The notes under the pieces were generated by a model, which did not search any database, was not told where the DNA came from, and saw only the letters and a program-made list of their open reading frames with translations. Source: an uncultured Chryseobacterium sp. (GTDB lineage Bacteria; Bacteroidota; Bacteroidia; Flavobacteriales; Weeksellaceae). From it: DNA of 64,000 nucleotides. The DNA lies in contig CAJYXJ010000065.1 of NCBI GenBank assembly GCA_913778085.1, positions 1-64,000 of the forward strand, read 5' to 3'. How positions within the stretch are numbered: the stretch's first letter is position 1; the number at the start of each line of letters is the position of its first letter. A program made the translations under genes and the position numbers. Below, one piece after another: positions 1 through 64,000 of this stretch.

Positions 1-2
1 CG

Positions 3-273
3 GTAAAATATTTTTTATACCTTGCCAACTATTGGCAGAAAGGTCTGAACTATATGTTTTTATTCGCATTTAAACAATATAAACCCTTTCTGCCTATTTT
101 TAAAAAAATAATTCAAACAGCTTCTAAGACCTCCTCTTTTTTATCGTCCTTCAACGCTTATAGATGCATATTTTAATTTAAATTATTATCAACAACAATT
201 AGTTGACATGGCTTATCAAAAACTTTATCCTATATTTAATAGATATATGTCTTTTAAATTTTTTAATTACTAA
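3..273 (+). pseudogene. possible frameshifted 3' end of a gene entering from the left
   Basis: One frame is open from the left edge to a TAA at 174-176 and reads like protein (LANYWQKGLNYMFLFAFKQ). From 112 a second frame runs to the TAA at 271-273, reading FYRPSTLIDAYFNLNYYQQQ and ending MSFKFFNY. The two would join across the A7 run at 102-108, so a one-base slip there would explain the break. I do not recognise the family. The DNA is very AT-rich, so chance reading frames are possible. Alternatives are two unrelated remnants, or a sequencing error in the homopolymer. Confidence 0.35.
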
Positions 274-358
274 TTTGATGTAGTCTGCAATACGAAAACG
301 AGCGTTTAACATATTGTAAATTATAACTGATTGAAAATTTTATTAATAAATTATCATT

Positions 359-820
359 GTGAAAAATATATTTTTTATCTTTTTTTATCTTTTCTTTATT
401 CATTTGTATTCGCAGGATTTTAAATACTGTTATATTGTAACAGAAAGAATAGATAATACTGAAATTATCATTACATTTAATAGTAAAGATGGGGTGTATA
501 GAGATTTATATTGTATGAATGGAGAAATTCTTGATAATTATTCAGTAAAGATAAATTTTACTGATGAAGAAAAAATAAAAATAATAGATTATATTAAAAA
601 CCATAATATTAACAGCTTAGAATATTGTAATGATATTTCTTATGCAAAATTAAAATCTACTTTTTATTTTGAGATAGAAGAAAATAAGACAATAGAAAAG
701 AAATGTACAGATTCAAAAAAAGCATATGAAATTAAAGAACTTCAAGGCATTTTTTTTAATATTATTCGCTCTAAGGAGGAGTATAAAAAGGTATTTTACT
801 GGGAATTTATCAAAAAGTAA
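359..820 (+). CDS. small exported protein of unknown function
   Basis: This 153-residue protein starts at GTG (359-361). A hydrophobic signal peptide, Phe-rich at residues 4-16 and ending near HLYSQ, suggests export to the periplasm or outer membrane. The mature part is rich in Lys, Glu, Ile and Asn and has three Cys residues; I recognise no domain. The gene is clearly more AT-rich than the genes after 1550, which may mean recent acquisition. The stop lies 16 nt before the start of the next exported protein, so the two probably share a transcript. Function unknown. Confidence 0.7.
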   Translation: MKNIFFIFFYLFFIHLYSQDFKYCYIVTERIDNTEIIITFNSKDGVYRDLYCMNGEILDNYSVKINFTDEEKIKIIDYIKNHNINSLEYCNDISYAKLKSTFYFEIEENKTIEKKCTDSKKAYEIKELQGIFFNIIRSKEEYKKVFYWEFIKK

Positions 821-836
821 TAAATATTACAAGACC

Positions 837-1328
837 ATGGAAAAAACAATAATAATAAGTCTACTAGCAATCTCGCAGGTAGCATTTTCACAAGTAAGCC
901 TATCCAGAAATAAAATTATAAAAGATGGGCAAACCTATAAAGCTTCTCAGTATAAAGAGGTCTTTCAAAATGATCAGGCTTTAATGTATTATAAGAAGTA
1001 CAGAACCAACAGTACCGTATCTCAGATTTTCGGGGCTTTAGGTGGTGGTTGTATGGGATATGGTCTGATAAAAGTACTGGACGGTGGAGAAAAACTGGTA
1101 AGTGTAGACCAATATGGAGTAGCCCGCACGGAAAAAACCAAAAATGAAGGCTGGAGCATGGTTGGTATTGGAGCAGGTCTGGTAGCCATAGCAATACCTT
1201 TTGCTATTTCTTCAAAGAAAAACCTGAACAAAGCCATAGATACAGAAAACGGTAAAGAAACGGCTTTTCAACCCTATTTTAAATTGGAAAATACAGGTGC
1301 TGGTTTGGCACTGAGCTATAATTTCTAA
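837..1328 (+). CDS. small exported or membrane-associated protein of unknown function
   Basis: The ATG at 837 was chosen over an upstream start at 726 because it gives a proper signal peptide (MEKTIIISLLAISQVAFSQ) and avoids overlap with the preceding gene. The product has 163 residues. After the signal come a polar stretch, a Gly-rich hydrophobic segment (FGALGGGCMGYGL, about residues 65-77) and a second hydrophobic segment (MVGIGAGLVAIAIPFAIS, about 108-125). It ends in LSYNF; a terminal aromatic residue is common in Bacteroidota outer-membrane proteins. No family recognised. A terminator follows at 1350. Confidence 0.7.
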   Translation: MEKTIIISLLAISQVAFSQVSLSRNKIIKDGQTYKASQYKEVFQNDQALMYYKKYRTNSTVSQIFGALGGGCMGYGLIKVLDGGEKLVSVDQYGVARTEKTKNEGWSMVGIGAGLVAIAIPFAISSKKNLNKAIDTENGKETAFQPYFKLENTGAGLALSYNF

Positions 1329-1349
1329 TCATCATTTTGTAAAAACCAA

Positions 1350-1380
1350 CTCCGCTAAAACATTTTTAGCGGAGTTTTTT
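1350..1380 (+). terminator. intrinsic terminator
   Basis: An 11-bp stem around CTCCGCTAAAA / TTTTAGCGGAG is followed by TTTTTT. It ends the transcript of the two small exported proteins. Confidence 0.8.
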
Positions 1381-1398
1381 ATTGGGAGAATTATTTTT

Positions 1399-1548
1399 TC
1401 AAAGTGACGAATTTCGCCATAATATAAGTTTTAAAGATAATAGTAAATGAGATAGGGTTTTTATAGTACCACTCTCCGCAAGAATCTGTTTATCACGGTT
1501 CGCCTGCAGTGCCGTTTCGTAGAATTTGAATTTTACAAGCTCGCTCAT
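1399..1548 (-). pseudogene. truncated small gene, N-terminal part resembling DUF2007 proteins
   Basis: A reading frame starts at ATG 1548, 3 nt after the stop of the upstream exonuclease gene, and gives a 49-residue product. The first 26 residues (MSELVKFKFYETALQANRDK then QILAES) look like the start of DUF2007 'putative signal transducing' proteins, which normally continue to about 70 residues or more. Here the sequence after Gly27 turns into a low-complexity tail (TIKTLSHLLLSLKL) and stops early. I infer a 3' deletion or rearrangement. The family link is from memory of its typical N-terminus, not from a search. Confidence 0.5.
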
Positions 1549-1551
1549 GGT

Positions 1552-2316
1552 CTAAAATTTACTCGATAACTGAATTTTTGTAAATACCTTTTTGGTGTAC
1601 AGCGGGAAATCGGCGTTCTGAAGCCATCCGTAATACCCAAGATCTTTCTTAAAGACCGCTTTTACACCCTGCCCCTTGTATTTTCCGAAATTGAAGATTT
1701 CCTCACCCTTGTCGGAATATCCTATAAAGCCTGCCAGATCAGCATTTTTATTATGGAAAGTAAACTCGCTCAGCTGGGCAATCTCATTCGGGATGTCGTC
1801 GTATTTTCCGATCTGCGCATCCAGTACTTCAAAAGTAGCCAGCACGTCGGCTTCCGCAGAATGGGCATTTTCCAGGTTCTTTCCACAGTAGAACTGGTAG
1901 GCGGCACTCAGGTTTCTCGGTTCTTTCTTATGGAAAATCGTCTGGGCATCCACCAGTTTAAATTTACTCAGGTCAAAATCCATTCCTACGCGCAGCAGTT
2001 CTTCGGCCAGCAAAGGAACATCAAAACGGTTCGAGTTGAAGCCGCCCAGGTCTGCTCCCGAAATCATTTCCATTACTTTGGCAGCGATTTCTTTAAAGGT
2101 CGGTGCATCTTTAATATCTTCATCATAAATTCCGTGGATCTCGCTGCACTCCTTGGGGATCGGCATTTCAGGATTTACCCTCCACGTCTTGCTTTCCCGT
2201 GAAGCATCGGGATTTACCTTTAAAATACAGATTTCTACAATCCGGTCTCTCCCGATGTTGGTTCCTGTAGTTTCAAGATCAAAGATACATAGAGGTTTAT
2301 AGAGTTTTAAATTCAT
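1552..2316 (-). CDS. DnaQ-fold 3'-5' exonuclease (DEDDh)
   Basis: The 254-residue protein carries the RNase H-like exonuclease core of DNA polymerase III epsilon. Motif I is FDLETTG with D13 and E15, motif II is FNSNRFDVPLL with D99, and motif III is HSAEADV with H152 and D157, the DEDDh arrangement. A C-terminal extension of about 75 residues ends in a segment (IFNFGKYKGQ, then YYGWLQNADFP) often seen after Bacteroidota exonucleases. It should remove nucleotides from 3' ends using two metal ions. Whether it proofreads with PolC/DnaE or acts in repair is not shown. A truncated gene follows 3 nt downstream. Confidence 0.88.
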   Translation of the reverse strand: MNLKLYKPLCIFDLETTGTNIGRDRIVEICILKVNPDASRESKTWRVNPEMPIPKECSEIHGIYDEDIKDAPTFKEIAAKVMEMISGADLGGFNSNRFDVPLLAEELLRVGMDFDLSKFKLVDAQTIFHKKEPRNLSAAYQFYCGKNLENAHSAEADVLATFEVLDAQIGKYDDIPNEIAQLSEFTFHNKNADLAGFIGYSDKGEEIFNFGKYKGQGVKAVFKKDLGYYGWLQNADFPLYTKKVFTKIQLSSKF

Positions 2317-2323
2317 TTTTTAT

Positions 2324-2363
2324 AATTTGAAAATTTGAGAATGTGTTAATTTGAAAATGGATT
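2324..2363. repeat. degenerate 8-bp tandem array (AATTTGAA type)
   Basis: Five consecutive octamers are AATTTGAA, AATTTGAG, AATGTGTT, AATTTGAA and AATGGATT. Further on, TCCATT (2370-2375) and AACACAT (2380-2386) are complementary to parts of the array, so the region can fold back. It fills the gap between the exonuclease and phosphatidylserine synthase genes. Confidence 0.6.
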
Positions 2364-2389
2364 TAAACGTCCATTATTCAACACATCAT

Positions 2390-3133
2390 TTATTTTAGTT
2401 GTTTCTGAAATATAATTGAGATTAAAATATAATAAATAATCACTAGCGGAATTCCAACCGTTTTAAAGATAATTAAAATAATAATCGAACCGATGAGTAA
2501 AGCTATCTTCGGATAATTATCCTCCAACTTCATCGATTTGAATTTCATGGCGATCATTTTGATCGGAGAAATCAAAAGCCAAGAGCTGAGAATTGTTAAA
2601 ATAATTGCGGGTAATAATCCAATATTTGCAATAATAAAAGATGAACCGAACTGGTTGTCATTTGAATAATGAATTCCATTTTTTAAAATGTAATAAATCC
2701 CAAAAATCAAAATAGTATTACTTGGCGTATTTAATCCTTTAAAATAGTATTTCTGATCTTCATCTAAATTAAAAATTGCCAGTCTCAAACAAGAAAATAA
2801 TGTAATTAATAATCCGAAATATTTAATCTCAAAAGGCAGAGAAAATCCTGACAGATCAGTTCCGAACGGCTCGAGTATTTTGAACATGGTTAACCCCGGA
2901 ACCAGACCAAAGCTTACCATATCCGCCAGGGAATCAAGCTGCGTTCCCAGATTGGAATTTGCCTTCAGTGCCCTTGCCACGAAACCGTCAAAAAAATCCA
3001 GGACCAGGGAGAATATAATGCAGATTGCCGTTGTCTGATAATCGCCCAGAATAAGGTGGATGGCGCCTACACATCCTGAATATAGATTTCCCAGCGTAAT
3101 GGCGTTGGCCAGATTATTTTTAATAAAATTCAT
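2390..3133 (-). CDS. pssA: CDP-diacylglycerol--serine O-phosphatidyltransferase
   Basis: The start at ATG 3133 (MNFIKNNLANAITLGNLYSG) matches the usual start of PssA; an upstream in-frame ATG at 3160 lies inside the promoter. The product has 247 residues. The CDP-alcohol phosphotransferase motif is complete: D49 G50 ... A53 R54 ... G63 ... D67 ... D71. Several membrane helices follow. The enzyme transfers phosphatidate from CDP-diacylglycerol to serine, giving phosphatidylserine, the precursor of phosphatidylethanolamine. A TAATTTTG -7 box ends 5 nt before the ATG. Confidence 0.93.
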   Translation of the reverse strand: MNFIKNNLANAITLGNLYSGCVGAIHLILGDYQTTAICIIFSLVLDFFDGFVARALKANSNLGTQLDSLADMVSFGLVPGLTMFKILEPFGTDLSGFSLPFEIKYFGLLITLFSCLRLAIFNLDEDQKYYFKGLNTPSNTILIFGIYYILKNGIHYSNDNQFGSSFIIANIGLLPAIILTILSSWLLISPIKMIAMKFKSMKLEDNYPKIALLIGSIIILIIFKTVGIPLVIIYYILISIIFQKQLK

Positions 3134-3138
3134 AAATA

Positions 3139-3168
3139 CAAAATTAAAACAATTTATCAATGTAACAA
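3139..3168 (-). promoter_or_regulatory. pssA promoter (TTG-N19-TAATTTTG)
   Basis: On the minus strand, TTG (3168-3166) is followed after 19 nt by TAATTTTG (3146-3139), matching the Bacteroidota -33/-7 consensus. The -7 box ends 5 nt before the ATG at 3133, so the mRNA may be leaderless. The -33 TTG lies inside an octamer of the neighbouring array. Confidence 0.65.
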
Positions 3169-3195
3169 TTTAACAGTGTAGCAATGTATCGATAT
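3148..3195. repeat. degenerate 8-bp tandem array, left arm of an inverted pair
   Basis: Six octamers in strict 8-bp phase: AACAATTT, ATCAATGT, AACAATTT, AACAGTGT, AGCAATGT, ATCGATAT. The complementary orientation appears at 3373-3428, with 177 bp in between. The array overlaps the -33 part of the pssA promoter. Confidence 0.7.
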
Positions 3196-3372
3196 AGTGA
3201 GAATATTCAAATAATAATTTAACGATGATTAATTGTTTATTATAACTTCAAGCCGGGAATTTCAATTATTAATTTGCTGTAATATACTTTTAGCATATTT
3301 AATTGAAAAAAATACAGATTTCATTGCTGCACAGCGGTTGTATTACATGGCTGTATTTTAAATCGATAAATT
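3196..3372. other. AT-rich spacer between the two octamer arrays
   Basis: Together with the flanking arrays this makes a 305-bp gap between the divergent pssA and phosphoglycerol transferase genes. I see no reading frame, terminator or RNA gene in it. It is simply AT-rich and bounded by inverted arrays. Confidence 0.5.
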
Positions 3373-3428
3373 ATCGTATTGTTACATTGTTAAATTGTTA
3401 CATTAATAAACTGTTACATTAATTTGTA
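3373..3428. repeat. degenerate 8-bp tandem array (GTTACATT type), right arm of an inverted pair
   Basis: Octamers in phase: ATCGTATT, GTTACATT, GTTAAATT, GTTACATT, AATAAACT, GTTACATT, AATTTGTA. The exact unit GTTACATT occurs three times. The last unit runs into the -7 box of the next gene. Confidence 0.75.
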
Positions 3429-3434
3429 AATTTG
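3427..3434 (+). promoter_or_regulatory. -7 promoter box TAAATTTG, 4 nt before a start codon
   Basis: TAAATTTG fits TAnnTTTG and ends 4 nt before the ATG at 3439, so transcription would begin at or next to the start codon. No TTG is found at the ideal 19-nt spacing. Confidence 0.55.
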
Positions 3435-3438
3435 CGCC

Positions 3439-5370
3439 ATGAAATTGTTTAAAGAATTTAGAAAACAGGAGGTTCTGGTGCTTTTGTATAGGATCTTCCT
3501 GGCCTATTTTTTCTACCAGATCGCAAGATTCCTGTTCTGGTTTTTCAACAGAGGGCTGATTAAAATAGATTCAGTATCAGAATATTTCAGCCTGGCCTTT
3601 CACGGGACCGCCTTCGATACGACAGCCATTTTGTATGTTAATGCACTGTTTATCTTATTGAGCTTTATTCCGATTGTCGTGAATACGAGGAAAGGTTACC
3701 AGAAATTCCTGTTCTGGCTGTACTTTATTACGAACGGGATTGCCTATGCTATGAATTTCGGTGATTTTGTCTATTTCAAATTTTCCCAGATGAGGCTGAC
3801 GTCGGCAGCCATACAGGTAGCCAGGCATGAAGACAATATGTTCCGGGTATTTACGGCTTCGATTATTCAGAATCCTTTTATCCTGCTGTGGTTCGTGGCC
3901 TTGATGGCATTATGGGTTTTTCTTTATAAAAAGGTAAAAGTGGATGAACGGAAACCGGTAAAACTGGTGCCGTATTTTATCTGGTCTGTTCTGGTGCTCT
4001 GCATTACGGCAATTCTGGCGGTTGGAGGGATCCGGGGAGATTTTAAGCACAGCACAAGACCCATCAATTTAGTGGATGCCAACCGCTTCGTAAAGTTGCC
4101 TTCGCAGGGAAATGTCGTTTTAAACAGCACGTTCTCGTTTTTGAGGACATTAAATACGAACAATTTCAAAGAAGTTCATTTTGTTGATCAGAAGTTTATT
4201 GATGAAAATATCCATCCATACAAGCAATACGGACGGAGGGTAACGGACCAACCGAACATCGTTATCTTCATCGTTGAATCTTTCGGGAGAGAATACTCGG
4301 GAGCTTTTAATAAAGATAAAAAAATAAAGGGCTACGTGTCCTACACACCGTTCATCGATAGTCTGGCCAATGAAAGCCTTATTTTTCCGAATACCTTTGC
4401 CAACGGACGGCAGTCGATCCACGGGATGAGTTCCGTGCTTGCCGGGATTCCGAGCCTTACCGATGCCTTTACCAGTTCGCCGTATTCCAACCAGAAGATA
4501 CAGTCGATTGTTTCAGTCTGCAACGATATGGGCTACGATACGTCTTTTTATCACGGAGCTCCGAACGGTTCTATGGGCTTCCTGGGCTTTGGAAACATTC
4601 TGGGTTTTAAGCATTATTTCGGCAAGACAGAATACAACAACGACCAGGATTTCGATGGGATCTGGGCGATCTGGGACGAACCGTTCTTACAGTATTTTGC
4701 AAAAAATGTAGGCAAAAAGCAGCCGTTTATGGCAACTGTCTTTACCGCTTCCTCGCATCATCCTTTTAAAATCCCGGAAAAATATCAGGGAAAATTTAAA
4801 AAAGGAAAAATCGTGATGCACGAACCGATCGAGTATATGGATTATTCCGTGAAAAAATATTTTGAAACGGCAAAAAAACAGCCGTGGTACCATAATACGA
4901 TCTTTGTCTTTACAGGAGATCATACCAACGAAATGTATTATTCCGAGTACGAAAAAGCCATGAACCGGTTTGCCGTTCCGTTGATCCTGTATTCTCCCAA
5001 TCCGGAATACCATTTAAAAGGGGTAAATCAGGAGCTGGCTCAGCAGATCGATATTTATCCTACACTGGCAGATTTAATCGGTTACAACAAAAAAATCAGA
5101 AGCTGGGGCAGGAGCCTGGTCAGTGAAAAACAATATCCGCCGATCATTGCCAATTCAGACGGAACCGTTGAGCAGTTTATCATCGGGAATTATATTTACC
5201 GTTTCGACGGGAAGCAGGTTGTAGGCATTTTCAGTAAAGATGATCTCGGACTGGAAAAAAACCTGATCTCGCAGCTTAAAGGAAATGATGAAGTCGCACG
5301 GGGCGAAAAGGTCGCAAAAGCCTGGTATCAGGATTACATGGACCGGGTAATCAATAGAAAGCTGCATTAA
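3439..5370 (+). CDS. LtaS-type phosphoglycerol transferase (sulfatase/alkaline phosphatase superfamily)
   Basis: The 643-residue protein has about five N-terminal membrane helices (roughly residues 10-35, 62-82, 88-108, 145-165, 178-197). A large extracytoplasmic sulfatase-fold domain starts near residue 271. Metal-site residues are visible in NIVIFIVESFGRE (E280) and FTGDHTNE (D494, H495). The nucleophile position falls in NGRQSIHGM (S326). Family members transfer phosphoglycerol or phosphoethanolamine groups to glycolipids or envelope glycans. A gram-negative Bacteroidota lacks lipoteichoic acid, so the substrate is unknown; lipid A or a periplasmic glycan is plausible. Confidence 0.85.
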   Translation: MKLFKEFRKQEVLVLLYRIFLAYFFYQIARFLFWFFNRGLIKIDSVSEYFSLAFHGTAFDTTAILYVNALFILLSFIPIVVNTRKGYQKFLFWLYFITNGIAYAMNFGDFVYFKFSQMRLTSAAIQVARHEDNMFRVFTASIIQNPFILLWFVALMALWVFLYKKVKVDERKPVKLVPYFIWSVLVLCITAILAVGGIRGDFKHSTRPINLVDANRFVKLPSQGNVVLNSTFSFLRTLNTNNFKEVHFVDQKFIDENIHPYKQYGRRVTDQPNIVIFIVESFGREYSGAFNKDKKIKGYVSYTPFIDSLANESLIFPNTFANGRQSIHGMSSVLAGIPSLTDAFTSSPYSNQKIQSIVSVCNDMGYDTSFYHGAPNGSMGFLGFGNILGFKHYFGKTEYNNDQDFDGIWAIWDEPFLQYFAKNVGKKQPFMATVFTASSHHPFKIPEKYQGKFKKGKIVMHEPIEYMDYSVKKYFETAKKQPWYHNTIFVFTGDHTNEMYYSEYEKAMNRFAVPLILYSPNPEYHLKGVNQELAQQIDIYPTLADLIGYNKKIRSWGRSLVSEKQYPPIIANSDGTVEQFIIGNYIYRFDGKQVVGIFSKDDLGLEKNLISQLKGNDEVARGEKVAKAWYQDYMDRVINRKLH

Positions 5371-5517
5371 ATAAAATAACAGCGAAATTCTTGTTTTTTT
5401 GGAATATCCTTTGTAATATATGCTTCGTATAATAAAATTTTTTGCAGTTTTAAAATTAATTTATATTTTTAGCAATACGTAGAACAAAAAAACTGTACTC
5501 AATTAAAAGATAAGATT

Positions 5518-5934
5518 ATGAAAAAACTATTGTTAACCTTCGCCCTGTCATTATTTGGTGTGATGACCTTTGCGCAGATCGAAGGAAAATGGAAAACCAT
5601 AGATGATGAAACAAAGCAGGCGAAGTCTATTGTAGAAATCTATAAAAAAGGAGACCAGTATTACGGAAAAGTATCCCAATTGCTGATCAAGCCCGCCAAT
5701 CCGAACTGTACGGAATGCAAGGACGACCGTAAAAATAAGCCGATCCTCGGACTGGAGATCATAAGAGGGCTGAAAAAAGAAGGTAACGAATTTACCGGCG
5801 GAACGATTACCGATCCTAAAAGCGGAAAAACTTACAAATGTACCATCAAAAGAGAAGGCGATAAGCTGAACGTAAGAGGGTATCTGGGAATCTCTGCTTT
5901 TGGAAGAACACAGACCTGGCAGAAAGTTAATTAA
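5518..5934 (+). CDS. DUF2147 exported protein
   Basis: The 138-residue product begins with a clean signal peptide (MKKLLLTFALSLFGVMTFAQ). The mature part has the DUF2147 pattern: GKWKTIDDETKQAKSIVEIY near its start, then YYGKV, a Cys pair in NPNCTECKDD, LGLEIIRGLKKEGNEFTGG and IRGYLG-like strands, ending TQTWQKVN. It should form a small periplasmic beta-barrel of lipocalin-like size. Biochemical function is unknown for the family. It stands alone, with a terminator immediately downstream. Confidence 0.85.
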   Translation: MKKLLLTFALSLFGVMTFAQIEGKWKTIDDETKQAKSIVEIYKKGDQYYGKVSQLLIKPANPNCTECKDDRKNKPILGLEIIRGLKKEGNEFTGGTITDPKSGKTYKCTIKREGDKLNVRGYLGISAFGRTQTWQKVN

Positions 5935-5963
5935 ACCTGATCAGGATTAATTACAATTAATAC

Positions 5964-5997
5964 ACGGCATTTCAATAAATGAAATGTCGTTTTTTTT
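5964..5997 (+). terminator. intrinsic terminator
   Basis: An 11-bp stem ACGGCATTTCA / TGAAATGTCGT (one G-U pair) is followed by a run of T. It ends the DUF2147 transcript. Confidence 0.8.
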
Positions 5998-6049
5998 ATG
6001 TAAATAATAAAAAAACACTACTTTTGTACTCTAAATTTTTCAAATAAAT

Positions 6050-7030
6050 ATGGCAGAATATACTTTTCGTGAGGTAATTGCACAGGCAATGAGCGAGGAA
6101 ATGCGTAAAGACGAATCCATCTTTTTAATGGGGGAGGAAGTTGCAGAATACAATGGTGCATACAAAGCTTCAAAAGGAATGCTTGATGAATTTGGTCCTG
6201 AAAGAGTAATTGATACTCCTATCGCCGAGCTTGGATTTACAGGGATTGCTGTAGGTGCTGCAATGAACGGAAACAGGCCGATTGTAGAGTATATGACATT
6301 CAATTTCTCATTGGTTGGGATCGATCAGATTATAAATAACGCAGCAAAGATCCGCCAGATGAGCGGCGGACAGTGGAACTGCCCGATCGTATTCCGTGGT
6401 CCTACGGCTTCTGCAGGACAGCTTGGGGCTACCCACTCCCAGGCTTTTGAAAACTGGTTTGCCAATATTCCGGGTCTTAAAGTAGTGGTTCCTTCAAACC
6501 CTTATGATGCGAAAGGATTATTAAAAACAGCCATCCAGGATAATGATCCGGTAATCTTCATGGAATCTGAGCAGATGTATGGAGATAAAATGGAAATTCC
6601 TGAGGAAGAATATTACTTACCGATCGGAAAGGCAGATATCAAGAGAGAAGGTACCGATGTAACGTTGGTTTCTTTCGGGAAAATCATGAAGCTGGCGATC
6701 CAGGCTGCTGAAGATATGGAGAAAGAAGGGATTTCCGTGGAAGTAATCGATCTTAGGACTGTTCGTCCTTTGGATTATGAAACTGTTCTGGCATCCGTTA
6801 AAAAAACAAACAGGCTGGTAATTCTTGAAGAGGCATGGCCATTCGGTTCCGTAGCTTCCGAAATCACCTATATGGTACAGCAGAAAGCATTCGATTATCT
6901 GGACGCTCCGATCAAGAGAATTACGACTCCTGATGCTCCGGCTCCTTACTCTTCCGCATTATTCGCCGATTGGTTCCCTAAACTTGAAAAAGTAAAAGAG
7001 GAAATTAAAAAAGCAATGTACGTAAAGTAA
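6050..7030 (+). CDS. pdhB: pyruvate dehydrogenase E1 component, beta subunit
   Basis: The 326-residue protein is collinear with E1-beta subunits of 2-oxo acid dehydrogenases: MAEYTFREVIAQAMSEEMRK, then FLMGEEVAEYNGAYKASKG, RVIDTPIAELGFTGIAVGAA and FRGPTASAGQLGATHSQAFE. The C-terminal transketolase domain (IDLRTVRPLDYETVLASVKK) binds E2. With E1-alpha it decarboxylates pyruvate on thiamine diphosphate. E1-alpha and E2 are not in this window. A TACTTTTG -7 box lies at 6019-6026, and a terminator follows, so it appears to be transcribed alone. Confidence 0.93.
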   Translation: MAEYTFREVIAQAMSEEMRKDESIFLMGEEVAEYNGAYKASKGMLDEFGPERVIDTPIAELGFTGIAVGAAMNGNRPIVEYMTFNFSLVGIDQIINNAAKIRQMSGGQWNCPIVFRGPTASAGQLGATHSQAFENWFANIPGLKVVVPSNPYDAKGLLKTAIQDNDPVIFMESEQMYGDKMEIPEEEYYLPIGKADIKREGTDVTLVSFGKIMKLAIQAAEDMEKEGISVEVIDLRTVRPLDYETVLASVKKTNRLVILEEAWPFGSVASEITYMVQQKAFDYLDAPIKRITTPDAPAPYSSALFADWFPKLEKVKEEIKKAMYVK

Positions 7031-7044
7031 CAAAATGATTATAG

Positions 7045-7072
7045 AAAAAAACTTCCGAAAGGAAGTTTTTTC
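7045..7072 (+). terminator. intrinsic terminator
   Basis: AAAACTTCC-GAAA-GGAAGTTTT followed by T residues, just after pdhB. The GAAA tetraloop makes it a strong hairpin. Confidence 0.85.
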
Positions 7073-7153
7073 ATTTATTATATTCATGAAGAAAAATTCA
7101 TGGGGTTGTAAATTTCACTTAAATTTGCGCTTTTAAAAATTAAATTAGCTGGT

Positions 7154-9148
7154 ATGGCAGAAGTTGCAGAAAGCGGTCATCATTTTGACATTAAGAAGCT
7201 TTCTTTCATTGGAATCTTAGTTTCTCTCGGAATCGTTTTCGGAGATATCGGTACTTCACCGCTTTACGTAATGAAAGCCATTGTAAACGCCAGAGAGAGC
7301 GGAAGTACGATGCCTTTTAATGAGTATATCGAAGGAGCCCTGTCCTGTATTATCTGGACGCTTACCCTGCAGACGACGATTAAATACGTTATTATTGCAT
7401 TAAGAGCAGACAATAAAGGGGAAGGAGGGATCCTGGCTTTATTTTCTTTGGTTAAAAATCTAAAAAAAGGCTGGCTCTACCTGATCGCTATCGTGGGAGC
7501 GGCTGCATTGATTGCAGACGGCGTAATAACCCCATCCTTAACGGTAATGTCGGCTATTGAAGGTCTTGAAATTTATAATCCGCATACGCCGGTGGTGCCT
7601 ATTACCATCGGAATCTTGATTGTGATCTTCGTGGTGCAGCAGTTCGGGACAAGTTTCATAGGAAAATTCTTCGGACCGGTTATGGTAATCTGGTTTTTGG
7701 TGCTAGGCGGTTTGGGACTGTCGCATTTAAGTGAAAATATTGAGATTTTAAGATCTTTTAATCCTTATTATGCTTATAAACTGATTGCCAACTCACCGAG
7801 TGCTATCGTTATTTTAGGTGCTGTTTTCCTTTGTACGACAGGTGCGGAAGCACTTTATTCAGATCTTGGACACTGTGGGGCAAAAAATATCAGGGTAAGT
7901 TGGGGATTTGTAAAAATTATGCTCATCCTTAATTATTTAGGACAGGGTGCGTGGTTGTTAACCAACTATAATAAACCTGGATTTTCTGTTGTAAACCCCT
8001 TCTTTGGTATCATGGAAGAATGGATGGTGGTTCCAGGGGTAATCCTGGCCACAGCTGCAGCAATTATTGCGAGCCAGGCATTAATTACGGGATCTTTCAC
8101 CATTTTCTCCGAAGCTATGTCCCTGAACCTATGGCCGAATCAGAAAATCGATTATCCATCCGGGGTAAAAGGGCAGATGTATATTCCGAGAATCAACTGG
8201 GGTCTTTTGTTGTTTTGCATTGTCGTTGTTTTGCATTTTAAAGAATCCGGTAAAATGGAAGCTGCTTACGGATTGTCAATTACGGTAACTATGCTGATGA
8301 CGACCATACTATTGGTATACTGGCTTTTGAAGCGCCGGGTAAATAAGATTTTCATTCTGGTATTCGCTTTGGTTTATATGGCTATCGAATTAGGTTTCTT
8401 CAGTGCCAACGTTATCAAATTCCTGGAAGGAGGCTGGATTACCGTTGTGCTGGCAGGTTCTATCGGAATTTGTATGTATGCATGGTATAACGGAAGGCTG
8501 ATCAAGACAAAATTCATTAAGTTCATTAAGCTGGATAAGTATATTCCGATTATCAAGGATATGAAACTGGATGAAACCATTCCGAAATATGCGACGAATC
8601 TGGCTTATTTAAGCCGTGCCAAAAGAAATGACGAGATCGAATCAAAGATCATTTATTCCATCATTAAAAAACAGCCGAAAAGAGCGGATCATTATTTCAT
8701 CCTGAATATTGTAAACCAGGAAGATCCGTATACGTTCAAATATGTGGTGGACGAAGTTCTGCCGGGAACCATCTACAAGATTAATTTCATGCTCGGATTT
8801 AAGATCGACAGACGGATCAATGACTATTTTGATATGGTATTACGCGATCTAATGGCGGACGGAACCATTCCTTCCCGAAGCAGCCACCCTTCTTTAAGGG
8901 CCCATAACATACCGCCGGATCTGAAATATGTTATCATAGACAATACTTATATCAACGATATCCTTCTTACCGTAAAAGAGAAGATTATCTTAAATATCTA
9001 TAATTTTGTTAAATATATCGGCAGTGATGATTTCAAGGCATGGGGGGTTACATCACACAATGTAGTGGTGGAATCTGCGCCTATGACGGAAGACTGTGTT
9101 GGAAATGCAAAAATCCAGCAGTGCGATTTTATCCGTCATAACAGCTAA
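7154..9148 (+). CDS. kup: Kup/HAK-type low-affinity potassium transporter
   Basis: This 664-residue membrane protein has the Kup opening FIGILVSLGIVFGDIGTSPLYV and about twelve helices up to residue 450, followed by a cytoplasmic domain of about 200 residues. Kup hallmarks include the GDIGTSP motif, NKGEGGILALFSL, and the segment LIADGVITPSLTVMSAIEGL. It imports K+ across the inner membrane, probably with H+. A TAAATTTG box at 7120-7127 could drive it. Length and motifs are normal for the family. Confidence 0.95.
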   Translation: MAEVAESGHHFDIKKLSFIGILVSLGIVFGDIGTSPLYVMKAIVNARESGSTMPFNEYIEGALSCIIWTLTLQTTIKYVIIALRADNKGEGGILALFSLVKNLKKGWLYLIAIVGAAALIADGVITPSLTVMSAIEGLEIYNPHTPVVPITIGILIVIFVVQQFGTSFIGKFFGPVMVIWFLVLGGLGLSHLSENIEILRSFNPYYAYKLIANSPSAIVILGAVFLCTTGAEALYSDLGHCGAKNIRVSWGFVKIMLILNYLGQGAWLLTNYNKPGFSVVNPFFGIMEEWMVVPGVILATAAAIIASQALITGSFTIFSEAMSLNLWPNQKIDYPSGVKGQMYIPRINWGLLLFCIVVVLHFKESGKMEAAYGLSITVTMLMTTILLVYWLLKRRVNKIFILVFALVYMAIELGFFSANVIKFLEGGWITVVLAGSIGICMYAWYNGRLIKTKFIKFIKLDKYIPIIKDMKLDETIPKYATNLAYLSRAKRNDEIESKIIYSIIKKQPKRADHYFILNIVNQEDPYTFKYVVDEVLPGTIYKINFMLGFKIDRRINDYFDMVLRDLMADGTIPSRSSHPSLRAHNIPPDLKYVIIDNTYINDILLTVKEKIILNIYNFVKYIGSDDFKAWGVTSHNVVVESAPMTEDCVGNAKIQQCDFIRHNS

Positions 9149-9192
9149 ATTCTTTAACACAGGCGGATCATAAGTATTTAAATAAAAATCAA

Positions 9193-9200
9193 TAAATTTG
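9193..9200 (+). promoter_or_regulatory. -7 promoter box TAAATTTG before fur
   Basis: A perfect TAnnTTTG match ends 15 nt before the ATG at 9216. No TTG is found at the ideal upstream distance, so only the -7 element is supported. Confidence 0.5.
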
Positions 9201-9215
9201 TAGATAAATTTTTTG

Positions 9216-9689
9216 ATGGATACGATACAGAAAGAAAAAAATATCGCACTTATAAAGGACGTTCTCAGAAACTATTTGCTGGAAAAAGGTTTCCGGAATA
9301 CGCCCGAAAGATATACTATATTAGAAGAGATTTACAGTATGGATCACCACTTCAACGTGGATGATCTGTATCTGTTGATGCTGCAGAAAAAATACCATGT
9401 TTCCAAGGCAACCATTTACAACACCATTGAGATTTTCCTGGATGCGGGGCTGATCCGTAAGCATCAGTTTGGGGAGAAGACCCTTACTTCTTCATCTTAC
9501 GAAAAATCTTATTTTGATAAACAGCATGATCACCTTGTGATCTACAAAAAAGATTCCGACAAGGAAATTGAAGAAATCATTGAATTTTGCGATCCGAGGA
9601 TTCAGGGGATTAAAGAGGCTATTGAAGAAGCATTCGGTGTAAAAATTGATTCCCATTCGCTGTATTTTTATGGCACTAAGAATGACTAA
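9216..9689 (+). CDS. Fur-family transcriptional regulator
   Basis: The 157-residue protein has an N-terminal winged helix typical of Fur (GFRNTPERYTILEEIYSMDHH, then VSKATIYNTIEIFLDAGLI) and a C-terminal dimerisation domain with HDHLVIYKK and a HSLYFYG ending. An upstream in-frame TTG at 9213 is a less likely start. The usual Cys pairs of structural-zinc Fur proteins are missing. Whether it senses iron, peroxide or another metal cannot be read from the sequence. It overlaps the ostA-like gene by 8 nt, indicating translational coupling. Confidence 0.88.
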   Translation: MDTIQKEKNIALIKDVLRNYLLEKGFRNTPERYTILEEIYSMDHHFNVDDLYLLMLQKKYHVSKATIYNTIEIFLDAGLIRKHQFGEKTLTSSSYEKSYFDKQHDHLVIYKKDSDKEIEEIIEFCDPRIQGIKEAIEEAFGVKIDSHSLYFYGTKND

Positions 9690-11442
9690 CCTATCATTTC
9701 CGGTAAGGCTGATATTTTTCATATCGGTCTTTATTTCAACGTTTGCTTTTTCACAGGAACAGCCGAAGCCTTTCCAGAAAGATCCTTATTTTACTCCGGC
9801 TACACCGCAGAAAAATGCGGCTCCTGCCGAAAAAGTGAAGCATATTCATTCCGATGAATTGCGTAAGGATGATAAATATGAGGGCAATAACTACTTTATA
9901 GGAAACGTACAGTTTTCCCATCAGGGTTCTTTGCTGAATGCCGATCTTGTAATTGTCTACGAAGAGCAGAATTTTATTAAAGCCATCGGGCATGTAAAGC
10001 TTCAGAATGCTGACGGTTCCGTAATTACGGCTGATGAGATGGAATATGACGGAAACACGCAGAAAGGGATTGCCCGGAAAAATGTTGTGCTTACTGATCC
10101 GAAAGGAACGGTCATCAAAACCGAAACCATGTATTACGACCGGGTTTCCAATCAGGCTTATTACAATACCGGAGGCACAATTAATGACGGCAAAAGCACT
10201 ACCTACTCAAAATCAGGAACCTATTATCTCGCAACCAGAACGATTGATCTTACCGGAAGAGTAAAAATAGAAGACAACCAATATACTCTGGAGGGCGACA
10301 ATGTGGTGCAGAATCAGAATACTAATATCGTCAATATCAATGGCCCTACAACGATCGTCAATAAAAAAAATCCTAAAAACCGGATTGTTACTGATAAAGG
10401 AAACTACAATACAAATACAAAGGAAGCTTTTCTCTACAAGAATTCCCGGGTATATTATAATGATAAGATCCTTACCGGTGATGAAATGTACTACAATCAG
10501 CTTACCGGTTTCGGAAAAGCAACCGGAAACGTAACCCTTGATGATCCTAATGAAAGAAGATGGATCAAAGGCGGCTATGGAGAAATTTTTGAAAAGAAGG
10601 ATTCGGCCATGATGACCAAAAATCCTTATGCCGTAAAAGCTTTGGAAAAAGATTCGATGTATTTTGCAGCAGAAAAAATTATTTCATTTCAACGTCCGGA
10701 TTCTGCAGATATTAAAGTAAAGAAAAGTTTTTTAAGAGCTTTCCGGAAGGGAAGGTTTTATAAATCCAATGCTCAGGGAAGAGCAGACTCTATTGCTTTC
10801 AATGAGACCGATGGCGTTCTGCACATGTATACCAAGCCTATTCTCTGGAGCAACGGCAAGCAGGTAACGGGTGATAAGGTGGAAGCCTATTTCAATACCC
10901 AGAATGAAAACATCGACTCGTTAAAGGTAGCTGGGAATGCCTTTGCCATCAGTAAGGTAGATTCTTTGAATCTAAAAGATGAATTCAACCAGGTAAAAGG
11001 CAAGCTGATGACGGTGTATTACGGGCCGGACAATAATATTAAAGAAGCCAAGGTGATCGGAAACGCACAGGCAATATCCTATTCGGACGACGAAAACAGG
11101 CAGACCGGCGAAAAAGAAAGAGTAGGAATTTCCCTTACTTCCTGCGGGATTATTGATGCCGTATTTGAGGAGAAGCTCCTGTATGTGGTAGAATGTAATA
11201 TTGGCGCCACTTCAGATACCTATCCGATGAGTATGATTGAGCCGGAAAAACGGAAGTTTCCCGATTTTAACTGGAATACCAAAGACCGCATTCTTAAGTG
11301 GCAGGATATTCTGGTCGATACCCCAAACTATGAGGAAATAAAATACGAATCCGACAATACCTTGTACGACAAAGCCCAGGAAGCAGTAGCTAAAGAAAAG
11401 GCCAAAGAAGAGGCTAAAAAGCCGAAACGCACCCGAAGGTAA
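9682..11442 (+). CDS. OstA/LptA-like LPS transport protein
   Basis: The ATG at 9682 gives a signal peptide (MTNLSFPVRLIFFISVFIST, cleavage after FAFSQ). Another in-frame ATG lies at 9670. The mature protein of about 560 residues is built of repeated OstA-type beta strands (LNADLVIVYEEQNFIKAIGH, ADEMEYDGNTQKGIARKNVV), as in LptA, the periplasmic bridge that carries lipopolysaccharide to the outer membrane. It is far longer than E. coli LptA (about 185 residues), which is usual for Bacteroidota OstA-like proteins. The C-terminal 40 residues are Lys/Glu/Ala-rich. Coupling to the Fur regulator is conserved-looking, but its meaning is unknown. Confidence 0.85.
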   Translation: MTNLSFPVRLIFFISVFISTFAFSQEQPKPFQKDPYFTPATPQKNAAPAEKVKHIHSDELRKDDKYEGNNYFIGNVQFSHQGSLLNADLVIVYEEQNFIKAIGHVKLQNADGSVITADEMEYDGNTQKGIARKNVVLTDPKGTVIKTETMYYDRVSNQAYYNTGGTINDGKSTTYSKSGTYYLATRTIDLTGRVKIEDNQYTLEGDNVVQNQNTNIVNINGPTTIVNKKNPKNRIVTDKGNYNTNTKEAFLYKNSRVYYNDKILTGDEMYYNQLTGFGKATGNVTLDDPNERRWIKGGYGEIFEKKDSAMMTKNPYAVKALEKDSMYFAAEKIISFQRPDSADIKVKKSFLRAFRKGRFYKSNAQGRADSIAFNETDGVLHMYTKPILWSNGKQVTGDKVEAYFNTQNENIDSLKVAGNAFAISKVDSLNLKDEFNQVKGKLMTVYYGPDNNIKEAKVIGNAQAISYSDDENRQTGEKERVGISLTSCGIIDAVFEEKLLYVVECNIGATSDTYPMSMIEPEKRKFPDFNWNTKDRILKWQDILVDTPNYEEIKYESDNTLYDKAQEAVAKEKAKEEAKKPKRTRR

Positions 11443-11481
11443 TTTATTTTTTACGGAATTCAATCAGAAAAAATACATATG

Positions 11482-11520
11482 CTCACCATTTTCTCCCAAG
11501 AAAATGGTGAGTTATTTTAT
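11482..11520 (+). terminator. intrinsic terminator after the ostA-like gene
   Basis: A perfect 13-bp stem CTCACCATTTTCT / AGAAAATGGTGAG with a 4-nt loop, followed by TTATTTTAT. Confidence 0.85.
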
Positions 11521-11789
11521 AAAAATAGGGTGGTGATAGCTCTTACAGACATTTTTTTTCTTAAAAAATAAATATTTATCCGTTGGTTTTTTTCAAAAAT
11601 CAGTGAAGCTAAAAAGCTTACTGCAAGCATGTTTGGAGATTGGGAAATATTCATGTATTATTGAATTGAAGTAGCATATCATTATAAAAGTAAAATATTT
11701 TTTACTGAATGTGTACTTTTATCTAAATTTTTCTATATATTTATCATAGAAAATATATGAACTATATTAATATTTTGTGATTTGGTGGT
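11521..11789. other. AT-rich gap between two terminators
   Basis: The gap between the ostA-like and aminotransferase genes is 451 bp. Apart from the two terminator hairpins it holds no credible reading frame. A short inverted repeat (TTTCTAT / ATAGAAA near 11735) and a sequence near 11530 (GGTGGTGATAGCTCTTACAG) partly echo the one at 11784 (GGTGGTATCGCTTACAG). A small RNA ending at the second terminator is possible but not shown. Confidence 0.4.
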
Positions 11790-11824
11790 ATCGCTTACAG
11801 GATTTACTGTAAGCGATTTTTTTA
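11790..11824 (+). terminator. strong intrinsic terminator with no gene directly upstream
   Basis: A perfect 11-bp stem ATCGCTTACAG / CTGTAAGCGAT with a 6-nt loop, followed by seven T. The preceding gene already has its own terminator 280 bp earlier. This one may therefore end a small RNA or block read-through into the aminotransferase gene. Confidence 0.8.
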
Positions 11825-11893
11825 TTCTATCGGTATAATTTCCGGATATGGCGAATGTTTTTTAGCTTTGCTGAAATTTTTCATGAAACAGAC

Positions 11894-13069
11894 ATGCAAA
11901 GAGATTTTTTTACATATCAGGCCCAGACGACACAGTTTGCCGCAGGCTTTGAGGTTGAGAAAGCGGAAGGAAGCTATATTTATGGTAAAGACGGCAGGAA
12001 ATACCTTGATTTTGTGGCAGGCGTTTCAGCCAATACATTAGGGCATTCGCATCCTAAGATTGTTGGGGCCATCAGAGAACAGGCAGAAAAATACCTTCAC
12101 GTCATGGTATACGGAGAATATGCCCAGGAAAAACCGGTGGCTTTGTGCAGGCTTCTGGCCGAAGCAACGCCGGAGCCTCTCGAAATTACCTATCTGGTGA
12201 ACAGCGGGGCGGAAGCCATCGACGGAAGCCTGAAGCTTGCCAAAAGATATACCGGAAGGGAAGAGATCGTTTCCTTTAAAAACTCATACCACGGCAATAC
12301 GCACGGCGCATTAAGCGTTTCCGGAAATGAATTCCACAAAAGAGAATTCCGTCCTTTATTGCCGATGGTCTCTTTTATTGAATTTAATAATGAAAATGAT
12401 TTTGATAAAATCACGGAGAAAACAGCGTGTGTACTGATGGAAACAATTCAGGGGGCAGCTGGATTTCTGGTTCCGGATAAGGAGTATTTAATTAAACTGA
12501 AGAGAAGATGCGAGCAAGTGGGTGCTTTGCTGATCCTTGATGAAATACAACCGGGATTCGGCAGGACCGGTAAACTCTTTTCTTTCGAGCATTTCGGCAT
12601 GGTCCCCGATATTCTGGTCATGGGAAAAGGAATGGGCGGAGGTGTGCCGGTAGGTGCCTTTATGAGTTCCAGAACAATTATGGAAACCTTATCCCATTCT
12701 CCTAAACTGGGACATATTACGACTTTCGGAGGAAATCCGCTGATCGCCGCATCCAGCCTGGCTACTTTACAGGAAGTGCTGGAAAGCGGGCTGATGGATG
12801 AAGTGGAGGAAAAAGAGCAACTGTACAGGACATTGCTGGTGCACCCCAAAATTAAAAATATCAATGGCAAAGGCCTGATGCTGGCCGTAAATCTCGGATC
12901 GCCGGAATATACGCTTGATGTGGCTAAACGATGTATGGATAAAGGCCTGATCGTCTTCTGGCAACTTTACCGGAATGAATATCTGAGGATTTCTCCGCCG
13001 CTGACGATCTCAAAGGAAGAGATTGAAGAAGGTTGTAAAATCATCATTGATGTATTGAATGAAAACTAA
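11894..13069 (+). CDS. class III PLP aminotransferase (acetylornithine/ornithine-type)
   Basis: The ATG at 11894 (MQRDFFTYQAQTTQFAAGFE) is preferred over an upstream start at 11855. The 391-residue protein has the class III fold: the SGAEAIDGSLKLAK phosphate-binding stretch, LLILDEIQPGFGRTGK with D216, and MGKGMGGGVPVGAF with the Schiff-base lysine K245. These enzymes transfer amino groups from omega-amino donors such as ornithine, 4-aminobutyrate or N-acetylornithine. No arginine-pathway genes are nearby, so the substrate is open. A terminator follows directly. Confidence 0.88.
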   Translation: MQRDFFTYQAQTTQFAAGFEVEKAEGSYIYGKDGRKYLDFVAGVSANTLGHSHPKIVGAIREQAEKYLHVMVYGEYAQEKPVALCRLLAEATPEPLEITYLVNSGAEAIDGSLKLAKRYTGREEIVSFKNSYHGNTHGALSVSGNEFHKREFRPLLPMVSFIEFNNENDFDKITEKTACVLMETIQGAAGFLVPDKEYLIKLKRRCEQVGALLILDEIQPGFGRTGKLFSFEHFGMVPDILVMGKGMGGGVPVGAFMSSRTIMETLSHSPKLGHITTFGGNPLIAASSLATLQEVLESGLMDEVEEKEQLYRTLLVHPKIKNINGKGLMLAVNLGSPEYTLDVAKRCMDKGLIVFWQLYRNEYLRISPPLTISKEEIEEGCKIIIDVLNEN

Positions 13070-13071
13070 AT

Positions 13072-13100
13072 GAAAACGCTTCGCAGGGAAGCGTTTTTTC
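13072..13100 (+). terminator. intrinsic terminator
   Basis: AAAACGCTTC / GAAGCGTTTT stem with a 5-nt loop, then TTTTTTC, immediately after the class III aminotransferase. Confidence 0.85.
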
Positions 13101-13255
13101 ATATTAAGAAGCCCCCGTATTTTCAGGAATTTACTGTTAAACGTTTATTTAAAAAGCTCTGACAAATATCATGAAGATTATGTAAAAAAATAAATACATT
13201 TTTGTGTAATAAAAAAATTAATTTATATATTGCGGGACGATTAAAACAAAGATAT

Positions 13256-13642
13256 ATGGCGAAACATAAAGTCCATTACGAATTTCCAATGCACTGTTTA
13301 TCAGAGATTCTGTACGAATATCTGGCCACGGCGGAGGGATTGTCTGAATGGTTTGCGGATGAGGTAACAGAGAAAGGTGATGACTTTTTTTTCAGCTGGG
13401 GCGGAGGGCCTGCTGAGAAGGCAACGCTGATCAGATATAAGCCTGAAGGCTTTGTGCGTTTCCGGTGGGAAGAAGATGAAGGAACGAAAAACTTCTTTGA
13501 AATGACGATCACCATTGATGATATTACTGAAGATCTTTCCCTGAATATTACCGATTTCTGCGAAGAAGGCGATGAGAACGAAAACGCTATGTATTGGGAA
13601 AACCTGATCGAAAACCTTAGAATTAAATTAGGTGCTGCCTAA
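13256..13642 (+). CDS. START-like/SRPBCC domain protein
   Basis: The ATG at 13256 (MAKHKVHYEFPMHCLSEILY) starts a 128-residue protein; an upstream in-frame ATG at 13202 would add an unconserved leader. The pattern matches small START-like proteins of Bacteroidota: LYEYLATAEGLSEWFADEV, FFFSWGGGPAEKATLIRYKP, VRFRWEED and a C-terminal amphipathic helix (MYWENLIENLRIKLGAA). The fold makes a hydrophobic cavity for a lipid or other ligand, but the ligand is unknown. The class IV aminotransferase homologue follows 76 nt downstream, after a hairpin. Confidence 0.8.
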   Translation: MAKHKVHYEFPMHCLSEILYEYLATAEGLSEWFADEVTEKGDDFFFSWGGGPAEKATLIRYKPEGFVRFRWEEDEGTKNFFEMTITIDDITEDLSLNITDFCEEGDENENAMYWENLIENLRIKLGAA

Positions 13643-13670
13643 ACGTAGGCCGCACTGCATGATAAAACTG

Positions 13671-13699
13671 ATGAACGATTTATCGTTCATTATTTTTTT
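13671..13699 (+). terminator. intrinsic terminator
   Basis: ATGAACGAT / ATCGTTCAT stem with a very short loop, then a T-rich run. It lies between the START-like gene and the next gene. Confidence 0.65.
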
Positions 13700-13718
13700 A
13701 TAAACAAATCAGAAACAA

Positions 13719-14531
13719 GTGGAGAATCAATATTTTACATCAGAAGAGATAGAGGTACGCAACAGGGCTTTCCTTTCAGGAGATGCAGTAAAGGTCTCCT
13801 TTTTTATCAGGAACGGTCATCTGATCATGGATGAAGAATGTTATTTCTTCCTGATGGCTTCTATGAGGAAAATGAGGCTGAATATTCCTTTAAGCTACAC
13901 CCTGGAGTTTTTCCAGTCGCTTTTCAGAACTGAGGTAATCGAGGGAAAAGAGGTGATGAACGGGATCATCAACTTTCAGGTATTCCGGAATGCTGATGGC
14001 ATAACCTTATCGAAAGCTTCGGTTTCCTATTTCTATGAAATTACCGAAACTTCAGATGTGCTTGCAGTTTATGAAAGACCTCTGGAGCTTGATCTAATAA
14101 AGGAAATCAATGTCAATAACAACCTGTTAAGCAATATTCGTGTTCACAGTCCGGAAAATATTTACGGAGGGATTTATGCCCAGGAGAATGACCTTGATGA
14201 CGTCATTCTTCTTAACCCGAATAAAAGGATTGCTCGCACCACCACCGGGAACCTCCTTTTTCTGGAAGGAAATGTTATCAAAGTCCCGAAACAGACGGAA
14301 GGCGCTTATATTTCGCCGCTGATGGAAAATTTTGTAACCTTCCTGCATAAGAATAACCTGGCGGATATCCAGGAGCATGAGATCATCGCTTTTGAATCCC
14401 AGAAAGCGGAAGAGATCCTGCTGATTTCCGATGAAAAAGGAATTTTTTCCGTTGGCAAAATCAGGAATAAAACCTTCGGCAATACCCATTTCAAAGAACT
14501 GACGGAAAGCTGGAGAAACAGCTTTTTATAG
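13719..14531 (+). CDS. class IV aminotransferase homologue lacking the catalytic lysine
   Basis: A GTG start gives 270 residues with the fold-type IV layout: NRAFLSGDAVKVSFFIRNG at the start, a LMASMRKMRL helix, then DDVILLNPNKRIARTTTGN. In active homologues (D-amino-acid, branched-chain and aminodeoxychorismate enzymes) a lysine precedes an N-rich helix and a glutamate follows 32 residues later. Here the aligned positions are R141 (LLSNIRVHSPEN) and R173 (KRIARTTTGN). The conserved Tyr of the GDxxYE loop is K25. It is therefore probably not a PLP transaminase, though it could still bind a ligand or partner. The start of the adjacent START-like gene suggests a joint role. Confidence 0.75.
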   Translation: MENQYFTSEEIEVRNRAFLSGDAVKVSFFIRNGHLIMDEECYFFLMASMRKMRLNIPLSYTLEFFQSLFRTEVIEGKEVMNGIINFQVFRNADGITLSKASVSYFYEITETSDVLAVYERPLELDLIKEINVNNNLLSNIRVHSPENIYGGIYAQENDLDDVILLNPNKRIARTTTGNLLFLEGNVIKVPKQTEGAYISPLMENFVTFLHKNNLADIQEHEIIAFESQKAEEILLISDEKGIFSVGKIRNKTFGNTHFKELTESWRNSFL

Positions 14532-14561
14532 CGGACAAATTTATATACGTATTGATATACA

Positions 14562-14595
14562 TAAAACCCGGTCATTTTTTGGCCGGGTTTATTTT
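14562..14595 (+). terminator. intrinsic terminator
   Basis: AAAACCCGGTC / GGCCGGGTTTT-type stem followed by ATTTTATTT, after the class IV aminotransferase homologue. Confidence 0.8.
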
Positions 14596-14602
14596 ATTTG
14601 AC

Positions 14603-14646
14603 AAACCCGGTAAACAACGTATTAAAGTCCTTTACCGGGTTTTACT
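14603..14646 (-). terminator. second hairpin between convergent genes
   Basis: AAACCCGGTAAA and TTTACCGGGTTT arms are separated by about 15 nt. It can serve the convergent amidase gene on the minus strand. The arm sequence is close to the neighbouring terminator, suggesting duplication. Confidence 0.55.
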
Positions 14647-14675
14647 CTGAGCAGGTCAGAATTTGTATTTTTATT

Positions 14676-15260
14676 TTAATATTCTCTAAAAACTTCAGTA
14701 AATTTTTGAGCGATTTCCTGCTGGCCTTTTTTGCTGGTCAGGTATTCACGGTCTTTTTTGCTGTTCATAAAGCCCAGTTCTACCAGAACCGCCGGTGCTT
14801 TGGATTCTCTCAGAATATGGAGGTTTTTCTCACCGGCAATAAGGCTTGGATTAAATTTCCGGGAGATCTTTTCAGCCAATTCCTTTGAAGTATCCGTATT
14901 CTGAATGTAAATTTCCTGTCCGGATCTTTCGGATTCATCACGGGGACTGCTGTTCATGTGAAGTGAAATGACCATTTCAGGGTTCAGCCTGTTGATCATT
15001 GAGGTGCGGCTGTCCAGAGAATTGAAAGTATCGCTGTCTCTGGTTAAAATAACTTCGTACCGGTCCTGGATATTGTTGAATTTCTGGATCTCTTTACCGA
15101 TACTGAGAACCACATCTTTCTCATAAATCCCGTTTCTATTGGCACCCATGTCGTTACCTCCATGGCCGGCATCAATGATAATGAGTTTTTTGTTTTCAGG
15201 AGTAAAAGACAGGAATGCCGCCGAAAAGACAGCTAAAGCCAATAGTTTTATGCCTCTCAT
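14676..15260 (-). CDS. N-acetylmuramoyl-L-alanine amidase (Amidase_3)
   Basis: The ATG at 15260 (MRGIKLLALAVFSAAFLSFT) gives a signal peptide; an upstream ATG at 15284 would bury it. The 194-residue product has the zinc amidase residues H33 (IIDAGHGGND), E47 (YEKDV), H101 (ISLHMNSSP) and catalytic E161 (PAVLVELGFMN). It cleaves the amide bond between N-acetylmuramic acid and the stem peptide of periplasmic peptidoglycan, as in daughter-cell separation. It lacks the AMIN or LysM targeting domains of some homologues. Confidence 0.92.
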   Translation of the reverse strand: MRGIKLLALAVFSAAFLSFTPENKKLIIIDAGHGGNDMGANRNGIYEKDVVLSIGKEIQKFNNIQDRYEVILTRDSDTFNSLDSRTSMINRLNPEMVISLHMNSSPRDESERSGQEIYIQNTDTSKELAEKISRKFNPSLIAGEKNLHILRESKAPAVLVELGFMNSKKDREYLTSKKGQQEIAQKFTEVFREY

Positions 15261-15362
15261 ATCGCTTGGATTTTGGTTTAACAAATAACGTTAATTCAGA
15301 AATTAAACTAAGTTAATGGATTCTTAAAGTTTGTTAAATTTTTATTCTGATTATAAAGTGCT

Positions 15363-15911
15363 TTAATTCAATGAAATATCTTCGGGAGAATTGGCCCAGA
15401 GCAGGTATTCTCCGCCGAGGTTCTGCATAATGGATTTCCATAAGGTCTGGTCGTTTGGGAGGGTATAATCGAGATTATAAACATCTACCACCGTCCATAC
15501 TTTCCGCTGGATCTCGCCGTCCAGCTGCAAAGCAGTCCATCCCGAATATCCTGAGAATATTTTAACGTCGTTGATGTCCAGTTCATTATTCAAAACAGCA
15601 CTGATGATATTTTCAATGTCCTCCGTCAGGTAGAATTCAGGAGTGATTTCGGTGAATAGTTCCGTTACTTTTTTACCCTTTACAATAAAGAAGACCTTAT
15701 CATTTTCCACAGGACCGCCGTCATAGACTTCAATCTTAAAATCGAAAAAATCCTTGAATTTACTGCTCATCTGGCTATTCTTTTTATTCAGTATCAAACC
15801 GAAAGCACCGTTTTCGTTATGCTCAACAACGAGGACTACCGATCGGGAAAAAATATCACCGGAAATGTCAGGTGTGGAAATTAATATTTTACCTTTGTAA
15901 GAGTAATTCAT
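15363..15911 (-). CDS. YqgE/AlgH family protein
   Basis: The ATG at 15911 (MNYSYKGKILISTPDISGDI) gives 182 residues, the normal size for YqgE. Open sequence continues upstream to 16517, but that part is only the antisense of pdxH. Family features are GKILISTPDISGDIFSRSVV, HNENGAFGLILNKK, YDGGPVENDKVFFI and FSGYSGWTALQLDGE. The molecular role of this family is unsettled; AlgH was named for an effect on alginate regulation in Pseudomonas. The gene is divergent from pdxH, with only 24 nt between starts. Confidence 0.9.
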   Translation of the reverse strand: MNYSYKGKILISTPDISGDIFSRSVVLVVEHNENGAFGLILNKKNSQMSSKFKDFFDFKIEVYDGGPVENDKVFFIVKGKKVTELFTEITPEFYLTEDIENIISAVLNNELDINDVKIFSGYSGWTALQLDGEIQRKVWTVVDVYNLDYTLPNDQTLWKSIMQNLGGEYLLWANSPEDISLN

Positions 15912-15935
15912 ACTCAAATTTAATAAAAAATATTT

Positions 15936-16580
15936 ATGGAAAACCTGCACGATAAAAGAAAAGTGTATGATAAATCCCAACTTATTGAAAGTGAGATAAA
16001 ACAAAATCCCATAGAGCAATTCCGGGATTGGTATGCGGAAGCCGGCGAAAATCCGAACATTTCTGAAGCCAATGCAATGGCGGTTTCTACCTTGGAAGAA
16101 GATGGCTGCCCTCGTACTCGGATGGTTCTGCTGAAGGCCTATACCTATGAAGGATTTATTTTTTACACCAATTACGACAGCAAAAAAGGACGTGCGATCG
16201 AGAAAAACCATAAAGCCTGTCTGCATTTTTTCTGGCCCGGCCTGGAGCGGCAGATCATTATTAAAGCCAATCTGAAACGTATTGCTGAAAACCTCAGTGA
16301 CGGGTATTTTCATTCCAGGCCAAAGGGAAGCCAGCTTGGTGCTGCAGTTTCTCCGCAGAGCCGTGAGATTCCCAACCGTGAATTCCTGGAAAGCAAACTG
16401 AAATTGCTTGAAAAAGAATATGAAGATAGGGAAGTCCCAAGACCTGAAAACTGGGGCGGCTATATCGCAAAGCCATATGAAATAGAATTCTGGCAGGGAA
16501 GGCCGAACCGTCTGCACGACCGGATTATCTATGAACTGACAGACGATTTCGAATGGAAGATCTCAAGATTGGCACCGTAA
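15936..16580 (+). CDS. pdxH: pyridoxamine 5'-phosphate oxidase
   Basis: The 214-residue protein is a full-length PdxH: NPIEQFRDWYAEAGENPNIS, MAVSTLEEDGCPRTRMVLLK, FYTNYDSKKGRAIEKN, then LGAAVSPQSREIPNREFLE and the C-terminal EFWQGRPNRLHDRI and ISRLAP. It is a homodimeric FMN flavoprotein that oxidises pyridoxine or pyridoxamine phosphate to pyridoxal 5'-phosphate in the cytoplasm. All conserved FMN and substrate positions I know are present. It supplies PLP for enzymes such as the nearby class III aminotransferase. Confidence 0.96.
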   Translation: MENLHDKRKVYDKSQLIESEIKQNPIEQFRDWYAEAGENPNISEANAMAVSTLEEDGCPRTRMVLLKAYTYEGFIFYTNYDSKKGRAIEKNHKACLHFFWPGLERQIIIKANLKRIAENLSDGYFHSRPKGSQLGAAVSPQSREIPNREFLESKLKLLEKEYEDREVPRPENWGGYIAKPYEIEFWQGRPNRLHDRIIYELTDDFEWKISRLAP

Positions 16581-16594
16581 CAATTCTAAAGCAT

Positions 16595-16623
16595 AAAAAA
16601 ACCTCATCGGACGATGAGGTTTA
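16595..16623. terminator. bidirectional terminator between pdxH and HU
   Basis: AAACCTCATCG / CGATGAGGTTT stem with A-run on the left and T-rich right side, placed between two convergent genes. Confidence 0.8.
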
Positions 16624-16642
16624 TTGTTGTAATCTTAATTGA

Positions 16643-16954
16643 TTATTTTTTCTTTTTAGCTGGAGCAGGAGCATTAGCTGAAGCTACGGCAGCTGAAAGA
16701 TCAGCACCTGCTTTGAATTTAGCAACGGTTTTTGCTTCGATGTTGATCGGCTTTTTAGTTGCAGGATTGATTCCCTGTCTTGCTGCTCTTTCTGCTACTG
16801 AGAAAGTTCCGAATCCTACTAAAGAAACCTTTCCGTCTTTCTTCTTTAAAGTAGTCATTACGTTGTTGATGAATGATTCCAAAGCAGCTTTGGCTGCAAC
16901 TTTAGTGATCCCTGCATCTTTTGCGATTGCGTCGATTAATTCAGACTTGTTCAT
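16643..16954 (-). CDS. hup: HU family DNA-binding protein with Ala/Pro/Lys tail
   Basis: The 103-residue protein begins with the HU core (MNKSELIDAIAKDAGITKVA) and includes VSLVGFGTFSVAERAARQG, GINPATKKP at the tip of the DNA-inserting arm, and the AKFKAGADL ending. HU bends and compacts DNA as a dimer. After residue 88 comes a low-complexity tail (SANAPAPAKKKK), which would add non-specific DNA contact. A well-spaced -33/-7 promoter lies upstream at 16989-17018. Confidence 0.93.
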   Translation of the reverse strand: MNKSELIDAIAKDAGITKVAAKAALESFINNVMTTLKKKDGKVSLVGFGTFSVAERAARQGINPATKKPINIEAKTVAKFKAGADLSAAVASANAPAPAKKKK

Positions 16955-16988
16955 AATTTTTATTATTAAAGTTAGTTCGTTAGTATAG

Positions 16989-17018
16989 CAAATATAATAC
17001 TATTTTGTAAATGTGCAA
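16989..17018 (-). promoter_or_regulatory. HU gene promoter (TTG-N19-TATATTTG)
   Basis: On the minus strand, TTG (17018-17016) is separated by 19 nt from TATATTTG (16996-16989), the Bacteroidota consensus. The start codon lies 34 nt downstream. Confidence 0.7.
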
Positions 17019-17341
17019 TTTTATTGCAAAAAAATAATTAATTTTTTTAATTTTAAGTAAAATTGGTTAAAATATCATAATTTCAGATTTTACGAAAAAT
17101 CTACGTTACAGGTTACTAAAATCATGCCAATTGCTTATCTGTATTGACTTTAGTAAAATTACGAATTTATTTTTAACATTTATTAAATCCTAAATTTAAT
17201 ATTAAGAATTAATGGTTTTCGGGATATGTTTATAAATTCGGTAAGTAAAATCTTCAAAAATTATATTTAAAGAAATTAATATGCTGTGTATCTGTTAGTT
17301 TTAAATTCATTTTAAAAGGCGGTTTTATAAATTATTATTAA
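17019..17341. other. AT-rich gap upstream of HU and panD
   Basis: The 399-bp gap between these divergent genes holds the HU promoter at one end and the panD -7 box at the other. In between I see only AT-rich sequence, with no credible reading frame, RNA or repeat. Confidence 0.5.
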
Positions 17342-17349
17342 TAAATTTG
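17342..17349 (+). promoter_or_regulatory. panD -7 box TAAATTTG, 4 nt before the start codon
   Basis: A perfect TAnnTTTG match ends 4 nt before the panD ATG. The start of PanD is well conserved, so this is the firmest case in the window for a leaderless mRNA. Confidence 0.6.
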
Positions 17350-17353
17350 CAGC

Positions 17354-17704
17354 ATGTTAATAGAAGTTTTTAAGTCTAAAATTCACAGGGTGAGAGTTAC
17401 GGCTTCTGACCTTAATTATATAGGAAGTATTACCATAGATGAAGAGCTGATCGAAGCGGCAGGATTGGTAGTGGGAGAGCGGGTTTATATCGTAAATGTA
17501 AACAACGGAGAGCGTTTTGATACGTATGTGATCAAAGGAAAAAGAAAATCGGGCGAGGTCTGCCTTAACGGGCCGGCTGCGCGGAAAGTACAGAAAGACG
17601 ATATCATCATCATTATTGCTTATGCACAGATGACTCCCGAAGAAGCGCAGGCTTTCCAGCCGAAAATTGTATTCCCGGACGAGAAAACCAATCTTTTGAC
17701 GTAA
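17354..17704 (+). CDS. panD: aspartate 1-decarboxylase
   Basis: The 116-residue protein is a normal-length PanD proenzyme starting [20 protein letters not shown]. Self-cleavage is expected between G24 and S25 in YIGSITID, producing the pyruvoyl group that decarboxylates L-aspartate to beta-alanine for pantothenate and coenzyme A. The [20 protein letters not shown] segment is also characteristic. The next gene begins 4 nt after its stop, so the two are co-transcribed. panB and panC are not in the window. Confidence 0.95.
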
Positions 17705-17708
17705 CGGG

Positions 17709-18740
17709 ATGGAGAATACATCAAAAAAGCCTCTAAAGACAATCCTTACCATTGTAATCTCGCTTGCCTTTGCAGGCTTTTTTTTATGGTTTGCTTTAAA
17801 AGGCCTGGATTTTAAAGTAATCCGGAAATCACTGGCAAAAGCCAATTACTGGTGGGTTTTGCTGGCTGCCTGTTTCGGAATTGCAGCCTACTGGTTCCGG
17901 GCCATCCGGTGGAACCTGATGCTGGAGCCGATGGGACATCATATTTCAAATTCAAATTCATTATGGTCGATTTCCTTTGGCTATTTAATGAACCTTACCA
18001 TTCCGAGAAGCGGGGAAGTAGCGCGCGCAACGGCTTTATATGGAGTTGAAAAAGTACCGGTAGACCAGTCTTTCGGGACCATTATCCTGGAGAGAGTGGT
18101 GGATCTGATGTGTATGGTCATATTCCTCGGCCTGACTCTTATCTTTAAAGGAGAGGTCATTTATTCTTTTTATAAAAATTCCGGAATAGAACTTAACCCG
18201 AATAAAATTCTGATGGGTGCAGCTGTTTTAATCGTCGGCGCCGTGTTGTTTTTTGTATTTAAAAAAAGACTGGCAAGAGTTCCGGTTTTGGATAAGATCA
18301 TCAGGTTTATTGAGGGTGTTCTTGAAGGGCTTACATCCGTGTTTAAATTAAAGCAGAAAGGAAAATTCATCCTTTATACGGCAGGCATCTGGATATCTTA
18401 CTATTTTGCAGCTTACCTGGTATGTTTTGCTTTACCGGAAACTTCTGGCTTTACCTTTGATGACGGATTTCTGATTCTTGTCGTGGGAACTTTTGGAATG
18501 ATCATTCCGGCAAGCGGCGGAATCGGGGCTTTTAACCTGGCGATGAAGTACGGTTTTATGGCTTTGTTTATCTCAATGGGAAAAAGCGGCGAGCTCGGCG
18601 GAGAAGTAGGCTTAACCTATTCTTTTATTTCATTGCCGCTGCAGATCGTGATCATGCTGGTGATGGGGCTGATCTCCATTCCGATGCTCGCCAAGGCAAG
18701 GAACAGAATTACTGAACATCCCCTGTCTGATCCTAACTGA
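17709..18740 (+). CDS. LPG-synthase transmembrane-type (UPF0104) membrane protein
   Basis: The 343-residue protein has about eight membrane helices and the family pattern ANYWWVLLAACFGIAAYWFR followed by IRWNLML, YLMNLTIPRSGEVARATALY, GTIILERVVDLMCMVIFLGL and IPASGGIGAFNLAMKYGF. This is the flippase-like part of lysylphosphatidylglycerol synthases without the aminoacyl transferase domain. Stand-alone members are thought to be lipid transporters or flippases. It follows panD by 4 nt, a pairing that I cannot explain functionally. Confidence 0.85.
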   Translation: MENTSKKPLKTILTIVISLAFAGFFLWFALKGLDFKVIRKSLAKANYWWVLLAACFGIAAYWFRAIRWNLMLEPMGHHISNSNSLWSISFGYLMNLTIPRSGEVARATALYGVEKVPVDQSFGTIILERVVDLMCMVIFLGLTLIFKGEVIYSFYKNSGIELNPNKILMGAAVLIVGAVLFFVFKKRLARVPVLDKIIRFIEGVLEGLTSVFKLKQKGKFILYTAGIWISYYFAAYLVCFALPETSGFTFDDGFLILVVGTFGMIIPASGGIGAFNLAMKYGFMALFISMGKSGELGGEVGLTYSFISLPLQIVIMLVMGLISIPMLAKARNRITEHPLSDPN

Positions 18741-18746
18741 TCATTA

Positions 18747-18778
18747 TAAAATCCGGCAATCTGCCGGATTCTTTTTTT
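18747..18778. terminator. bidirectional terminator
   Basis: AATCCGGCA / TGCCGGATT stem with A-rich left and TTTTTTT right flank, between two convergent genes. Confidence 0.8.
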
Positions 18779-18789
18779 CTATAAAACAG

Positions 18790-19365
18790 TTAGCTGTAAA
18801 CGGATCGGATCTGTTGCTGCCACTTTTCTACCTGTTCGGCAGCGGCCCGGTCTGCCCGGTCAAAAAAGAAATGCCTAATAATATTGAGGCCGCAATAGGA
18901 GAAAATACCCTGGTCTGAAGTCAGCAGAAGTGCCTGATCCATTCCGCTCTTTTCATATTCTCCGCGGGATTTGCCGTGAGTATTGATAATAACAGTCTTC
19001 TTTCCTGTCAGCAGTCCTTTCTGGATTCCCTGATCGTACCGGTAAGCAAATCCGTAGGTAAAAACCCGGTCGATATATCCTTTCATAATGGCGGGCAGTC
19101 CGGTCCACCAGATCGGATAAATAAAGGTGATACACTCAGCCCAGGCCATATATTCCTGTTCCTTACGAATGTCATCCGCGGGAGTTCCCATCCGCTGGTC
19201 CTGAAGATCTTTTGAAGACAGAACCGGATCAAATTGTATAGCATTGAGGTCCCGGATGATCAGCTCATGGTTTTCGTCTGCTGTTAAAGTATCGATAACC
19301 GTTTTAAATAGGGCGTAATTAAGGCTTTCCTCATGAGGATGGGCATAAATAATTAAATGTCTCAT
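18790..19365 (-). CDS. flavodoxin-fold NAD(P)H quinone oxidoreductase
   Basis: The ATG at 19365 (MRHLIIYAHPHEESLNYALF) begins a 191-residue protein of the NQO1/KefF-type flavodoxin fold. The FMN/FAD loop is YAHPHEESLNYAL. The mid-domain reads ECITFIYPIWWTGLPAIMKG followed by YIDRVFTYGFAY, with the Trp-Trp and Pro-Ala-Lys-Gly segments typical of the family. It would reduce quinones by two electrons in the cytoplasm. The AraC-type regulator lies 73 nt upstream in the same direction, so regulation of this gene by it is plausible. Confidence 0.88.
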   Translation of the reverse strand: MRHLIIYAHPHEESLNYALFKTVIDTLTADENHELIIRDLNAIQFDPVLSSKDLQDQRMGTPADDIRKEQEYMAWAECITFIYPIWWTGLPAIMKGYIDRVFTYGFAYRYDQGIQKGLLTGKKTVIINTHGKSRGEYEKSGMDQALLLTSDQGIFSYCGLNIIRHFFFDRADRAAAEQVEKWQQQIRSVYS

Positions 19366-19437
19366 TGTTTCTTGATTAAATTGATAAGACAAAATTATTT
19401 GCTTCCAGGATTAAAAAATTGTATCAAAACGAAATGT

Positions 19438-20262
19438 TTATCCTACTGTCGGATTACAAATGCTGTTTTGAAATTTTATGTACCGTGAAGGCGTTATTCC
19501 AATGAAGTGTTTGAAATCGCGGATCAGCTGGCTTTGATCATAATAGCCACATGTTGTGATTATCTGAAACCAGTCTGTTTTCTTTCGGTTATCCGCTTCT
19601 TTTTCGATAATTTTAATGGCTTCCAGAAAGCGATGGTATCGGTGGAGTTCCTTTGCTGAAGATCCCAGTCGGTTTCTGTAACGCAGCTGAATATTTCGCT
19701 CACTTTGGCCGGTAATTCCGGCCGCTGTTTTAACAGGGTGCCGTGGTCCGAAAGATAAATCGTTGATAAGGGCATCAAGGTCATCCTGATCCTGTAGATA
19801 AGGCCTGCAGAATTCAAGAATGCAGCTGCATCTCTCATCCGTTGAAGGCAGTTGAGAAAGCTGATTCCATATCTCAGTGAAGCAGTTTTCGGGAATCAGC
19901 TCATCAGGATCCAATCCGTTTGAAGGAAAGGCAAGCAGTGGTTTTCCAAAAAAGCGGAAAAAAGCATTACCTTTAAAATTGACGGCCAGAAAAGAAGCAC
20001 CGGGAAGAAGAGAATAGTCGAAGGCTTTTTTTACCGGCCCAATGACCATACACTGTCTGACTTTTACGCATGTCTCAGGCGTTATCATCGTCATTGGTCC
20101 TCCGAAGCAGAAGACCAGGATCATGCGGTAAGAGGGCAGCAATGTTTTCACCACAGAATGCTCCGACCTGTTTTCTGCAAAATAAAAATGGGAAAATACC
20201 TCTTCAAATTCGGAAGGAACCTGAATGGTACTCTGCTTATATCCTGAATCCGAATGTTCCAA
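19438..20262 (-). CDS. AraC-family transcriptional regulator
   Basis: The 274-residue protein has an N-terminal cupin-like sensor region (about residues 1-150, with FYFAENRSEHSVVKTLLPSY) and a C-terminal AraC DNA-binding domain. The second helix-turn-helix is clear in CGYYDQSQLIRDFKHFIGIT, followed by PSRYIKF. The N-terminal layout resembles DUF6597-type AraC regulators. The gene is divergent from the terD pair (181 nt apart) and upstream of the quinone reductase, so either could be its target. Confidence 0.87.
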   Translation of the reverse strand: MEHSDSGYKQSTIQVPSEFEEVFSHFYFAENRSEHSVVKTLLPSYRMILVFCFGGPMTMITPETCVKVRQCMVIGPVKKAFDYSLLPGASFLAVNFKGNAFFRFFGKPLLAFPSNGLDPDELIPENCFTEIWNQLSQLPSTDERCSCILEFCRPYLQDQDDLDALINDLSFGPRHPVKTAAGITGQSERNIQLRYRNRLGSSAKELHRYHRFLEAIKIIEKEADNRKKTDWFQIITTCGYYDQSQLIRDFKHFIGITPSRYIKFQNSICNPTVG

Positions 20263-20443
20263 AACATATAATTTTTAGTTATTATTCCTTTTTAAAGCCA
20301 CATATGCCGCAATATTTGTTCATTTAAAATATATCCTTTAATCAAAAGCTTTTTAATTTGCAATTTACGTAATAATTTATCCTTATTTCATTTGGAAAAT
20401 TGCCGAATGAGTTTTAATTTAGAGGGAACAACACATTTATATT

Positions 20444-21019
20444 ATGGCAATTAATTTACAGAAAGGTCAGCGGATCGAACTCGGATTTACCAAGATGACC
20501 ATCGGTCTGGGCTGGGATCCTAATGAAGGCATGGGATATGATTTTGATCTTGATGCTTCGGCAATTATGATCGATGCCGGCCGTAAGCTGGTAAGTGAAG
20601 AGTATTTCGTTTTCTATAACAACCTGAATTCTCCCGACGGTGCCCTTACCCATACCGGCGACGACCCGAGCGGTAAAAACAGCGACGGCGATGATGATGA
20701 AGCGATTGTCGTGGACCTGGAAAAAGTAGATCCGCGGGTTGAAGAAATTCTTTTTGTTGTCACCATAGAAGATTTTGAAAGAAGAAAGCAGAATTTCGGG
20801 CAGGTAAGAAATTCCTATATCCGGATCATCGATAACATGACGCATCAGGAAATTGCCAAATATGAACTGGATGAGGACTTTTCCATTGAAACGGGAATTG
20901 AATTCGGAAGGCTTTATAAGAGAGGCGGAAGCTGGAAATTTGAGGCTTCGGGAATTGGCTACCGCGCAGATCTCGGCTTTTTTCTGGAAAAGTATTATAA
21001 AGGACAAATCATCAAATAA
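20444..21019 (+). CDS. TerD family protein (first of two)
   Basis: The 191-residue protein matches TerD/CABP-type stress proteins: MAINLQKGQRIELGFTKMTI, GLGWDPNEG, the DFDLDASAIMID calcium-binding segment, GDDPSGKNSDGDDDEAIVVD and VDPRVEEILFVVTI. TerD domains bind Ca2+ at paired acidic sites. They are linked to tellurite resistance, phage inhibition and surface stress signalling, but their chemistry is unresolved. It is followed 1 nt later by a paralogue, so the two are coupled. Confidence 0.92.
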   Translation: MAINLQKGQRIELGFTKMTIGLGWDPNEGMGYDFDLDASAIMIDAGRKLVSEEYFVFYNNLNSPDGALTHTGDDPSGKNSDGDDDEAIVVDLEKVDPRVEEILFVVTIEDFERRKQNFGQVRNSYIRIIDNMTHQEIAKYELDEDFSIETGIEFGRLYKRGGSWKFEASGIGYRADLGFFLEKYYKGQIIK

Positions 21020-21020
21020 T

Positions 21021-21692
21021 ATGGCGATCAATTTACAAAAAGGGCAGACCATCAATCTCCGCAAGAGCGAAAGCGGGAATGAAATGTACGATCTTTCATC
21101 CGTAACCATCGGCCTTGGCTGGGATGTGCGCAAATGTGGTGGTTTCTTCAGCCGTTTGTTTGGCATCAATAACGGAGCGGAATATGATCTGGATGCCATT
21201 GCTTTCCTTCTGGATGCCAACGGAAAGGTTGCCAATATGGGGAAAACCTGTCCTGCAGGCAATGGAAAAGAAATTATTTTATATAAAGGCGATGTGGTTT
21301 ATTTTAACTCCATGCGTCATCCGAGCGGAAAGATCTGGCTTACGGGTGATAACAGAACCGGAGCAGGAGATGGGGATGATGAGCAGATTATAGTAAAGCT
21401 GGATGAGCTGGATGAACGTTACCAAAAAATCGTGTTTGTCGTGTCGATTTATCAGGGGATTACGAACAGACAGCATTTCGGAATGATCGACAATGCTTTT
21501 ATCCGGGCAGTGGATGCAAGAGGAAAGGAAATTACCAAATTCAGCCTTTCCGGTGACGAAAGCATGAATGGGATGTGCTCCATGGTTTTTGCCGAAGCCT
21601 ACCGCTATGACGGCGACTGGAAATTCCGGGCCATCGGCGAACCCCATAAGACGGATAATTTTATTGAGGTGCTGGTGCCGTATACGTATTAA
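21021..21692 (+). CDS. TerD family protein (second of two)
   Basis: The ATG at 21021 (MAINLQKGQTINLRK) repeats the start of the preceding gene, which fixes the start against a longer upstream frame. The 223-residue product keeps the TerD core: VTIGLGWDV, EYDLDAIAFLLDANGKV, GAGDGDDEQIIVKLDEL and FVVSIYQGI. It has an insertion with Cys and aromatic residues (RKCGGFFSRLFGINNG, about residues 34-49) that the first copy lacks. TerC, TerB and TerZ partners are not found in the window, so this is a minimal TerD pair. Confidence 0.92.
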   Translation: MAINLQKGQTINLRKSESGNEMYDLSSVTIGLGWDVRKCGGFFSRLFGINNGAEYDLDAIAFLLDANGKVANMGKTCPAGNGKEIILYKGDVVYFNSMRHPSGKIWLTGDNRTGAGDGDDEQIIVKLDELDERYQKIVFVVSIYQGITNRQHFGMIDNAFIRAVDARGKEITKFSLSGDESMNGMCSMVFAEAYRYDGDWKFRAIGEPHKTDNFIEVLVPYTY

Positions 21693-21724
21693 AAATTATG
21701 CCGGTAAAGCATACTTGTATTGGT

Positions 21725-22192
21725 TTATTGTAGTGCTAAAATTAAAACAAGAGATATAATTACAATTGAAATTACAATAAAACTTGTGCCTCCTTTTTTA
21801 GCGACATAACTATTCTGGTTTTTAAAATCAGGATACTTTTTTTTGGCTTTACTGACTATTCTCATTGCTTTTTTCAGATATAGCAGATTTCCTGAAAATC
21901 CTGTGGTTATTATAAACAATACGGTAACGCAAAGACTAAAAATAACCGTTCTTTCCTCACCAATCAGTCTTTTAAGAAATAAATTTTCAAATAAACTCTC
22001 TAAGGAAATTAATGAATAAATAATTATAGCTTCAATATACATTTTTCTGTAAAGAAACCAGAATATTCCAAAGATTAATGTAGCATAATTAAAAGTAAAT
22101 TTTTTGCCTTGGTTATATTTGTCCAGCTTTTCCAGATAATAATCATCTCTTTTCTGAAAGAAGCTTTTATAAAGTTCGATATCGTTTTTCAT
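21725..22192 (-). CDS. DUF2628-like membrane protein
   Basis: The 155-residue protein starts with a charged stretch of 30 residues. It then has the DUF2628-type segment FNYATLIFGIFWFLYRKMYI, which leads into two or three membrane helices, a Lys-rich loop (SKAKKKYPDFKNQ), and a final C-terminal helix (SFIVISIVIISLVLILAL). Function unknown. The gene is 21 nt downstream of the exonuclease gene and is convergent with the terD pair. Confidence 0.7.
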   Translation of the reverse strand: MKNDIELYKSFFQKRDDYYLEKLDKYNQGKKFTFNYATLIFGIFWFLYRKMYIEAIIIYSLISLESLFENLFLKRLIGEERTVIFSLCVTVLFIITTGFSGNLLYLKKAMRIVSKAKKKYPDFKNQNSYVAKKGGTSFIVISIVIISLVLILALQ

Positions 22193-22213
22193 AGTTATTG
22201 TTAAAATAGTAAA

Positions 22214-22735
22214 TTACCTCAGCGCGATTTTCAGGCCCATTTCGTTCTTCATATACAGCAGGACTTCCGCATTCCCTTTGGCATCATCTACGGGATGATG
22301 GGTATGTTCTGTTTTTCTTAAATGCTTCCACTGCGCAAAAGTGTCTTTTTCCAGTCCGCAATACAGATCGGCAAGCCTTCTGGACGAAAAACCGAAAGGA
22401 TTCCGTCCGATAAAATGATGGAAATACCAGCAGATGAACATCCAGTCGAAACCGTTGTTATCGCTGATGAAAATCGGTCTGCCTTTGGAATTTTCCTTGA
22501 TCCAGGCTTCAAATCTCAGCATCACTTCTTTCGGATCATCAAAATCCAGAGTCTCTTCCCTTGTGAATCCTGAAACCGCCAGCGCATCACGATTAAAATT
22601 TTCGGAAACCGGTTTTAATCTCCCGTAGAACGTCCTGTCCAGATGCTCATCCACCAGGACCGCTCCGAAACAGACCATCGAAAAATCCCCGGGAATCGGG
22701 CCGTCTGATTCTATATCGACCATGATGTAGCTCAT
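22214..22735 (-). CDS. DnaQ-fold exonuclease
   Basis: The 173-residue protein consists of a single RNase H-like exonuclease domain. Motif I is MVDIESDGP (D7, E9), motif II includes FISDNNGFDWMFICWYFHHF, and motif III is HHPVDDAKGNAEVLL with a His five residues before Asp. It is distinct from the larger exonuclease at 1552-2316. The short length and motif II resemble DUF5051/RNase T-like single-domain exonucleases, so RNA or DNA 3' trimming are both possible. It lies downstream of tyrS. Confidence 0.82.
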   Translation of the reverse strand: MSYIMVDIESDGPIPGDFSMVCFGAVLVDEHLDRTFYGRLKPVSENFNRDALAVSGFTREETLDFDDPKEVMLRFEAWIKENSKGRPIFISDNNGFDWMFICWYFHHFIGRNPFGFSSRRLADLYCGLEKDTFAQWKHLRKTEHTHHPVDDAKGNAEVLLYMKNEMGLKIALR

Positions 22736-22803
22736 ATCCTTTATTTTTTATTAATTTTTGACCTGACGAATATATCAAAAAATTGCCTCTGAAAATCCGG
22801 TAT

Positions 22804-24003
22804 TTACAAAAGTTCAAAAAAACTTCTTTTTCCGATCTTGATTTTTGTTCCTTTGGTTACTGCAACTTTTTCATCGGGATCAGTTATTTTCTGATGATTG
22901 ATCTGAATCCCGCCGTTGATAATGAGCCTGCGGATAAAAGACTTGCTTTCTTTGTTTTTCAGCTGATGACAGAGTTCTGCCAGAGTCATGCTTTCCTGAC
23001 GATGATTCAGTGAACTTAAAGAAACCGGCTCAAACACTTTTTCATCATCATTTTTATTTTGAAACTGGTTCGTGAAAAACATTTCAGCCTGTTCCGCGGA
23101 TTCAGGATCGTGATATTGCGTAATGATATTTTTGGCGATAAGCCTTTTAATATTCATTGGGTTTTCACCGTTTGTAATGCTGAGCTTCAGGTTTTCTTTT
23201 TCTTTACCGGAAAGATCGGTGGTAAGGTCGATGAATTCAGCGATCAAAGTATCCGGAATAGACATGGTTTTGCCAAACATTTCATCCGGGGTATCTGTTA
23301 ATCCGATCGTATTGTTCAAAGATTTACTCATTTTTTCTTTCCCGTCCAGGCCTTTAAGCAGCGGCATGCACATGACAATTTGCGGTGATCTTCCGTGGAT
23401 TTCCTGCAGCTGCCTGCCCATGGTACAGTTGAACAGCTGATCGGTTCCGCCCATCTCTATATCGCATTCAATCTGTACCGAATCGAATCCCTGAAGAATC
23501 GGGTATACCAGCTCATGCATGGCAATTGGGGTATTTTCGGTAAATCTTTTGCTGAAATCGTTCCGCTGCATCAGCTGAGCCACCGTTACTTTAGACATGA
23601 GCTGAATGACTTCTGAAAAAGGCAGCGCATCCAGCCAGTCGGAATTGAATACTATTTTTACTTTTTCAACATCAATCACTTTGGCAAGCTGGCTGATGTA
23701 AGTTTCTGCATTATGCTTCACTTCTTCAGCATTTAAGGGTTGCCGGGCTTTATTTTTCCCGGTCGGATCCCCAATTCTTGCCGTAAAGCTTCCGACGACG
23801 ATCACAACCTGATGGCCAAGCTCCTGAAACTGCTTCAGCTTTTTCAGGACGACGGCATGCCCGAGGTGCAGGTCGGGAGCGGTAGGATCGAAACCCAGTT
23901 TGATGATGAGTTTCCTGTTTTCTTCTGCGGCCTGCTGAAATTTCAGTTCCAAACCGTTTGGCGGCAGCATAATCTCTGCGTTTTCTTTTAGTGTACGGAT
24001 CAT
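22804..24003 (-). CDS. tyrS: tyrosyl-tRNA synthetase
   Basis: The 399-residue protein is a class I synthetase of the TyrZ branch. It has the signature HLGH (46-49) in DPTAPDLHLGHAVVLKKL, the KMSKS loop (224-228), and a C-terminal S4 RNA-binding domain (about 335-395, SFIRRLIINGGIQINHQKI). It charges tRNA-Tyr. A leader upstream appears to hold a Tyr-rich peptide and a terminator only 21 nt before the ATG, implying control by tyrosine supply (see the leader features). Confidence 0.96.
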   Translation of the reverse strand: MIRTLKENAEIMLPPNGLELKFQQAAEENRKLIIKLGFDPTAPDLHLGHAVVLKKLKQFQELGHQVVIVVGSFTARIGDPTGKNKARQPLNAEEVKHNAETYISQLAKVIDVEKVKIVFNSDWLDALPFSEVIQLMSKVTVAQLMQRNDFSKRFTENTPIAMHELVYPILQGFDSVQIECDIEMGGTDQLFNCTMGRQLQEIHGRSPQIVMCMPLLKGLDGKEKMSKSLNNTIGLTDTPDEMFGKTMSIPDTLIAEFIDLTTDLSGKEKENLKLSITNGENPMNIKRLIAKNIITQYHDPESAEQAEMFFTNQFQNKNDDEKVFEPVSLSSLNHRQESMTLAELCHQLKNKESKSFIRRLIINGGIQINHQKITDPDEKVAVTKGTKIKIGKRSFFELL

Positions 24004-24024
24004 TTTTTTTGAATTTTAAGCATG

Positions 24025-24053
24025 AAAAAACCCGGACGAAGGGTCCGGGTTTT
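24025..24053 (-). terminator. terminator/attenuator hairpin in the tyrS leader
   Basis: On the minus strand, AAAACCCGGAC (24053-24043), loop CCTTC and GTCCGGGTTTT (24037-24027) make an 11-bp stem followed by further T. The 5' arm segment CCCGGACC can instead pair with GGTTCGGG of the leader ORF. That would prevent the terminator from forming. Confidence 0.85.
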
Positions 24054-24087
24054 CTATTATTCTAGTTGAATTTTTACTGAAATAGAT

Positions 24088-24171
24088 CTATAGAAGCTTT
24101 CCCGAACCATAGGCCGGGTAATAATAATTGCTGAAAAAAGGCAATCGTAAGATGTTGTTGAGCTGCTTCAC
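24088..24171 (-). CDS. Tyr-rich leader peptide of tyrS
   Basis: A 27-codon frame starts at GTG 24171 and ends at TAG 24090-24088. It encodes a peptide containing FFSNYYYPAYGSGKLL: Tyr codons TAT TAT TAC, then TAT three codons later. It lies between the upstream gene and tyrS, directly behind a TATATTTG box and in front of a terminator. A ribosome stalled on the Tyr codons would cover the CCCGG segment, freeing GGTTCGGG to pair with the terminator's 5' arm. There is no ATG in frame; GTG would be nearly leaderless, and an internal TTG start is possible. An overlapping frame (MVRESFYRSISVKIQLE) is the alternative reading. Confidence 0.7.
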   Translation of the reverse strand: MKQLNNILRLPFFSNYYYPAYGSGKLL

Positions 24172-24176
24172 TGTTG

Positions 24177-24184
24177 CAAATATA
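24177..24184 (-). promoter_or_regulatory. -7 box TATATTTG of the tyrS leader
   Basis: A perfect TAnnTTTG match on the minus strand ends 5 nt before the GTG of the leader peptide. No TTG occurs at 19-nt spacing (the position holds TTC). Confidence 0.6.
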
Positions 24185-24218
24185 GAAATTTTTTCAAATC
24201 TGCGAAAAGAAATATTTC

Positions 24219-24836
24219 CTACAGACGGTGGAGTCTTATAATATTTCCTTTGTAGAATTTAGTGGAATCATACAGTTCGGAAAAATGACGGTGCATTTCC
24301 GGTTTTGGCATGTTAGATTTATGTTCCTGATAAGCGGTTTCAGCGAGGGAATAAAGGCTTGAGTAACCGGATTTCAGGTAATCAAAATGAAAATCTATTT
24401 CACCGTTTTTATTGATCATCCCTGAAAAAAAGATCCCGTAGATCAGGAATGGATTAAAAACTTCAGAATCCGTTTTACAGCCGAGGCTTATGTTTGCATG
24501 TTTCTCATAATCTGCCAGGATCCCGTGGAAAGCTTCCACGTCCGATGCACCGGAAATCTCATGGAATATATCGATCCCGTGAGTAAATAACTGCGCTTGC
24601 AATTCTTCGGGATCCGCATCGCATTTGGCATCAAACCACCTGAAAATATCCAGCAGTTCTTCTTTTGAAATATCGTCTATATGATGAAGTGTTTTTTTCT
24701 TGATGAGCTCCAGGCTTGTTTTTTTATCATCCTGGAGAAATTGGAGAACATGCTCTTCTTCGCGGCAGAGTTTGTTGTATAAATTGATTTTTGCCACAAC
24801 CGGATTGGTCTTGATGAAGTAAAGTTTCTCTGCCAT
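24219..24836 (-). CDS. protein of unknown function
   Basis: The 205-residue soluble protein has no signal peptide or membrane segment. It starts MAEKLYFIKTNPVVAKINLY, then has a helical, charged middle with a Lys-rich ELIKKKTLHHIDDISKEELL and FRWFDAKCDADPEEL. Its C-terminal half is mixed, with FLIYGIFFSGMINKNGEIDF. I recognise no family. It is the last gene before the tyrS leader, and its stop lies 35 nt before the leader's -7 box, so tyrS appears to have its own promoter. Confidence 0.7.
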   Translation of the reverse strand: MAEKLYFIKTNPVVAKINLYNKLCREEEHVLQFLQDDKKTSLELIKKKTLHHIDDISKEELLDIFRWFDAKCDADPEELQAQLFTHGIDIFHEISGASDVEAFHGILADYEKHANISLGCKTDSEVFNPFLIYGIFFSGMINKNGEIDFHFDYLKSGYSSLYSLAETAYQEHKSNMPKPEMHRHFSELYDSTKFYKGNIIRLHRL

Positions 24837-24954
24837 ACTATTGGGTGATGCCTTGTTTTTCAGTAAATAACATGACTAAGTTAGTGAAAAAAAGGACATA
24901 AAGATACAGAGCGGTAATATTTCATACGCACTCTGTTTTTGCCGTTAATTTTTA

Positions 24955-25620
24955 TTATTGATCGAAAGCAGGCAGATGTTTTATGTCATCATTTAATACC
25001 ATCTCCTTCAGGGCTTTGTGAATCAGGCGGCGAACCACGGAAAGCGGATGGTCGGGAAATTCCTTATCGTACTCCTCTCTTTCGGATTTATTCATCAGGG
25101 CTCCCTCTCTGAATGAAGGGTCATAAGGGTCTTCAAACCAGTTTTTCAGCCCATCATCGTCGAAAGTGACCTCGCCGGTCTGGAAAAATTGGCTTAATAC
25201 AAGATTGTCCCTTATTCCCGTTGTTCCCACTTCAACTGCCTGGGCTTTAATTACAAAACTGCAGTTTTCAAAGGGTATGGTAACGGAAGCAAGATAGGTC
25301 ATCCCACGTTCCGGCTGCGGCATTTTAAAAATAGTTTTAACGCTGGGGATATCGTGAAGTTTGAATGCAGACACTTCAACGAGGCCTCCTCCTGATTCTG
25401 CAACCGACTGTCGGTAAAAATTCCGTAATTCTTCTACGTTTTTAACCGTTGGCAAATCAGGTGGGATGTTAAAAAAATAGAGAGAAATCAGAGCACTCTG
25501 CTCCGGATTTACCCAAACGATGCGTTCATCATTCTGTTCGAGGGTTTCCCATCCGAAAGTCGGGACAGAAATGGAGCGGATGTTTGCTTCAGGATTTTTT
25601 CTTTTAAAAAATGTGAACAT
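24955..25620 (-). CDS. protein of unknown function
   Basis: A 221-residue soluble protein without signal peptide. It has alternating strands in the first 150 residues (VPTFGWETLEQNDERIVWVN, then ALISLYFFN, SVKTIFKMPQ and MTYLASVTIPF) and an acidic helical end (SEREEYDKEFPDHPLSVVRR). No family recognised. The layout is reminiscent of small proteins found next to polymorphic toxins, but no toxin gene is nearby and I make no claim. It lies between two uncharacterised genes on the same strand. Confidence 0.7.
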   Translation of the reverse strand: MFTFFKRKNPEANIRSISVPTFGWETLEQNDERIVWVNPEQSALISLYFFNIPPDLPTVKNVEELRNFYRQSVAESGGGLVEVSAFKLHDIPSVKTIFKMPQPERGMTYLASVTIPFENCSFVIKAQAVEVGTTGIRDNLVLSQFFQTGEVTFDDDGLKNWFEDPYDPSFREGALMNKSEREEYDKEFPDHPLSVVRRLIHKALKEMVLNDDIKHLPAFDQ

Positions 25621-25692
25621 AGTTATTTGCTTTTAAAGTTTTTGATAAGATGTTTTTAAGTGATTTTTGATGCTTAAAATTAAATAAAATGA

Positions 25693-26076
25693 CTAACGGG
25701 ACTCGGGATCGAAATGGGCTTTAAAGGTTAGCGGATCTTCCGTTTTGTCTTCTGCTTCTTCGAGGTATTCGTGGTACTCTTCCGGATGTTTCCCCATGTA
25801 GGCCATAACAATCGCAAGGTTGATGAAAAGGTTTTTATCGGAAGAACCGAGATGGAGTGCTCTGTGCAGATGGGCCAGTGCCTGTTCGTCTTCTCCCATA
25901 TCGGAATAGACCGCACCGGTATTGATCAGAGCTGAGGTATTTTCCGGCTCAATCTGCAAAATTTCATCCAGTTCCCTGATCAGAAGATCGTTGATCGCAT
26001 CCCAGTGATCTTCGTTTTCCCATCTTTTGGCCTGAAGTTTTTTTACATTTTTTAATCTTGTTATAATGTCACTCAT
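25693..26076 (-). CDS. tetratricopeptide repeat protein
   Basis: The 127-residue protein has TPR-like repeats: NTSALINTGAVYSDMGEDEQ, ALAHLHRALHLGSSDKNLFI, then NLAIVMAYMGKHPEEYHEYL, with the W/L/G/Y/A/P spacing of TPR helix pairs. These form a scaffold for protein contacts. No enzymatic domain is present. It is 72 nt upstream of the uncharacterised 221-residue gene, so the two are probably co-transcribed. Confidence 0.75.
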   Translation of the reverse strand: MSDIITRLKNVKKLQAKRWENEDHWDAINDLLIRELDEILQIEPENTSALINTGAVYSDMGEDEQALAHLHRALHLGSSDKNLFINLAIVMAYMGKHPEEYHEYLEEAEDKTEDPLTFKAHFDPESR

Positions 26077-26095
26077 GATGCAATTTTCCTTTTAA

Positions 26096-26632
26096 TTAAA
26101 AATTATATACAAATGATAATCGGACGGGAATATTTGACACATCATCCGCGTGATCGTCATAAATAACCGGAGTAAAATAAATCCTGATCCAGGTTGTGCT
26201 CTCATCATTGTCGCTCCAGCTGAGAATATGTCCGTAACTGATCTCTCCCAGGACTCTGTTATAATTGGTCTTGGGACGGTTCCCGTATTCGGATGATCCG
26301 ACGAAAATTTTGGAATAGCTTGCGCCGATACCGATATTATTTGACCGGTGAAACTTCCATAAAACCTCTACAGGCAAATTGATATGTGCAAAATTGGGAA
26401 CGGAATTTTCCGGATGTTTACTTTCTTCGTCACCTGAACCGGGTACGTATCCGGCTTTTAAACCGGTATTCATTGCAAACTGGGAAAAGTTGAATATAGA
26501 TCTTGTGTAGCCGATGTGAAGAAATCCTAAGTTTCCCAGTACGCCAAATTCTATATTATTTTTAAGTTCCTGTGAATGATAGTTGTTAAAGCTTAGCATA
26601 AAAACCAGGCAGATAAAGATTATTTTTTTCAA
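26096..26632 (-). CDS. exported beta-strand-rich protein, probably outer membrane
   Basis: The TTG at 26632 (LKKIIFICLVFMLSFNNYHSQ, read with initial Met) is the best start because it begins a perfect signal peptide. A longer frame to 26704 puts 24 unconserved residues in front. The 178-residue product alternates strands with Gly and aromatic residues (NIEFGVLGNLGFLHIGYTRS, LPVEVLWKFHRSNNIGIGAS) and ends in RLSFVYNF, a terminal Phe typical of outer-membrane barrels. Function unknown; small barrel of about eight strands is likely. Confidence 0.7.
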   Translation of the reverse strand: MKKIIFICLVFMLSFNNYHSQELKNNIEFGVLGNLGFLHIGYTRSIFNFSQFAMNTGLKAGYVPGSGDEESKHPENSVPNFAHINLPVEVLWKFHRSNNIGIGASYSKIFVGSSEYGNRPKTNYNRVLGEISYGHILSWSDNDESTTWIRIYFTPVIYDDHADDVSNIPVRLSFVYNF

Positions 26633-26704
26633 ATGACAGGTGGTAAGTTTAGTTTTACATCGGCGGAAGATAAGAAAATCCTCTGACAAAGTGTAAAATG
26701 ACAT

Positions 26705-27163
26705 CTAATCGATTTCAAATATCGCTGAAAGTCTTTCAAATTTCGACAGATTGATGAACTCTTTCTGCTTAAGCTTCACGGTCTCATTGTTTTTAGTATA
26801 TTCCATCTCGATAATGTAGGCGTATTGGTTAGAAGCCATTTCTATTTGGGTTAAGGAATTGGCGGGAAGTATGACGGCTATTTTGTTTTCGCCTTCCAAG
26901 TGGCCGTCCAGTTTTATCTTGTCCTCAGCTTTTTTGAAGTCTTTTACACTGGAGGCTTTGCTGGAAAGCAGCGTAACATTTTTGTGAAAGATCCCTTCTT
27001 CTTCGTGATAGAAAGAAGTACTGTTTTTGCGAGAAGGAAGAGTCAGAACGATTTTCTGACTTTCAGAAGTTGTATTTCTTACATAAAAATACATGCCTAT
27101 GGAACAGCTGTTCATGATAAAAAGCAGGGACAGGCAGAGGAAAATTTTGAGATTGATTTTCAC
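26705..27163 (-). CDS. lipoprotein of unknown function
   Basis: The 152-residue protein has a lipobox after a hydrophobic signal (MKINLKIFLCLSLLFIMNSC), so Cys20 should be lipidated. The mature part has a run of strands (YFYVRNTTSESQKIVLTLPS, SQIEM-type loops, YAYIIEMEYTKNNETVKLKQ). No family recognised. It immediately precedes the exported beta-strand protein, so the pair may act together at the outer membrane. Confidence 0.75.
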   Translation of the reverse strand: MKINLKIFLCLSLLFIMNSCSIGMYFYVRNTTSESQKIVLTLPSRKNSTSFYHEEEGIFHKNVTLLSSKASSVKDFKKAEDKIKLDGHLEGENKIAVILPANSLTQIEMASNQYAYIIEMEYTKNNETVKLKQKEFINLSKFERLSAIFEID

Positions 27164-27336
27164 GGAATTTGATTTTCTAGCATAACGGTAAATTCCATGA
27201 ATAATTTTATTTTTTGGAATTCATGAATTATTTCTACTTCATCTGATGCTCAGACAATTCTTTTTGAAGACTTCTAAAGGTTTATGTATGGTTTTTTGAA
27301 TTTAAAACGGATAATCTGGATTGTCCTCTACATTAT

Positions 27337-27810
27337 TTAAACCAACTGTTTCTCCATTTTAATATCTGCTCTTTCATACAAACCCGATTCGAGCGGGATT
27401 TCCCGGAATCCGTATTTTTTGTAGAGGTGTATGGCAGACTGTAACCTTGTATTGGAATACAGGACCAGTTTTTCAATGGAAAGTTCTTCGGCATATTTGA
27501 TACAATGCTCAAGCAGTACCGTTCCGATTCCGTGGCCCTGAGCTTTTCCGGAAACAGCCATTTTACCGAGCTCGAAAACAGATTCAGATTTTTTAAGTAA
27601 GGACGCTGTTCCTACGATTTCACCGTTAAGTTTTGCGTAAAAGATGAATCCGCCTTTCTCAATAATTTCTTTTTTCGGATCGGATAACGAAACCCGATCA
27701 CCTTCTTCGATCCTGAAATATTTTTCCAGCCATTCATAATTAAGGATTTTAATATGATCCTGAAGATCATTGGAAAAGGGGATGATTTGGATAGGATAAG
27801 TTTCTTGCAT
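27337..27810 (-). CDS. GNAT family N-acetyltransferase
   Basis: The ATG at 27810 (MQETYPIQIIPFSNDLQDHI) is preferred; another lies 18 nt upstream. The 157-residue protein has GNAT motifs: VGTASLLKKSESVFELGKMA, then VSGKAQGHGIGTVLLEHCI, the acetyl-CoA-binding Q/R-x-x-G-x-G/A turn (QGHGIG), and VLYSNTRLQSAIHLYKKYGF. It transfers an acetyl group from acetyl-CoA to an unknown amine. It is separated from its neighbours by a terminator on one side and a gap on the other. Confidence 0.88.
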   Translation of the reverse strand: MQETYPIQIIPFSNDLQDHIKILNYEWLEKYFRIEEGDRVSLSDPKKEIIEKGGFIFYAKLNGEIVGTASLLKKSESVFELGKMAVSGKAQGHGIGTVLLEHCIKYAEELSIEKLVLYSNTRLQSAIHLYKKYGFREIPLESGLYERADIKMEKQLV

Positions 27811-27842
27811 AAAGTTAATTGTATTCAATTAAATGGAATGAC

Positions 27843-27874
27843 AAAGCCTTTACCATCACAAGATAAAGGCTTTA
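27843..27874 (-). terminator. intrinsic terminator after the M3 peptidase gene
   Basis: AAAGCCTTTA / TAAAGGCTTT stem with a loop of about 11 nt and A/T-rich flanks. It ends the minus-strand peptidase transcript before the acetyltransferase gene. Confidence 0.7.
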
Positions 27875-27887
27875 TATTTAAATTGGC

Positions 27888-29936
27888 CTACCCAAACGCC
27901 CTCTTCAGCAGACTCTCCACTTTTGGCTCGCTTCCCCTGAAGCTTTTGTACAGTTCCATCGGATCTTTGGTGCCGCCGGATGAAAGCAGGACTTTATATT
28001 TGGCGGCAATTTCCGGGTTGAAGATCCCGTTTTCCTTGAAGTACTGGAAAGCGTCGGCATCGAGGACTTCCGCCCACTTGTAGGAATAATATCCTGCAGA
28101 ATAACCGCCCTGGAAAATATGCGAGAAGCTCGGGCTCATCGCCGTTTCAGGATTGGCAGGGTATAATTGGGTTGCTTTCGTGTATTCATCCTCAAATTCC
28201 TTCACGCTTTTACGTTCCAACTCTCCAACTTTTGTATGGTAATTCATATCCAGCAGTCCGAAACCAAGCTGTCTGAGGGTTTGGTAGCCTTCCATAAAGT
28301 TTTTCGACTGGGCGATTTTTTCAATTTTTTCGTCAGGCAAAACTTCGCCGGTTTTATAATGTTTCGCGAATGTTTTCAGGAATTCCGGCTCATAGCAGAA
28401 ATTTTCCAGGAACTGCGACGGCAATTCCACAAAATCCCATTTCACGGAAGTCCCGGAAAGGGTAGGGTATTGGGTATTGGCCAGCATCCCGTGCAACGCA
28501 TGGCCGAATTCATGGAACAGCGTGGTCACTTCCTGGAACGTCAGTAAGCTCGGCGTGTCTTTCGTCGGTTTGGTAAAATTGCAGACAATGGAAATATGCG
28601 GACGTGAATTTTCCCCGTCTTTCTGGTACTGGTTTTTATAACTCGTCATCCATGCGCCTGCCCTTTTGCCTTTTCGCGGGAAATAGTCGACATACAGCAG
28701 GGCTTTGAATTGTTTTTCAATCATTCCTGAACTGGATGCTGCAATTGTTTCTTGGACTTCATAAACCTTTACATCTTCATGATATTTGGGAATATCATTT
28801 CTTTCCTCAAAACTAAGGTGGAAAAGTTCTTCGGCTAAGCCAAAGACGGCATCCTGAACCTGGTTCAACGGGAAATAAGGTTTCAGTTCCTCATCGTTTA
28901 AATCATATTTCGCTTTACGGAGCTTTTCCGCGTAAAAAGCATGGTCATAAGCCTGCATTTCTTCAATACCGTCAGCTTTAGCCAATGTCTTTAACTCTTC
29001 GATCTCTTTGGCGGCGTAAGGTTGCGCTTTGATTAAAAGTTCATTCAGGAAATCGATTACTTTTGCCGGAGATTTTGCCATTCTTTCTTCCAGGACATAT
29101 TCCGCATAGTTTTTATAGCCAAGCAGTTCTGCTTTCTGCTGCTTGAGTGAAAGAAGTTCTTTAATAAGACCCTGGTTATCGAATTCTCCGCCGTCAAAAG
29201 ACTTTTTACCGTTGGCCAATGCCAGTTCCTTTCTCAGATTCCGGTTTTCCGCATACGTCATTAAGGGGATGTAGCTCGGGTACTGAAGCGTTACCACCCA
29301 TCCTTCCAGATTCCTTTCTTTTGCTTCTTCGGCATATTGTTTCAGGATCGCATCGGGAATTCCTGCAAGGTCTTCTTTACGGGTAATGTGCTTAAAATAA
29401 TGATTGGTGGAAGCCAGGACATTCTGCCCGAACTGAAGCGACTTTAAAGACAAATCCATGTTGATTTTCTTTAATTTTTCCTTGTCTTCCTCATTCAGCA
29501 GGGCACCGCTTCTTACAAAACCTTTATAAGTCTCGTTTAATAGCATCTGCTGCTCCTCGTTAAGGCTGTATTTTTCTTTTTCGTCGTAGACTTTTTTAAT
29601 TTTGTTAAATAAAGCTTCGTTCTGGGAAATTTTTGAAGAATATTCCGTTAAGATCGGGGAAACTTCCTGGGCGATCTTCTGTAGCTCGTCGCTGGTTTCG
29701 GCAGAATTCAGGTTAAAGAAAATATTGGAGGCTCTGTCCAGCTGCTCCCCGGAATAGGCCAGGGCTTCAATTACATTTTCAAAAGTTGGTTCTGTAGGAT
29801 TATTGACGATCTCATCAATTTCCTCTTCCGATTTTTGGATCAGCTCTTTAAAAGCAGGAAGAAAATCTTCATTATTGATCTGATCAAATGGAGCCGAATG
29901 ATATGGGGTATTAAATTTTTCCGTTAAAATAGTCAT
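27888..29936 (-). CDS. M3 family metallopeptidase (Dcp/oligopeptidase A type)
   Basis: The 682-residue protein has the M3 zinc motif HEFGH (475-479, in FHEFGHALHGMLANTQYPTL), followed by a downstream ETFxxE-like region (WDFVELPSQFLENFCYEPEF). The N-terminal helical part (FNTPYHSAPFDQINNEDFLP) matches Dcp and OpdA. It hydrolyses short peptides in the cytoplasm or periplasm; no signal peptide is visible, so a cytoplasmic site is likely. Length and motifs are normal. Confidence 0.93.
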   Translation of the reverse strand: MTILTEKFNTPYHSAPFDQINNEDFLPAFKELIQKSEEEIDEIVNNPTEPTFENVIEALAYSGEQLDRASNIFFNLNSAETSDELQKIAQEVSPILTEYSSKISQNEALFNKIKKVYDEKEKYSLNEEQQMLLNETYKGFVRSGALLNEEDKEKLKKINMDLSLKSLQFGQNVLASTNHYFKHITRKEDLAGIPDAILKQYAEEAKERNLEGWVVTLQYPSYIPLMTYAENRNLRKELALANGKKSFDGGEFDNQGLIKELLSLKQQKAELLGYKNYAEYVLEERMAKSPAKVIDFLNELLIKAQPYAAKEIEELKTLAKADGIEEMQAYDHAFYAEKLRKAKYDLNDEELKPYFPLNQVQDAVFGLAEELFHLSFEERNDIPKYHEDVKVYEVQETIAASSSGMIEKQFKALLYVDYFPRKGKRAGAWMTSYKNQYQKDGENSRPHISIVCNFTKPTKDTPSLLTFQEVTTLFHEFGHALHGMLANTQYPTLSGTSVKWDFVELPSQFLENFCYEPEFLKTFAKHYKTGEVLPDEKIEKIAQSKNFMEGYQTLRQLGFGLLDMNYHTKVGELERKSVKEFEDEYTKATQLYPANPETAMSPSFSHIFQGGYSAGYYSYKWAEVLDADAFQYFKENGIFNPEIAAKYKVLLSSGGTKDPMELYKSFRGSEPKVESLLKRAFG

Positions 29937-30149
29937 AGTCTCATTTTAGTATTTGTAAATGTAACGATTCTGATGAACCGACAGCGAAATTGCTCAAAAA
30001 TAATGCCTGAGCCCGGTGATGTGACAAAATTGACGGGATTGCATAATCTTGTCATATGCGAAGCCGGAATATACCGGAATTGATTACATTTGACAGCATC
30101 CGGATTATCTCCTTATCTAAAAAAAATTAACCTCTAAAATACGGTGACT

Positions 30150-30683
30150 ATGAAAACATTTCTAAAAATTATCGGTATCCTGATTATCTTATTTGTCGTG
30201 TACGCTGTTATTGCCATGCTGGCTTTCGGCAAAAACTATCATTATGAAAAATCCATAGTGATCAATGCGCCGAAAGAGAAGATCTGGCAGCAGATCAGTT
30301 CCATGCAGGCCGTCAGCCAATGGAATCCCTGGCTGAAGCTGGATCCGAAAATGAAACTCGTATATTCGGGAACGGCAGGGCAGGTGGGAGATCAATATTG
30401 TTGGGACAGCAAAAACAATGATGCAGGTGCGGGGTGCCAACAGATCAAAGAACTGGTTCCGTACCAAAGACAGAAAACGGAAATGATTTTCAAAAAGCCG
30501 TTTGAAGGACAGGCGACAGCCGACATGATTCTTTCTCCCGAAGGCAATGCCACAAAAGTTACCTGGACGATGGATACCGAGCAGGATCCTGTGATGAAAA
30601 TCATGAGGCCGATGATGGATTACCAGATGGGAAAATCTTATGAAGAAGGACTGAACAACCTGAAAAAATTAGCTGAAAAATAA
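30150..30683 (+). CDS. SRPBCC family protein with N-terminal membrane anchor
   Basis: The ATG at 30150 is the clear start (MKTFLKIIGILIILFVVYAV); a GTG 6 nt upstream is also in frame. The first 26 residues form a membrane helix. The rest is a polyketide cyclase-like START fold (SIVINAPKEKIWQQISSMQA, then VSQWNPWLKLDPKMKL). The 177-residue product probably holds a ligand-binding domain at the membrane surface. The ligand is unknown. It is divergent from the M3 peptidase. Confidence 0.85.
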   Translation: MKTFLKIIGILIILFVVYAVIAMLAFGKNYHYEKSIVINAPKEKIWQQISSMQAVSQWNPWLKLDPKMKLVYSGTAGQVGDQYCWDSKNNDAGAGCQQIKELVPYQRQKTEMIFKKPFEGQATADMILSPEGNATKVTWTMDTEQDPVMKIMRPMMDYQMGKSYEEGLNNLKKLAEK

Positions 30684-30687
30684 AATG

Positions 30688-30716
30688 AAAGCCTTGTCGA
30701 CGGACAGGGCTTTAAT
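30688..30716 (+). terminator. intrinsic terminator
   Basis: AAAGCCTTGTC-GACG-GACAGGGCTTT (one G-U pair), followed by AATATTC, after the SRPBCC gene. Confidence 0.65.
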
Positions 30717-30805
30717 ATTCCTACATATCATCTCATTATGTTATTTTATGTTAAGCCGAATAGAGATTATTTAAAAAATATTATCTTTATATAAAGATTC
30801 GATAC

Positions 30806-31255
30806 ATGGAGAAGATAGTATTTGAAAAGAACAACATCAGGAATTATGTAAAAGACGTAATTGCCGGAAAAATAGAGAAACTGAAAAATTTTATAGAATT
30901 TACCCTTGAAGCAAGCCGTGAAATAAAAAAGACCCCGAAATATGACAGCATGAGAGAAGAAATGCAGGAGGAAATCTACCAGATGCAGCGTCAGCTGGGA
31001 GCGTTGCATGATCTTCGAAGAAATATGGCCAAGGTTCTCAACAATTCTACCGACAGGGTGCAGTTGGGCTCATTGGTGATTACCAATAAAGCCCGGTTTT
31101 ATATTTCGGTCTCTCTGGGGGAATTTTTCTTTGAAGGCGACCGCTTTTATGCGATTTCCGCAGAAAGTCCCATGGCTAAAAAAATGATGGGCATGAAACC
31201 CGGCGATGAATTTACCCTAAATAAAATCCATCAGAAGATTGTAGACGTGCTCTAA
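30806..31255 (+). CDS. stand-alone Gre-like factor (GreA/GreB C-terminal fold)
   Basis: The 149-residue protein has an N-terminal helical region with a coiled-coil character (REIKKTPKYDSMREEMQEEI, then YQMQRQLGALHDLRRNM) and a C-terminal Gre fold ending SPMAKKMMGMKPGDEFTLNK, very like the SPLGKALLGKKVGD signature of GreA. Gre factors bind RNA polymerase through the C-terminal domain and put a coiled coil into the secondary channel. Similar Flavobacteria proteins are often labelled '3-oxoacyl-ACP synthase', which this sequence does not support. Confidence 0.75.
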   Translation: MEKIVFEKNNIRNYVKDVIAGKIEKLKNFIEFTLEASREIKKTPKYDSMREEMQEEIYQMQRQLGALHDLRRNMAKVLNNSTDRVQLGSLVITNKARFYISVSLGEFFFEGDRFYAISAESPMAKKMMGMKPGDEFTLNKIHQKIVDVL

Positions 31256-31267
31256 CTTTAAAAATCC

Positions 31268-31303
31268 GGAAAAACTTCAAATAAAATTTGGAGTTTTATT
31301 TTT
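31268..31303 (+). terminator. probable intrinsic terminator
   Basis: AAAACTTCAAAT / ATTTGGAGTTTT stem (one mismatch or G-U) followed by ATTTTTATTT, after the Gre-like gene. Confidence 0.6.
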
Positions 31304-31337
31304 ATTTAGTACCTTGCAATGCATATTACATTATATT

Positions 31338-31973
31338 ATGACATTTGAAAAATTACGATTAAACCGGCTGAACCAGTGGATCATTATTCATTTACGTTAT
31401 CTTGTAGGATTTGCATTTTTCCCTTCAGGGCTTATTAAGATGACGGGAGAGCGATTTACTAGAATTTCTGTGGACGATCCCATCGGATATTTTTTTGAAG
31501 CGCTGTACCAGTCCGGGTTTTACTGGAATTTTCTGGGAACAGCACAGGTCTTGGCAGGTTTACTGTTGGTAACGCAGCGGTTTGCCACTTTGGGAGCATT
31601 GTTATTTTTAGCTATTTTATCCAATATCTGGATCATTACCCTCAGCCTGTCGTTTGGAGGTACATCGGTAATTACTTCCCTGATGATGATTGCGGTACTT
31701 ATCTTGGTGATCTGGGACAGGCACAAGCTGCTTCCCCTCGTCAGCTACAACAGCACAATCTCTGTAAAAGCATATCCTGATCCGGACCGTATTTGGGTAA
31801 TGGCAGGGGCGGTTTATGCATTTTGCTTTATAGCCCTGTATCTGCTCGGGCCCACCAATATAAATGACCATACCTATTGGATAGCGATATTCCTGGGGGT
31901 AACGATTCTGCTGACCTTTATCATCAGTAATTATAAAGCTTACAAAAACAGAAAACTATTAGTAAACCCTTAA
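31338..31973 (+). CDS. DoxX-like membrane protein
   Basis: The ATG at 31338 (MTFEKLRLNRLNQWIIIHLR) gives 211 residues with five or six membrane helices. The pattern HLRYLVGFAFFPSGLIKMTG, AQVLAGLLLVTQRFATLGAL and ILSNIWIITLSLSFGG resembles the DoxX family, which includes terminal-oxidase partners and small quinone-linked proteins. The function of this branch is not known. It lies 45 nt upstream of the nitroreductase, possibly the same transcript. Confidence 0.7.
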   Translation: MTFEKLRLNRLNQWIIIHLRYLVGFAFFPSGLIKMTGERFTRISVDDPIGYFFEALYQSGFYWNFLGTAQVLAGLLLVTQRFATLGALLFLAILSNIWIITLSLSFGGTSVITSLMMIAVLILVIWDRHKLLPLVSYNSTISVKAYPDPDRIWVMAGAVYAFCFIALYLLGPTNINDHTYWIAIFLGVTILLTFIISNYKAYKNRKLLVNP

Positions 31974-32018
31974 AACAGAAAAAACTCATAATTGACCGAT
32001 ATGTTGTAATTTTGTTTC

Positions 32019-32531
32019 ATGAATAAAGCAGACGTTTTAAAAGAAATTATAGAACAGAGAAGAAGTATTTTCCCGAAAGACTATACAGATACCGAAATTC
32101 CTCAGGAAATTCTGGAGGACATTTTACACTCGGCGACACTAGCTCCCAATCATAAAAGGACCAAACCGTGGCGTTTCAAAACCTTCAGAGGGGAAGAAAA
32201 AGCCGGTCTTGCCTCCGAAATGCAGGCCATCTATAAAGCAACCCAGCCCGAACAGGTGTTTTTAGAGAAAAAGTACAACGACATCGGCTTTAAGATCAAT
32301 AAAGCAGATGCCGTGGTTTCCATTGTGGTGAATTTCAGCGGAATGGTTCCGGAATGGGAAGAGATTGCCGCCGTTTCCATGGCTGTCCAGAATATGTATC
32401 TTACCTGTACTGCCAACGGAATCGGCTGTTACTGGAGCTCTCCGAAGCTGGTAGATTACCTGAAAGCATCCCTGACCATTGAAGAAAACCAGAAATGCCT
32501 GGGCCTGTTTTACTTAGGAAATCTGGAATAA
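32019..32531 (+). CDS. nitroreductase family protein
   Basis: The 170-residue protein has the FMN-nitroreductase layout: IIEQRRSIFPKDYTDTEIPQ, then HSATLAPNHKRTKPWRFKTF, a linker region (VSIVVNFSGMVPEWEEIAAV) and NGIGCYWSSPKLVDYLKASL. The phosphate-binding Arg and APNHKRTKPW loop of the YdjA-type branch are visible. It would act as a dimeric FMN enzyme using NAD(P)H on an unknown oxidised substrate. Confidence 0.88.
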   Translation: MNKADVLKEIIEQRRSIFPKDYTDTEIPQEILEDILHSATLAPNHKRTKPWRFKTFRGEEKAGLASEMQAIYKATQPEQVFLEKKYNDIGFKINKADAVVSIVVNFSGMVPEWEEIAAVSMAVQNMYLTCTANGIGCYWSSPKLVDYLKASLTIEENQKCLGLFYLGNLE

Positions 32532-32678
32532 AATAGTCCTGATCGAGCGGCCTGTCTGAGCTCTTTTTCTTTGAAGAAGAAAAAAGCGAGTAGTGAGAGC
32601 AGGTTCCCGGCTCCTAAAATAAATAACGGGAATTTGTAAAACTTTTTATTTGGGTCTTTTTACTTTAAACTTTTTTAG

Positions 32679-32686
32679 TATCTTTG
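32679..32686 (+). promoter_or_regulatory. -7 box TATCTTTG before rpsP
   Basis: A perfect TAnnTTTG match, 48 nt before the rpsP start, leaving room for a short 5' leader. No TTG at ideal spacing. Confidence 0.5.
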
Positions 32687-32734
32687 CACTCTTAAATATT
32701 TAACTGGGACGAGTTCCCGTAAAATTCAAACATT

Positions 32735-33289
32735 ATGTCAGTAAAAATCAGATTACAAAGACACGGATCTAAAGGAAGACCTTTTTTCCACATCGTGGTT
32801 GCCGATTCCAGAGCTAGAAGAGATGGTAAATTCATCGAGAAGTTAGGAACATACAACCCAATTACAAACCCTGCAACTATCGATCTGAACGTTGATTCTG
32901 CTGTAAAGTGGTTAAACAACGGTGCTCAGCCAACTGATACTGCAAGAGCTATTCTTTCTTATAAAGGTGCCCTTTACAAAAAACACTTACAAGGTGGTGT
33001 GGCTAAAGGAGCTTTTGATGAGGCTGAAGCCGAAAAAAGATTTGCTGCGTGGGTAGAAGCTAAAGATGCTAAAGTACAAGGTAAAGTAGAAGGTTTGGCA
33101 ACTGCTAAATCCGATGCTAAAAAAGCGGCTCTGGACGCTGAAACTAAAGTAAACGAAGCAAGAGTTGCTGCTGCTGCACAGGCGGAAGCTGATGCTAAAG
33201 CTGCTGAAGAAGCTGCAAACGCACCTGCTGAAGAAACAGCGGAAGGAGAAGCTGCTGCCGAATCTACAGAAGAAAACACTGAAGCTTAA
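32735..33289 (+). CDS. rpsP: 30S ribosomal protein S16 with long C-terminal tail
   Basis: The first 80 residues are a normal bS16 ([60 protein letters not shown]). Residues 81-184 form an extension of about 100 residues, ending in an Ala/Glu-rich stretch ([20 protein letters not shown]). S16 binds 16S rRNA early in 30S assembly. Long S16 tails are common in Bacteroidota; their role is unknown. rimM follows 12 nt later, so both act in 30S maturation. Confidence 0.94.
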
Positions 33290-33301
33290 GAAAAACTCCG
33301 T

Positions 33302-33844
33302 ATGCGTAAAGAAGATTGCTATTTGTTAGGAAAAATCACACGCAGACACGGACTTGCGGGAAACGTTATCCTTAAACTGGATACCGACCAACCCGAGCTT
33401 TACAATAAACTGGAATCAATATTCGTTGAAATCAACGGATTATTGGTTCCTTTTTTTATTGCCAAATCATCCTGGAGCAAAACCGATGCTCTGAATATTG
33501 CCTTTAAAAATTCTACGGAAGCACTCGTAGACCAGTCTCTGGGAAAAGATGTGTATCTGCCGCTCTCCACACTGCCGAAATTATCCGGTAAGCAATTTTA
33601 TTATCATGAAATTATCGGCTACACTATTTTTGATGAAAATGATAATGACTGCGGCGTGATCCGGTCGGTAAACGATCAGACAGCGCAGGTATATTTCGTT
33701 ACGAATCTTGAAGGAAAAGAAGTCGTGATCCCGATGATCAAAGACTGGATCATTGAAGTGAACCGTGAAGAACGTTTCATCAAAATGCAATTGCCGGAAG
33801 GACTTATCGATGTTTTCCTGGTACCTTCCAAGAAAGACGAATAA
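33302..33844 (+). CDS. rimM: 16S rRNA processing protein RimM
   Basis: The 180-residue protein matches RimM: YLLGKITRRHGLAGNVILKL, then the LGKDVYLPLSTLPKL segment, and a PRC-barrel-like C-terminal half with YHEIIGYTIFDENDNDCGVI, KEVVIPMIKDWIIEVNREER and LPEGLIDVFL. RimM binds S19 and helps mature the 30S head. The order rpsP-rimM is conserved in many bacteria. Confidence 0.93.
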   Translation: MRKEDCYLLGKITRRHGLAGNVILKLDTDQPELYNKLESIFVEINGLLVPFFIAKSSWSKTDALNIAFKNSTEALVDQSLGKDVYLPLSTLPKLSGKQFYYHEIIGYTIFDENDNDCGVIRSVNDQTAQVYFVTNLEGKEVVIPMIKDWIIEVNREERFIKMQLPEGLIDVFLVPSKKDE

Positions 33845-33931
33845 TTTTTTTTGGTAAAAAGACGGCATGAACTGAGAAAGCATGTTCCCCTTTTGTTATA
33901 TTCCTCACCCTATTTTATTGCTTATTCCGAA

Positions 33932-35605
33932 TTACTTATTACCCATAACTGCGGGTAATATAAATTCCTGAACCATTTTGTCGACCTGCGAATGGGCGTA
34001 AGGCTGTCCGTAGGCACTTGCCGTAATGACGATTACCAGTGGCTGATTTTTTAAAATCAGAATATAATTTCCTCCATTTCCTGCACAATAATAAGCTTCG
34101 TATAATTGCCTGTTGGATTTATATCTTTTGTTCCAAAACAAATATCCATAATATTCATCTTTTCTGCCGGTTATCTGTTTTTGTTTGGTAAAAGTACTGT
34201 TGACCCAGTTTTTAGCGAGAATTTGTTTTTTGTTCCAGATTCCTTTGTTTTTATAAAGCTGGCCGTATTTTGCAAAATCCAGTGCGTTCATCCTGATTCC
34301 TCCGGCTGTATTGGGAACGCCCTGTGGTGTATACTGCCATTCGTAATGCTTGATGCCAAGTGGCTTGAATAGTTTTTCATCAGCATATTTCTTCAAGCCA
34401 TCCGGAACAGATTTATTGATAATATCTCCTAAAACAACCACTCCGGCAGTAAAGTAATGCCACCGATGATTAAGTTTTTCCTGAAAAGGCAGGTCCAGTG
34501 CAAACTTTACCCAATCTGAAGCAGGGTACATATTTTCTTCGTTTCCGGGACTGTAACTGTCTTCATCATTTCCGTCGAATCCGGAACTCATTGTCAGAAG
34601 GTCTTTAATTGTAATTTGTTCTTTGGCTGTACTGAAATTTTTAAATTGATCAAGCTGGTAAAAAGCTTTAAGGGGTTCTGATTCATCTTTGATATAACCG
34701 TCAGCAATGGCCTGCCCCATCAATGTAGAAGTAAAGGATTTCCCGACGGAGCGGGGATCGTGCAGCGTTTCCCTGTTTTCGCCATTGAAGTATTCTTCAA
34801 TTAATATTCCGCCGTTTTTTATAACAACGATGCTGTTTATCTTTTTAAAAATCCCTTCGTCTATAGAACCTTTCAGGAATTTTATTTTTTCTGTATCGTA
34901 TTTTTCTTTAGAAATAGAAAATCCACTGTAAGGAAATATTTTATGTAAAGCAATGTTTGAAATATCAATTTTTGGATTCCTTACAACGTTAAGTTTCAGG
35001 CTTCCGGAGGCTATTACTTCACCTGCTTTTATCGTTTCGGATTTTACATAAGGGCGGATTTCCATCTTCAAAGTATGGCTGCCATCCGAAAGCGCCTGAT
35101 CCCCGCCATTATTCAGAAACCGGTTCCAGAAAGATTCGCTCCAAGAGCCCTGCCCGTTCATATTGTCTATAAAAGGTCGATTTAACGAAGTCGCTTGATC
35201 CTGAACTTCGGATTGCGGAGCTCCCGGTATCAGATTGCTCTTATAAATTTCTTTTCCGTCTACAAACAGGGTAAATTGGTAATTTCCACCTTTGAATAAG
35301 GAATCTACCGGGATTTCCGGCGACAGAAAATGTTTATAATTGGTAAGAGAATTGTCAAAATAAGCAACAAAGAAAAGATTGCTCTTGTTGGTAAGCGTAT
35401 AGGAAGTTAAAAAATCTTCCTGCTTCAAAACATCATTCCCAATTTTCTTATCGGTAAAAAATATTTTGCCGATATTCTTTTTCTGTAATTCTGTTTTTAT
35501 GCCTTCAGTTTCCACGATATTCGCTATTTGTCCGAAAGAAAAGGAATACATCATCAGTACGAATAAAAATAGCAACAGGTTGGATTGTCTTGAAAACTTG
35601 GGCAT
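33932..35605 (-). CDS. serine hydrolase (class C beta-lactamase/PBP-like)
   Basis: The ATG at 35605 (MPKFSRQSNLLLFLFVLMMY) starts a signal peptide ending at SFSFGQ. The 557-residue product has an N-terminal domain of about 230 residues. A class C beta-lactamase domain follows with the S-x-x-K motif S286-V-G-K289 (DPRSVGKSFTSTLMGQA), LLTMSSGFDGN and a HRWHYFTAGVVVLGDIINKS region carrying the Tyr motif. Members hydrolyse peptides or esters in the periplasm; beta-lactam hydrolysis is only one possibility. It is downstream of the overlapping regulator pair. Confidence 0.85.
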   Translation of the reverse strand: MPKFSRQSNLLLFLFVLMMYSFSFGQIANIVETEGIKTELQKKNIGKIFFTDKKIGNDVLKQEDFLTSYTLTNKSNLFFVAYFDNSLTNYKHFLSPEIPVDSLFKGGNYQFTLFVDGKEIYKSNLIPGAPQSEVQDQATSLNRPFIDNMNGQGSWSESFWNRFLNNGGDQALSDGSHTLKMEIRPYVKSETIKAGEVIASGSLKLNVVRNPKIDISNIALHKIFPYSGFSISKEKYDTEKIKFLKGSIDEGIFKKINSIVVIKNGGILIEEYFNGENRETLHDPRSVGKSFTSTLMGQAIADGYIKDESEPLKAFYQLDQFKNFSTAKEQITIKDLLTMSSGFDGNDEDSYSPGNEENMYPASDWVKFALDLPFQEKLNHRWHYFTAGVVVLGDIINKSVPDGLKKYADEKLFKPLGIKHYEWQYTPQGVPNTAGGIRMNALDFAKYGQLYKNKGIWNKKQILAKNWVNSTFTKQKQITGRKDEYYGYLFWNKRYKSNRQLYEAYYCAGNGGNYILILKNQPLVIVITASAYGQPYAHSQVDKMVQEFILPAVMGNK

Positions 35606-35691
35606 AGATTTAATTTTATCTGACAAAATTAGACTTTGGTTCTCGAAGAAAATAGAATAGAATTAACATTATAATTTGTGGGAAAGCGATG

Positions 35692-36492
35692 TTAAGTTAG
35701 AATGTTTTTATATTTTAAAGGCGTAATCCCGACGTTTTCCTTGAAACAACGGATAAAATGGCTTTGGTCTGAAAAACCACATTCCAAAGCGACTTCCGCT
35801 AAGGATTCAAAATCATTTAAAATCTTCAAGGATTTTTCTACTTTCAGTTTTCTTATATATTCTCCCAGATTGCATTGAAAGTATTTCTGAAAATCACGGC
35901 TTAAATGCATTGGGTGAATATTCAAATTTTGTGAAAGTTCTGTAAGGCTCAGTTTTTCCGTAAAACTTTCGTGGAGGATCTCATCAATCTGATTAACCCA
36001 AACAGGCTTTTTTTCAGGAGAACGCTTCGCATTGGACAATCTGCCGAAAAGATTCAACAAAATCTGATTAATGTTCAGTTCAAACGAGTTATCATTCAGT
36101 TTTGATTCTTTGAAAATCTGATACATTAATAATATGATCACAGGATTTTTAATATTATGGCTTCCTTCCGCCAAATCTTTCGGAAGGTGAAATTTTTCAA
36201 ACCAATTTTCTGTAATTTCAATGTGAAAACCTCGTGTAAAAAGATCCGGTTTGATGTTGTAATGCGCATCTTCCCAATGATGATAAAGTAAGGTTCCTGC
36301 TGAACAATCGTACACTTCTTTTTTATTTCCTTCCCTTATATTTCCCTGGAGCAGAAAAGTAAAATATGGATTTTCGTGATAATGCCAATCGACATAAGGA
36401 TGTGTATATTTGGTATCGGTAATAGTCAATCCGTCAAAGTCGAGCTTTTCATTGATCTGTCCGAAAAATTCGCCGTTACGAAGGTTTTTCAT
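35692..36492 (-). CDS. AraC-family transcriptional regulator
   Basis: The 266-residue protein has an N-terminal cupin sensor (HPYVDWHYHENPYFTFLLQG, then YHHWEDAHYN) and a C-terminal AraC domain with two helix-turn-helix units (LSLTELSQNLNIHPMHLSRD; ALECGFSDQSHFIRCFKENV then GITPLKYKN). It overlaps the upstream HTH gene by 17 nt, so the two regulators are co-translated. Likely targets include the serine hydrolase 86 nt downstream. Confidence 0.88.
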   Translation of the reverse strand: MKNLRNGEFFGQINEKLDFDGLTITDTKYTHPYVDWHYHENPYFTFLLQGNIREGNKKEVYDCSAGTLLYHHWEDAHYNIKPDLFTRGFHIEITENWFEKFHLPKDLAEGSHNIKNPVIILLMYQIFKESKLNDNSFELNINQILLNLFGRLSNAKRSPEKKPVWVNQIDEILHESFTEKLSLTELSQNLNIHPMHLSRDFQKYFQCNLGEYIRKLKVEKSLKILNDFESLAEVALECGFSDQSHFIRCFKENVGITPLKYKNILT

Positions 36493-37420
36493 ACGATAGC
36501 TTTTGAATTAAACTTTCAATCTGTTGATACATCTTATTGAAAAATATTTTCCGGTCCCTGTTTCCGGAAGTATTCAGCGATTTTGAATTTTTAATCTGAT
36601 GCTCAAAATAATTCCGGGTTTCTTTACAGGTTTTTTCGTCATTAATCAGGATGTAGCCAAACATATTCGTAGGAATTGCAAAGAGCGACTGTTGCGGATG
36701 ATGGAAAAAAATGTCGTTGGACAAGTGCATCAGTTCATTTTCGTACAGTTGATATTTGGGATTGTTTTCGGTTTTCAGTTCAATGTATCGGATCAGTTCC
36801 TTCAATTCTTCCAGGATAATCGCGGCTTCCTTTTTTTGGAGAAGCTCCGTTTCAAAATAATATAGAATCTGTTGAAGAATGCTTGAAACCGTCATGTCAT
36901 TCCATAATTCCACTACCTGCTGTTCTTCATACTTCTTTTTTAATTCCTGAGCGGCCGGTTCAAAATCGGGAGGTGTAAACTGTCGGAAGGGGATGGATAC
37001 CTGTTTCTCATTCAGCAGATTCATCCAAACATAAATTTTAAACCTTGAAAGCAACGTGTCCGAAAGCGTATAAAAAAACGGAATGTCTTTCGCCGAATAA
37101 TAAACCGTCATTTCGTATGAAGCAGAAAGGCTCTCAAAAACATTAAGGTTGTTTCTGAAAAATGACTGCAAATCGCCCGTTTCGGTGACGGCTGTTGTTT
37201 TCTGTACTAAAATCTGATGATCCGAAGTCAGGAATTGATCCAGGGAGATCTGGTAATATTTGGCGAGTTCAACAGCTTCTTCAAAACTGAATTTCGCTTT
37301 CTGGGAAGTCCTGCGATGGGCCGCATCATAACTTATATTCAGGATGTTCGCAATTTCGTCGTTCAACGATTTGTCGGCAATTTTTTTTCGGATTTCCTTG
37401 AGCAAACGTTCCTGATGCAT
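36476..37420 (-). CDS. helix-turn-helix transcriptional regulator
   Basis: The 314-residue protein starts with a small HTH (NDEIANILNISYDAAHRRTS, then QKAKFSFEEAVELAKYYQIS). A predicted all-helical sensor of about 230 residues follows, with SFFRNNLNVFESLSASYEMT and several Glu/Leu-rich helices. It resembles an XRE-type repressor with an effector domain, but I do not recognise the subfamily. A perfect dyad overlaps its promoter, fitting autoregulation. It is divergent from the surface-repeat gene 107 nt away. Confidence 0.75.
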   Translation of the reverse strand: MHQERLLKEIRKKIADKSLNDEIANILNISYDAAHRRTSQKAKFSFEEAVELAKYYQISLDQFLTSDHQILVQKTTAVTETGDLQSFFRNNLNVFESLSASYEMTVYYSAKDIPFFYTLSDTLLSRFKIYVWMNLLNEKQVSIPFRQFTPPDFEPAAQELKKKYEEQQVVELWNDMTVSSILQQILYYFETELLQKKEAAIILEELKELIRYIELKTENNPKYQLYENELMHLSNDIFFHHPQQSLFAIPTNMFGYILINDEKTCKETRNYFEHQIKNSKSLNTSGNRDRKIFFNKMYQQIESLIQKLSYEKPS

Positions 37421-37423
37421 GGT

Positions 37424-37440
37424 TTTGTGATTTTCACAAA
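37424..37440 (-). promoter_or_regulatory. perfect dyad operator TTTGTGA-N3-TCACAAA
   Basis: A perfect 7-3-7 inverted repeat lies 4 nt from the ATG at 37420 and overlaps the -7 box TACATTTG (37444-37437, minus strand). A protein bound here would block the promoter, as in repressor autoregulation. Confidence 0.65.
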
Positions 37441-37527
37441 TGTAGGTATTTATTTTAATTTTTTTTCACATTCAAATTCGCTGCTTCTGCTGATAATTTT
37501 GAATTATCAATTTTAAAATAATGAATT

Positions 37528-38199
37528 ATGAAAACACGGATTTTATTAATGCTGGGCCTTTTAATAATTAATTTCATTAATGCGCAGGATACTTTGAAGA
37601 TACGAAACGCAAGGCTGATCGCTTTAACTCCTTTGAATAAAAAAACAGATAAAGTGAACGGTTTGACTTTCGGGTTGGGTTTTGATTCAAAATACATTGT
37701 TAAAAAGGAAGATGTCAAATTACCTCAGAGAGTAAACGGTTTAAATATAGAGGCTAACCCGTTAGGTATTTTATTTTGGATGTTTTACGATCCGGAAAAA
37801 GATCAGGAGACAGAATTTGTAAAGATTAACGGACTTAATATTTCAGCGGCAGGTTACTTAAAAGGTGTCAGTCACAATGGACTCAGTCTTTCTCTTTATA
37901 ATTACGGTCATACAATGAATGGCATTTCAGGAGCTTTCTTTACGACTTACATCGAAACGGGAAACGGATTTTTTGTCTCAACTTTAGGCGTTTATTCCAA
38001 AAAATTGAATGGTGTAAGTATTTCGATTTTTAATAATGCGGTAAAAATGCGGGGAATACAAATCGGAGGCTATAATTCCAGCAAAGATGCAAAAGGCATG
38101 CAGATAGGTCTTATCAATAAGTCCGAAAAATTGAGAGGGCTGCAAATCGGCTTGTGGAATAAAAATGGAAAAAGAAGTTTACCCGTCATTAATTTTTAA
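37528..38199 (+). CDS. exported protein with surface repeats (LA_2272-like)
   Basis: The 223-residue product has a signal peptide (MKTRILLMLGLLIINFINAQ). The C-terminal half carries repeats of a G-[MLV]-x-[IL]-x-x-x-N type (MRGIQIGGYNSSKDAKGMQI; LRGLQIGLWNKNG), as in LA_2272-type surface-repeat proteins, which form stacked beta rungs. It is divergent from the regulator operon. A -7 box TAATTTTG lies at 37494-37501. It overlaps the next gene's open frame, though the next chosen start lies 4 nt past its stop. Confidence 0.75.
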   Translation: MKTRILLMLGLLIINFINAQDTLKIRNARLIALTPLNKKTDKVNGLTFGLGFDSKYIVKKEDVKLPQRVNGLNIEANPLGILFWMFYDPEKDQETEFVKINGLNISAAGYLKGVSHNGLSLSLYNYGHTMNGISGAFFTTYIETGNGFFVSTLGVYSKKLNGVSISIFNNAVKMRGIQIGGYNSSKDAKGMQIGLINKSEKLRGLQIGLWNKNGKRSLPVINF

Positions 38200-38203
38200 A
38201 GCC

Positions 38204-38803
38204 ATGAAAAACATACCCTATCTATTAATTCTTATAAGATTTATTTTAGCGCCCATTATCCTTTTAACCGCTTATTTTAAAGGAGGAGAATGCCGGTTTT
38301 TAATCCTGTTTTTAATGTATTTTGGATTATTAACCGATATTTTTGACGGAATTATAGCCCGAAAAGTTGGAGTTTCATCAGAAAAATTACGGAGACTGGA
38401 CAGCCAAACCGACCTGGTTTTCTGGCTTTCTCTGGGATTTGCTGCCTACTTTCTGAACCCTGGGTTGATAAAAAGCGAATGGAAAGGCATTGCATTGATT
38501 TTCTGTATGGAAGGCCTGTGCTATATCATAAGCTGGCTTAAATTCGGGAAAGAGACCTGCACCCACGCATGGCTTTCAAAATTATGGGGACTAAGCCTTC
38601 TTTTGGCATTAACTTATGTAATCGGATTTCAGCAGGCCGGCTGGGCTTTTTATCTTACCGTTGCACTGGGATTCATTTCGCACCTCGATGTTATTCTCAT
38701 TATCCTGCTGCTTCCCAAATGGCAGTATGATGTTCCGAGCTGCTATCATGCCTGGAAAATCAGAAAAGGAAAGCAGCGGAAAAAATCGATTTTCTTTAAC
38801 TGA
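38204..38803 (+). CDS. CDP-alcohol phosphotransferase family membrane protein
   Basis: The ATG at 38204 (MKNIPYLLILIRFILAPIIL) is chosen over one at 38165 that overlaps the upstream gene. The 199-residue protein has about five helices and the motif DIFDGIIARKVGVSSEKLRR followed by LDSQTD. The DG, AR and both D residues are kept, but the conserved Gly of the motif (8 residues after AR) is Leu. Such enzymes swap CMP for an alcohol such as glycerol phosphate or inositol phosphate. The substitution makes activity or substrate uncertain. Confidence 0.75.
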   Translation: MKNIPYLLILIRFILAPIILLTAYFKGGECRFLILFLMYFGLLTDIFDGIIARKVGVSSEKLRRLDSQTDLVFWLSLGFAAYFLNPGLIKSEWKGIALIFCMEGLCYIISWLKFGKETCTHAWLSKLWGLSLLLALTYVIGFQQAGWAFYLTVALGFISHLDVILIILLLPKWQYDVPSCYHAWKIRKGKQRKKSIFFN

Positions 38804-38925
38804 TTTGTATGCGGAACATTATTTTTTGTGCGATAATTGATAAGGATTTTTTAATTCAGGCAGTGCAGTCATAAGATTGTGCTGTTTTTTTGTACCTTTG
38901 CGGACATTAATAATCAAGGAAACTT

Positions 38926-39480
38926 ATGTTAAAAAGAATTGCTTATTGCCTATTTGTATTATTTATTTTTACGGGATGTGCCAATCTGCCTTCAATGGAT
39001 ATTCCTCAAAATTTTAATGAAAATGATTCGGAAGGAATGATTGTAGGAGCTTTTTCGATAAAAAATGAAAAGCCTATTTTTAACGGGTACGGATTATATC
39101 ATAATGTAATCGGCGGAAAAAACAAGCTGAATGGAGAAAATAGAGTGTGGATCGTTCCCGAGCAGATGGTAAAAATGAAGCTGAAGCCAGATTTTTTTGA
39201 TGGCGAGAAAGGGGTATATTATTTTGCATTCAAGAAACCTGCGGGAGATTATCATTTCAATGCGATTACCTTGTTTGAGAACGGAGGTTTATATACAAGT
39301 AATTCCGGGATGAAAATAGATTTTCCTTTCACTGTAGAAAAAGGGAAAATTACTTACGTCGGAGAAATATATTTAGACTATAGAAATCAAAATGTGACCC
39401 AAAATATGCTTTCAGAAAGGGATCTTCCGAAATTAAAAGAAAAGTTTCAAAGCATAAACTGGGACAAATTATTAAGATAA
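38926..39480 (+). CDS. lipoprotein of unknown function
   Basis: The signal sequence ends in a lipobox (MLKRIAYCLFVLFIFTGC), so the mature protein of about 167 residues should be anchored to a membrane. The mature part is strand-rich (MIVGAFSIKNEKPIFNGYGL, VYYFAFKKPAGDYHFNAITL, TYVGEIYLDYRNQN). No family recognised. A TACCTTTG box lies at 38893-38900. asnS follows 32 nt later. Confidence 0.75.
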   Translation: MLKRIAYCLFVLFIFTGCANLPSMDIPQNFNENDSEGMIVGAFSIKNEKPIFNGYGLYHNVIGGKNKLNGENRVWIVPEQMVKMKLKPDFFDGEKGVYYFAFKKPAGDYHFNAITLFENGGLYTSNSGMKIDFPFTVEKGKITYVGEIYLDYRNQNVTQNMLSERDLPKLKEKFQSINWDKLLR

Positions 39481-39512
39481 AATTGGGATAAATCAAAATC
39501 CTTTAAAAACAA

Positions 39513-40961
39513 ATGAAAAAGCAGACCATTAAGGAAATCCTACAGGATTACAAGAAAGTATTACATCATGACATTACGGTTTACGGCTGGGTAAGAACAT
39601 TCCGGGCCAATCGATTCATCGCGCTTAATGATGGTTCTACAATTAATAATTTGCAGATTGTTGTTGATTTCGAAAATTTCGACGAAGAAATTATCAGTAA
39701 AATCAGTACGGCTTCTTCCCTGAAAGTAGTAGGTGAAGTGGTAGAAAGCCAGGGAGCGGGACAGGCCGTGGAAATTATCGCTAAGAAAATTATTATTTTA
39801 GGAGATAACTTTACGGAAGACAGGGACAAAACCATTCTTCAGCCTAAAAAACACTCGTTGGAAGTTCTCAGGGAACAGGCGCATTTAAGATTCAGGACGA
39901 ATCTGTTTGGTGCGGTTTTCAGAGTACGTCATGCCGTGAGTTTTGCCGTTCATTCATTTTTCAACCAGAACCAGTTCTTTTACATCAACACACCGGTAAT
40001 TACGGGAGCCGATGCGGAAGGGGCAGGGGAAATGTTTGGGGTTACCAACTTTGACCTGAATGCTATTCCGAGAGACGAGCAGGGCGATATCGATTTTTCT
40101 CAGGATTTCTTCGGAAGAAAAACCAACCTTACGGTTTCCGGGCAACTCGAAGGGGAGACGGCTGCGATGGGATTGGGAAGAATTTATACTTTCGGACCTA
40201 CATTCCGTGCAGAGAACTCTAATACGACACGACACTTGGCGGAATTCTGGATGATCGAGCCGGAAGTGGCTTTCAATAACCTGGAAGATAATATCGACCT
40301 GGCGGAGGATTTCCTGAAATATGTGATCCAGTACGTATTGGATAACTGTAAGGATGATCTTGACTTCCTTGACAAGCGTTTTGAGGAAGAACAGAAATCC
40401 AAGCCTGAAAAAGAAAGAGCGAAAGAAGGCTTGATCGAAAAGCTGGAAAATGTCGTGGCTAAACGATTCAAAAGGGTAAGCTACACGGAAGCTATTGAAA
40501 TTTTATTGAATTCAAAAGAAAATAAAAAAGGGAAATTCCAGTATCCTGTGGAAGAATGGGGAACCGATCTTCAGTCGGAGCACGAAAGGTACCTGGTAGA
40601 AAAGCATTTTGAAAGCCCGGTGGTGCTGTTCGATTATCCGAAGGAGATCAAAGCATTCTACATGAAGCTGAACGACGACAACAAAACCGTTGCGGCAATG
40701 GACGTTCTGTTCCCGGGAATCGGTGAAATCATCGGTGGATCCGAAAGAGAAGCCCGACTGGATGTGTTGAAGCAGAAAATGGCCGATATGCATGTTGACG
40801 AGCATGAACTCTGGTGGTATCTGGATACCCGTAAATTCGGTTCTGTGCCGCACGCCGGTTTCGGGTTGGGGCTGGAAAGACTTGTTCTTTTCGTAACGGG
40901 AATGACGAACATCAGAGATGTGATCCCTTTCCCAAGAACACCGAAAAATGCAGAGTTCTAA
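39513..40961 (+). CDS. asnS: asparaginyl-tRNA synthetase
   Basis: The 482-residue class II synthetase has an N-terminal OB-fold anticodon-binding domain ([20 protein letters not shown]). The class II core holds motif 2 ([20 protein letters not shown] then FWMIEPE) and motif 3 ([20 protein letters not shown]). The distinctive AsnRS insertion between motifs, rich in Lys/Glu, is present. It charges tRNA-Asn directly, implying a genuine asparagine pathway. Confidence 0.95.
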
Positions 40962-40982
40962 AAAAAATTGTTAAAACATACC

Positions 40983-41018
40983 AAAATCCTTCCGGTTTTC
41001 CAGGAGGATTTTTTTTAC
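40983..41018 (+). terminator. intrinsic terminator after asnS
   Basis: AAAATCCTTCC / GGAGGATTTT stem (one G-U) followed by a long T-run. It sits 14 nt before the next small gene. Confidence 0.75.
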
Positions 41019-41031
41019 TAAAAATTTACAG

Positions 41032-41247
41032 ATGAGCACCATTACCATACATACGGACAACGAAAACCAGATCAACCTTCTGAAAGCCCTTCTGAAAGAA
41101 CTGAAGATCAATTTTGAGATCAATAGGGAAGAAAACCTTATGGAATGGCAGAAGAAAAGAATTATGAAAGGAATTTCAGATATTGCGAAAGGTAAATTTT
41201 CATCCAGTGAATCTGTTCGTGATAAAGCTAGAAAATGTTTAGGATAA
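41032..41247 (+). CDS. small protein, likely antitoxin of a type II pair
   Basis: The 71-residue protein (MSTITIHTDNENQINLLKAL, then LKELKINFEINREENLMEWQ, and KRIMKGISDIAKGKFSSSES) looks like a Phd/RelB-type antitoxin: a strand-helix start and a helical, Lys-rich C-terminus that could wrap a toxin. The next frame starts 13 nt inside its end and encodes a RelE/ParE-like toxin that is broken, so the antitoxin is an orphan remnant of the pair. Confidence 0.6.
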   Translation: MSTITIHTDNENQINLLKALLKELKINFEINREENLMEWQKKRIMKGISDIAKGKFSSSESVRDKARKCLG

Positions 41248-41526
41248 TTTGGTCGCATCAAGCTGAATCTGATTATATCGAAACGTTAAAATATTGGATT
41301 AAGCATAACCGATCTAATAAATTCGTCTAAATTAATCAAGGAGGTTGAAAAAAAAGAAAAACTGATTTCCAAAAAACCCTGACTTGGCTCTATTTCTGAG
41401 ATAAAAGACATACGATATGTTTTAATTGAGAAAAAATGTTCCCTCTATTACAAAACTAAAGAAGATGTTGTGGAAATCCTTGCCTTCTGAGATAACCGGA
41501 GAAACCCTGAAAATCTGAATCTATAA
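41235..41526 (+). pseudogene. RelE/ParE-type toxin, inactivated
   Basis: The frame starts MFRIIWSHQAESDYIETLKY, the usual N-terminus of RelE/ParE toxins. It then breaks near 41325-41330 by what looks like a one-base insertion, continuing as SKLIKEVEKKEKLIS in another frame. A second slip in the A-run near 41372-41377 leads on to GSISEIKDIRYVLIEKKCSL and YYKTKEDVVEILAF. There TGG has become TGA, since the following DNRRNP matches the normal toxin ending. At least two frameshifts and one nonsense mutation mean the toxin is not made. Confidence 0.7.
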
Positions 41527-41554
41527 GTACATGGCTGCCTGTAAAGACAGTCTT

Positions 41555-41905
41555 TTATTTTTCCCCGAGGTTATTGATCTCGTCGTTTGCATCCGAATAT
41601 TTCGCTTTCATCTTCTTTTTCGTAAAGCTGTAAAAGATCAGCATAGCTAAAATTCCCAACGCAGTCGATGTCGCATTGATCATAAAAATATGATCCACAA
41701 TGGTCTGCTTCGGATTTTCGGCCGGACTATATTGCAGAATTAAAATAAAGATCAGCATTTTGGAAATAAACTGAAGGCCAAAAAATAGAGCGAGGGCTAT
41801 ACCTATTTGAAGTCCGCTTTTCTGATAATACTGTGAACCTAATTTCGAGAACAGTATAAATATCAGCATAAAGGGCAGAAGATATAAAAGTCCGGTCTGA
41901 ACCAT
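41555..41905 (-). CDS. small membrane protein of unknown function
   Basis: The 116-residue protein has three membrane helices (about residues 5-20, 33-57 and 76-93: TGLLYLLPFMLIFILFSK, GIALALFFGLQFISKMLIFI, TALGILAMLIFYSF) and a charged C-terminal tail. No family recognised. It lies between the broken toxin and rpoN, transcribed on the minus strand. Confidence 0.65.
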   Translation of the reverse strand: MVQTGLLYLLPFMLIFILFSKLGSQYYQKSGLQIGIALALFFGLQFISKMLIFILILQYSPAENPKQTIVDHIFMINATSTALGILAMLIFYSFTKKKMKAKYSDANDEINNLGEK

Positions 41906-41964
41906 TTTTGTTTTAAAGATAAAAATAAGAAGTATTCAATAGGTAATTTTTAGAATAAAAATGT

Positions 41965-42000
41965 AAAAAAGCCCTGGCAATCATGCTTCAGGGCTTTTTT
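41965..42000. terminator. terminator-like hairpin between divergent genes
   Basis: AAAAAAGCCCTG / CAGGGCTTTTTT makes a 12-bp stem with a 12-nt loop and T-runs in both directions. It lies upstream of both neighbouring genes, so no annotated gene ends here. Confidence 0.75.
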
Positions 42001-42120
42001 TGTTTATTTTAAATAGCTTATTATGTGGGATTGAGTACAAAAATCGTGCTAAAAATTATTTTTTTCAAAAAAAATCATTAAATTCGTACAATATGTTATG
42101 TTAAAACACCATCCAGTAAT

Positions 42121-43584
42121 ATGCTAAAACAACACTTACAACTCAAATTAGGGCAAAAGCTGGCACCCCAGCAAATCCAGCTGATGAAGCTGATCCAGCT
42201 CCACACATTAGAATTTGAGGAGGAACTTGAAAGAGAATTGGAAGAAAATCCTGCGTTGGAAATTGCAAAAGAAGAATCCAAGGAAGATGAATATGCCACA
42301 CTTGAAGATTCCTACGAAACCGAAGGAACGGAAAGTATTGAAACCGATTTTGATGTCGATCAGTATCTCTATGACGACGAACCGAGCTATAAAACCGCAT
42401 CCAGTAATTATTCTTCGGACGATGAAGAATTCGATAATGAAAGTCTTCTCACGGAGGGGCAGTCGCTGTATGATTATCTGCTGGAGCAGATCCACCTGGT
42501 AAATATAAGCGAGGAGGACGAGAAAATTGCAGAATATATTATCGGGAATCTGGATACCGATGGTTATCTGAGAAGAGAGATAAAATCTCTTGTGGATGAT
42601 CTGGCATTCTCGCAGGGAATTTACACGACGAAAGAAAATGTAGAAGACATCCTGGAAAACTACGTACAGAAGCTGGATCCGCCGGGCGTGGGCGCAAGAG
42701 GCCTCCAGGAATGCCTTCTGTTGCAGATCGAGAAAAAAGTAAGCTCCGACAAAGCCGTTTCCCTTGCTGCCAATATTCTACGGCATCAGTTTGATGCCTT
42801 AACCAATAAGCATTACAATAAAATTATCCAGAAATACGATATTGAAGAAGAAGATCTTCGGGATGCTTTGGATGAAATTTCAAAATTATCTCCTAAAGTC
42901 GGCGGAAACTTCGATACCCAAACCATCACCATCAATCAGGAAATTATTCCGGATTTCGTAATCCAGGTGAAAGACGGACAGGTAATCCCAATGCTGAACA
43001 GCAAAAATGCTCCTACGTTAAGGGTTTCAGAAGAGTATAAAGATATCTTATCCACTTATTCACACGATAAAAATTCTTCGGAGCACAAACAGGCAGCTTT
43101 ATTCATCAAGCAGAAGCTGGATGCTGCAAAATGGTACATCGATGCCATTAATCAGCGCCAGAATACCTTGTTGCAGACGATCACAGCGATTGTGAAATTC
43201 CAGAAAGATTATTTCCTTACAGGTGATGAAAAATCACTGAGACCGATGATCCTGAAAGACGTGGCGGATATTACCGGTTTTGATATTTCAACGATTTCAA
43301 GGGTGGTAAAAAGTAAATATGCCGATACCCCAAACGGAATTATTTATCTGAAGGATCTGTTTTCCGACAGTCTTACCAATGACGATGGAGAAGAGGTTTC
43401 CACAAAAGAGATCAAAACCCATCTTCAGGAAGTCATCAGTAAGGAAAATAAAAGAAAACCGCTTACCGACGATGCACTGGTGGTGATCCTGAAAGAGCAG
43501 GGCTACAACATTGCCAGAAGAACGATTGCCAAGTACCGCGAACAGCTGAATATTCCGGTAGCTAGATTAAGAAAAGAACTTTAG
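42121..43584 (+). CDS. rpoN: RNA polymerase sigma-54 factor
   Basis: The 487-residue protein has the sigma-54 layout: a Gln/Leu-rich activator-interaction region I (MLKQHLQLKLGQKLAPQQIQ), an acidic linker to about residue 130, the core-binding domain and the C-terminal RpoN box (YNIARRTIAKYREQLNIPVA). It directs RNA polymerase to -24/-12 promoters with an AAA+ activator. No activator gene is in the window. A large terminator follows. Confidence 0.95.
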   Translation: MLKQHLQLKLGQKLAPQQIQLMKLIQLHTLEFEEELERELEENPALEIAKEESKEDEYATLEDSYETEGTESIETDFDVDQYLYDDEPSYKTASSNYSSDDEEFDNESLLTEGQSLYDYLLEQIHLVNISEEDEKIAEYIIGNLDTDGYLRREIKSLVDDLAFSQGIYTTKENVEDILENYVQKLDPPGVGARGLQECLLLQIEKKVSSDKAVSLAANILRHQFDALTNKHYNKIIQKYDIEEEDLRDALDEISKLSPKVGGNFDTQTITINQEIIPDFVIQVKDGQVIPMLNSKNAPTLRVSEEYKDILSTYSHDKNSSEHKQAALFIKQKLDAAKWYIDAINQRQNTLLQTITAIVKFQKDYFLTGDEKSLRPMILKDVADITGFDISTISRVVKSKYADTPNGIIYLKDLFSDSLTNDDGEEVSTKEIKTHLQEVISKENKRKPLTDDALVVILKEQGYNIARRTIAKYREQLNIPVARLRKEL

Positions 43585-43585
43585 A

Positions 43586-43628
43586 TACAGCAAAAAAGCA
43601 TTTCCATCGGAAATGCTTTTTTGCTGTA
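43586..43628. terminator. bidirectional terminator between rpoN and the acyl-CoA synthetase gene
   Basis: A 20-bp perfect stem around AGCAAAAAAGCATTTCC / GGAAATGCTTTTTTGCT with a 3-nt centre. It serves two convergent genes. Confidence 0.85.
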
Positions 43629-43632
43629 CTGG

Positions 43633-45264
43633 TCAGGGCTGATGCGTTTTCACATCTTCTAAGCCAAGTTCTTTTATGGATACTTCCCGCATTTCCACTT
43701 TTCTTATTTTTCCGGAAATTGTCATCGGGAATTCATCTACAAACTTCCAGTATTTCGGAATCTTGTAATGGGCAATTTTCCCGTTGCAGTATTCCAGCAG
43801 TTCTTCTTCGCTCACATCAAACCCTTTTCTCACTTTTACCCAGGCCATTACTTCTTCCCCGAACTTTTCACTCGGTACCCCGATGATCTGTACATCCAGA
43901 ATGTTCGGATAGGTATATAGAAAATCCTCTATTTCTTTAGGAGAAATATTCTCTCCACCGCGTATAATCAGGTCTTTTATTCTCCCCGAAATGGTGACGT
44001 AACCTTCTTCATCCATAACTGCCAGATCGCCGGTATGCATCCAGCGTCCAGCGTCAATTACTTTCTTGGTATTTTCGGAATCGTTCCAGTACCTGAGCAT
44101 AACGGAATATCCGCGGGTACAAAGCTCACCGTGCTCTCCACGCTTTACGATTCTCGCGTCGACATCGATAATTTTTATTTCAAGATGATCCTGAACGGTC
44201 CCGACCGTATTTACCTGCTTTTCAAAAGGCGTCCCGATTAAGGTCTGCGTGGAAACCGGTGAGGTTTCCGTCATGCCGTAGCAGATGCTCATTTCTTTTA
44301 TATTCATCAGGCCTTCCACTTTTTTCATGATTTCAGGCGGACAAACCGACCCGGCCATCACGCCTGTTCTTAAACTTGAAAAATCAAAAGTATGGAAATC
44401 TTTCACGGCAAGTTCGGCAATAAACATGGTAGGAACGCCATACAGGGAAGTACATTTTTCTTCGGAAACTACTTTAAGGGTGATGCCGGGATCGAAGCTG
44501 TCATTAGGGATTACCATGCACGCGCCATGTGCGGTACAGCAGATATTCCCAATCACCATCCCGAAGCAATGATAGAAAGGAACAGGGATGCACACCCTGT
44601 CTCTTTCGGTATACTTCAGACGGATCCCGATAAAATAGCCGTTATTCAGAATGTTGTGATGGGAAAGCGTGACGCCTTTCGGGAATCCCGTTGTTCCCGA
44701 AGTGTACTGGATGTTCACCGGATCATCGAACTGCACATGCTCTTCAAAACTGTGCAGGGTATCATCGGAAATTTCCTGTCCGCCATTCAGAAAATCTTCC
44801 CAGTTCTCATCGAAGAAAATTTCAGATTTTAAACTGGTGCAGAACTCCCTGGCATCAGCAATCATCTTTTTATAATTGCTGGATTTAAAAGCAAGGGACG
44901 AGAAAAGATGTGAAATTTCCAATTGATTAATCACAAAAATAAGTTCGCTGGTTCTGTAGGCCGGATTTATATTCACCAGGATAACCCCGATTCTGGCAGT
45001 GGCATACTGCAGCAATACCCATTCGTAGCGGTTGGTGGACCAGATGCCCACCCGGTCTCCGGCTTTGGTACCCAGCAGAATTAAGGCTTTGGCTACTGCT
45101 GTGGTCTGGTTGTAAAATTCCTGATAGGTGGCCCGGTAATTTTGGTGAACACACACTAAAGCTTCATTATTCGGGAATCTTTCAACGGTATGCTTTAAAT
45201 TGTTTCCGATCGTTTCGCCTAATAATGGAATATCGGAAGCCCCGTGAACATAAGATAATTGCAT
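43633..45264 (-). CDS. acyl-CoA synthetase (AMP-binding family)
   Basis: The ATG at 45264 (MQLSYVHGASDIPLLGETIG) is preferred over one 33 nt upstream. The 543-residue protein has the ANL motifs: YTSGTTGFPKGVTLSHHNIL, the ICYGMTETSPVSTQT adenylate loop, MHTGDLAVMDEEGYVTISGR and the C-terminal GKIRKVEMRE lysine motif. Family members activate carboxylic acids (fatty or aromatic) to acyl-AMP and then acyl-CoA in the cytoplasm. The substrate is not clear from the sequence. Confidence 0.9.
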   Translation of the reverse strand: MQLSYVHGASDIPLLGETIGNNLKHTVERFPNNEALVCVHQNYRATYQEFYNQTTAVAKALILLGTKAGDRVGIWSTNRYEWVLLQYATARIGVILVNINPAYRTSELIFVINQLEISHLFSSLAFKSSNYKKMIADAREFCTSLKSEIFFDENWEDFLNGGQEISDDTLHSFEEHVQFDDPVNIQYTSGTTGFPKGVTLSHHNILNNGYFIGIRLKYTERDRVCIPVPFYHCFGMVIGNICCTAHGACMVIPNDSFDPGITLKVVSEEKCTSLYGVPTMFIAELAVKDFHTFDFSSLRTGVMAGSVCPPEIMKKVEGLMNIKEMSICYGMTETSPVSTQTLIGTPFEKQVNTVGTVQDHLEIKIIDVDARIVKRGEHGELCTRGYSVMLRYWNDSENTKKVIDAGRWMHTGDLAVMDEEGYVTISGRIKDLIIRGGENISPKEIEDFLYTYPNILDVQIIGVPSEKFGEEVMAWVKVRKGFDVSEEELLEYCNGKIAHYKIPKYWKFVDEFPMTISGKIRKVEMREVSIKELGLEDVKTHQP

Positions 45265-45325
45265 AGAATAAAAGATTTGGTGAAATAAAATTAACAATAA
45301 AATCTTTATATTCCAGCTTTACGGA

Positions 45326-46000
45326 TTAAATTTCCTGTGAATCGATTTCTTTTAGCTGAGTAAGGTTGCGGTCGAGTTTTTTAATGATAATTCCATATAC
45401 AACCCTGTAATATAACCAAACCATTAGTACCGTAAAAACCGTACTGATCACTGTTCCGGCAATGAAACCCACAATGGTGGAATTGGTAATCTCTATATTC
45501 TGCGTATTCAGGATATAAAATATGAATATCGTAAAAATAGAAGTAAAGGTAACCAATAAGGCAATATTGATCAGGATAAAAGCATTTACGGTTTTTTTAA
45601 ACTGTATGATTTTAAGAATGAATTTTTTCAGATTTTCCTCTACTTTAATGCCGCTGTAATTCTGATAGAATCTGAATACAAAATATGCCGTCACAGAAAG
45701 GCTTACTATTTTAAGCACAAGATAGATATTATCGAAGGTCAGCTCCAGTTCCGGGGTTTTCTGTACGCCAAGCCTGTCGAGGATATTAAGAAACGAATTT
45801 GCTTCTCTTCCCTGTATAATGTAAAACAGCCCTACTAGGGTAAAGAAAAGAAATTCCGCGACGCTGATCCAGAAAATATACTTCACGTAATTGCGTGATT
45901 TCCTGTTAAGCATCTGAAGAATTTCATCACTGCCGTATTTTTTCTGAACAGGTTGTTCCTGCCAAGTCTTTTTAAAACTGTCTAAATCAAATTCAGGCAT
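45326..46000 (-). CDS. membrane protein coupled to an ECF sigma factor, possible anti-sigma
   Basis: The 224-residue protein has an N-terminal cytoplasmic segment of about 38 residues (MPEFDLDSFKKTWQEQPVQK) followed by four membrane helices (about 42-62, 95-115, 140-165, 175-200). It overlaps the sigma factor by 8 nt. The topology fits a membrane anchor that could hold the sigma factor with its N-terminus. Similar proteins in this phylum are sometimes mislabelled 'beta-carotene 15,15-monooxygenase'. Direct anti-sigma activity is inference from position. Confidence 0.7.
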   Translation of the reverse strand: MPEFDLDSFKKTWQEQPVQKKYGSDEILQMLNRKSRNYVKYIFWISVAEFLFFTLVGLFYIIQGREANSFLNILDRLGVQKTPELELTFDNIYLVLKIVSLSVTAYFVFRFYQNYSGIKVEENLKKFILKIIQFKKTVNAFILINIALLVTFTSIFTIFIFYILNTQNIEITNSTIVGFIAGTVISTVFTVLMVWLYYRVVYGIIIKKLDRNLTQLKEIDSQEI

Positions 46001-46508
46001 ATTTTTCCATCTGTTCTTTAAGGGTTTTCTTTAATCTGTTCATTTTCACACGTGCATTCACTTCGGTAATCCCGAGGTTTTCTGCAATATCCTTGTAAGG
46101 CAAATCGTCCAGGTACATCATTACAATTGCCCGTTCTACATTGGGAAGTGTCTTGATGACCGTATATAAAAGTGATACCTGCTGCTGCTTTTCATCGTCA
46201 TCTTCAATAAAATCGGCATGATTGATGTCCAGCTCATTGGTGGGCAGGCTTTTGCTTTTTTTTCTGAAAAGGGTAATGGCTGTATTAAGGGCCACCCGGT
46301 ACATCCACGTAGAAATCTTGGAATTCCCCTTGAAAGAATCATAGCTTCTCCACAGCTGTAAAACGATTTCCTGAAAAAGATCCTCCTCATCCTCCAGAGA
46401 ATTGGTATAAAGCCGCGAAACCTTGATAATCAAACCCTGATTATCCTTAATAAGCTGCGCAAATTCCTTTTCCTTTGAAGCCAATGCCGATGTAATAAAT
46501 GGTTGCAC
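45993..46508 (-). CDS. ECF-type RNA polymerase sigma factor
   Basis: The 171-residue protein has sigma region 2 (LEDEEDLFQEIVLQLWRSYD then SFKGNSKISTWMYRVALNTA) and region 4 (VERAIVMMYLDDLPYKDIAE, then NLGITEVNARVKMNRLKKTL). This is the standard two-domain ECF sigma that controls an envelope or stress regulon. The octamer array at 46524-46571 lies just upstream and may carry its promoter. Confidence 0.9.
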   Translation of the reverse strand: MQPFITSALASKEKEFAQLIKDNQGLIIKVSRLYTNSLEDEEDLFQEIVLQLWRSYDSFKGNSKISTWMYRVALNTAITLFRKKSKSLPTNELDINHADFIEDDDEKQQQVSLLYTVIKTLPNVERAIVMMYLDDLPYKDIAENLGITEVNARVKMNRLKKTLKEQMEKYA

Positions 46509-46523
46509 GAAGATAAAAAAATT

Positions 46524-46571
46524 AATCTAACAATATAATAATGTAACAACCTAATAATGTAGCCATGCAAC
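46524..46571. repeat. degenerate 8-bp tandem array, left arm of an inverted pair
   Basis: Octamers AATCTAAC, AATATAAT, AATGTAAC, AACCTAAT, AATGTAGC, CATGCAAC in strict phase. They are the reverse complement type of GTTACATT. The right arm lies at 46610-46657, leaving 38 bp between. Confidence 0.7.
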
Positions 46572-46609
46572 AGGGCTGCTATTATGTGGAAAATTTCATT
46601 AGGCACTTT

Positions 46610-46657
46610 GCGTTATTGTTATACTGTTAGATTGCTAAATTGTTACATTAAATCGTA
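46610..46657. repeat. degenerate 8-bp tandem array (GTTACATT type), right arm
   Basis: Octamers GCGTTATT, GTTATACT, GTTAGATT, GCTAAATT, GTTACATT, AAATCGTA run into the rnpB -7 box. The unit matches the array upstream of the gene at 3439. Confidence 0.7.
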
Positions 46658-46663
46658 TCTTTG
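46632..46663 (+). promoter_or_regulatory. rnpB promoter (TTG-N21-TATCTTTG)
   Basis: TTG (46632-46634) and TATCTTTG (46656-46663) lie just before the RNase P RNA. Part of the promoter is made of octamer units. Confidence 0.55.
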
Positions 46664-46667
46664 CAGC

Positions 46668-46998
46668 CACGAGAAAATCGGCCTGTTGATTCTTATTTCG
46701 GTAAGGGTAGGAAAGTCCGGACACCGTAGAGCAGCAAAGCGGATAACCTCCGTCACCCGTGAGGGTAGGACCAGTGCAACAGAAAGGATGTACAGTTCGG
46801 CTGTAGTGAAATCAGGTAAACTCTTTGTGGTGCAATGATAAGTATATCGGTTCTTTTCAGCAATGGGAATAGGGGCGGCTCGCTCTGAAAGCCGAGGGGT
46901 AATCAGCTCAAGTCATGCAGCAATGTATGATGCAGATAAATAACAGGCATTCCGTTCTTGCGACGGGATACAAAATCCGGCTTATAGATTTTCTCGTG
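46668..46998 (+). ncRNA. rnpB: RNase P RNA component, bacterial type A
   Basis: The 331-nt RNA has the conserved core GGTAGGAAAGTCCGGACACC near its 5' end and ends with the matching ATACAAAATCCGGCTTATAG. Helix P1 is a perfect 12-bp pairing of CACGAGAAAATC (46668-46679) with GATTTTCTCGTG (46987-46998), which sets both ends. The universal ACAGAAA segment and GAGGGTAGGACCAGTGCAAC are present. It is the catalytic RNA that trims the 5' leader of pre-tRNAs. Confidence 0.95.
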
Positions 46999-47016
46999 AT
47001 TTTTTGAAAATTCCAA

Positions 47017-47061
47017 CGATACATAAAAATGCGGAGCTCAGCTCCGCATTTTTATGTATCG
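47017..47061. terminator. perfect 22-bp inverted repeat, bidirectional terminator
   Basis: Arms at 47017-47038 and 47040-47061 are exact reverse complements of 22 nt, separated by one base; the core is GCGGAGCT. It lies between rnpB and the convergent PPK2 gene and likely terminates both. Confidence 0.8.
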
Positions 47062-47115
47062 TATTCTGGTCAAATCAAGCCTTGAATTTCGCAATAGCTC
47101 CAAAAATGATCATTC

Positions 47116-47985
47116 TTATTCACTTTCCAGGACTCTTTTTGATTCTTCCAGGTTTTGTTTTTCTTCTTCGGAAAGTTCAGGATATTTCAGGTTCATCTTT
47201 TCCAAGGCATCAATAATGATCTGGATGGCAGCAACTCTTGCAAACCATTTGTTATCTGCAGGAATGACGTACCACGGTGCATAATCTTTGGCGGTTTCAT
47301 TGATGGCGGTTTCATAGCATTCCATATATTTATCGAAGAGGGCGCGTTCCGGAAGGTCTGCAGCAGAGAATTTCCAGTTTTTGTCAGGCTCATTGATCCG
47401 ATCCAGAAGTCGTTTCTTCTGCTCTTCTTTGGATACGTGAAGGAATATTTTTACGATGGTCGTTCCGTTTTGTGCTAAATGTTTTTCAAAATTCCGGATG
47501 CTGTCGTAGCGGTTTTCCCAGAACTTTTCATCAAAATCTTTTACGGACTTCCAGGTTTTTTCGCTTAAATTATATTCGGGATGCACTTTGCAAACAAGCA
47601 CGCTTTCATAATGCGAGCGGTTGAAAATCCCGATCATTCCTTTTTGGGGCAGCACCAGATAATGCCTCCACAGAAAGTCATGCGAATATTCTCTGGAGCT
47701 TGGTGTTTTAAAACTCGTTACATTACAGCCTTGCGGATTCACCCCGCCGAAAACATGTTCAATCATGCTATCCTTTCCCGCTGCATCCATCGCCTGCAAT
47801 ACAACCAGAAGTGACTGGCTGCCGTCAGAATACAGCCTTTCCTGAAGTTCTCGGAGCTTTTCTTTTTCCCTGATCAGCAATTGTTCGCCTTCTTCTTTGG
47901 TCAGTTTTCCGTTATATTCCGTTGCCGCTTTTTTGATCGAAAATTTTCCCTTGATTAGAAAGTCGTCTGAAAAGTTGGTACTCAT
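47116..47985 (-). CDS. PPK2-family polyphosphate:nucleotide phosphotransferase
   Basis: The 289-residue protein carries a P-loop-like segment (LLVVLQAMDAAGKDSMIEHV) and the PPK2 features GGVNPQGCNVTSFKTPSSRE, HDFLWRHYL and GMIGIFNRSHYESVL. The lid stretch KIFLHVSKEEQKKRLLDRIN follows. It transfers phosphate between polyphosphate and nucleotides; class (AMP-, ADP- or GDP-using) cannot be fixed by eye. It is convergent with rnpB. Confidence 0.9.
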   Translation of the reverse strand: MSTNFSDDFLIKGKFSIKKAATEYNGKLTKEEGEQLLIREKEKLRELQERLYSDGSQSLLVVLQAMDAAGKDSMIEHVFGGVNPQGCNVTSFKTPSSREYSHDFLWRHYLVLPQKGMIGIFNRSHYESVLVCKVHPEYNLSEKTWKSVKDFDEKFWENRYDSIRNFEKHLAQNGTTIVKIFLHVSKEEQKKRLLDRINEPDKNWKFSAADLPERALFDKYMECYETAINETAKDYAPWYVIPADNKWFARVAAIQIIIDALEKMNLKYPELSEEEKQNLEESKRVLESE

Positions 47986-48027
47986 ATTTTTATTTAAGAT
48001 TAATTTGTATTAAAAATCATGTTAAAG

Positions 48028-48062
48028 GTTGGAAGAGGGAAGCTGGATGCTGGAAGCTCTTC
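48028..48062. repeat. degenerate 7-bp tandem array, left arm of an inverted pair
   Basis: Heptamers GGTTGGA, AGAGGGA, AGCTGGA, TGCTGGA, AGCTCTT in strict 7-bp phase. The complementary array is at 48255-48289. Confidence 0.7.
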
Positions 48063-48254
48063 AGTCAATGGATCGTTAATAGTCTTAAATATCAAATCAT
48101 CTTGATAAAGTCAAAATTACTGATCTCCTTATTTTAAATTTAAATTACTGATAGCGAGGTGAATTCTATTAAATTCTGTTAATATTGTTATCAAATTCAG
48201 AATTTTAGTAAGTTAATATTTCATCAAAAACTTATTACATTCGTTAACGGTTTT
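48063..48254. other. AT-rich spacer between heptamer arrays
   Basis: With the flanking arrays this makes a 378-bp gap between the PPK2 and DUF1573 genes. It contains no credible reading frame or RNA gene that I can see. Confidence 0.5.
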
Positions 48255-48289
48255 TCCCAACGTCCAGCTTCCATCCTCCAGCATCCAAC
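48255..48289. repeat. degenerate 7-bp tandem array, right arm of an inverted pair
   Basis: Heptamers TCCCAAC, GTCCAGC, TTCCATC, CTCCAGC, ATCCAAC, in phase and complementary in type to the array at 48028-48062. Confidence 0.7.
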
Positions 48290-48312
48290 TTTAATCCCCA
48301 TATAAATATACT

Positions 48313-48342
48313 AAAAAAACCGCCTCTTCGGGAGACGGTTTC
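48313..48342 (-). terminator. intrinsic terminator after the DUF1573 gene
   Basis: AAACCG-C-CTC-TTCG-GGAGACGGTTT hairpin with one mismatch. On the minus strand it is followed by a T7 run. Confidence 0.7.
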
Positions 48343-48363
48343 TTTATTTCGAGTAAAGATGTA

Positions 48364-48849
48364 TTATTTTGCAGCGGCTTTAGCAGCTTTTTTTGCAGCT
48401 TTAGCAGCAGCCTTTGCTTCAGCTTTCTCAGCTTTTTCCTTAGCTTTTAGCTCTTCAGGAGTCAATGGCTTCGGTTCAGGAGCATTCGGGTCTACGTTTC
48501 CTTTGATGTAAATCACGCTTCTGCTGTTCACAGGATCATTGGAAAACACTTCGATCATTTTGTTGAAACCACCGTTGATCGCCGTATTATATCCTACTTT
48601 GATTTTAGCAGACTTCTTAGGCATAATCGGATCCTGGCTGAATTCAGGAGTCGTACATCCGCAAGATGCCTTTACATTTGAAAGGATAAGAGGCTTATCA
48701 CCGGTATTGGTTACGGTGAAGAATCGGATACCATCTGAATTCGGCTTTACCGTACCGTAATCGTACGTAGTCTTGTCAAATGTAATCGTTTGTGCAGATG
48801 CAAGAGCGAATGTTCCGAATAATGCAATTCCTGCGATTAATTTTTTCAT
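48364..48849 (-). CDS. DUF1573 exported protein with Ala/Lys tail
   Basis: The 161-residue protein has a signal peptide (MKKLIAGIALFGTFALASAQ) and the DUF1573 core TITFDKTTYDYGTVKPNSDG, FFTVTNTGDKPLILSNVKAS, then CGCTTPEFSQDPIMPKKSAK. The CGCT motif and immunoglobulin-like strands are typical. A low-complexity tail of about 30 residues (EELKAKEKAEKAEAKAAAKA and onward) follows; many DUF1573 proteins lack it. Function unknown; probably periplasmic or surface-bound. Confidence 0.88.
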   Translation of the reverse strand: MKKLIAGIALFGTFALASAQTITFDKTTYDYGTVKPNSDGIRFFTVTNTGDKPLILSNVKASCGCTTPEFSQDPIMPKKSAKIKVGYNTAINGGFNKMIEVFSNDPVNSRSVIYIKGNVDPNAPEPKPLTPEELKAKEKAEKAEAKAAAKAAKKAAKAAAK

Positions 48850-48940
48850 ATTCTTGAATGTTAAATATGTTGTTAGATAAATTTCGGTAACAAAGTTAAA
48901 AATTATTTTAATTCATACTTAAAATTTTTTTTCTTTAGAC

Positions 48941-48948
48941 TATTTTTG
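48941..48948 (+). promoter_or_regulatory. -7 box TATTTTTG before valS
   Basis: A TAnnTTTG match 28 nt before the valS ATG. No TTG lies at the ideal spacing. Confidence 0.45.
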
Positions 48949-48976
48949 CAAATTGTAAAGTAAAGAAATAGAATTT

Positions 48977-51589
48977 ATGCAGATTTCAGAAAAGTACAAT
49001 CCACAGGAAACGGAACAAAAGTGGTACAATTACTGGTTGGAAAACAAATACTTCCATTCAGAACCGAATGATAAGCCGCCGTACACTGTTGTAATTCCTC
49101 CGCCGAACGTAACGGGGATTTTGCACATGGGGCACATGCTTAACAATACCATTCAGGATGTTCTGGTCCGTCGTGCGAGAATGCAGGGCTTCAATGCCTG
49201 CTGGGTGCCGGGAACAGATCACGCTTCCATTGCTACGGAAGCGAAAGTAGTTGCCAAACTGAAATCGGAAGGGGTCAGCAAGTCTGATATCACCCGCGAA
49301 GAATTCCTGAAACACGCTTGGGACTGGACCGATAAATATGGAGGAACCATTCTTGAACAATTAAAAAAGTTAGGTTGCTCTTGCGATTGGGACAGAACCC
49401 GTTTCACCATGGAGCCTAAGCTTTCTCAACAGGTCATTAAATCTTTTGTTGATCTTTATAACAAAGGATTGATTTACCGCGGGTACCGAATGGTAAACTG
49501 GGATCCTGAAGCCAAGACCAATATTTCCGATGAAGAAGTAATCTTCAAGGAACAGAACGGAAAATTATATTTTCTGAAATATGCCGTTGAAGGTTCGGAG
49601 GAATTTCTTTCGGTAGCTACTACGCGTCCTGAAACCATTTTCGGGGATACGGCGATCTGTATCAACCCGAATGATGAAAGATATGCTCATCTGAAAGGCA
49701 AGAAAGTAACCGTACCGATCGTAAACAGGGTAATTCCGATCATCGAAGACGAATACGTGGATATCGAATTCGGAACCGGAGCACTGAAAATTACACCGGC
49801 TCACGATGTAAATGACTATGAAATCGGGAAGAAGCACAATCTGCCGATGATCGATGCGCTGGATGATGACGGAAACCTGAACGATCACGGGTTGCATTAC
49901 GCCGGAAAAAACAGGTTCGAGGTAAGAAAGCAAATCGCGAAAGAACTGGAAGAAAAAGGCCTTTTGCTGAAAGCGGAAGATTATATGAACAAGGTAGGAA
50001 CTTCGGAAAGGACAGGCGCAGTGATCGAGCCTAAAGTTTCGGTTCAGTGGTTCCTGAAAATGTCTGAAATTGCAAAGCCTGCCCTGGATGTCGTAATGGA
50101 TGATGAGGTAAAATTTTATCCTGAAAAGTTTAAGAATACCTATAAATACTGGATGGAAAACATCCGCGACTGGAACATTTCCCGCCAGCTCTGGTGGGGA
50201 CAGCAGATTCCTGCGTTTTATTATGGTGATGGCGAAGATGATTTCGTAGTTGCCGAAGACAAATATCAGGCTCTTGTAGTATTAGAAGAACAAAAAGGAA
50301 TTATTGCGAATCTTGATGACCTGAGACAAGATGAAGACGCTCTTGATACCTGGTTCTCGTCGTGGCTTTGGCCAATGTCGGTTTTCGACGGATTGCTGGA
50401 TCCTGAAAATAAGGACATCAGTTATTATTACCCGACGTCTGATCTGGTAACCGGTCCGGATATTATTTTCTTCTGGGTAGCCCGGATGATTATGGCCGGA
50501 TTGGAATACAGAAAAGAAGTTCCGTTTAAAAATGTTTATTTTACAGGGATTGTAAGGGATAAGCAGAGAAGAAAGATGTCCAAATCTTTAGGGAATTCTC
50601 CCGATCCGTTGGAACTAATGGATAAATATGGTGCTGATGGCGTAAGGGTAGGAATTTTATTAAGTTCTGCAGCAGGAAACGATCTTCTTTTTGATGAAGA
50701 CCTGATGCTGCAGGGAAGAAACTTCATGTCCAAGATTTGGAGCGCATTCCGGTTAATCAATATGTGGAATCATGAGGATAAACCTGCAAATGCGGCAGAG
50801 ATTCAGGCTATTGAATGGTTTGAAAATAAATTAAATAAAACAATTGTTGAGATCAACGATCAGTTTGATAAATTCAGGATTTCCGATGCTTTGCATTTAA
50901 TTTATAAACTGATCTGGGATGATTTCTGCTCTTGGTATCTTGAAGCAATCAAGCCCAATTACGGAGAAGGAATTTCTAAAGAAGTTTATAACAAGACCGT
51001 TAAACTTTTCGAAGAGCTGATGAAACTGCTTCATCCGTTTATGCCTTTCTTAACGGAGGAATTATGGCAGACGATTTCGGAGAGAAATATTGAGGAGGCT
51101 TTAATTATCTCCCAGCAGAAAAAAGCCGGAACTTTTGACGAAACGATCATTAAAAACTTTGAAACGGCATCGGAACTGATTTCCGGAGTACGAAACTACC
51201 GTCAGACCAAAGGAATTTCCCCGAGGGAAACGGCTGAAATTTATACCAATGCATCAGAATTTGCCAATGAATCGGTTATCAGAAAATTAGCGAATATCTC
51301 GGAAATTCATTTTGGAACGAAAACCGATAAGCCGAGCTTTACATTCCTGGTGGGTGCTACAGAGATCTCAATTCCTTTGAGCGAAAACCTGGATTTGGAG
51401 GAAGAAAAGAAAAAAACGGAAGAAGAACTCAAATATTTGAAGGGTTTCCTGATTTCCGTAGATAAAAAACTTTCCAACGAGAAGTTTGTGGCTAACGCAA
51501 AACCGGAAATCGTAGACGTGGAGCGTAAAAAACAGAAAGACGCAATGGATAAAATTGCCATCCTTGAAGAAAAGCTGAAAAGCCTTTAA
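48977..51589 (+). CDS. valS: valyl-tRNA synthetase
   Basis: The 870-residue class I synthetase has the HMGH signature (PPNVTGILHMGHMLNNTIQD), an editing (CP1) domain around residues 200-340 with VATTRPETIFGDTAICINPN, the KMSKS loop (RRKMSKSLGNSPDPLELMDK), an anticodon-binding domain, and a C-terminal coiled coil (DLEEEKKKTEEELKYLKGFL). It charges tRNA-Val and edits mischarged threonine. No leader peptide or attenuator is seen upstream, unlike tyrS. Confidence 0.96.
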   Translation: MQISEKYNPQETEQKWYNYWLENKYFHSEPNDKPPYTVVIPPPNVTGILHMGHMLNNTIQDVLVRRARMQGFNACWVPGTDHASIATEAKVVAKLKSEGVSKSDITREEFLKHAWDWTDKYGGTILEQLKKLGCSCDWDRTRFTMEPKLSQQVIKSFVDLYNKGLIYRGYRMVNWDPEAKTNISDEEVIFKEQNGKLYFLKYAVEGSEEFLSVATTRPETIFGDTAICINPNDERYAHLKGKKVTVPIVNRVIPIIEDEYVDIEFGTGALKITPAHDVNDYEIGKKHNLPMIDALDDDGNLNDHGLHYAGKNRFEVRKQIAKELEEKGLLLKAEDYMNKVGTSERTGAVIEPKVSVQWFLKMSEIAKPALDVVMDDEVKFYPEKFKNTYKYWMENIRDWNISRQLWWGQQIPAFYYGDGEDDFVVAEDKYQALVVLEEQKGIIANLDDLRQDEDALDTWFSSWLWPMSVFDGLLDPENKDISYYYPTSDLVTGPDIIFFWVARMIMAGLEYRKEVPFKNVYFTGIVRDKQRRKMSKSLGNSPDPLELMDKYGADGVRVGILLSSAAGNDLLFDEDLMLQGRNFMSKIWSAFRLINMWNHEDKPANAAEIQAIEWFENKLNKTIVEINDQFDKFRISDALHLIYKLIWDDFCSWYLEAIKPNYGEGISKEVYNKTVKLFEELMKLLHPFMPFLTEELWQTISERNIEEALIISQQKKAGTFDETIIKNFETASELISGVRNYRQTKGISPRETAEIYTNASEFANESVIRKLANISEIHFGTKTDKPSFTFLVGATEISIPLSENLDLEEEKKKTEEELKYLKGFLISVDKKLSNEKFVANAKPEIVDVERKKQKDAMDKIAILEEKLKSL

Positions 51590-51608
51590 TTATAAACCTT
51601 ACAATATC

Positions 51609-52223
51609 ATGAAAGACGACAGAGGTATTTTCACATTGGATAGTGATACCGTAGCTTCCAACCCGGGAAGAGTGCGGATAATGCCTTTCGTACTGATGAG
51701 GCATATGCATAAATCCGTTTTGCTGTTAATCCCTCTGTTGGCTTCATTGTTTTTTGCTTTTCAGGTTTCCCTGCTTTGGGGAGCGCTGCCTTCCGCGATT
51801 TTTTTCGTGATAAATTATTTGTACTGGAGAAGAAAGCAGGAGCATTTTGCCTATGGAGATTCCAATGGCGGCATTGTAGTTTCGGAAAATCCAAAGCTGA
51901 TTGCCGTGGCCACCGATTTGTCCAAAGGTTTCGCAGGAAGCTTTCCGGTGGTAAAAATAGTACCCTACAAAGGAAAAGCAAAGCTCAATGACAGGATCGG
52001 GACCATTGCCCTTTACGAGGGAACTTCGAGCTGTACCCCGCACTGGAGTGATTTTTTTCCTGTTCCGATGGAATATGTGAACAACAATGGAAAGGAACTG
52101 GATGCTGTTTTGCGTTCTTATTCCGAAGAAAGCTGGGAGGTTTTGGAAAGCAGGCTGAAGCAGATCGGCAAACCTTATAAAGAGGGTCTGTTCAAGATTT
52201 CTGCAGAGAACAGCAGCTGGTAA
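51609..52223 (+). CDS. membrane-anchored protein of unknown function (DUF3239-like)
   Basis: The 204-residue protein has two adjacent membrane helices (about 35-70: HKSVLLLIPLLASLFFAFQV, LLWGALPSAIFFVINYLY) and a C-terminal cytoplasmic domain of about 130 residues (GDSNGGIVVSENPKLIAVAT, VPYKGKAKLNDRIGTIALYE, SSCTPHWSDFFPVPMEY). This layout resembles DUF3239 proteins from memory. It begins 19 nt after valS and may be co-transcribed. Function unknown. Confidence 0.6.
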   Translation: MKDDRGIFTLDSDTVASNPGRVRIMPFVLMRHMHKSVLLLIPLLASLFFAFQVSLLWGALPSAIFFVINYLYWRRKQEHFAYGDSNGGIVVSENPKLIAVATDLSKGFAGSFPVVKIVPYKGKAKLNDRIGTIALYEGTSSCTPHWSDFFPVPMEYVNNNGKELDAVLRSYSEESWEVLESRLKQIGKPYKEGLFKISAENSSW

Positions 52224-52289
52224 CATTTTATGGGAAGTGCTTGATCGGAAACAAATATCATTCAGATGATGAAAGATTAATTAAATAAA

Positions 52290-52925
52290 ATGACACATTT
52301 AGAAAATATAAAAAAACTATTCTCCAAAAACTTTGTGGAAAATCCTTTGTTGGAAAGTTTCGAGGTCGGGAGAATTTATTTGTCCAGCGGGAAGCTCGTG
52401 GCCTGTGATCCGGTAATCACCAACGATATGAGTCCGTTCACCACAAAATTTCCGAAAGGGGATTTTTCTGTTTTACTGCATAAGGAACGGGAAAGCAATT
52501 GTGTGGCGTATGCCGAAATCATTTTTAGCAACAAAGCGGTTACAGACTGGAAACTGGCCGTAACGCAAGGACAGAACATACAAGACCTTGGAGAAGGGGA
52601 GGTGTTCGGGTATCCTGTGGAAAGCGGAATGGGATGCTTTATGGATGCCGATACGCAGAACAGTCTGAATGATCTTGAGCAGAGGCTATACCGCAGTAAA
52701 GGTGTAGATTTTATGGGAATTTATGAAGAATTTTTTCATGAATATTTTTTCGATGAAAACGGTGCTATCGATCAGTTTGCTTTTTTAAAGCCTTCAGAAC
52801 AGCTTCCTGGAACTATTTTTGCCTTTGAAACGGGATATGGTGAAGGGTTTTATGCAAGCTATATTGCGTATGATCAGAATAATGCGCCCGTAAAAATCGT
52901 TACTGAATTCATCGAAATTAGTTAA
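52290..52925 (+). CDS. DUF4241 protein
   Basis: The 211-residue soluble protein matches DUF4241: a signature LSSGKLVACDPVITNDM, AYAEIIFSNKAVTDWKLAVT, then GYPVESGMGCFMDADTQNSL and FAFETGYGEGFYASYIAYDQ. The family is of unknown function and is often found near toxin or immunity genes. Here it follows the DUF3239-like gene by 66 nt, and no toxin is evident. Confidence 0.75.
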   Translation: MTHLENIKKLFSKNFVENPLLESFEVGRIYLSSGKLVACDPVITNDMSPFTTKFPKGDFSVLLHKERESNCVAYAEIIFSNKAVTDWKLAVTQGQNIQDLGEGEVFGYPVESGMGCFMDADTQNSLNDLEQRLYRSKGVDFMGIYEEFFHEYFFDENGAIDQFAFLKPSEQLPGTIFAFETGYGEGFYASYIAYDQNNAPVKIVTEFIEIS

Positions 52926-52941
52926 TTAACGTTAATTATTT

Positions 52942-52971
52942 TTGAAACGCAAATGCGAGATAATAAATTTG
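52942..52971 (+). promoter_or_regulatory. promoter (TTG-N19-TAAATTTG) before the ribokinase-like gene
   Basis: TTG (52942-52944) and TAAATTTG (52964-52971) are separated by exactly 19 nt, matching the Bacteroidota consensus. The start codon lies 38 nt downstream. Confidence 0.7.
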
Positions 52972-53009
52972 TCCGATCCACAAAATAACAAAAGCTAATA
53001 TAAAGCACA

Positions 53010-53897
53010 ATGAATTTTTCCTCAGAACAGCCAAAAATCATCGTAGTAGGAAGCTCTTCGATAGACCTTGTTTTAGAAACAGAAAAAGTTCCCTGCGAGA
53101 ACGAGACCGTGATGGCCTATAATTCCGAAAGTTATTTTGGAGGAAAAGGGTCCAACCAGGCCGTTGCCGCTGCCAGGCTGGGTGCCAGCGTGTATTTCGT
53201 CGGTTGTGTGGGAATGGATCCTCTGGGCCAGCAGATCATGAGAAATATGGTAAACGAAGGTGTAAATGTAGGTTTTGTCTTTGAAACCGATCGGGAAGCT
53301 ACAGGAACGGCTTACGTAACCACTTCGGACGGAAATTCGGCGATTGTTGTTGTTCCTGCAGCCAATAATTATTTGAGCACCGAACATGTAGAAGCAGCCG
53401 ACAGATATTTCCATACGGCAGATCTTATTCTTCTTCAGCTGGAAGTATCTATGAACGTTGTAGAATATACCGTACGGAAAGCCAAGAAATATCATAAAAA
53501 AGTAGGGCTCTATGCTTCCCCTGCTCAGCGTTTAAGCCCCGAAATTCTTGATAATGTAGATTTTATTGTTGTAAAAAGCACCGAGTTGCATATTGTTTTC
53601 GGAGAAGAACAACGGGAAGAAATCCTGAAGAAATATTTTAATAAGGTTTTCGTAAGAGATGACATCAATTCTACCGTTTATTTTGACGGTACGGAAATGA
53701 AATACTGCAGGAACGATAAAGATAAAACCGTCTATAAAATGGGGATGGGAGATGCATTTACCGCAGGATTTGCGGTAGCACTGTGTCATGAGAATTCTAT
53801 CGAAGACTGTGTAAATTTCGGGAATGAGGTTTCTGCGAGGGTTTCCGGAAAAAAAGGTTCACAGATGGGGCTTCCGAGAATTTCGGATTTTATTTAA
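53010..53897 (+). CDS. ribokinase-like sugar kinase (PfkB family)
   Basis: The 295-residue protein has the PfkB motifs IIVVGSSSIDLVLETEKVPC, YFGGKGSNQAVAAARLGASV and the C-terminal active-site segment YKMGMGDAFTAGFAVALCHE with the catalytic GxGD aspartate. The first motif matches ribokinase (D-ribose to ribose 5-phosphate with ATP). No ribose transport genes are adjacent, so another sugar or nucleoside is possible. A terminator follows. Confidence 0.9.
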   Translation: MNFSSEQPKIIVVGSSSIDLVLETEKVPCENETVMAYNSESYFGGKGSNQAVAAARLGASVYFVGCVGMDPLGQQIMRNMVNEGVNVGFVFETDREATGTAYVTTSDGNSAIVVVPAANNYLSTEHVEAADRYFHTADLILLQLEVSMNVVEYTVRKAKKYHKKVGLYASPAQRLSPEILDNVDFIVVKSTELHIVFGEEQREEILKKYFNKVFVRDDINSTVYFDGTEMKYCRNDKDKTVYKMGMGDAFTAGFAVALCHENSIEDCVNFGNEVSARVSGKKGSQMGLPRISDFI

Positions 53898-53946
53898 ATT
53901 ATTTGCTGCATATCGAAAATCACTGCAGAACATACATATCCAAAGT

Positions 53947-53979
53947 AAAAATTCCACTTTTACAGTGGAATTTTTCTTT
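53947..53979 (+). terminator. intrinsic terminator
   Basis: AAAATTCCACT / AGTGGAATTTT stem, then TCTTTT, after the ribokinase-like gene and close to the next start. Confidence 0.8.
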
Positions 53980-53984
53980 TGAAT

Positions 53985-54833
53985 ATGAAAGAGCTAACGC
54001 TTACTACACCGGATCGGTTTTCTATTGCCGCACATCTTTTTTTACCCGAAACCAGTAAAGGCAAACTGCTGCTGATCAATTCGGCAACAGGTGTAAAGCA
54101 GCAGCTTTATTTTTCAATGGCCAACTATTTTTCAGAAAAGGGATTTGCTGTAATTACTTATGACTACCGCGGGATAGGCCTTTCCAAACCTGCCCGTATG
54201 AGAGGCTTTAAGGCTTCTATGAGGGTTTGGGGCTCGGTGGATTATAAAACACTTACAGAGTATATAAAAATACATTTCAGAGAGCATAAAAAATATTGTC
54301 TGGGCCATTCGGTGGGTGCTCTGATCCTGGGAATGAATGAAGACTCCAAGATATTCGAAGAATTTGTTTTTGTCGGGACACAGAATGCTTTTATCGGAAA
54401 TTTAAAATTCAGGACTAAAATTGATGCCCTTTTAGGATTCGGGATCGTTCAGCCTGTAATGACCGGATTGCTGGGCTATTTTCCCGCCCATTGGTTTGGA
54501 CTTGGAGAAAGTCTCCCGAAAAATTGCGCATCTGACTGGAGAACCTTAATTTTAGACGGAAAATCAACCAACCGGCTGCTGGAAAAAACGGAAAATTATT
54601 CAAAGTGTCTGACACAGAGGGTATTGGTAATCCGGGCGGAAGATGACATATGGCTAACGGAGAAAGGCGTAAAAAGCCTGCTGAACGATACTTACCCAAA
54701 TCTCAGACCTGTCTACAGATTAATTAAAACTTCAGAATCTGAGCAGGGAGAAATAGGGCATGTCAATTTTTTCAGGAGCTATAATAAAAATCTTTGGAGC
54801 ATTATATTAAACGAATTGACAGGAAATGAATAG
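53985..54833 (+). CDS. alpha/beta hydrolase
   Basis: The ATG at 53985 (MKELTLTTPDRFSIAAHLFL) starts a 282-residue protein; a TTG 6 nt upstream is also in frame. It reads like a hydrolase: GKLLLINSATGVKQQLYFSM, then FAVITYDYRGIGLSKPARMR, the nucleophile elbow GHSVGAL (usual GxSxG) and a C-terminal acid/base region (VLVIRAEDDIWLTEKGVKSL, then GHVNFFRS). The substrate is unknown. It overlaps the HD-domain gene by 8 nt. Confidence 0.85.
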   Translation: MKELTLTTPDRFSIAAHLFLPETSKGKLLLINSATGVKQQLYFSMANYFSEKGFAVITYDYRGIGLSKPARMRGFKASMRVWGSVDYKTLTEYIKIHFREHKKYCLGHSVGALILGMNEDSKIFEEFVFVGTQNAFIGNLKFRTKIDALLGFGIVQPVMTGLLGYFPAHWFGLGESLPKNCASDWRTLILDGKSTNRLLEKTENYSKCLTQRVLVIRAEDDIWLTEKGVKSLLNDTYPNLRPVYRLIKTSESEQGEIGHVNFFRSYNKNLWSIILNELTGNE

Positions 54834-55470
54834 ACTGATTGAAAACACGGTAGAATTTGTAAAAGAAAAACTTGAAGGCGCAGAAGCGGGACACGACTGG
54901 TTTCACATCGAAAGGGTATGGAAGCTGTCTGGAAAAATTGCCGAAACGGAAAATTGTAAGGATGAAGTAGTGGAACTGGCTGCCCTGCTGCATGATATTG
55001 CAGACCCCAAGTTCCATCATGGGGACGAAACCATTGCCCTTAAAGTTTCCAGGGAGTTTTTGGAGAGTCAGCATGTTGAGGAAGAAACCATTGAGCAGGT
55101 ATTATTCATCATTAAAAATATTTCCTTTAAAAACAGAGGCGACGTTCCGAAGGATCTTCCAATTGAGCTTAAAATCGTGCAGGATGCGGACAGGATTGAT
55201 GCCATTGGAGCCATCGGTGTGGCGAGAACCTTTAATTTCGGGGGTTTTAAGAACAATCCGATGTATGACCCGGATATAAAGCCTAAGCTGCATATGTCCA
55301 AAGACGAATATAAAAAATCGAATGGAACAACCATCAATCATTTCTATGAAAAACTGCTTCTGCTGAAAGATCTGATGAATACCGAAAAAGGGAAAGAGAT
55401 TGCAGGCGAGAGGCATGAATTTATGCTGAAATTCCTGGACCAGTTCTATAAAGAATGGAATGTTGACTAG
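54826..55470 (+). CDS. HD-domain phosphohydrolase-like protein
   Basis: The 214-residue protein has the HD metal motif: HDWFHIERVWKLSGKIAETE, VVELAALLHDIADPKFHHGD and a downstream Asp (KIVQDADRIDAIGAIGVART). This is the YedJ-like branch of HD phosphohydrolases, which cleave phosphate from small molecules. The substrate is unknown. Overlap with the alpha/beta hydrolase suggests a shared transcript. Confidence 0.88.
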   Translation: MNRLIENTVEFVKEKLEGAEAGHDWFHIERVWKLSGKIAETENCKDEVVELAALLHDIADPKFHHGDETIALKVSREFLESQHVEEETIEQVLFIIKNISFKNRGDVPKDLPIELKIVQDADRIDAIGAIGVARTFNFGGFKNNPMYDPDIKPKLHMSKDEYKKSNGTTINHFYEKLLLLKDLMNTEKGKEIAGERHEFMLKFLDQFYKEWNVD

Positions 55471-55509
55471 CATTCCCGATAAACCCTTTTAAATAAGTAT
55501 CTTTGCAAT

Positions 55510-56103
55510 ATGGTATTTATGGTCTTGCTTATTTTCTGGGCACTGGTTTTCTCTCTTATCCTTTTTAAGATAAAGAAGGGAAAGGGTGCGGAATGGGCTA
55601 AGATTTTCAGAATTCTTACGCTGGTTTTTTCCATTTCCTTTTTTACCTACTGGTTTATCAAAAGAAGTTCGGTAGGAATCGTGGAGGATTCGGTAGCTTT
55701 GCAGGTTATCAATAAGCTTCCGCAGCCGATCGATTTCTATGTTATCAATCTCAATGATCCGGAAGCCGGAAAAGCCATTGAAACGAAGCACATCGGTAAG
55801 ATCCGTTCCGAATACTACAGGATCGAATACCTTAGGATGGATAAATCCGATGAGTATTGGATCGTAGGGTATCTGGGGAAAAAAAATCTCGTATATTTCT
55901 CTCAGCATTCCGTACCGAATAAAAATATTGATCAGATTATTGAAATCAACAATTACATCAACCAGAGCGTAAAGCTTTCGGAGATTGCCAGGAAACAGGT
56001 GGAAGCCTACAATTATGAAAATACGAAGGTGGGTATCTGGGTAACACTGGATTTTCTGCTGCTGTTCCTGAATCTGGTATTGATTACAAGGAAACGTAAA
56101 TAA
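55510..56103 (+). CDS. membrane protein of unknown function
   Basis: The 197-residue protein has two N-terminal helices (about 2-20 and 34-54: VLLIFWALVFSLILF, ILTLVFSISFFTYWFI), an extracytoplasmic domain of about 110 residues (VALQVINKLPQPIDFYVINL; YRIEYLRMDKSDEYWIVGYL) and a C-terminal helix (VTLDFLLLFLNLVLI). No family recognised. A TATCTTTG box ends 4 nt before the ATG at 55510; a second ATG at 55519 is the alternative start. Confidence 0.7.
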   Translation: MVFMVLLIFWALVFSLILFKIKKGKGAEWAKIFRILTLVFSISFFTYWFIKRSSVGIVEDSVALQVINKLPQPIDFYVINLNDPEAGKAIETKHIGKIRSEYYRIEYLRMDKSDEYWIVGYLGKKNLVYFSQHSVPNKNIDQIIEINNYINQSVKLSEIARKQVEAYNYENTKVGIWVTLDFLLLFLNLVLITRKRK

Positions 56104-56104
56104 A

Positions 56105-56144
56105 GAATTCCGGCATCTGTAGAACAATGCCGGAATTATATTTT
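56105..56144 (+). terminator. intrinsic terminator
   Basis: AATTCCGGCAT / ATGCCGGAATT stem with a 10-nt loop, then ATATTTTAAT, after the membrane protein gene. Confidence 0.75.
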
Positions 56145-56238
56145 AATACTATTCGATTTATTTTTCAGCAGTTTGATAGAAACTTCCAGCTTCTTCTTCC
56201 GGTTTTAATCCTTATTTTACCTTATAAAATTTTCGCTG

Positions 56239-56472
56239 TTAAGGATAATCCAGGATCAGCATAACGGTTTCCTTATATTCTTCAGGGCAGTTTTTTATCA
56301 GTTTGTCTTTGTTCTGCTTGCTGATTTGTTTCGGTTCCAGCCATTCTGTTTTGTCGGAACTGAGGCTGTTGCTGTCATATGTTCTTTTTATTTTATTGTC
56401 CTCATAAAAAGTATATGCATCGCCCAGCCAGTTATTGGCGATGCTTATGGTGCAAATTTCTTTTTCTTCCAT
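56239..56472 (-). CDS. small protein of unknown function
   Basis: A 77-residue acidic protein (MEEKEICTISIANNWLGDAY, then TFYEDNKIKRTYDSNSLSSD, KTEWLEPKQISKQNKDKL) without signal or membrane segments. No family recognised. It is isolated, with a terminator on its upstream side and AT-rich DNA on the other. It may be real because its codon use fits the neighbours, but it could be spurious. Confidence 0.45.
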   Translation of the reverse strand: MEEKEICTISIANNWLGDAYTFYEDNKIKRTYDSNSLSSDKTEWLEPKQISKQNKDKLIKNCPEEYKETVMLILDYP

Positions 56473-56583
56473 TTTATTGTATTTAATCGTTCAACATTTT
56501 TGAGGGCCGATTCCTATTTGTAATTTACTAAATATAACAATGTAAATGGACGATTGCGGGGATTTTTTTTTAAAGTTAAAAAA

Positions 56584-56631
56584 GTGAATTATTTTCGTTA
56601 AAATAATACTTTTTAACGAAAATTATTTCAC
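56584..56631 (-). terminator. intrinsic terminator after the DUF72 gene
   Basis: A 20-bp imperfect stem GTGAATTATTTTCGTTAAAA / TTTTAACGAAAATTATTTCA. On the minus strand it is followed by TTTTTT. A third related segment ATTTAGCGAATAAT lies at 56633-56646. Confidence 0.7.
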
Positions 56632-56665
56632 TATTTAGCGAATAATATTAAAAATGTGCTAATGA

Positions 56666-57556
56666 TTAAAAAAGAGTACCTATGTTTTCATCTGCCATTT
56701 TGGGGATGCGCAGGTCGGTTTTCCATGCTTCGTTGATTTTTTTGACAAGATAAGCTGATAAAAGAGGCCTGTCTTTTTCAACACCCTGATGGACAAAAAA
56801 GTAAACATTTTGCAAACCTTCTTTCTTCCATGCCGTAAGACGTTTTATCCATTCATCCAGCCGGATAAAGTCAATTTCCGTACCGGTTGCCACATAACGA
56901 ATAAAGGTACTTGGGGTTGTAAGCCTCATATGAAGCATATCCCTTCTGCCGGGCGTATCTACAATGATATTTGTAATACCGTATTTCTCAAAAAGTACGC
57001 AGGTCGTATCAAAGATTTCTTCATCGGTAAACCATTCGGTATTTCTGAGTTCTATGGCAAGCGGAACTTCTTTCGGCCATTCTCTCGCAAATTTTTCGAG
57101 CCTGCTGTAATCTTTCGGCTGGTAATTGTCATGAAGCTGTAAAAAAGCCATTCCCAGTTTTTCTTCAAAGTTCAGGACGGAAGTGGCAAATTGAGTAACC
57201 TGGTCGGTAACATCAATCAATCGACGGTAATGAGAAATAGTGCTGGTAATTTTCGGAAAAAATTTAAAATCTGAAGGGGTCTTATCTTTCCAGGTTAGGA
57301 TCTGTTCCGGAGCCGGCATTCCGTAGAACGTCCCGTTCAGCTCAATGGAGTTGAACTGGGTGGAGTAGTAAGTGAGTTCATCCCGTGTTCCTTTTGGATA
57401 AAATCCTTTCATATCAGTCTTGTTCCATTTGGCCGCCCCAACAGAAATATTCTCAAGCCCTCTTTTATTTTGGCTTAAAATTTCTCTTGTCCTTGGATGG
57501 TCTTTAGGCATCGTAAAATCAATCTTTGAAGGATCTTCTACTTTTCCGAATTTCAT
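56666..57556 (-). CDS. DUF72 family protein
   Basis: The ATG at 57556 (MKFGKVEDPSKIDFTMPKDH) is preferred; a longer frame to 57589 adds 11 unconserved residues. The 296-residue protein matches DUF72 (YecE-type) TIM-barrel proteins: ISVGAAKWNKTDMKGFYPKG, ELTYYSTQFNSIELNGTFYG, then FKFFPKITSTISHYRRLIDV and FVHQGVEKDRPLLSAYLVKK. Function is unknown; the fold is like an endonuclease IV-type barrel. A terminator follows. Confidence 0.9.
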   Translation of the reverse strand: MKFGKVEDPSKIDFTMPKDHPRTREILSQNKRGLENISVGAAKWNKTDMKGFYPKGTRDELTYYSTQFNSIELNGTFYGMPAPEQILTWKDKTPSDFKFFPKITSTISHYRRLIDVTDQVTQFATSVLNFEEKLGMAFLQLHDNYQPKDYSRLEKFAREWPKEVPLAIELRNTEWFTDEEIFDTTCVLFEKYGITNIIVDTPGRRDMLHMRLTTPSTFIRYVATGTEIDFIRLDEWIKRLTAWKKEGLQNVYFFVHQGVEKDRPLLSAYLVKKINEAWKTDLRIPKMADENIGTLF

Positions 57557-57652
57557 AGCTGGATGTTTTTTGATTAGATCGCTAAACAAATATAGGGGAA
57601 AACCGGTAGAAAATCATTAATAAGAAATCCTGTTTTCCATTTTATATCTGGT

Positions 57653-57679
57653 CAAAAAAGGCACGCTAAAAAGCGTGCC
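57653..57679 (-). terminator. intrinsic terminator after nrdA
   Basis: GGCACGCT / AGCGTGCC stem with a 4-nt loop; on the minus strand a T6 run follows. Confidence 0.8.
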
Positions 57680-57713
57680 GAAGTGAATATGTATTGTTTA
57701 TTATTTGGGAGTC

Positions 57714-59372
57714 TTATGCTTCACAAGCCGTGCAGGTAACAAAATTTACCATCATTTCTTTAGAAACAGAAGAACTTCTTTGATAATAAAGGGTTTTTAC
57801 ACCTTTTTTCCAGGCCTCAATATAAAGGTAATTTACATCTTTTACAGGCATCGTAGAAGGAATCTGCAGATTCAGAGACTGTGCCTGATCAATATATTGC
57901 TGTCTTTGGGCGGCCTGGGAAATGATCTCCATTGGGGAGATTTCCTTGAAGGTTTTAAACACCGCTTTTTCTTCATCGGTTAGTTCCTTCAAATGTTGTA
58001 CCGAACCGTGATTCAACATGATGGTTCTCCATGTTTCTTCATTGTCAAGTCCCTTATCTTCGAGTAATTTAGCCAGATATTTATTTTTGCGCATGAAGTT
58101 TCCTTTCGCAAGCCCTGCTTTGTAATAGTTGGACGCAAAAGGCTCGATTCCCGGTGAAGTCTGTCCCAGGATCGCGGAACTTGATGTCGTAGGGGCGATT
58201 GCCATCGTTGTGGTATTCCTCAATCCGTAACCTTTCAGCAATTCCGGTTCGCCGTAGATGTTTGCCAGCTCTTTGGAAGCCAGTTCTGCCTGCTCTTTGA
58301 TACGTCTGAAAGCTCTGGCATTGAACTGTGTCGCCTCAAAGCTTTCAAACGGGATCATATTTTTCTGCAGATAGGAATGGTAGCCTAAAACCCCTAATCC
58401 TAAAGCTCTGTGGCGCATAGCGAAATTTCTGGCTCCCTGAAGGTAATAGTTGCCTTCCGTTTTATCGATGAATTCGGATAATACGGCATCCAGGAAATAG
58501 ATGGCCAGTTTTACGGCATCCGTATCTTTCCATTCGTCATACAGTTCCAGGTTCATAGAAGACAGACAGCAGATGAAAGATTCTTCCCTTGTAGAAGGAA
58601 GCATGATTTCGGAGCACAGGTTACTTGCGTTTACCGTTAGTCCGAGATCTTTATACACCTGAGGCTTGTTACGGTTTACGTTATCCGTAAAGAAAATATA
58701 AGGAAGCCCCTTCTGCTGGCGGCTTTCCAGTACCCTTGCCCAGATTTTACGTTTGTCCATATCTCCGTCGATCATATCCTGCATCCAGTAATCCGGTACA
58801 CAGATTCCGGTAAACAGGTTTTGGATCGGGCTTCCGATATCTTTGATCGATAAAAACTCTTCAATATCCCCGTGGTCGATATCAAGGTAAGCGGCAAAAG
58901 CTCCTCTTCTTACACCGCCTTGGGAAACAACATCCATGGCCGTATCAAAAAGTTTCATGAAAGAAACGGCTCCTGAAGATTTTCCGTTATCCGTTACCGC
59001 TGTCCCACGGTTACGGAGCTCTCCGAAATACCCTGAAGTTCCGCCTCCGATCTTCGTCTGCATGATCACTTCCCCCATTTTATGGGTGATACCTTCGATG
59101 CTGTCCGGAATGTGGACGTTGAAACACGAAATAGGTAGCCCTCGCTGGGTTCCCATATTGGCCCAAACCGGCGAAGAGAAACTGATCCATCCTTTGGTGA
59201 TCATTTCCTTGAACGCAGGCTGAAGTTCCGGCTTATATAACCGCTTTGCCGCAGCAGTCGTGATTCTATCGATAGCACCGTCTACCGTTTCACCTTTCAG
59301 CAAATACCCTCTGTTCAGCATTTGCTCGGACTCTTCATTGAGCCACCATATATTGTTGTTCTGTTCGTCCAT
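57714..59372 (-). CDS. nrdA: ribonucleoside-diphosphate reductase, alpha subunit (no ATP-cone)
   Basis: The 552-residue class I catalytic subunit has the active-site set: C83 (LPISCFNVHI), the N251-C253-E255 group (NASNLCSEIMLPS), C269 (FICCLSSMNLELY) and the C-terminal shuttle cysteines C547 and C550 (CTACEA). It is about 200 residues shorter than E. coli NrdA and begins directly at the barrel (NIWWLNEESEQMLNRGYLLK), so the N-terminal ATP-cone is missing. It reduces NDPs to dNDPs with NrdB. Confidence 0.95.
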   Translation of the reverse strand: MDEQNNNIWWLNEESEQMLNRGYLLKGETVDGAIDRITTAAAKRLYKPELQPAFKEMITKGWISFSSPVWANMGTQRGLPISCFNVHIPDSIEGITHKMGEVIMQTKIGGGTSGYFGELRNRGTAVTDNGKSSGAVSFMKLFDTAMDVVSQGGVRRGAFAAYLDIDHGDIEEFLSIKDIGSPIQNLFTGICVPDYWMQDMIDGDMDKRKIWARVLESRQQKGLPYIFFTDNVNRNKPQVYKDLGLTVNASNLCSEIMLPSTREESFICCLSSMNLELYDEWKDTDAVKLAIYFLDAVLSEFIDKTEGNYYLQGARNFAMRHRALGLGVLGYHSYLQKNMIPFESFEATQFNARAFRRIKEQAELASKELANIYGEPELLKGYGLRNTTTMAIAPTTSSSAILGQTSPGIEPFASNYYKAGLAKGNFMRKNKYLAKLLEDKGLDNEETWRTIMLNHGSVQHLKELTDEEKAVFKTFKEISPMEIISQAAQRQQYIDQAQSLNLQIPSTMPVKDVNYLYIEAWKKGVKTLYYQRSSSVSKEMMVNFVTCTACEA

Positions 59373-59452
59373 AGTTTGTTATATTTTCGAATTCCCGAGC
59401 GGTTTTAAAGCTCAGGAATTTTGATTTTATATTATTAAAGTAAATTGTGTGA

Positions 59453-59480
59453 CCCATGCTTCGGCAGGCTCAGCATGACA
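59453..59480. repeat. intergenic repeat with GGCTCAGCATGACA core
   Basis: The sequence CCATGCTTCGGCAGGCTCAG followed by CATGACA forms a small dyad (ATGCT / AGCAT). It matches from memory a repeat common in bacterial intergenic regions (CTTCGRCAGGCTCAGCATGAC). It lies in the 138-bp gap between nrdA and nrdB. Confidence 0.55.
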
Positions 59481-59510
59481 TTCCAGAGAAGCGGTTTTAA
59501 TATTGCTAAA

Positions 59511-60485
59511 TTAAAACAAATCGTTCGCCGTAATACTCTTATCGTGTTTCGTATAATCCACCGGTCTTTTCGCGAAGAAATCATCCATCGAATTGGCAAA
59601 AACTTCCTCTTCAAACCAAACCATCGGTCTGTATTGTTCGGCAGTAATGTTGTATCTCGGCTGCATGTTGATCTTCTTAAGACTGTCATCAACACGGTAT
59701 TTCATGAAGTTTAAAAGGTCTTCTTTAGAAACGTGATCGATTTCGCCCAATTCGAAGATCCAGCTCAGGATATCGCCTTCTCTTTCAATAGATTCATCTA
59801 CCAACGTATAGATGTCCTCAATGTCGCTGTCGGTTAAAAGATCCGGCTGCTCTTCCCTGATTTTGTTGATTAAATAAATTCCGGCATTCGCATGGATCTG
59901 TTCATCAACGGAAGTCCAGGCAATAATGTTGGAAACGTTTTTCATAAATCCTTTAAATCTTGTAAATGAAAGGATGATGGCAAACTGAGAGAAAAGAGAT
60001 ACGTTTTCTACCAGGATACTGAACAGCAACAAGGCCGAAACATATTCTTTAGGTGTTGCGGAATTGGCATGTCTCAGGGCATTTCCCAAAAACTCAATTC
60101 TGCTTTTTACAGCAGGAATTTCTACTACGTTAAGGAACTCGTCATTATATCCCAGCACTTCAAGAAGACGGGAATAGGCTTCCGAGTGACGGAATTCACA
60201 CTCTGCGAAAGTAGAACCCAACCCGTTGAATTCAGGTTTCGGAAGATGGGTGTACAGATTTCCCCAGAAGGTCTTTACAGACACCTCAATCTGTGCAATT
60301 GCCAAAAGCGCATTTTTTACAGCATGCTTTTCATGCGGCTCCAGCTGCGAATGAAAATCCTGAACATCTGCAGTAAAATCCACTTCGGAATGTACCCAGA
60401 ACGATTTATTGATCGCCTCTACGAACTGAAGCACTTCAGGGTATTCAAATGGCTTGTAACTTACTCTCTTATCAAAAACTCCCAT
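59511..60485 (-). CDS. nrdB: ribonucleoside-diphosphate reductase, beta subunit
   Basis: The 324-residue protein has the class I small-subunit metal ligands: Asp in EVDFTADVQDFHSQ, Glu in ALLAIAQIEVSVKTFW, the ECEFRHSEAYSRLLEVL segment with Glu, His and the Tyr position of the radical, ILVENVSLFSQF and DEQIHANAG. The radical Tyr position is kept, so it probably forms a tyrosyl radical with a di-iron or dimanganese centre. It lacks the N-terminal ATP-cone found in some Bacteroidota NrdB proteins. Confidence 0.94.
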   Translation of the reverse strand: MGVFDKRVSYKPFEYPEVLQFVEAINKSFWVHSEVDFTADVQDFHSQLEPHEKHAVKNALLAIAQIEVSVKTFWGNLYTHLPKPEFNGLGSTFAECEFRHSEAYSRLLEVLGYNDEFLNVVEIPAVKSRIEFLGNALRHANSATPKEYVSALLLFSILVENVSLFSQFAIILSFTRFKGFMKNVSNIIAWTSVDEQIHANAGIYLINKIREEQPDLLTDSDIEDIYTLVDESIEREGDILSWIFELGEIDHVSKEDLLNFMKYRVDDSLKKINMQPRYNITAEQYRPMVWFEEEVFANSMDDFFAKRPVDYTKHDKSITANDLF

Positions 60486-60911
60486 GTTAAAATGTCTTTA
60501 AATTTAATTAATCGGATCAGTGTGGAAAAGTCCTATGTGATAGTCAAATTTCTGAATGTCAATTATTTAATATTAAAAGTTATTCACAATCGAAACCTGT
60601 GCATCTCCCGGACTGTATAAGTACAAAGTTAGAAAACAAGAACTGTAATTGAAAGGGGAAAACACTAATTCGTTGAGTTTTAACAGTAAAAGTTTTCCAC
60701 ATTTGCACGGAAAGCCTTTAAATATTGACTTACAAACCATTATCGTGGAAAAATAACGCATATTGCAGGATTCATATTAAACAAAAAAATATAAAATACG
60801 ATCAATAAAGGGTTGGAGTGTTAAACAGTGATTTATATAAAGAAATTTCCTTTCTCCGTAACAAATTAAAAAATCTTCCTACTTATTGGGTATAAAACAT
60901 AACATCACTTC
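60486..60911. promoter_or_regulatory. regulatory region upstream of nrdBA with TTTTCCACA-type boxes
   Basis: The 426-bp gap has no credible reading frame. It contains four box-like 9-mers: TGTGGAAAA at 60521-60529, TTATTCACA at 60580-60588, TTTTCCACA at 60693-60701 and CGTGGAAAA at 60744-60752. A TAACTTTG -7 box for nrdB lies at 60631-60624 (minus). TTATTCACA matches the classical DnaA-box pattern TTATNCACA; TTTTCCACA is a one-mismatch relative of TTATCCACA. Confidence 0.55.
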
Positions 60912-61601
60912 ATGTTACTAATTCAGGATTTACATAAATCGTACGATACGGGAAAAAGCAAGCTGCATGTACTTAAAGGAATCAACCTCAGTATTTCAGA
61001 GGGCGAGTTTGTTTCCATTATGGGAAGTTCCGGTTCCGGGAAGTCAACGCTTCTGAATATCATCGGTATTCTTGATGAAAAAGATTCCGGGATTTATGAG
61101 TTGGATAATGTGCCGATCGAACATCTGTCTGAAATAAAAGCTGCCGAATACAGAAGCCGGTTTCTTGGATTTATTTTCCAGTCCTTCAACCTGATCGGCT
61201 ATAAGACCGCTCTTGATAATGTAGCCCTACCTCTGTATTACCAGAATGTCCCGAGAAAAGAGCGTAATCAGAAAGCGATGGAATACTTGGAAAAAGTAGG
61301 ATTGGCGCAGTGGGCGAACCACCTGCCTAACGAACTTTCAGGGGGGCAGAAACAGAGAGTCGCCATCGCCAGAGCCTTGATTACCGATCCGAAAGTCGTA
61401 CTGGCCGATGAACCTACCGGTGCCCTGGACTCCAAAACCACCCACGACATCATGAAACTCCTTCAGGATATCAACAGTGAAGGGAAAACCATCATCGTGG
61501 TTACCCACGAGCCCGACGTTGCCGCACAGACCAAAAGAAACGTGATCCTCCGCGACGGCATCATTGAAAGCGATGAGTTTATCAAGCAGCTGGTGTTGTA
61601 A
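60912..61601 (+). CDS. ABC transporter ATP-binding protein (LolD/MacB type)
   Basis: The 229-residue ATPase has Walker A (MGSSGSGKSTLLNIIGILDE), a Q-loop region (FLGFIFQSFNLIGYKTALDN), the signature LSGGQKQRVAIARAL and Walker B (VVLADEPTGALDSKTTHDI) with the D-loop and H-loop TVVVTHEPDVA-like ending. It powers the two permeases that follow. MacB-type systems export lipoproteins, macrolides or other amphipathic compounds. Confidence 0.94.
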   Translation: MLLIQDLHKSYDTGKSKLHVLKGINLSISEGEFVSIMGSSGSGKSTLLNIIGILDEKDSGIYELDNVPIEHLSEIKAAEYRSRFLGFIFQSFNLIGYKTALDNVALPLYYQNVPRKERNQKAMEYLEKVGLAQWANHLPNELSGGQKQRVAIARALITDPKVVLADEPTGALDSKTTHDIMKLLQDINSEGKTIIVVTHEPDVAAQTKRNVILRDGIIESDEFIKQLVL

Positions 61602-61707
61602 AGCGGGATGCTGGGTGAGGGGAGAAAGGATGTTATAAAAAATAGAATTAAATCAGTGGAAAGATGGAGACTTCCCTCATCCAGCTTCCCGCTTCAAGCT
61701 TAAAAAT
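61602..61707. repeat. inverted pair of 7-bp arrays between ABC genes
   Basis: Heptamers AGCGGGA, TGCTGGG, TGAGGGG, AGAAAGG (about 61602-61629) are followed about 40 bp later by the reverse type GACTTCC, CTCATCC, AGCTTCC, CGCTTCA (about 61671-61698). The unit resembles the array at 48028-48062. Confidence 0.65.
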
Positions 61708-62937
61708 ATGTTTGATCTAGATCGTTGGCAGGAAATATTCAGTTCGATCCGCAGCAATGTACTGCGGACGGTACTTTCCGGTTTTACCGTGGCGTTGGGA
61801 TTATTTATCTTCATTGTTCTTTTCGGAATAGGTTCTGGATTGCAGAATGCCTTCACCCAGGGTTTTGCCCGGGATGCCCAGAACCTGATCTCGATTGTAA
61901 CAGGAAAAACAACCATCGCTTACAACGGGCTTCAGTCTGACCGGAAGGTAACGATGAACAATGATGATTACGATTTCCTTGTTAATATCGACAAAGAAAA
62001 AGTGGGAAGTTCCACGCCGAGATACACCTCGAATCTATTGGTAAAATACGGTAAGGAAAGCGGAAATTATCAGATCAACGGGGCAAAGCCTGAAGAGCAG
62101 GTGATCGAAAACCGGAAAATCCTGGAGGGCCGCTACCTGACGCCTACGGATCTGGAAAGAAAGCAGAATGTGGCCGTGATCGGTAGGATGGTCCAGCGTG
62201 ACCTGATCAAAAACGGAAGCCCCGTAGGAAAGGAGCTGAACATCAATGGAACAATGTTCAAGGTAGTCGGAGTGTTTTCCGATGACGGTGGCGACTGGGA
62301 TGAAAGACATATCACCGTGCCGATCACCACCCTGCAGCAGATGAAAAAAGGTTCTGATACGGTAAGCATCAATTACATTGCCTACAATGAAAAGCTGACG
62401 CCTGAACAGGCTATTAAATACGGCGACGAGCTGAAGGATAGATTAAAAGCCAGAAAAAACGTAGCTCCCGATGACGAAAACGGAGTGCGCGTCTGGAACA
62501 ATGCCAAAAACATGAATGATACCTTCGCATTCATGGCCGTGCTTACGGGAATCGTAGGATTTATTGGAATGGGAACATTGCTGGCAGGAATTATTGGGAT
62601 CAGCAACATCATGGTGTATATCGTAAAAGAAAGAACCAAAGAAATCGGGGTACGGAAAGCCATCGGTGCAAAACCGCGGAGTATTGTAGCCCTGATCGTT
62701 CAGGAAAGCGTAGTAATTACGGTAATTTCAGGATTGGTCGGGGTAGGACTTGGGGTTTTGGCTTTATACTTAATCGGGAATAACCTGGAGGAGTATTTCA
62801 TCAAAGATCCAAGCGTAGGATGGGGGCACATTATTGCAGCGTTCATCGCGCTGGTTTTTTCCGGGCTGATCGCAGGTTTTGTTCCGGCATACCGGGCATC
62901 GAAAATTAAGCCGATCGAAGCTTTGAGAACGGAATAG
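61708..62937 (+). CDS. MacB/FtsX-type ABC transporter permease
   Basis: The 409-residue protein has the MacB layout: a cytoplasmic start MFDLDRWQEIFSSIRSNVLR, helix 1 (TVALGLFIFIVLFGIGSGL), a periplasmic domain of about 230 residues, then three FtsX helices (TLLAGIIGISNIMVYIVKER; SVVITVISGLVGVGLGVLAL; HIIAAFIALVFSGLIAGFVP) and the conserved KERTKEIGVRKAIGA and PAYRASKIKPIEALRTE motifs. It pairs with the upstream ATPase and with the next permease. Confidence 0.92.
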   Translation: MFDLDRWQEIFSSIRSNVLRTVLSGFTVALGLFIFIVLFGIGSGLQNAFTQGFARDAQNLISIVTGKTTIAYNGLQSDRKVTMNNDDYDFLVNIDKEKVGSSTPRYTSNLLVKYGKESGNYQINGAKPEEQVIENRKILEGRYLTPTDLERKQNVAVIGRMVQRDLIKNGSPVGKELNINGTMFKVVGVFSDDGGDWDERHITVPITTLQQMKKGSDTVSINYIAYNEKLTPEQAIKYGDELKDRLKARKNVAPDDENGVRVWNNAKNMNDTFAFMAVLTGIVGFIGMGTLLAGIIGISNIMVYIVKERTKEIGVRKAIGAKPRSIVALIVQESVVITVISGLVGVGLGVLALYLIGNNLEEYFIKDPSVGWGHIIAAFIALVFSGLIAGFVPAYRASKIKPIEALRTE

Positions 62938-62945
62938 TGAAGGGG

Positions 62946-63056
62946 AATGGTCAATTGTGAATGGTCAATTTTGCTTCGCAAGAGAATGGTGAATTTATAA
63001 CTAAACTGAAATTGACAAGCGCAGCGAATTGACCCGCAGGAATTGACCATTGACAT
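62946..63056. repeat. inverted pair of 7-bp arrays (AATGGTC/AATTGTG type)
   Basis: From 62946 the heptamers AATGGTC, AATTGTG, AATGGTC, AATTTTG, CTTCGCA, AGAGAAT, GGTGAAT run in phase. The complementary orientation (GAATTGACC, GAATTGACCATTGAC) fills about 63006-63056. A TTGCTTCGCAA palindrome lies inside the left arm. Confidence 0.7.
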
Positions 63057-63117
63057 TTAAAAGTATAGGTTATCAAGTTCCATCAGAAGCAGAACCCGAA
63101 AAACCTTAACCTAAATT

Positions 63118-63168
63118 CCACTCCTCTGGAGGGTGGCGAAAATTCTGAAAGAATTTTTGACGGGGTGG
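63118..63168. repeat. intergenic repeat CCACTCCTCTGGAGGGTGG
   Basis: The unit CCACTCCTCTGGAGGGTGGC is followed by GAAAATTCTGAAAGAATTTT and TGACGGGGTGG. It contains inner dyads (GAAAATTCT / AGAATTTTT) and resembles a Chryseobacterium intergenic repeat from memory. Confidence 0.5.
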
Positions 63169-63204
63169 TTTTTCATTATGGAAGAGTGAGCCGCAAATTA
63201 AAAC

Positions 63205-63340
63205 TGAGCTGAAAATTGACCATTGATCTATAGGCATTCACCATTGACAAAAGGTGAAAGATGAATTTCGCTTCGCGAGTGAACTTTACTTTGCAAGTGA
63301 ATCCAGAGTCATAGAAATTGACCACATTAAAAAGATTGAC
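63205..63340. repeat. third set of 7-bp repeats in the ABC gap
   Basis: Units such as ATTGACC, ATTGATC, ATTCACC, ATTGACA, then GAATTTC, GCTTCGC, GAGTGAA, in a 7-bp phase, with a GCTTCGCGAG palindrome. Together the three repeat blocks fill most of the 411-bp gap between the permease genes. Confidence 0.6.
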
Positions 63341-63348
63341 ATTTAAAA

Positions 63349-64000
63349 ATGAACATAATATTTAAAAAAGATACTTGGCAGGAAATTTATTATTCGTTAC
63401 GGAATAATAAGCTCCGGACGTTTCTTACCATGATCGGTGTAGGCTGGGGTATGTTTTTGTATGTAAGTCTGCTGGGCGCGGCCAAAGGGATGGAAAACGG
63501 TTTCGATAAACTATTTTCGGGCTTTGCTACCAATTCCATTTTCCTGTGGGCGCAGAACACCTCTATCCCGTATGAAGGTTTTCCGAAGGGAAGACAGGTG
63601 CACCTCCACCTTCCTGATATTGATATGCTGAAAAGGAAAATTCCGGATATCGATTATATTTCCCCTCAGAATTCCCGGGGAAGCTTCACCGGAACACCCG
63701 GAGAATCCATGTCCAGAAACGGCAAAACCGGAACTTATGCCTTAACCGGCGATTATCCGGTAGGCAATAAAATTTCAGAGAAGAAACTGATCTTCGGAAG
63801 ATACATCAACGATGCTGATGTTTCAGGAAATAAAAACGTAGCGGTAATCGGGGAAGAGATCTATAAGAACTTTTTCGATGCCAAAAAGAATGAAAACCCG
63901 CTGGGAAAATCCATCAACATTAAAGGAATCTTTTTCAATGTCATCGGGGTTTTCAGGGTGAAGAAAGGCGGCGGCTTCGAAAATGACCAGACCGTATTTA
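63349..64000 (+). CDS. second MacB/FtsX-type ABC permease, cut by the window edge
   Basis: The frame starts at ATG 63349 (MNIIFKKDTWQEIYYSLRNN) and stays open for 217 codons to the edge of the window. It has the MacB permease start: a cytoplasmic lead, helix 1 (FLTMIGVGWGMFLYVSLLGA) and the beginning of the periplasmic domain (SIFLWAQNTSIPYEGFPKGR). It is a paralogue of the permease at 61708-62937 and probably forms the second half of the exporter. The C-terminal FtsX helices lie outside the window. Confidence 0.92.
   Translation, partial: MNIIFKKDTWQEIYYSLRNNKLRTFLTMIGVGWGMFLYVSLLGAAKGMENGFDKLFSGFATNSIFLWAQNTSIPYEGFPKGRQVHLHLPDIDMLKRKIPDIDYISPQNSRGSFTGTPGESMSRNGKTGTYALTGDYPVGNKISEKKLIFGRYINDADVSGNKNVAVIGEEIYKNFFDAKKNENPLGKSINIKGIFFNVIGVFRVKKGGGFENDQTVF

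Follow-up and report, generated by a model that had tools for sequence, protein, structure and literature searches.

Why should the gene for a tyrosyl-tRNA synthetase (TyrRS) be preceded by a short open reading frame (ORF) containing a run of tyrosine codons and then by an intrinsic terminator? The question is raised by the window analysed here, a stretch of 64,000 nt from an uncultured Chryseobacterium sp. (contig CAJYXJ010000065.1 of assembly GCA_913778085.1), in which a first-pass annotation had read the arrangement as a tyrosine-sensing transcription attenuator in front of tyrS. Ribosome-mediated amino acid attenuators are known from the trp, his, phe and pheST leaders, and what these have in common with the present case is a translated leader ORF, several consecutive codons for the cognate amino acid and an antiterminator whose formation excludes that of the terminator. 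Our analysis supports the attenuator reading through a conserved ORF and its Tyr codons, mutually exclusive pairings, covariation and linkage to the synthetase gene. The leader is very probably a ribosome-mediated transcription attenuator, which would sense a failure of tRNA-Tyr charging and induce a backup TyrRS.

A second tyrosyl-tRNA synthetase

The product of the gene (22804-24003, on the minus strand like every element of the leader described below; 399 aa) is a tyrosyl-tRNA synthetase, matching TIGR00234 with 343 bits against a cut-off of 113.8. Its translation contains HLGH and KMSKS, which we take to be the HIGH- and KMSKS-type synthetase motifs, and its nearest solved chains are 1h3e, presumably the Thermus thermophilus enzyme, and 6bqy. 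The same genome carries another TyrRS on contig C72, which is 28% identical to the first and has 6n0w, 2ts1 and 1jii as its nearest solved relatives. The window gene therefore encodes an accessory enzyme, here called TyrRS2, and not the housekeeping TyrRS; the name tyrS given to it earlier was right as to the enzyme encoded and wrong as to which of the two it is.

TyrRS2 occurs in 66 of 89 genomes of the genus, a count that takes in a partial match in G021, whose upstream DNA was left out; the genomes that have it show a pair of TyrRS matches apiece, the remaining 23 a single one. Across the phylum, where 395 genomes were sampled evenly, identities above 50% came, among the matches listed, from only three genomes, all of the same genus and including that of the window. 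Copies 65-73% identical are found in Flavobacterium notoginsengisoli, Faecalibacter, Taibaiella, Bizionia, Gynurincola and Sphingobacterium, and Rufibacter has one at 59%. This patchy spread suggests that TyrRS2 has travelled by transfer. The gene upstream of the leader (24219-24836) encodes 205 aa with no Pfam family at E 0.001, and a bacterial RNase P class A RNA lies elsewhere in the window, at 46670-47000 (Rfam RF00010, 190 bits).

The tyrZ gene of Bacillus subtilis is reportedly under the control of a MarR regulator and a T box, going by the title of Williams-Wagner et al. 2015. It resembles our gene, by description rather than by sequence, in encoding a second TyrRS, and differs in its regulation, with an attenuator proposed here. 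The example lends some plausibility to a T box or another riboswitch upstream of TyrRS2, but no family reached threshold in an Rfam scan at the locus, and there was no T box among the 12 sub-threshold matches up to E 1. Four of these are amino acid operon leaders on the right strand, the best being the Leu operon leader (E 0.004, well below threshold), joined by the Phe, Thr and His leaders, and the rest are likely chance; a riboswitch can practically be dismissed. In B. subtilis the second enzyme stands beside a housekeeping TyrS, and TyrZ prefers L-Tyr over D-Tyr, according to excerpts of PMC9437257.

The leader and its alternative RNA structures

The elements on which the attenuator reading was built are all present in the window. 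A putative promoter -7 box, TATATTTG (24177-24184; consensus TAnnTTTG), is followed by a GTG-started ORF of 27 aa, MKQLNNILRLPFFSNYYYPAYGSGKLL (24088-24171), in which codons 16-18 form the Tyr run TAT TAT TAC (24118-24126), with a fourth Tyr codon at 24109-24111. Segment 1, CCCGG (24114-24118), can pair with segment 2, GGTTCGGG (24108-24101), and segment 2 can instead pair with segment 3, CCCGGACC (24049-24042), through 8 bp of which one is G-U. Segment 3 is common to this antiterminator and to an intrinsic terminator, a hairpin with a T run (24025-24053) whose arms AAAACCCGGAC/GTCCGGGTTTT span 24053-24027; the ATG of TyrRS2 follows the T run at a distance of 21 nt. All of these elements were confirmed base by base. 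In the fold, the antiterminator is extended by a second helix, TTCTAT (24090-24095) with ATAGAA (24052-24057). The leader RNA folds at -37.5 kcal/mol, beating 200 of 200 dinucleotide shuffles (z -3.26). The 2:3 pairing of the window sequence alone is only modest against shuffles (p 0.045), so it is conservation among relatives that settles whether it is real.

The leader motif precedes 96 of 97 TyrRS2 loci of at least 58% identity (82 distinct leaders). All 65 TyrRS2 loci fetched from the genus have it, and leader-bearing copies are also found in Flavobacterium, Bizionia, Taibaiella, Gynurincola and Sphingobacterium. The sole exception, a Rufibacter locus, has a diverged Tyr-rich ORF upstream of TyrRS2. 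This Rufibacter leader reads MTLHQLTFYKYSAFSTYCKIAVAWEYYA, and by eye the CCTGGG near its end could pair with the CCCAGG of the next hairpin, the same logic in changed letters. Searching with a profile of the leader peptide turned up strong matches in 116 of 297 family genomes, or 119 at E <=0.01 with three weak ones included; in the phylum sample 3 of the 395 genomes had strong matches, all of the window's genus. Each of the 18 strong matches outside the genus, which come from four genera of the family, precedes a TyrRS2 at 68-75% identity. Extra weak matches in G033 and G079 have no TyrRS2 adjoining, and weak matches in G696, G547 and G653 and seven in the phylum sample (E 0.002-0.01) were taken by their scores as chance.

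All leaders combined amount to 97 distinct versions. Tyr codon 16 is present in every one, codon 17 in 95 and codon 18 in 26; at codon 17 the exceptions have Asp (L025, giving Tyr-Asp) or Leu (L236, with a single Tyr codon at the site). Both TAT and TAC are in use at codon 17. Codon 16 (24124-24126) is TAT in all 82 leaders tallied, with no synonymous change among 21 representatives. The GTG start noted earlier is true of the window and of two further leaders; ATG is used in 94 of the 97. In the relatives the Tyr codons are joined upstream of TyrRS2 by the terminator, a combination whose absence the first-pass annotation would have taken as refutation: allowing one mismatch, every one of the 97 leaders has the hairpin, and 80 of 82 have it without any. 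An automatic control scan looked for YY ORFs in the 300 nt upstream and for terminators in the final 140 nt. Not one of 21 housekeeping tyrS genes from the genus had both, nor did any of 65 other, remoter TyrRS loci; a YY ORF without a terminator preceded four of the former and four of the latter.

A TAnnTTTG-like box (at least 5 of 6 positions) lies just ahead of the start codon, ending 4-9 nt before it, in 94 of 97 leaders; the search took in no box ending more than 14 nt away. In excerpts of PMC9723704, TAnnTTTG is given as the sigma-A box of F. psychrophilum, at -12 to -5, and 5.5% of the mRNAs with mapped starts in that organism are leaderless. The same placement here would leave a 5' UTR of 0-5 nt, and of 1 nt in the window, where transcription would start at 24172, just 5' of the start codon. 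By this analogy the leader RNA is probably near-leaderless.

Covariation was counted in 30 of the 82 distinct leaders, a diverse selection that does not include L003 and L015, in which the terminator had failed the no-mismatch test. In the terminator stem 99.6% of cells are paired, and four of its eight pairs have changed on both sides, a number reached by 4 of 500 shuffles. In the 2:3 antiterminator 96.7% of cells are paired; by count of changed cells and by covariation score it surpasses the shuffles (0 of 500 each). One of its seven pairs has changed on both sides, from U-A to C-G in 4 of the 30 sequences, which is not above chance as 268 of 500 shuffles reach it, and the number of pair types exceeds the shuffles neither for the antiterminator (160/500) nor for the terminator (397/500). 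Paired changes among relatives, named at the outset as a test of the attenuator, give strong evidence in the terminator and less in the antiterminator. The strands of the antiterminator do co-vary: GTTCGGG goes with CCCGAAC or CCCGGAC, GCTCGGG with CCCGAGC and GCCCGGG with CCCGGGC. At least six contiguous pairs are retained in 96 of the 97 distinct leaders, a Bizionia leader (L051) being without the 2:3 pairing in the common register. Taken one at a time, the sequences are only on the border of significance when compared with shuffles (median p 0.045, with 17 of 30 at <=0.05). The second helix is out of register across clades in the alignment (A1) and was assessed by folding and shuffles, L051 being left out; in 20 chosen clade representatives it lies above the shuffles when all are combined (Fisher chi2 106.6, 40 df), and singly only 6 of the 20 reach p <=0.05.

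Of the 1:2, 2:3 and 3:4 scheme proposed for the window, the exclusion between 2:3 and the terminator stands; the window's own 1:2 pairing (CCCG with CGGG) is weak, because the equilibrium fold without a ribosome still favours 2:3 (6.7 of 7 pairs). The 1:2 partner varies by clade, being for example GTCTTCC with GGAAGAC in L021 and L027, and in L048, L054 and L136 the Tyr-codon sequence itself pairs with a downstream partner. The distance from terminator to start codon is 17-24 nt in 79 of 80 leaders and 33 nt in L136, and 17-24 nt is too short for another promoter.

When a ribosome is placed on the leader in the computation and the fold is scored for at least four 2:3 pairs before the 3' arm of the terminator is made, the modelled outcomes follow the logic expected of an attenuator. 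With Tyr codon 16 occupying the A site, every one of the 97 leaders reaches at least four pairs in the computation; codon 17 there gives 96. With the ribosome at the stop codon the number is 32, the other 65 falling below four. Without any ribosome 54 leaders, the window among them, have at least four and 43 have fewer. For the window itself a ribosome at the stop codon lowers the 2:3 pairs to 3.9. It weakens this logic that many leaders favour 2:3 without a stall, so that the off state has to come from kinetics, from ribosomes that have reached the stop codon or from the strength of the terminator.

The peptide encoded by the leader

The selection acting on the ORF is that of a short translated leader. 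In 21 chosen representatives pN/pS is 0.36 for codons 2-6, 0.10 for codons 7-13, 0.38 for codons 14-15 and 1.16 for codons 18-24, and in the TyrRS2 gene it is 0.24 (20 genes). Chryseobacterium leaders by themselves give 0.095 for codons 2-13 (30 of 68 sampled), shifted frames give 1.15 and 1.60, and none of 100 column shuffles is as low as the real alignment (13 representatives, codons 2-18). These figures argue that the ORF is translated and that its peptide is under purifying selection up to the Tyr codons, which classical attenuation would not require and which the first-pass annotation had missed. The tightest stretch, ILRLPFF (codons 7-13, 24133-24153), has Pro11 in 97 of 97 distinct leaders, Leu8, Arg9 and Phe13 in 96 each and Phe12 in 95. 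A degenerate version of the ILRLPFF pattern occurs at 10 places in the window's genome, one of them the leader; the eight loci read in frame (C54 left out) are unlike Tyr leaders and were rejected as further copies.

Selection on the peptide itself would also be found if the ORF were a separate gene for a small peptide, ending in a terminator of its own and preceding TyrRS2 by coincidence. Other evidence speaks against such a gene: the C-terminal part is unconstrained, the terminator keeps its 17-24 nt distance from the TyrRS2 start, TyrRS2 is the next gene wherever the flanks of strong leader matches were read, and the antiterminator pairing is kept. We regard this explanation as highly improbable.

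The two Phe codons of ILRLPFF (24133-24138) lie just before the Tyr codons, and the leader might sense aromatic amino acids more widely, reading Phe codons 12-13 in addition to Tyr codons 16-18, an idea that overlaps with the preferred one. The near-constancy of Phe12 and Phe13 fits it, and so do the computed folds, in which 91 of 97 leaders form the antiterminator when Phe codon 13 occupies the A site of the ribosome; the folds thus do not separate a Tyr stall from a Phe stall and are no proof of Tyr specificity. Two leaders nevertheless have other residues at codons 12-13, Leu-Leu in Taibaiella (L050) and Tyr-Phe in L234, and Leu8, Arg9 and Pro11, which are neither Tyr nor Phe, are equally conserved. 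Aromatic sensing of this kind seems unlikely.

Another attenuator-like leader offers a comparison within the genus. In the window's genome a His leader on contig C20 (L273), MKPIFLTVHHYHHHLC, lies about 350 nt upstream of a HisG match, with a terminator-like hairpin, ACCGTCTG/CAGACGGT, between it and hisG; it is predicted to be a His attenuator, and HHH ORFs precede 9 of 20 hisG loci scanned. Unlike the Tyr leader, it starts 18 nt after its promoter box, and its N-terminal peptide differs between families: there is no evident likeness to three leaders from other families, whose HisG proteins are 65-68% identical. The TyrRS2 genes compared outside Chryseobacterium are 66-73% identical, a similar divergence.

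That loss of the N-terminus in a his leader of the same phylum at similar gene divergence, though it comes from three comparisons only, is one reason to consider the Tyr leader as an arrest-peptide switch. On such an account MKxLNxILRLPFFSxYY would arrest the ribosome in answer to a small molecule, be it free tyrosine, an analogue or a drug acting on translation, with the Tyr codons forming part of an arrest motif instead of a sensor of charging. Residues 7-13, held more tightly than the enzyme itself and followed by an unconstrained stretch at 18-24, agree with this, as does the constancy of Pro11 and Tyr16 in every leader and of Leu8, Arg9 and Phe13 in all but one. The mixture of TAT and TAC at codon 17 and the presence of Tyr at codon 18 in about a quarter of the leaders are, however, what codon sensing predicts, and the gene downstream encodes the matching enzyme. 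A switch of this sort is very unlikely.

Within the favoured attenuator, the peptide may still have work to do. That selection fades where the Tyr codons end is as expected if the peptide matters while nascent, with the ribosome waiting there. By counting residues, ILRLPFF would then sit in the upper part of the exit tunnel, about 3-9 residues away from the P site, during a wait at Tyr 16-17, and from its conservation we infer that it helps the ribosome to stall. A hybrid in which nascent ILRLPFFSxYY turns slow decoding of Tyr codons on a leaderless leader into a firm, Tyr-specific arrest is plausible, and we put it forward tentatively as something short of probable.

The proposed mechanism and related systems

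RNA polymerase would start on the leader start codon or immediately ahead of it, giving an almost leaderless RNA on which a ribosome would begin, transcription and translation being assumed to be coupled in Bacteroidota. With Tyr-tRNA plentiful, the ribosome would reach the leader stop codon, the 2:3 pairing would not be kept, and the terminator would form and leave TyrRS2 off. With Tyr-tRNA short, the ribosome would stall with Tyr codon 16 or 17 in its A site and cover segment 1; segment 2 and the second helix would then capture segment 3, the terminator would be blocked and TyrRS2 would be made, presumably as a backup enzyme.

What sets this leader apart from trp, his, phe and pheST is the placing of Tyr codons before a second TyrRS, the near-leaderless ORF, the two-helix antiterminator and a peptide conserved up to the regulatory codons. 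Vecchione and Sello (2010) are said to have described ribosome-mediated attenuation of an auxiliary, antibiotic-resistant TrpRS gene, presumably of a Streptomyces, which is the nearest functional precedent. It too involves an accessory aminoacyl-tRNA synthetase under such an attenuator; the case here differs in concerning Tyr and Bacteroidota and in having no drug link shown.

The literature covered on leader peptides, attenuation, arrest peptides and accessory synthetases, with few subscription papers among it, yielded no Tyr-leader attenuator for tyrS in Bacteroidota, in line with the first-pass annotation, which knew of none. Excerpts of PMC9723704 report strong clues of leader-peptide attenuation before amino acid biosynthesis operons in F. 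psychrophilum, so the general mechanism is already suspected in the phylum. Excerpts of a paper on Actinobacteria (PMC1262725) contain a single mention of tyrS.

If the attenuator operates as proposed, it predicts that transcription and translation in Bacteroidota are coupled tightly enough for attenuation, even where the RNA has next to no 5' leader. It would also supply a regulatory logic for a second TyrRS of patchy occurrence, a spare made only when charging fails, comparable to the spare drug-resistant synthetases. A leader peptide whose amino acid sequence appears to be under selection beyond its regulatory codons is a directly testable case, and the hybrid, if true, would be an arrest-peptide-assisted attenuator travelling with a backup TyrRS across the Bacteroidota.
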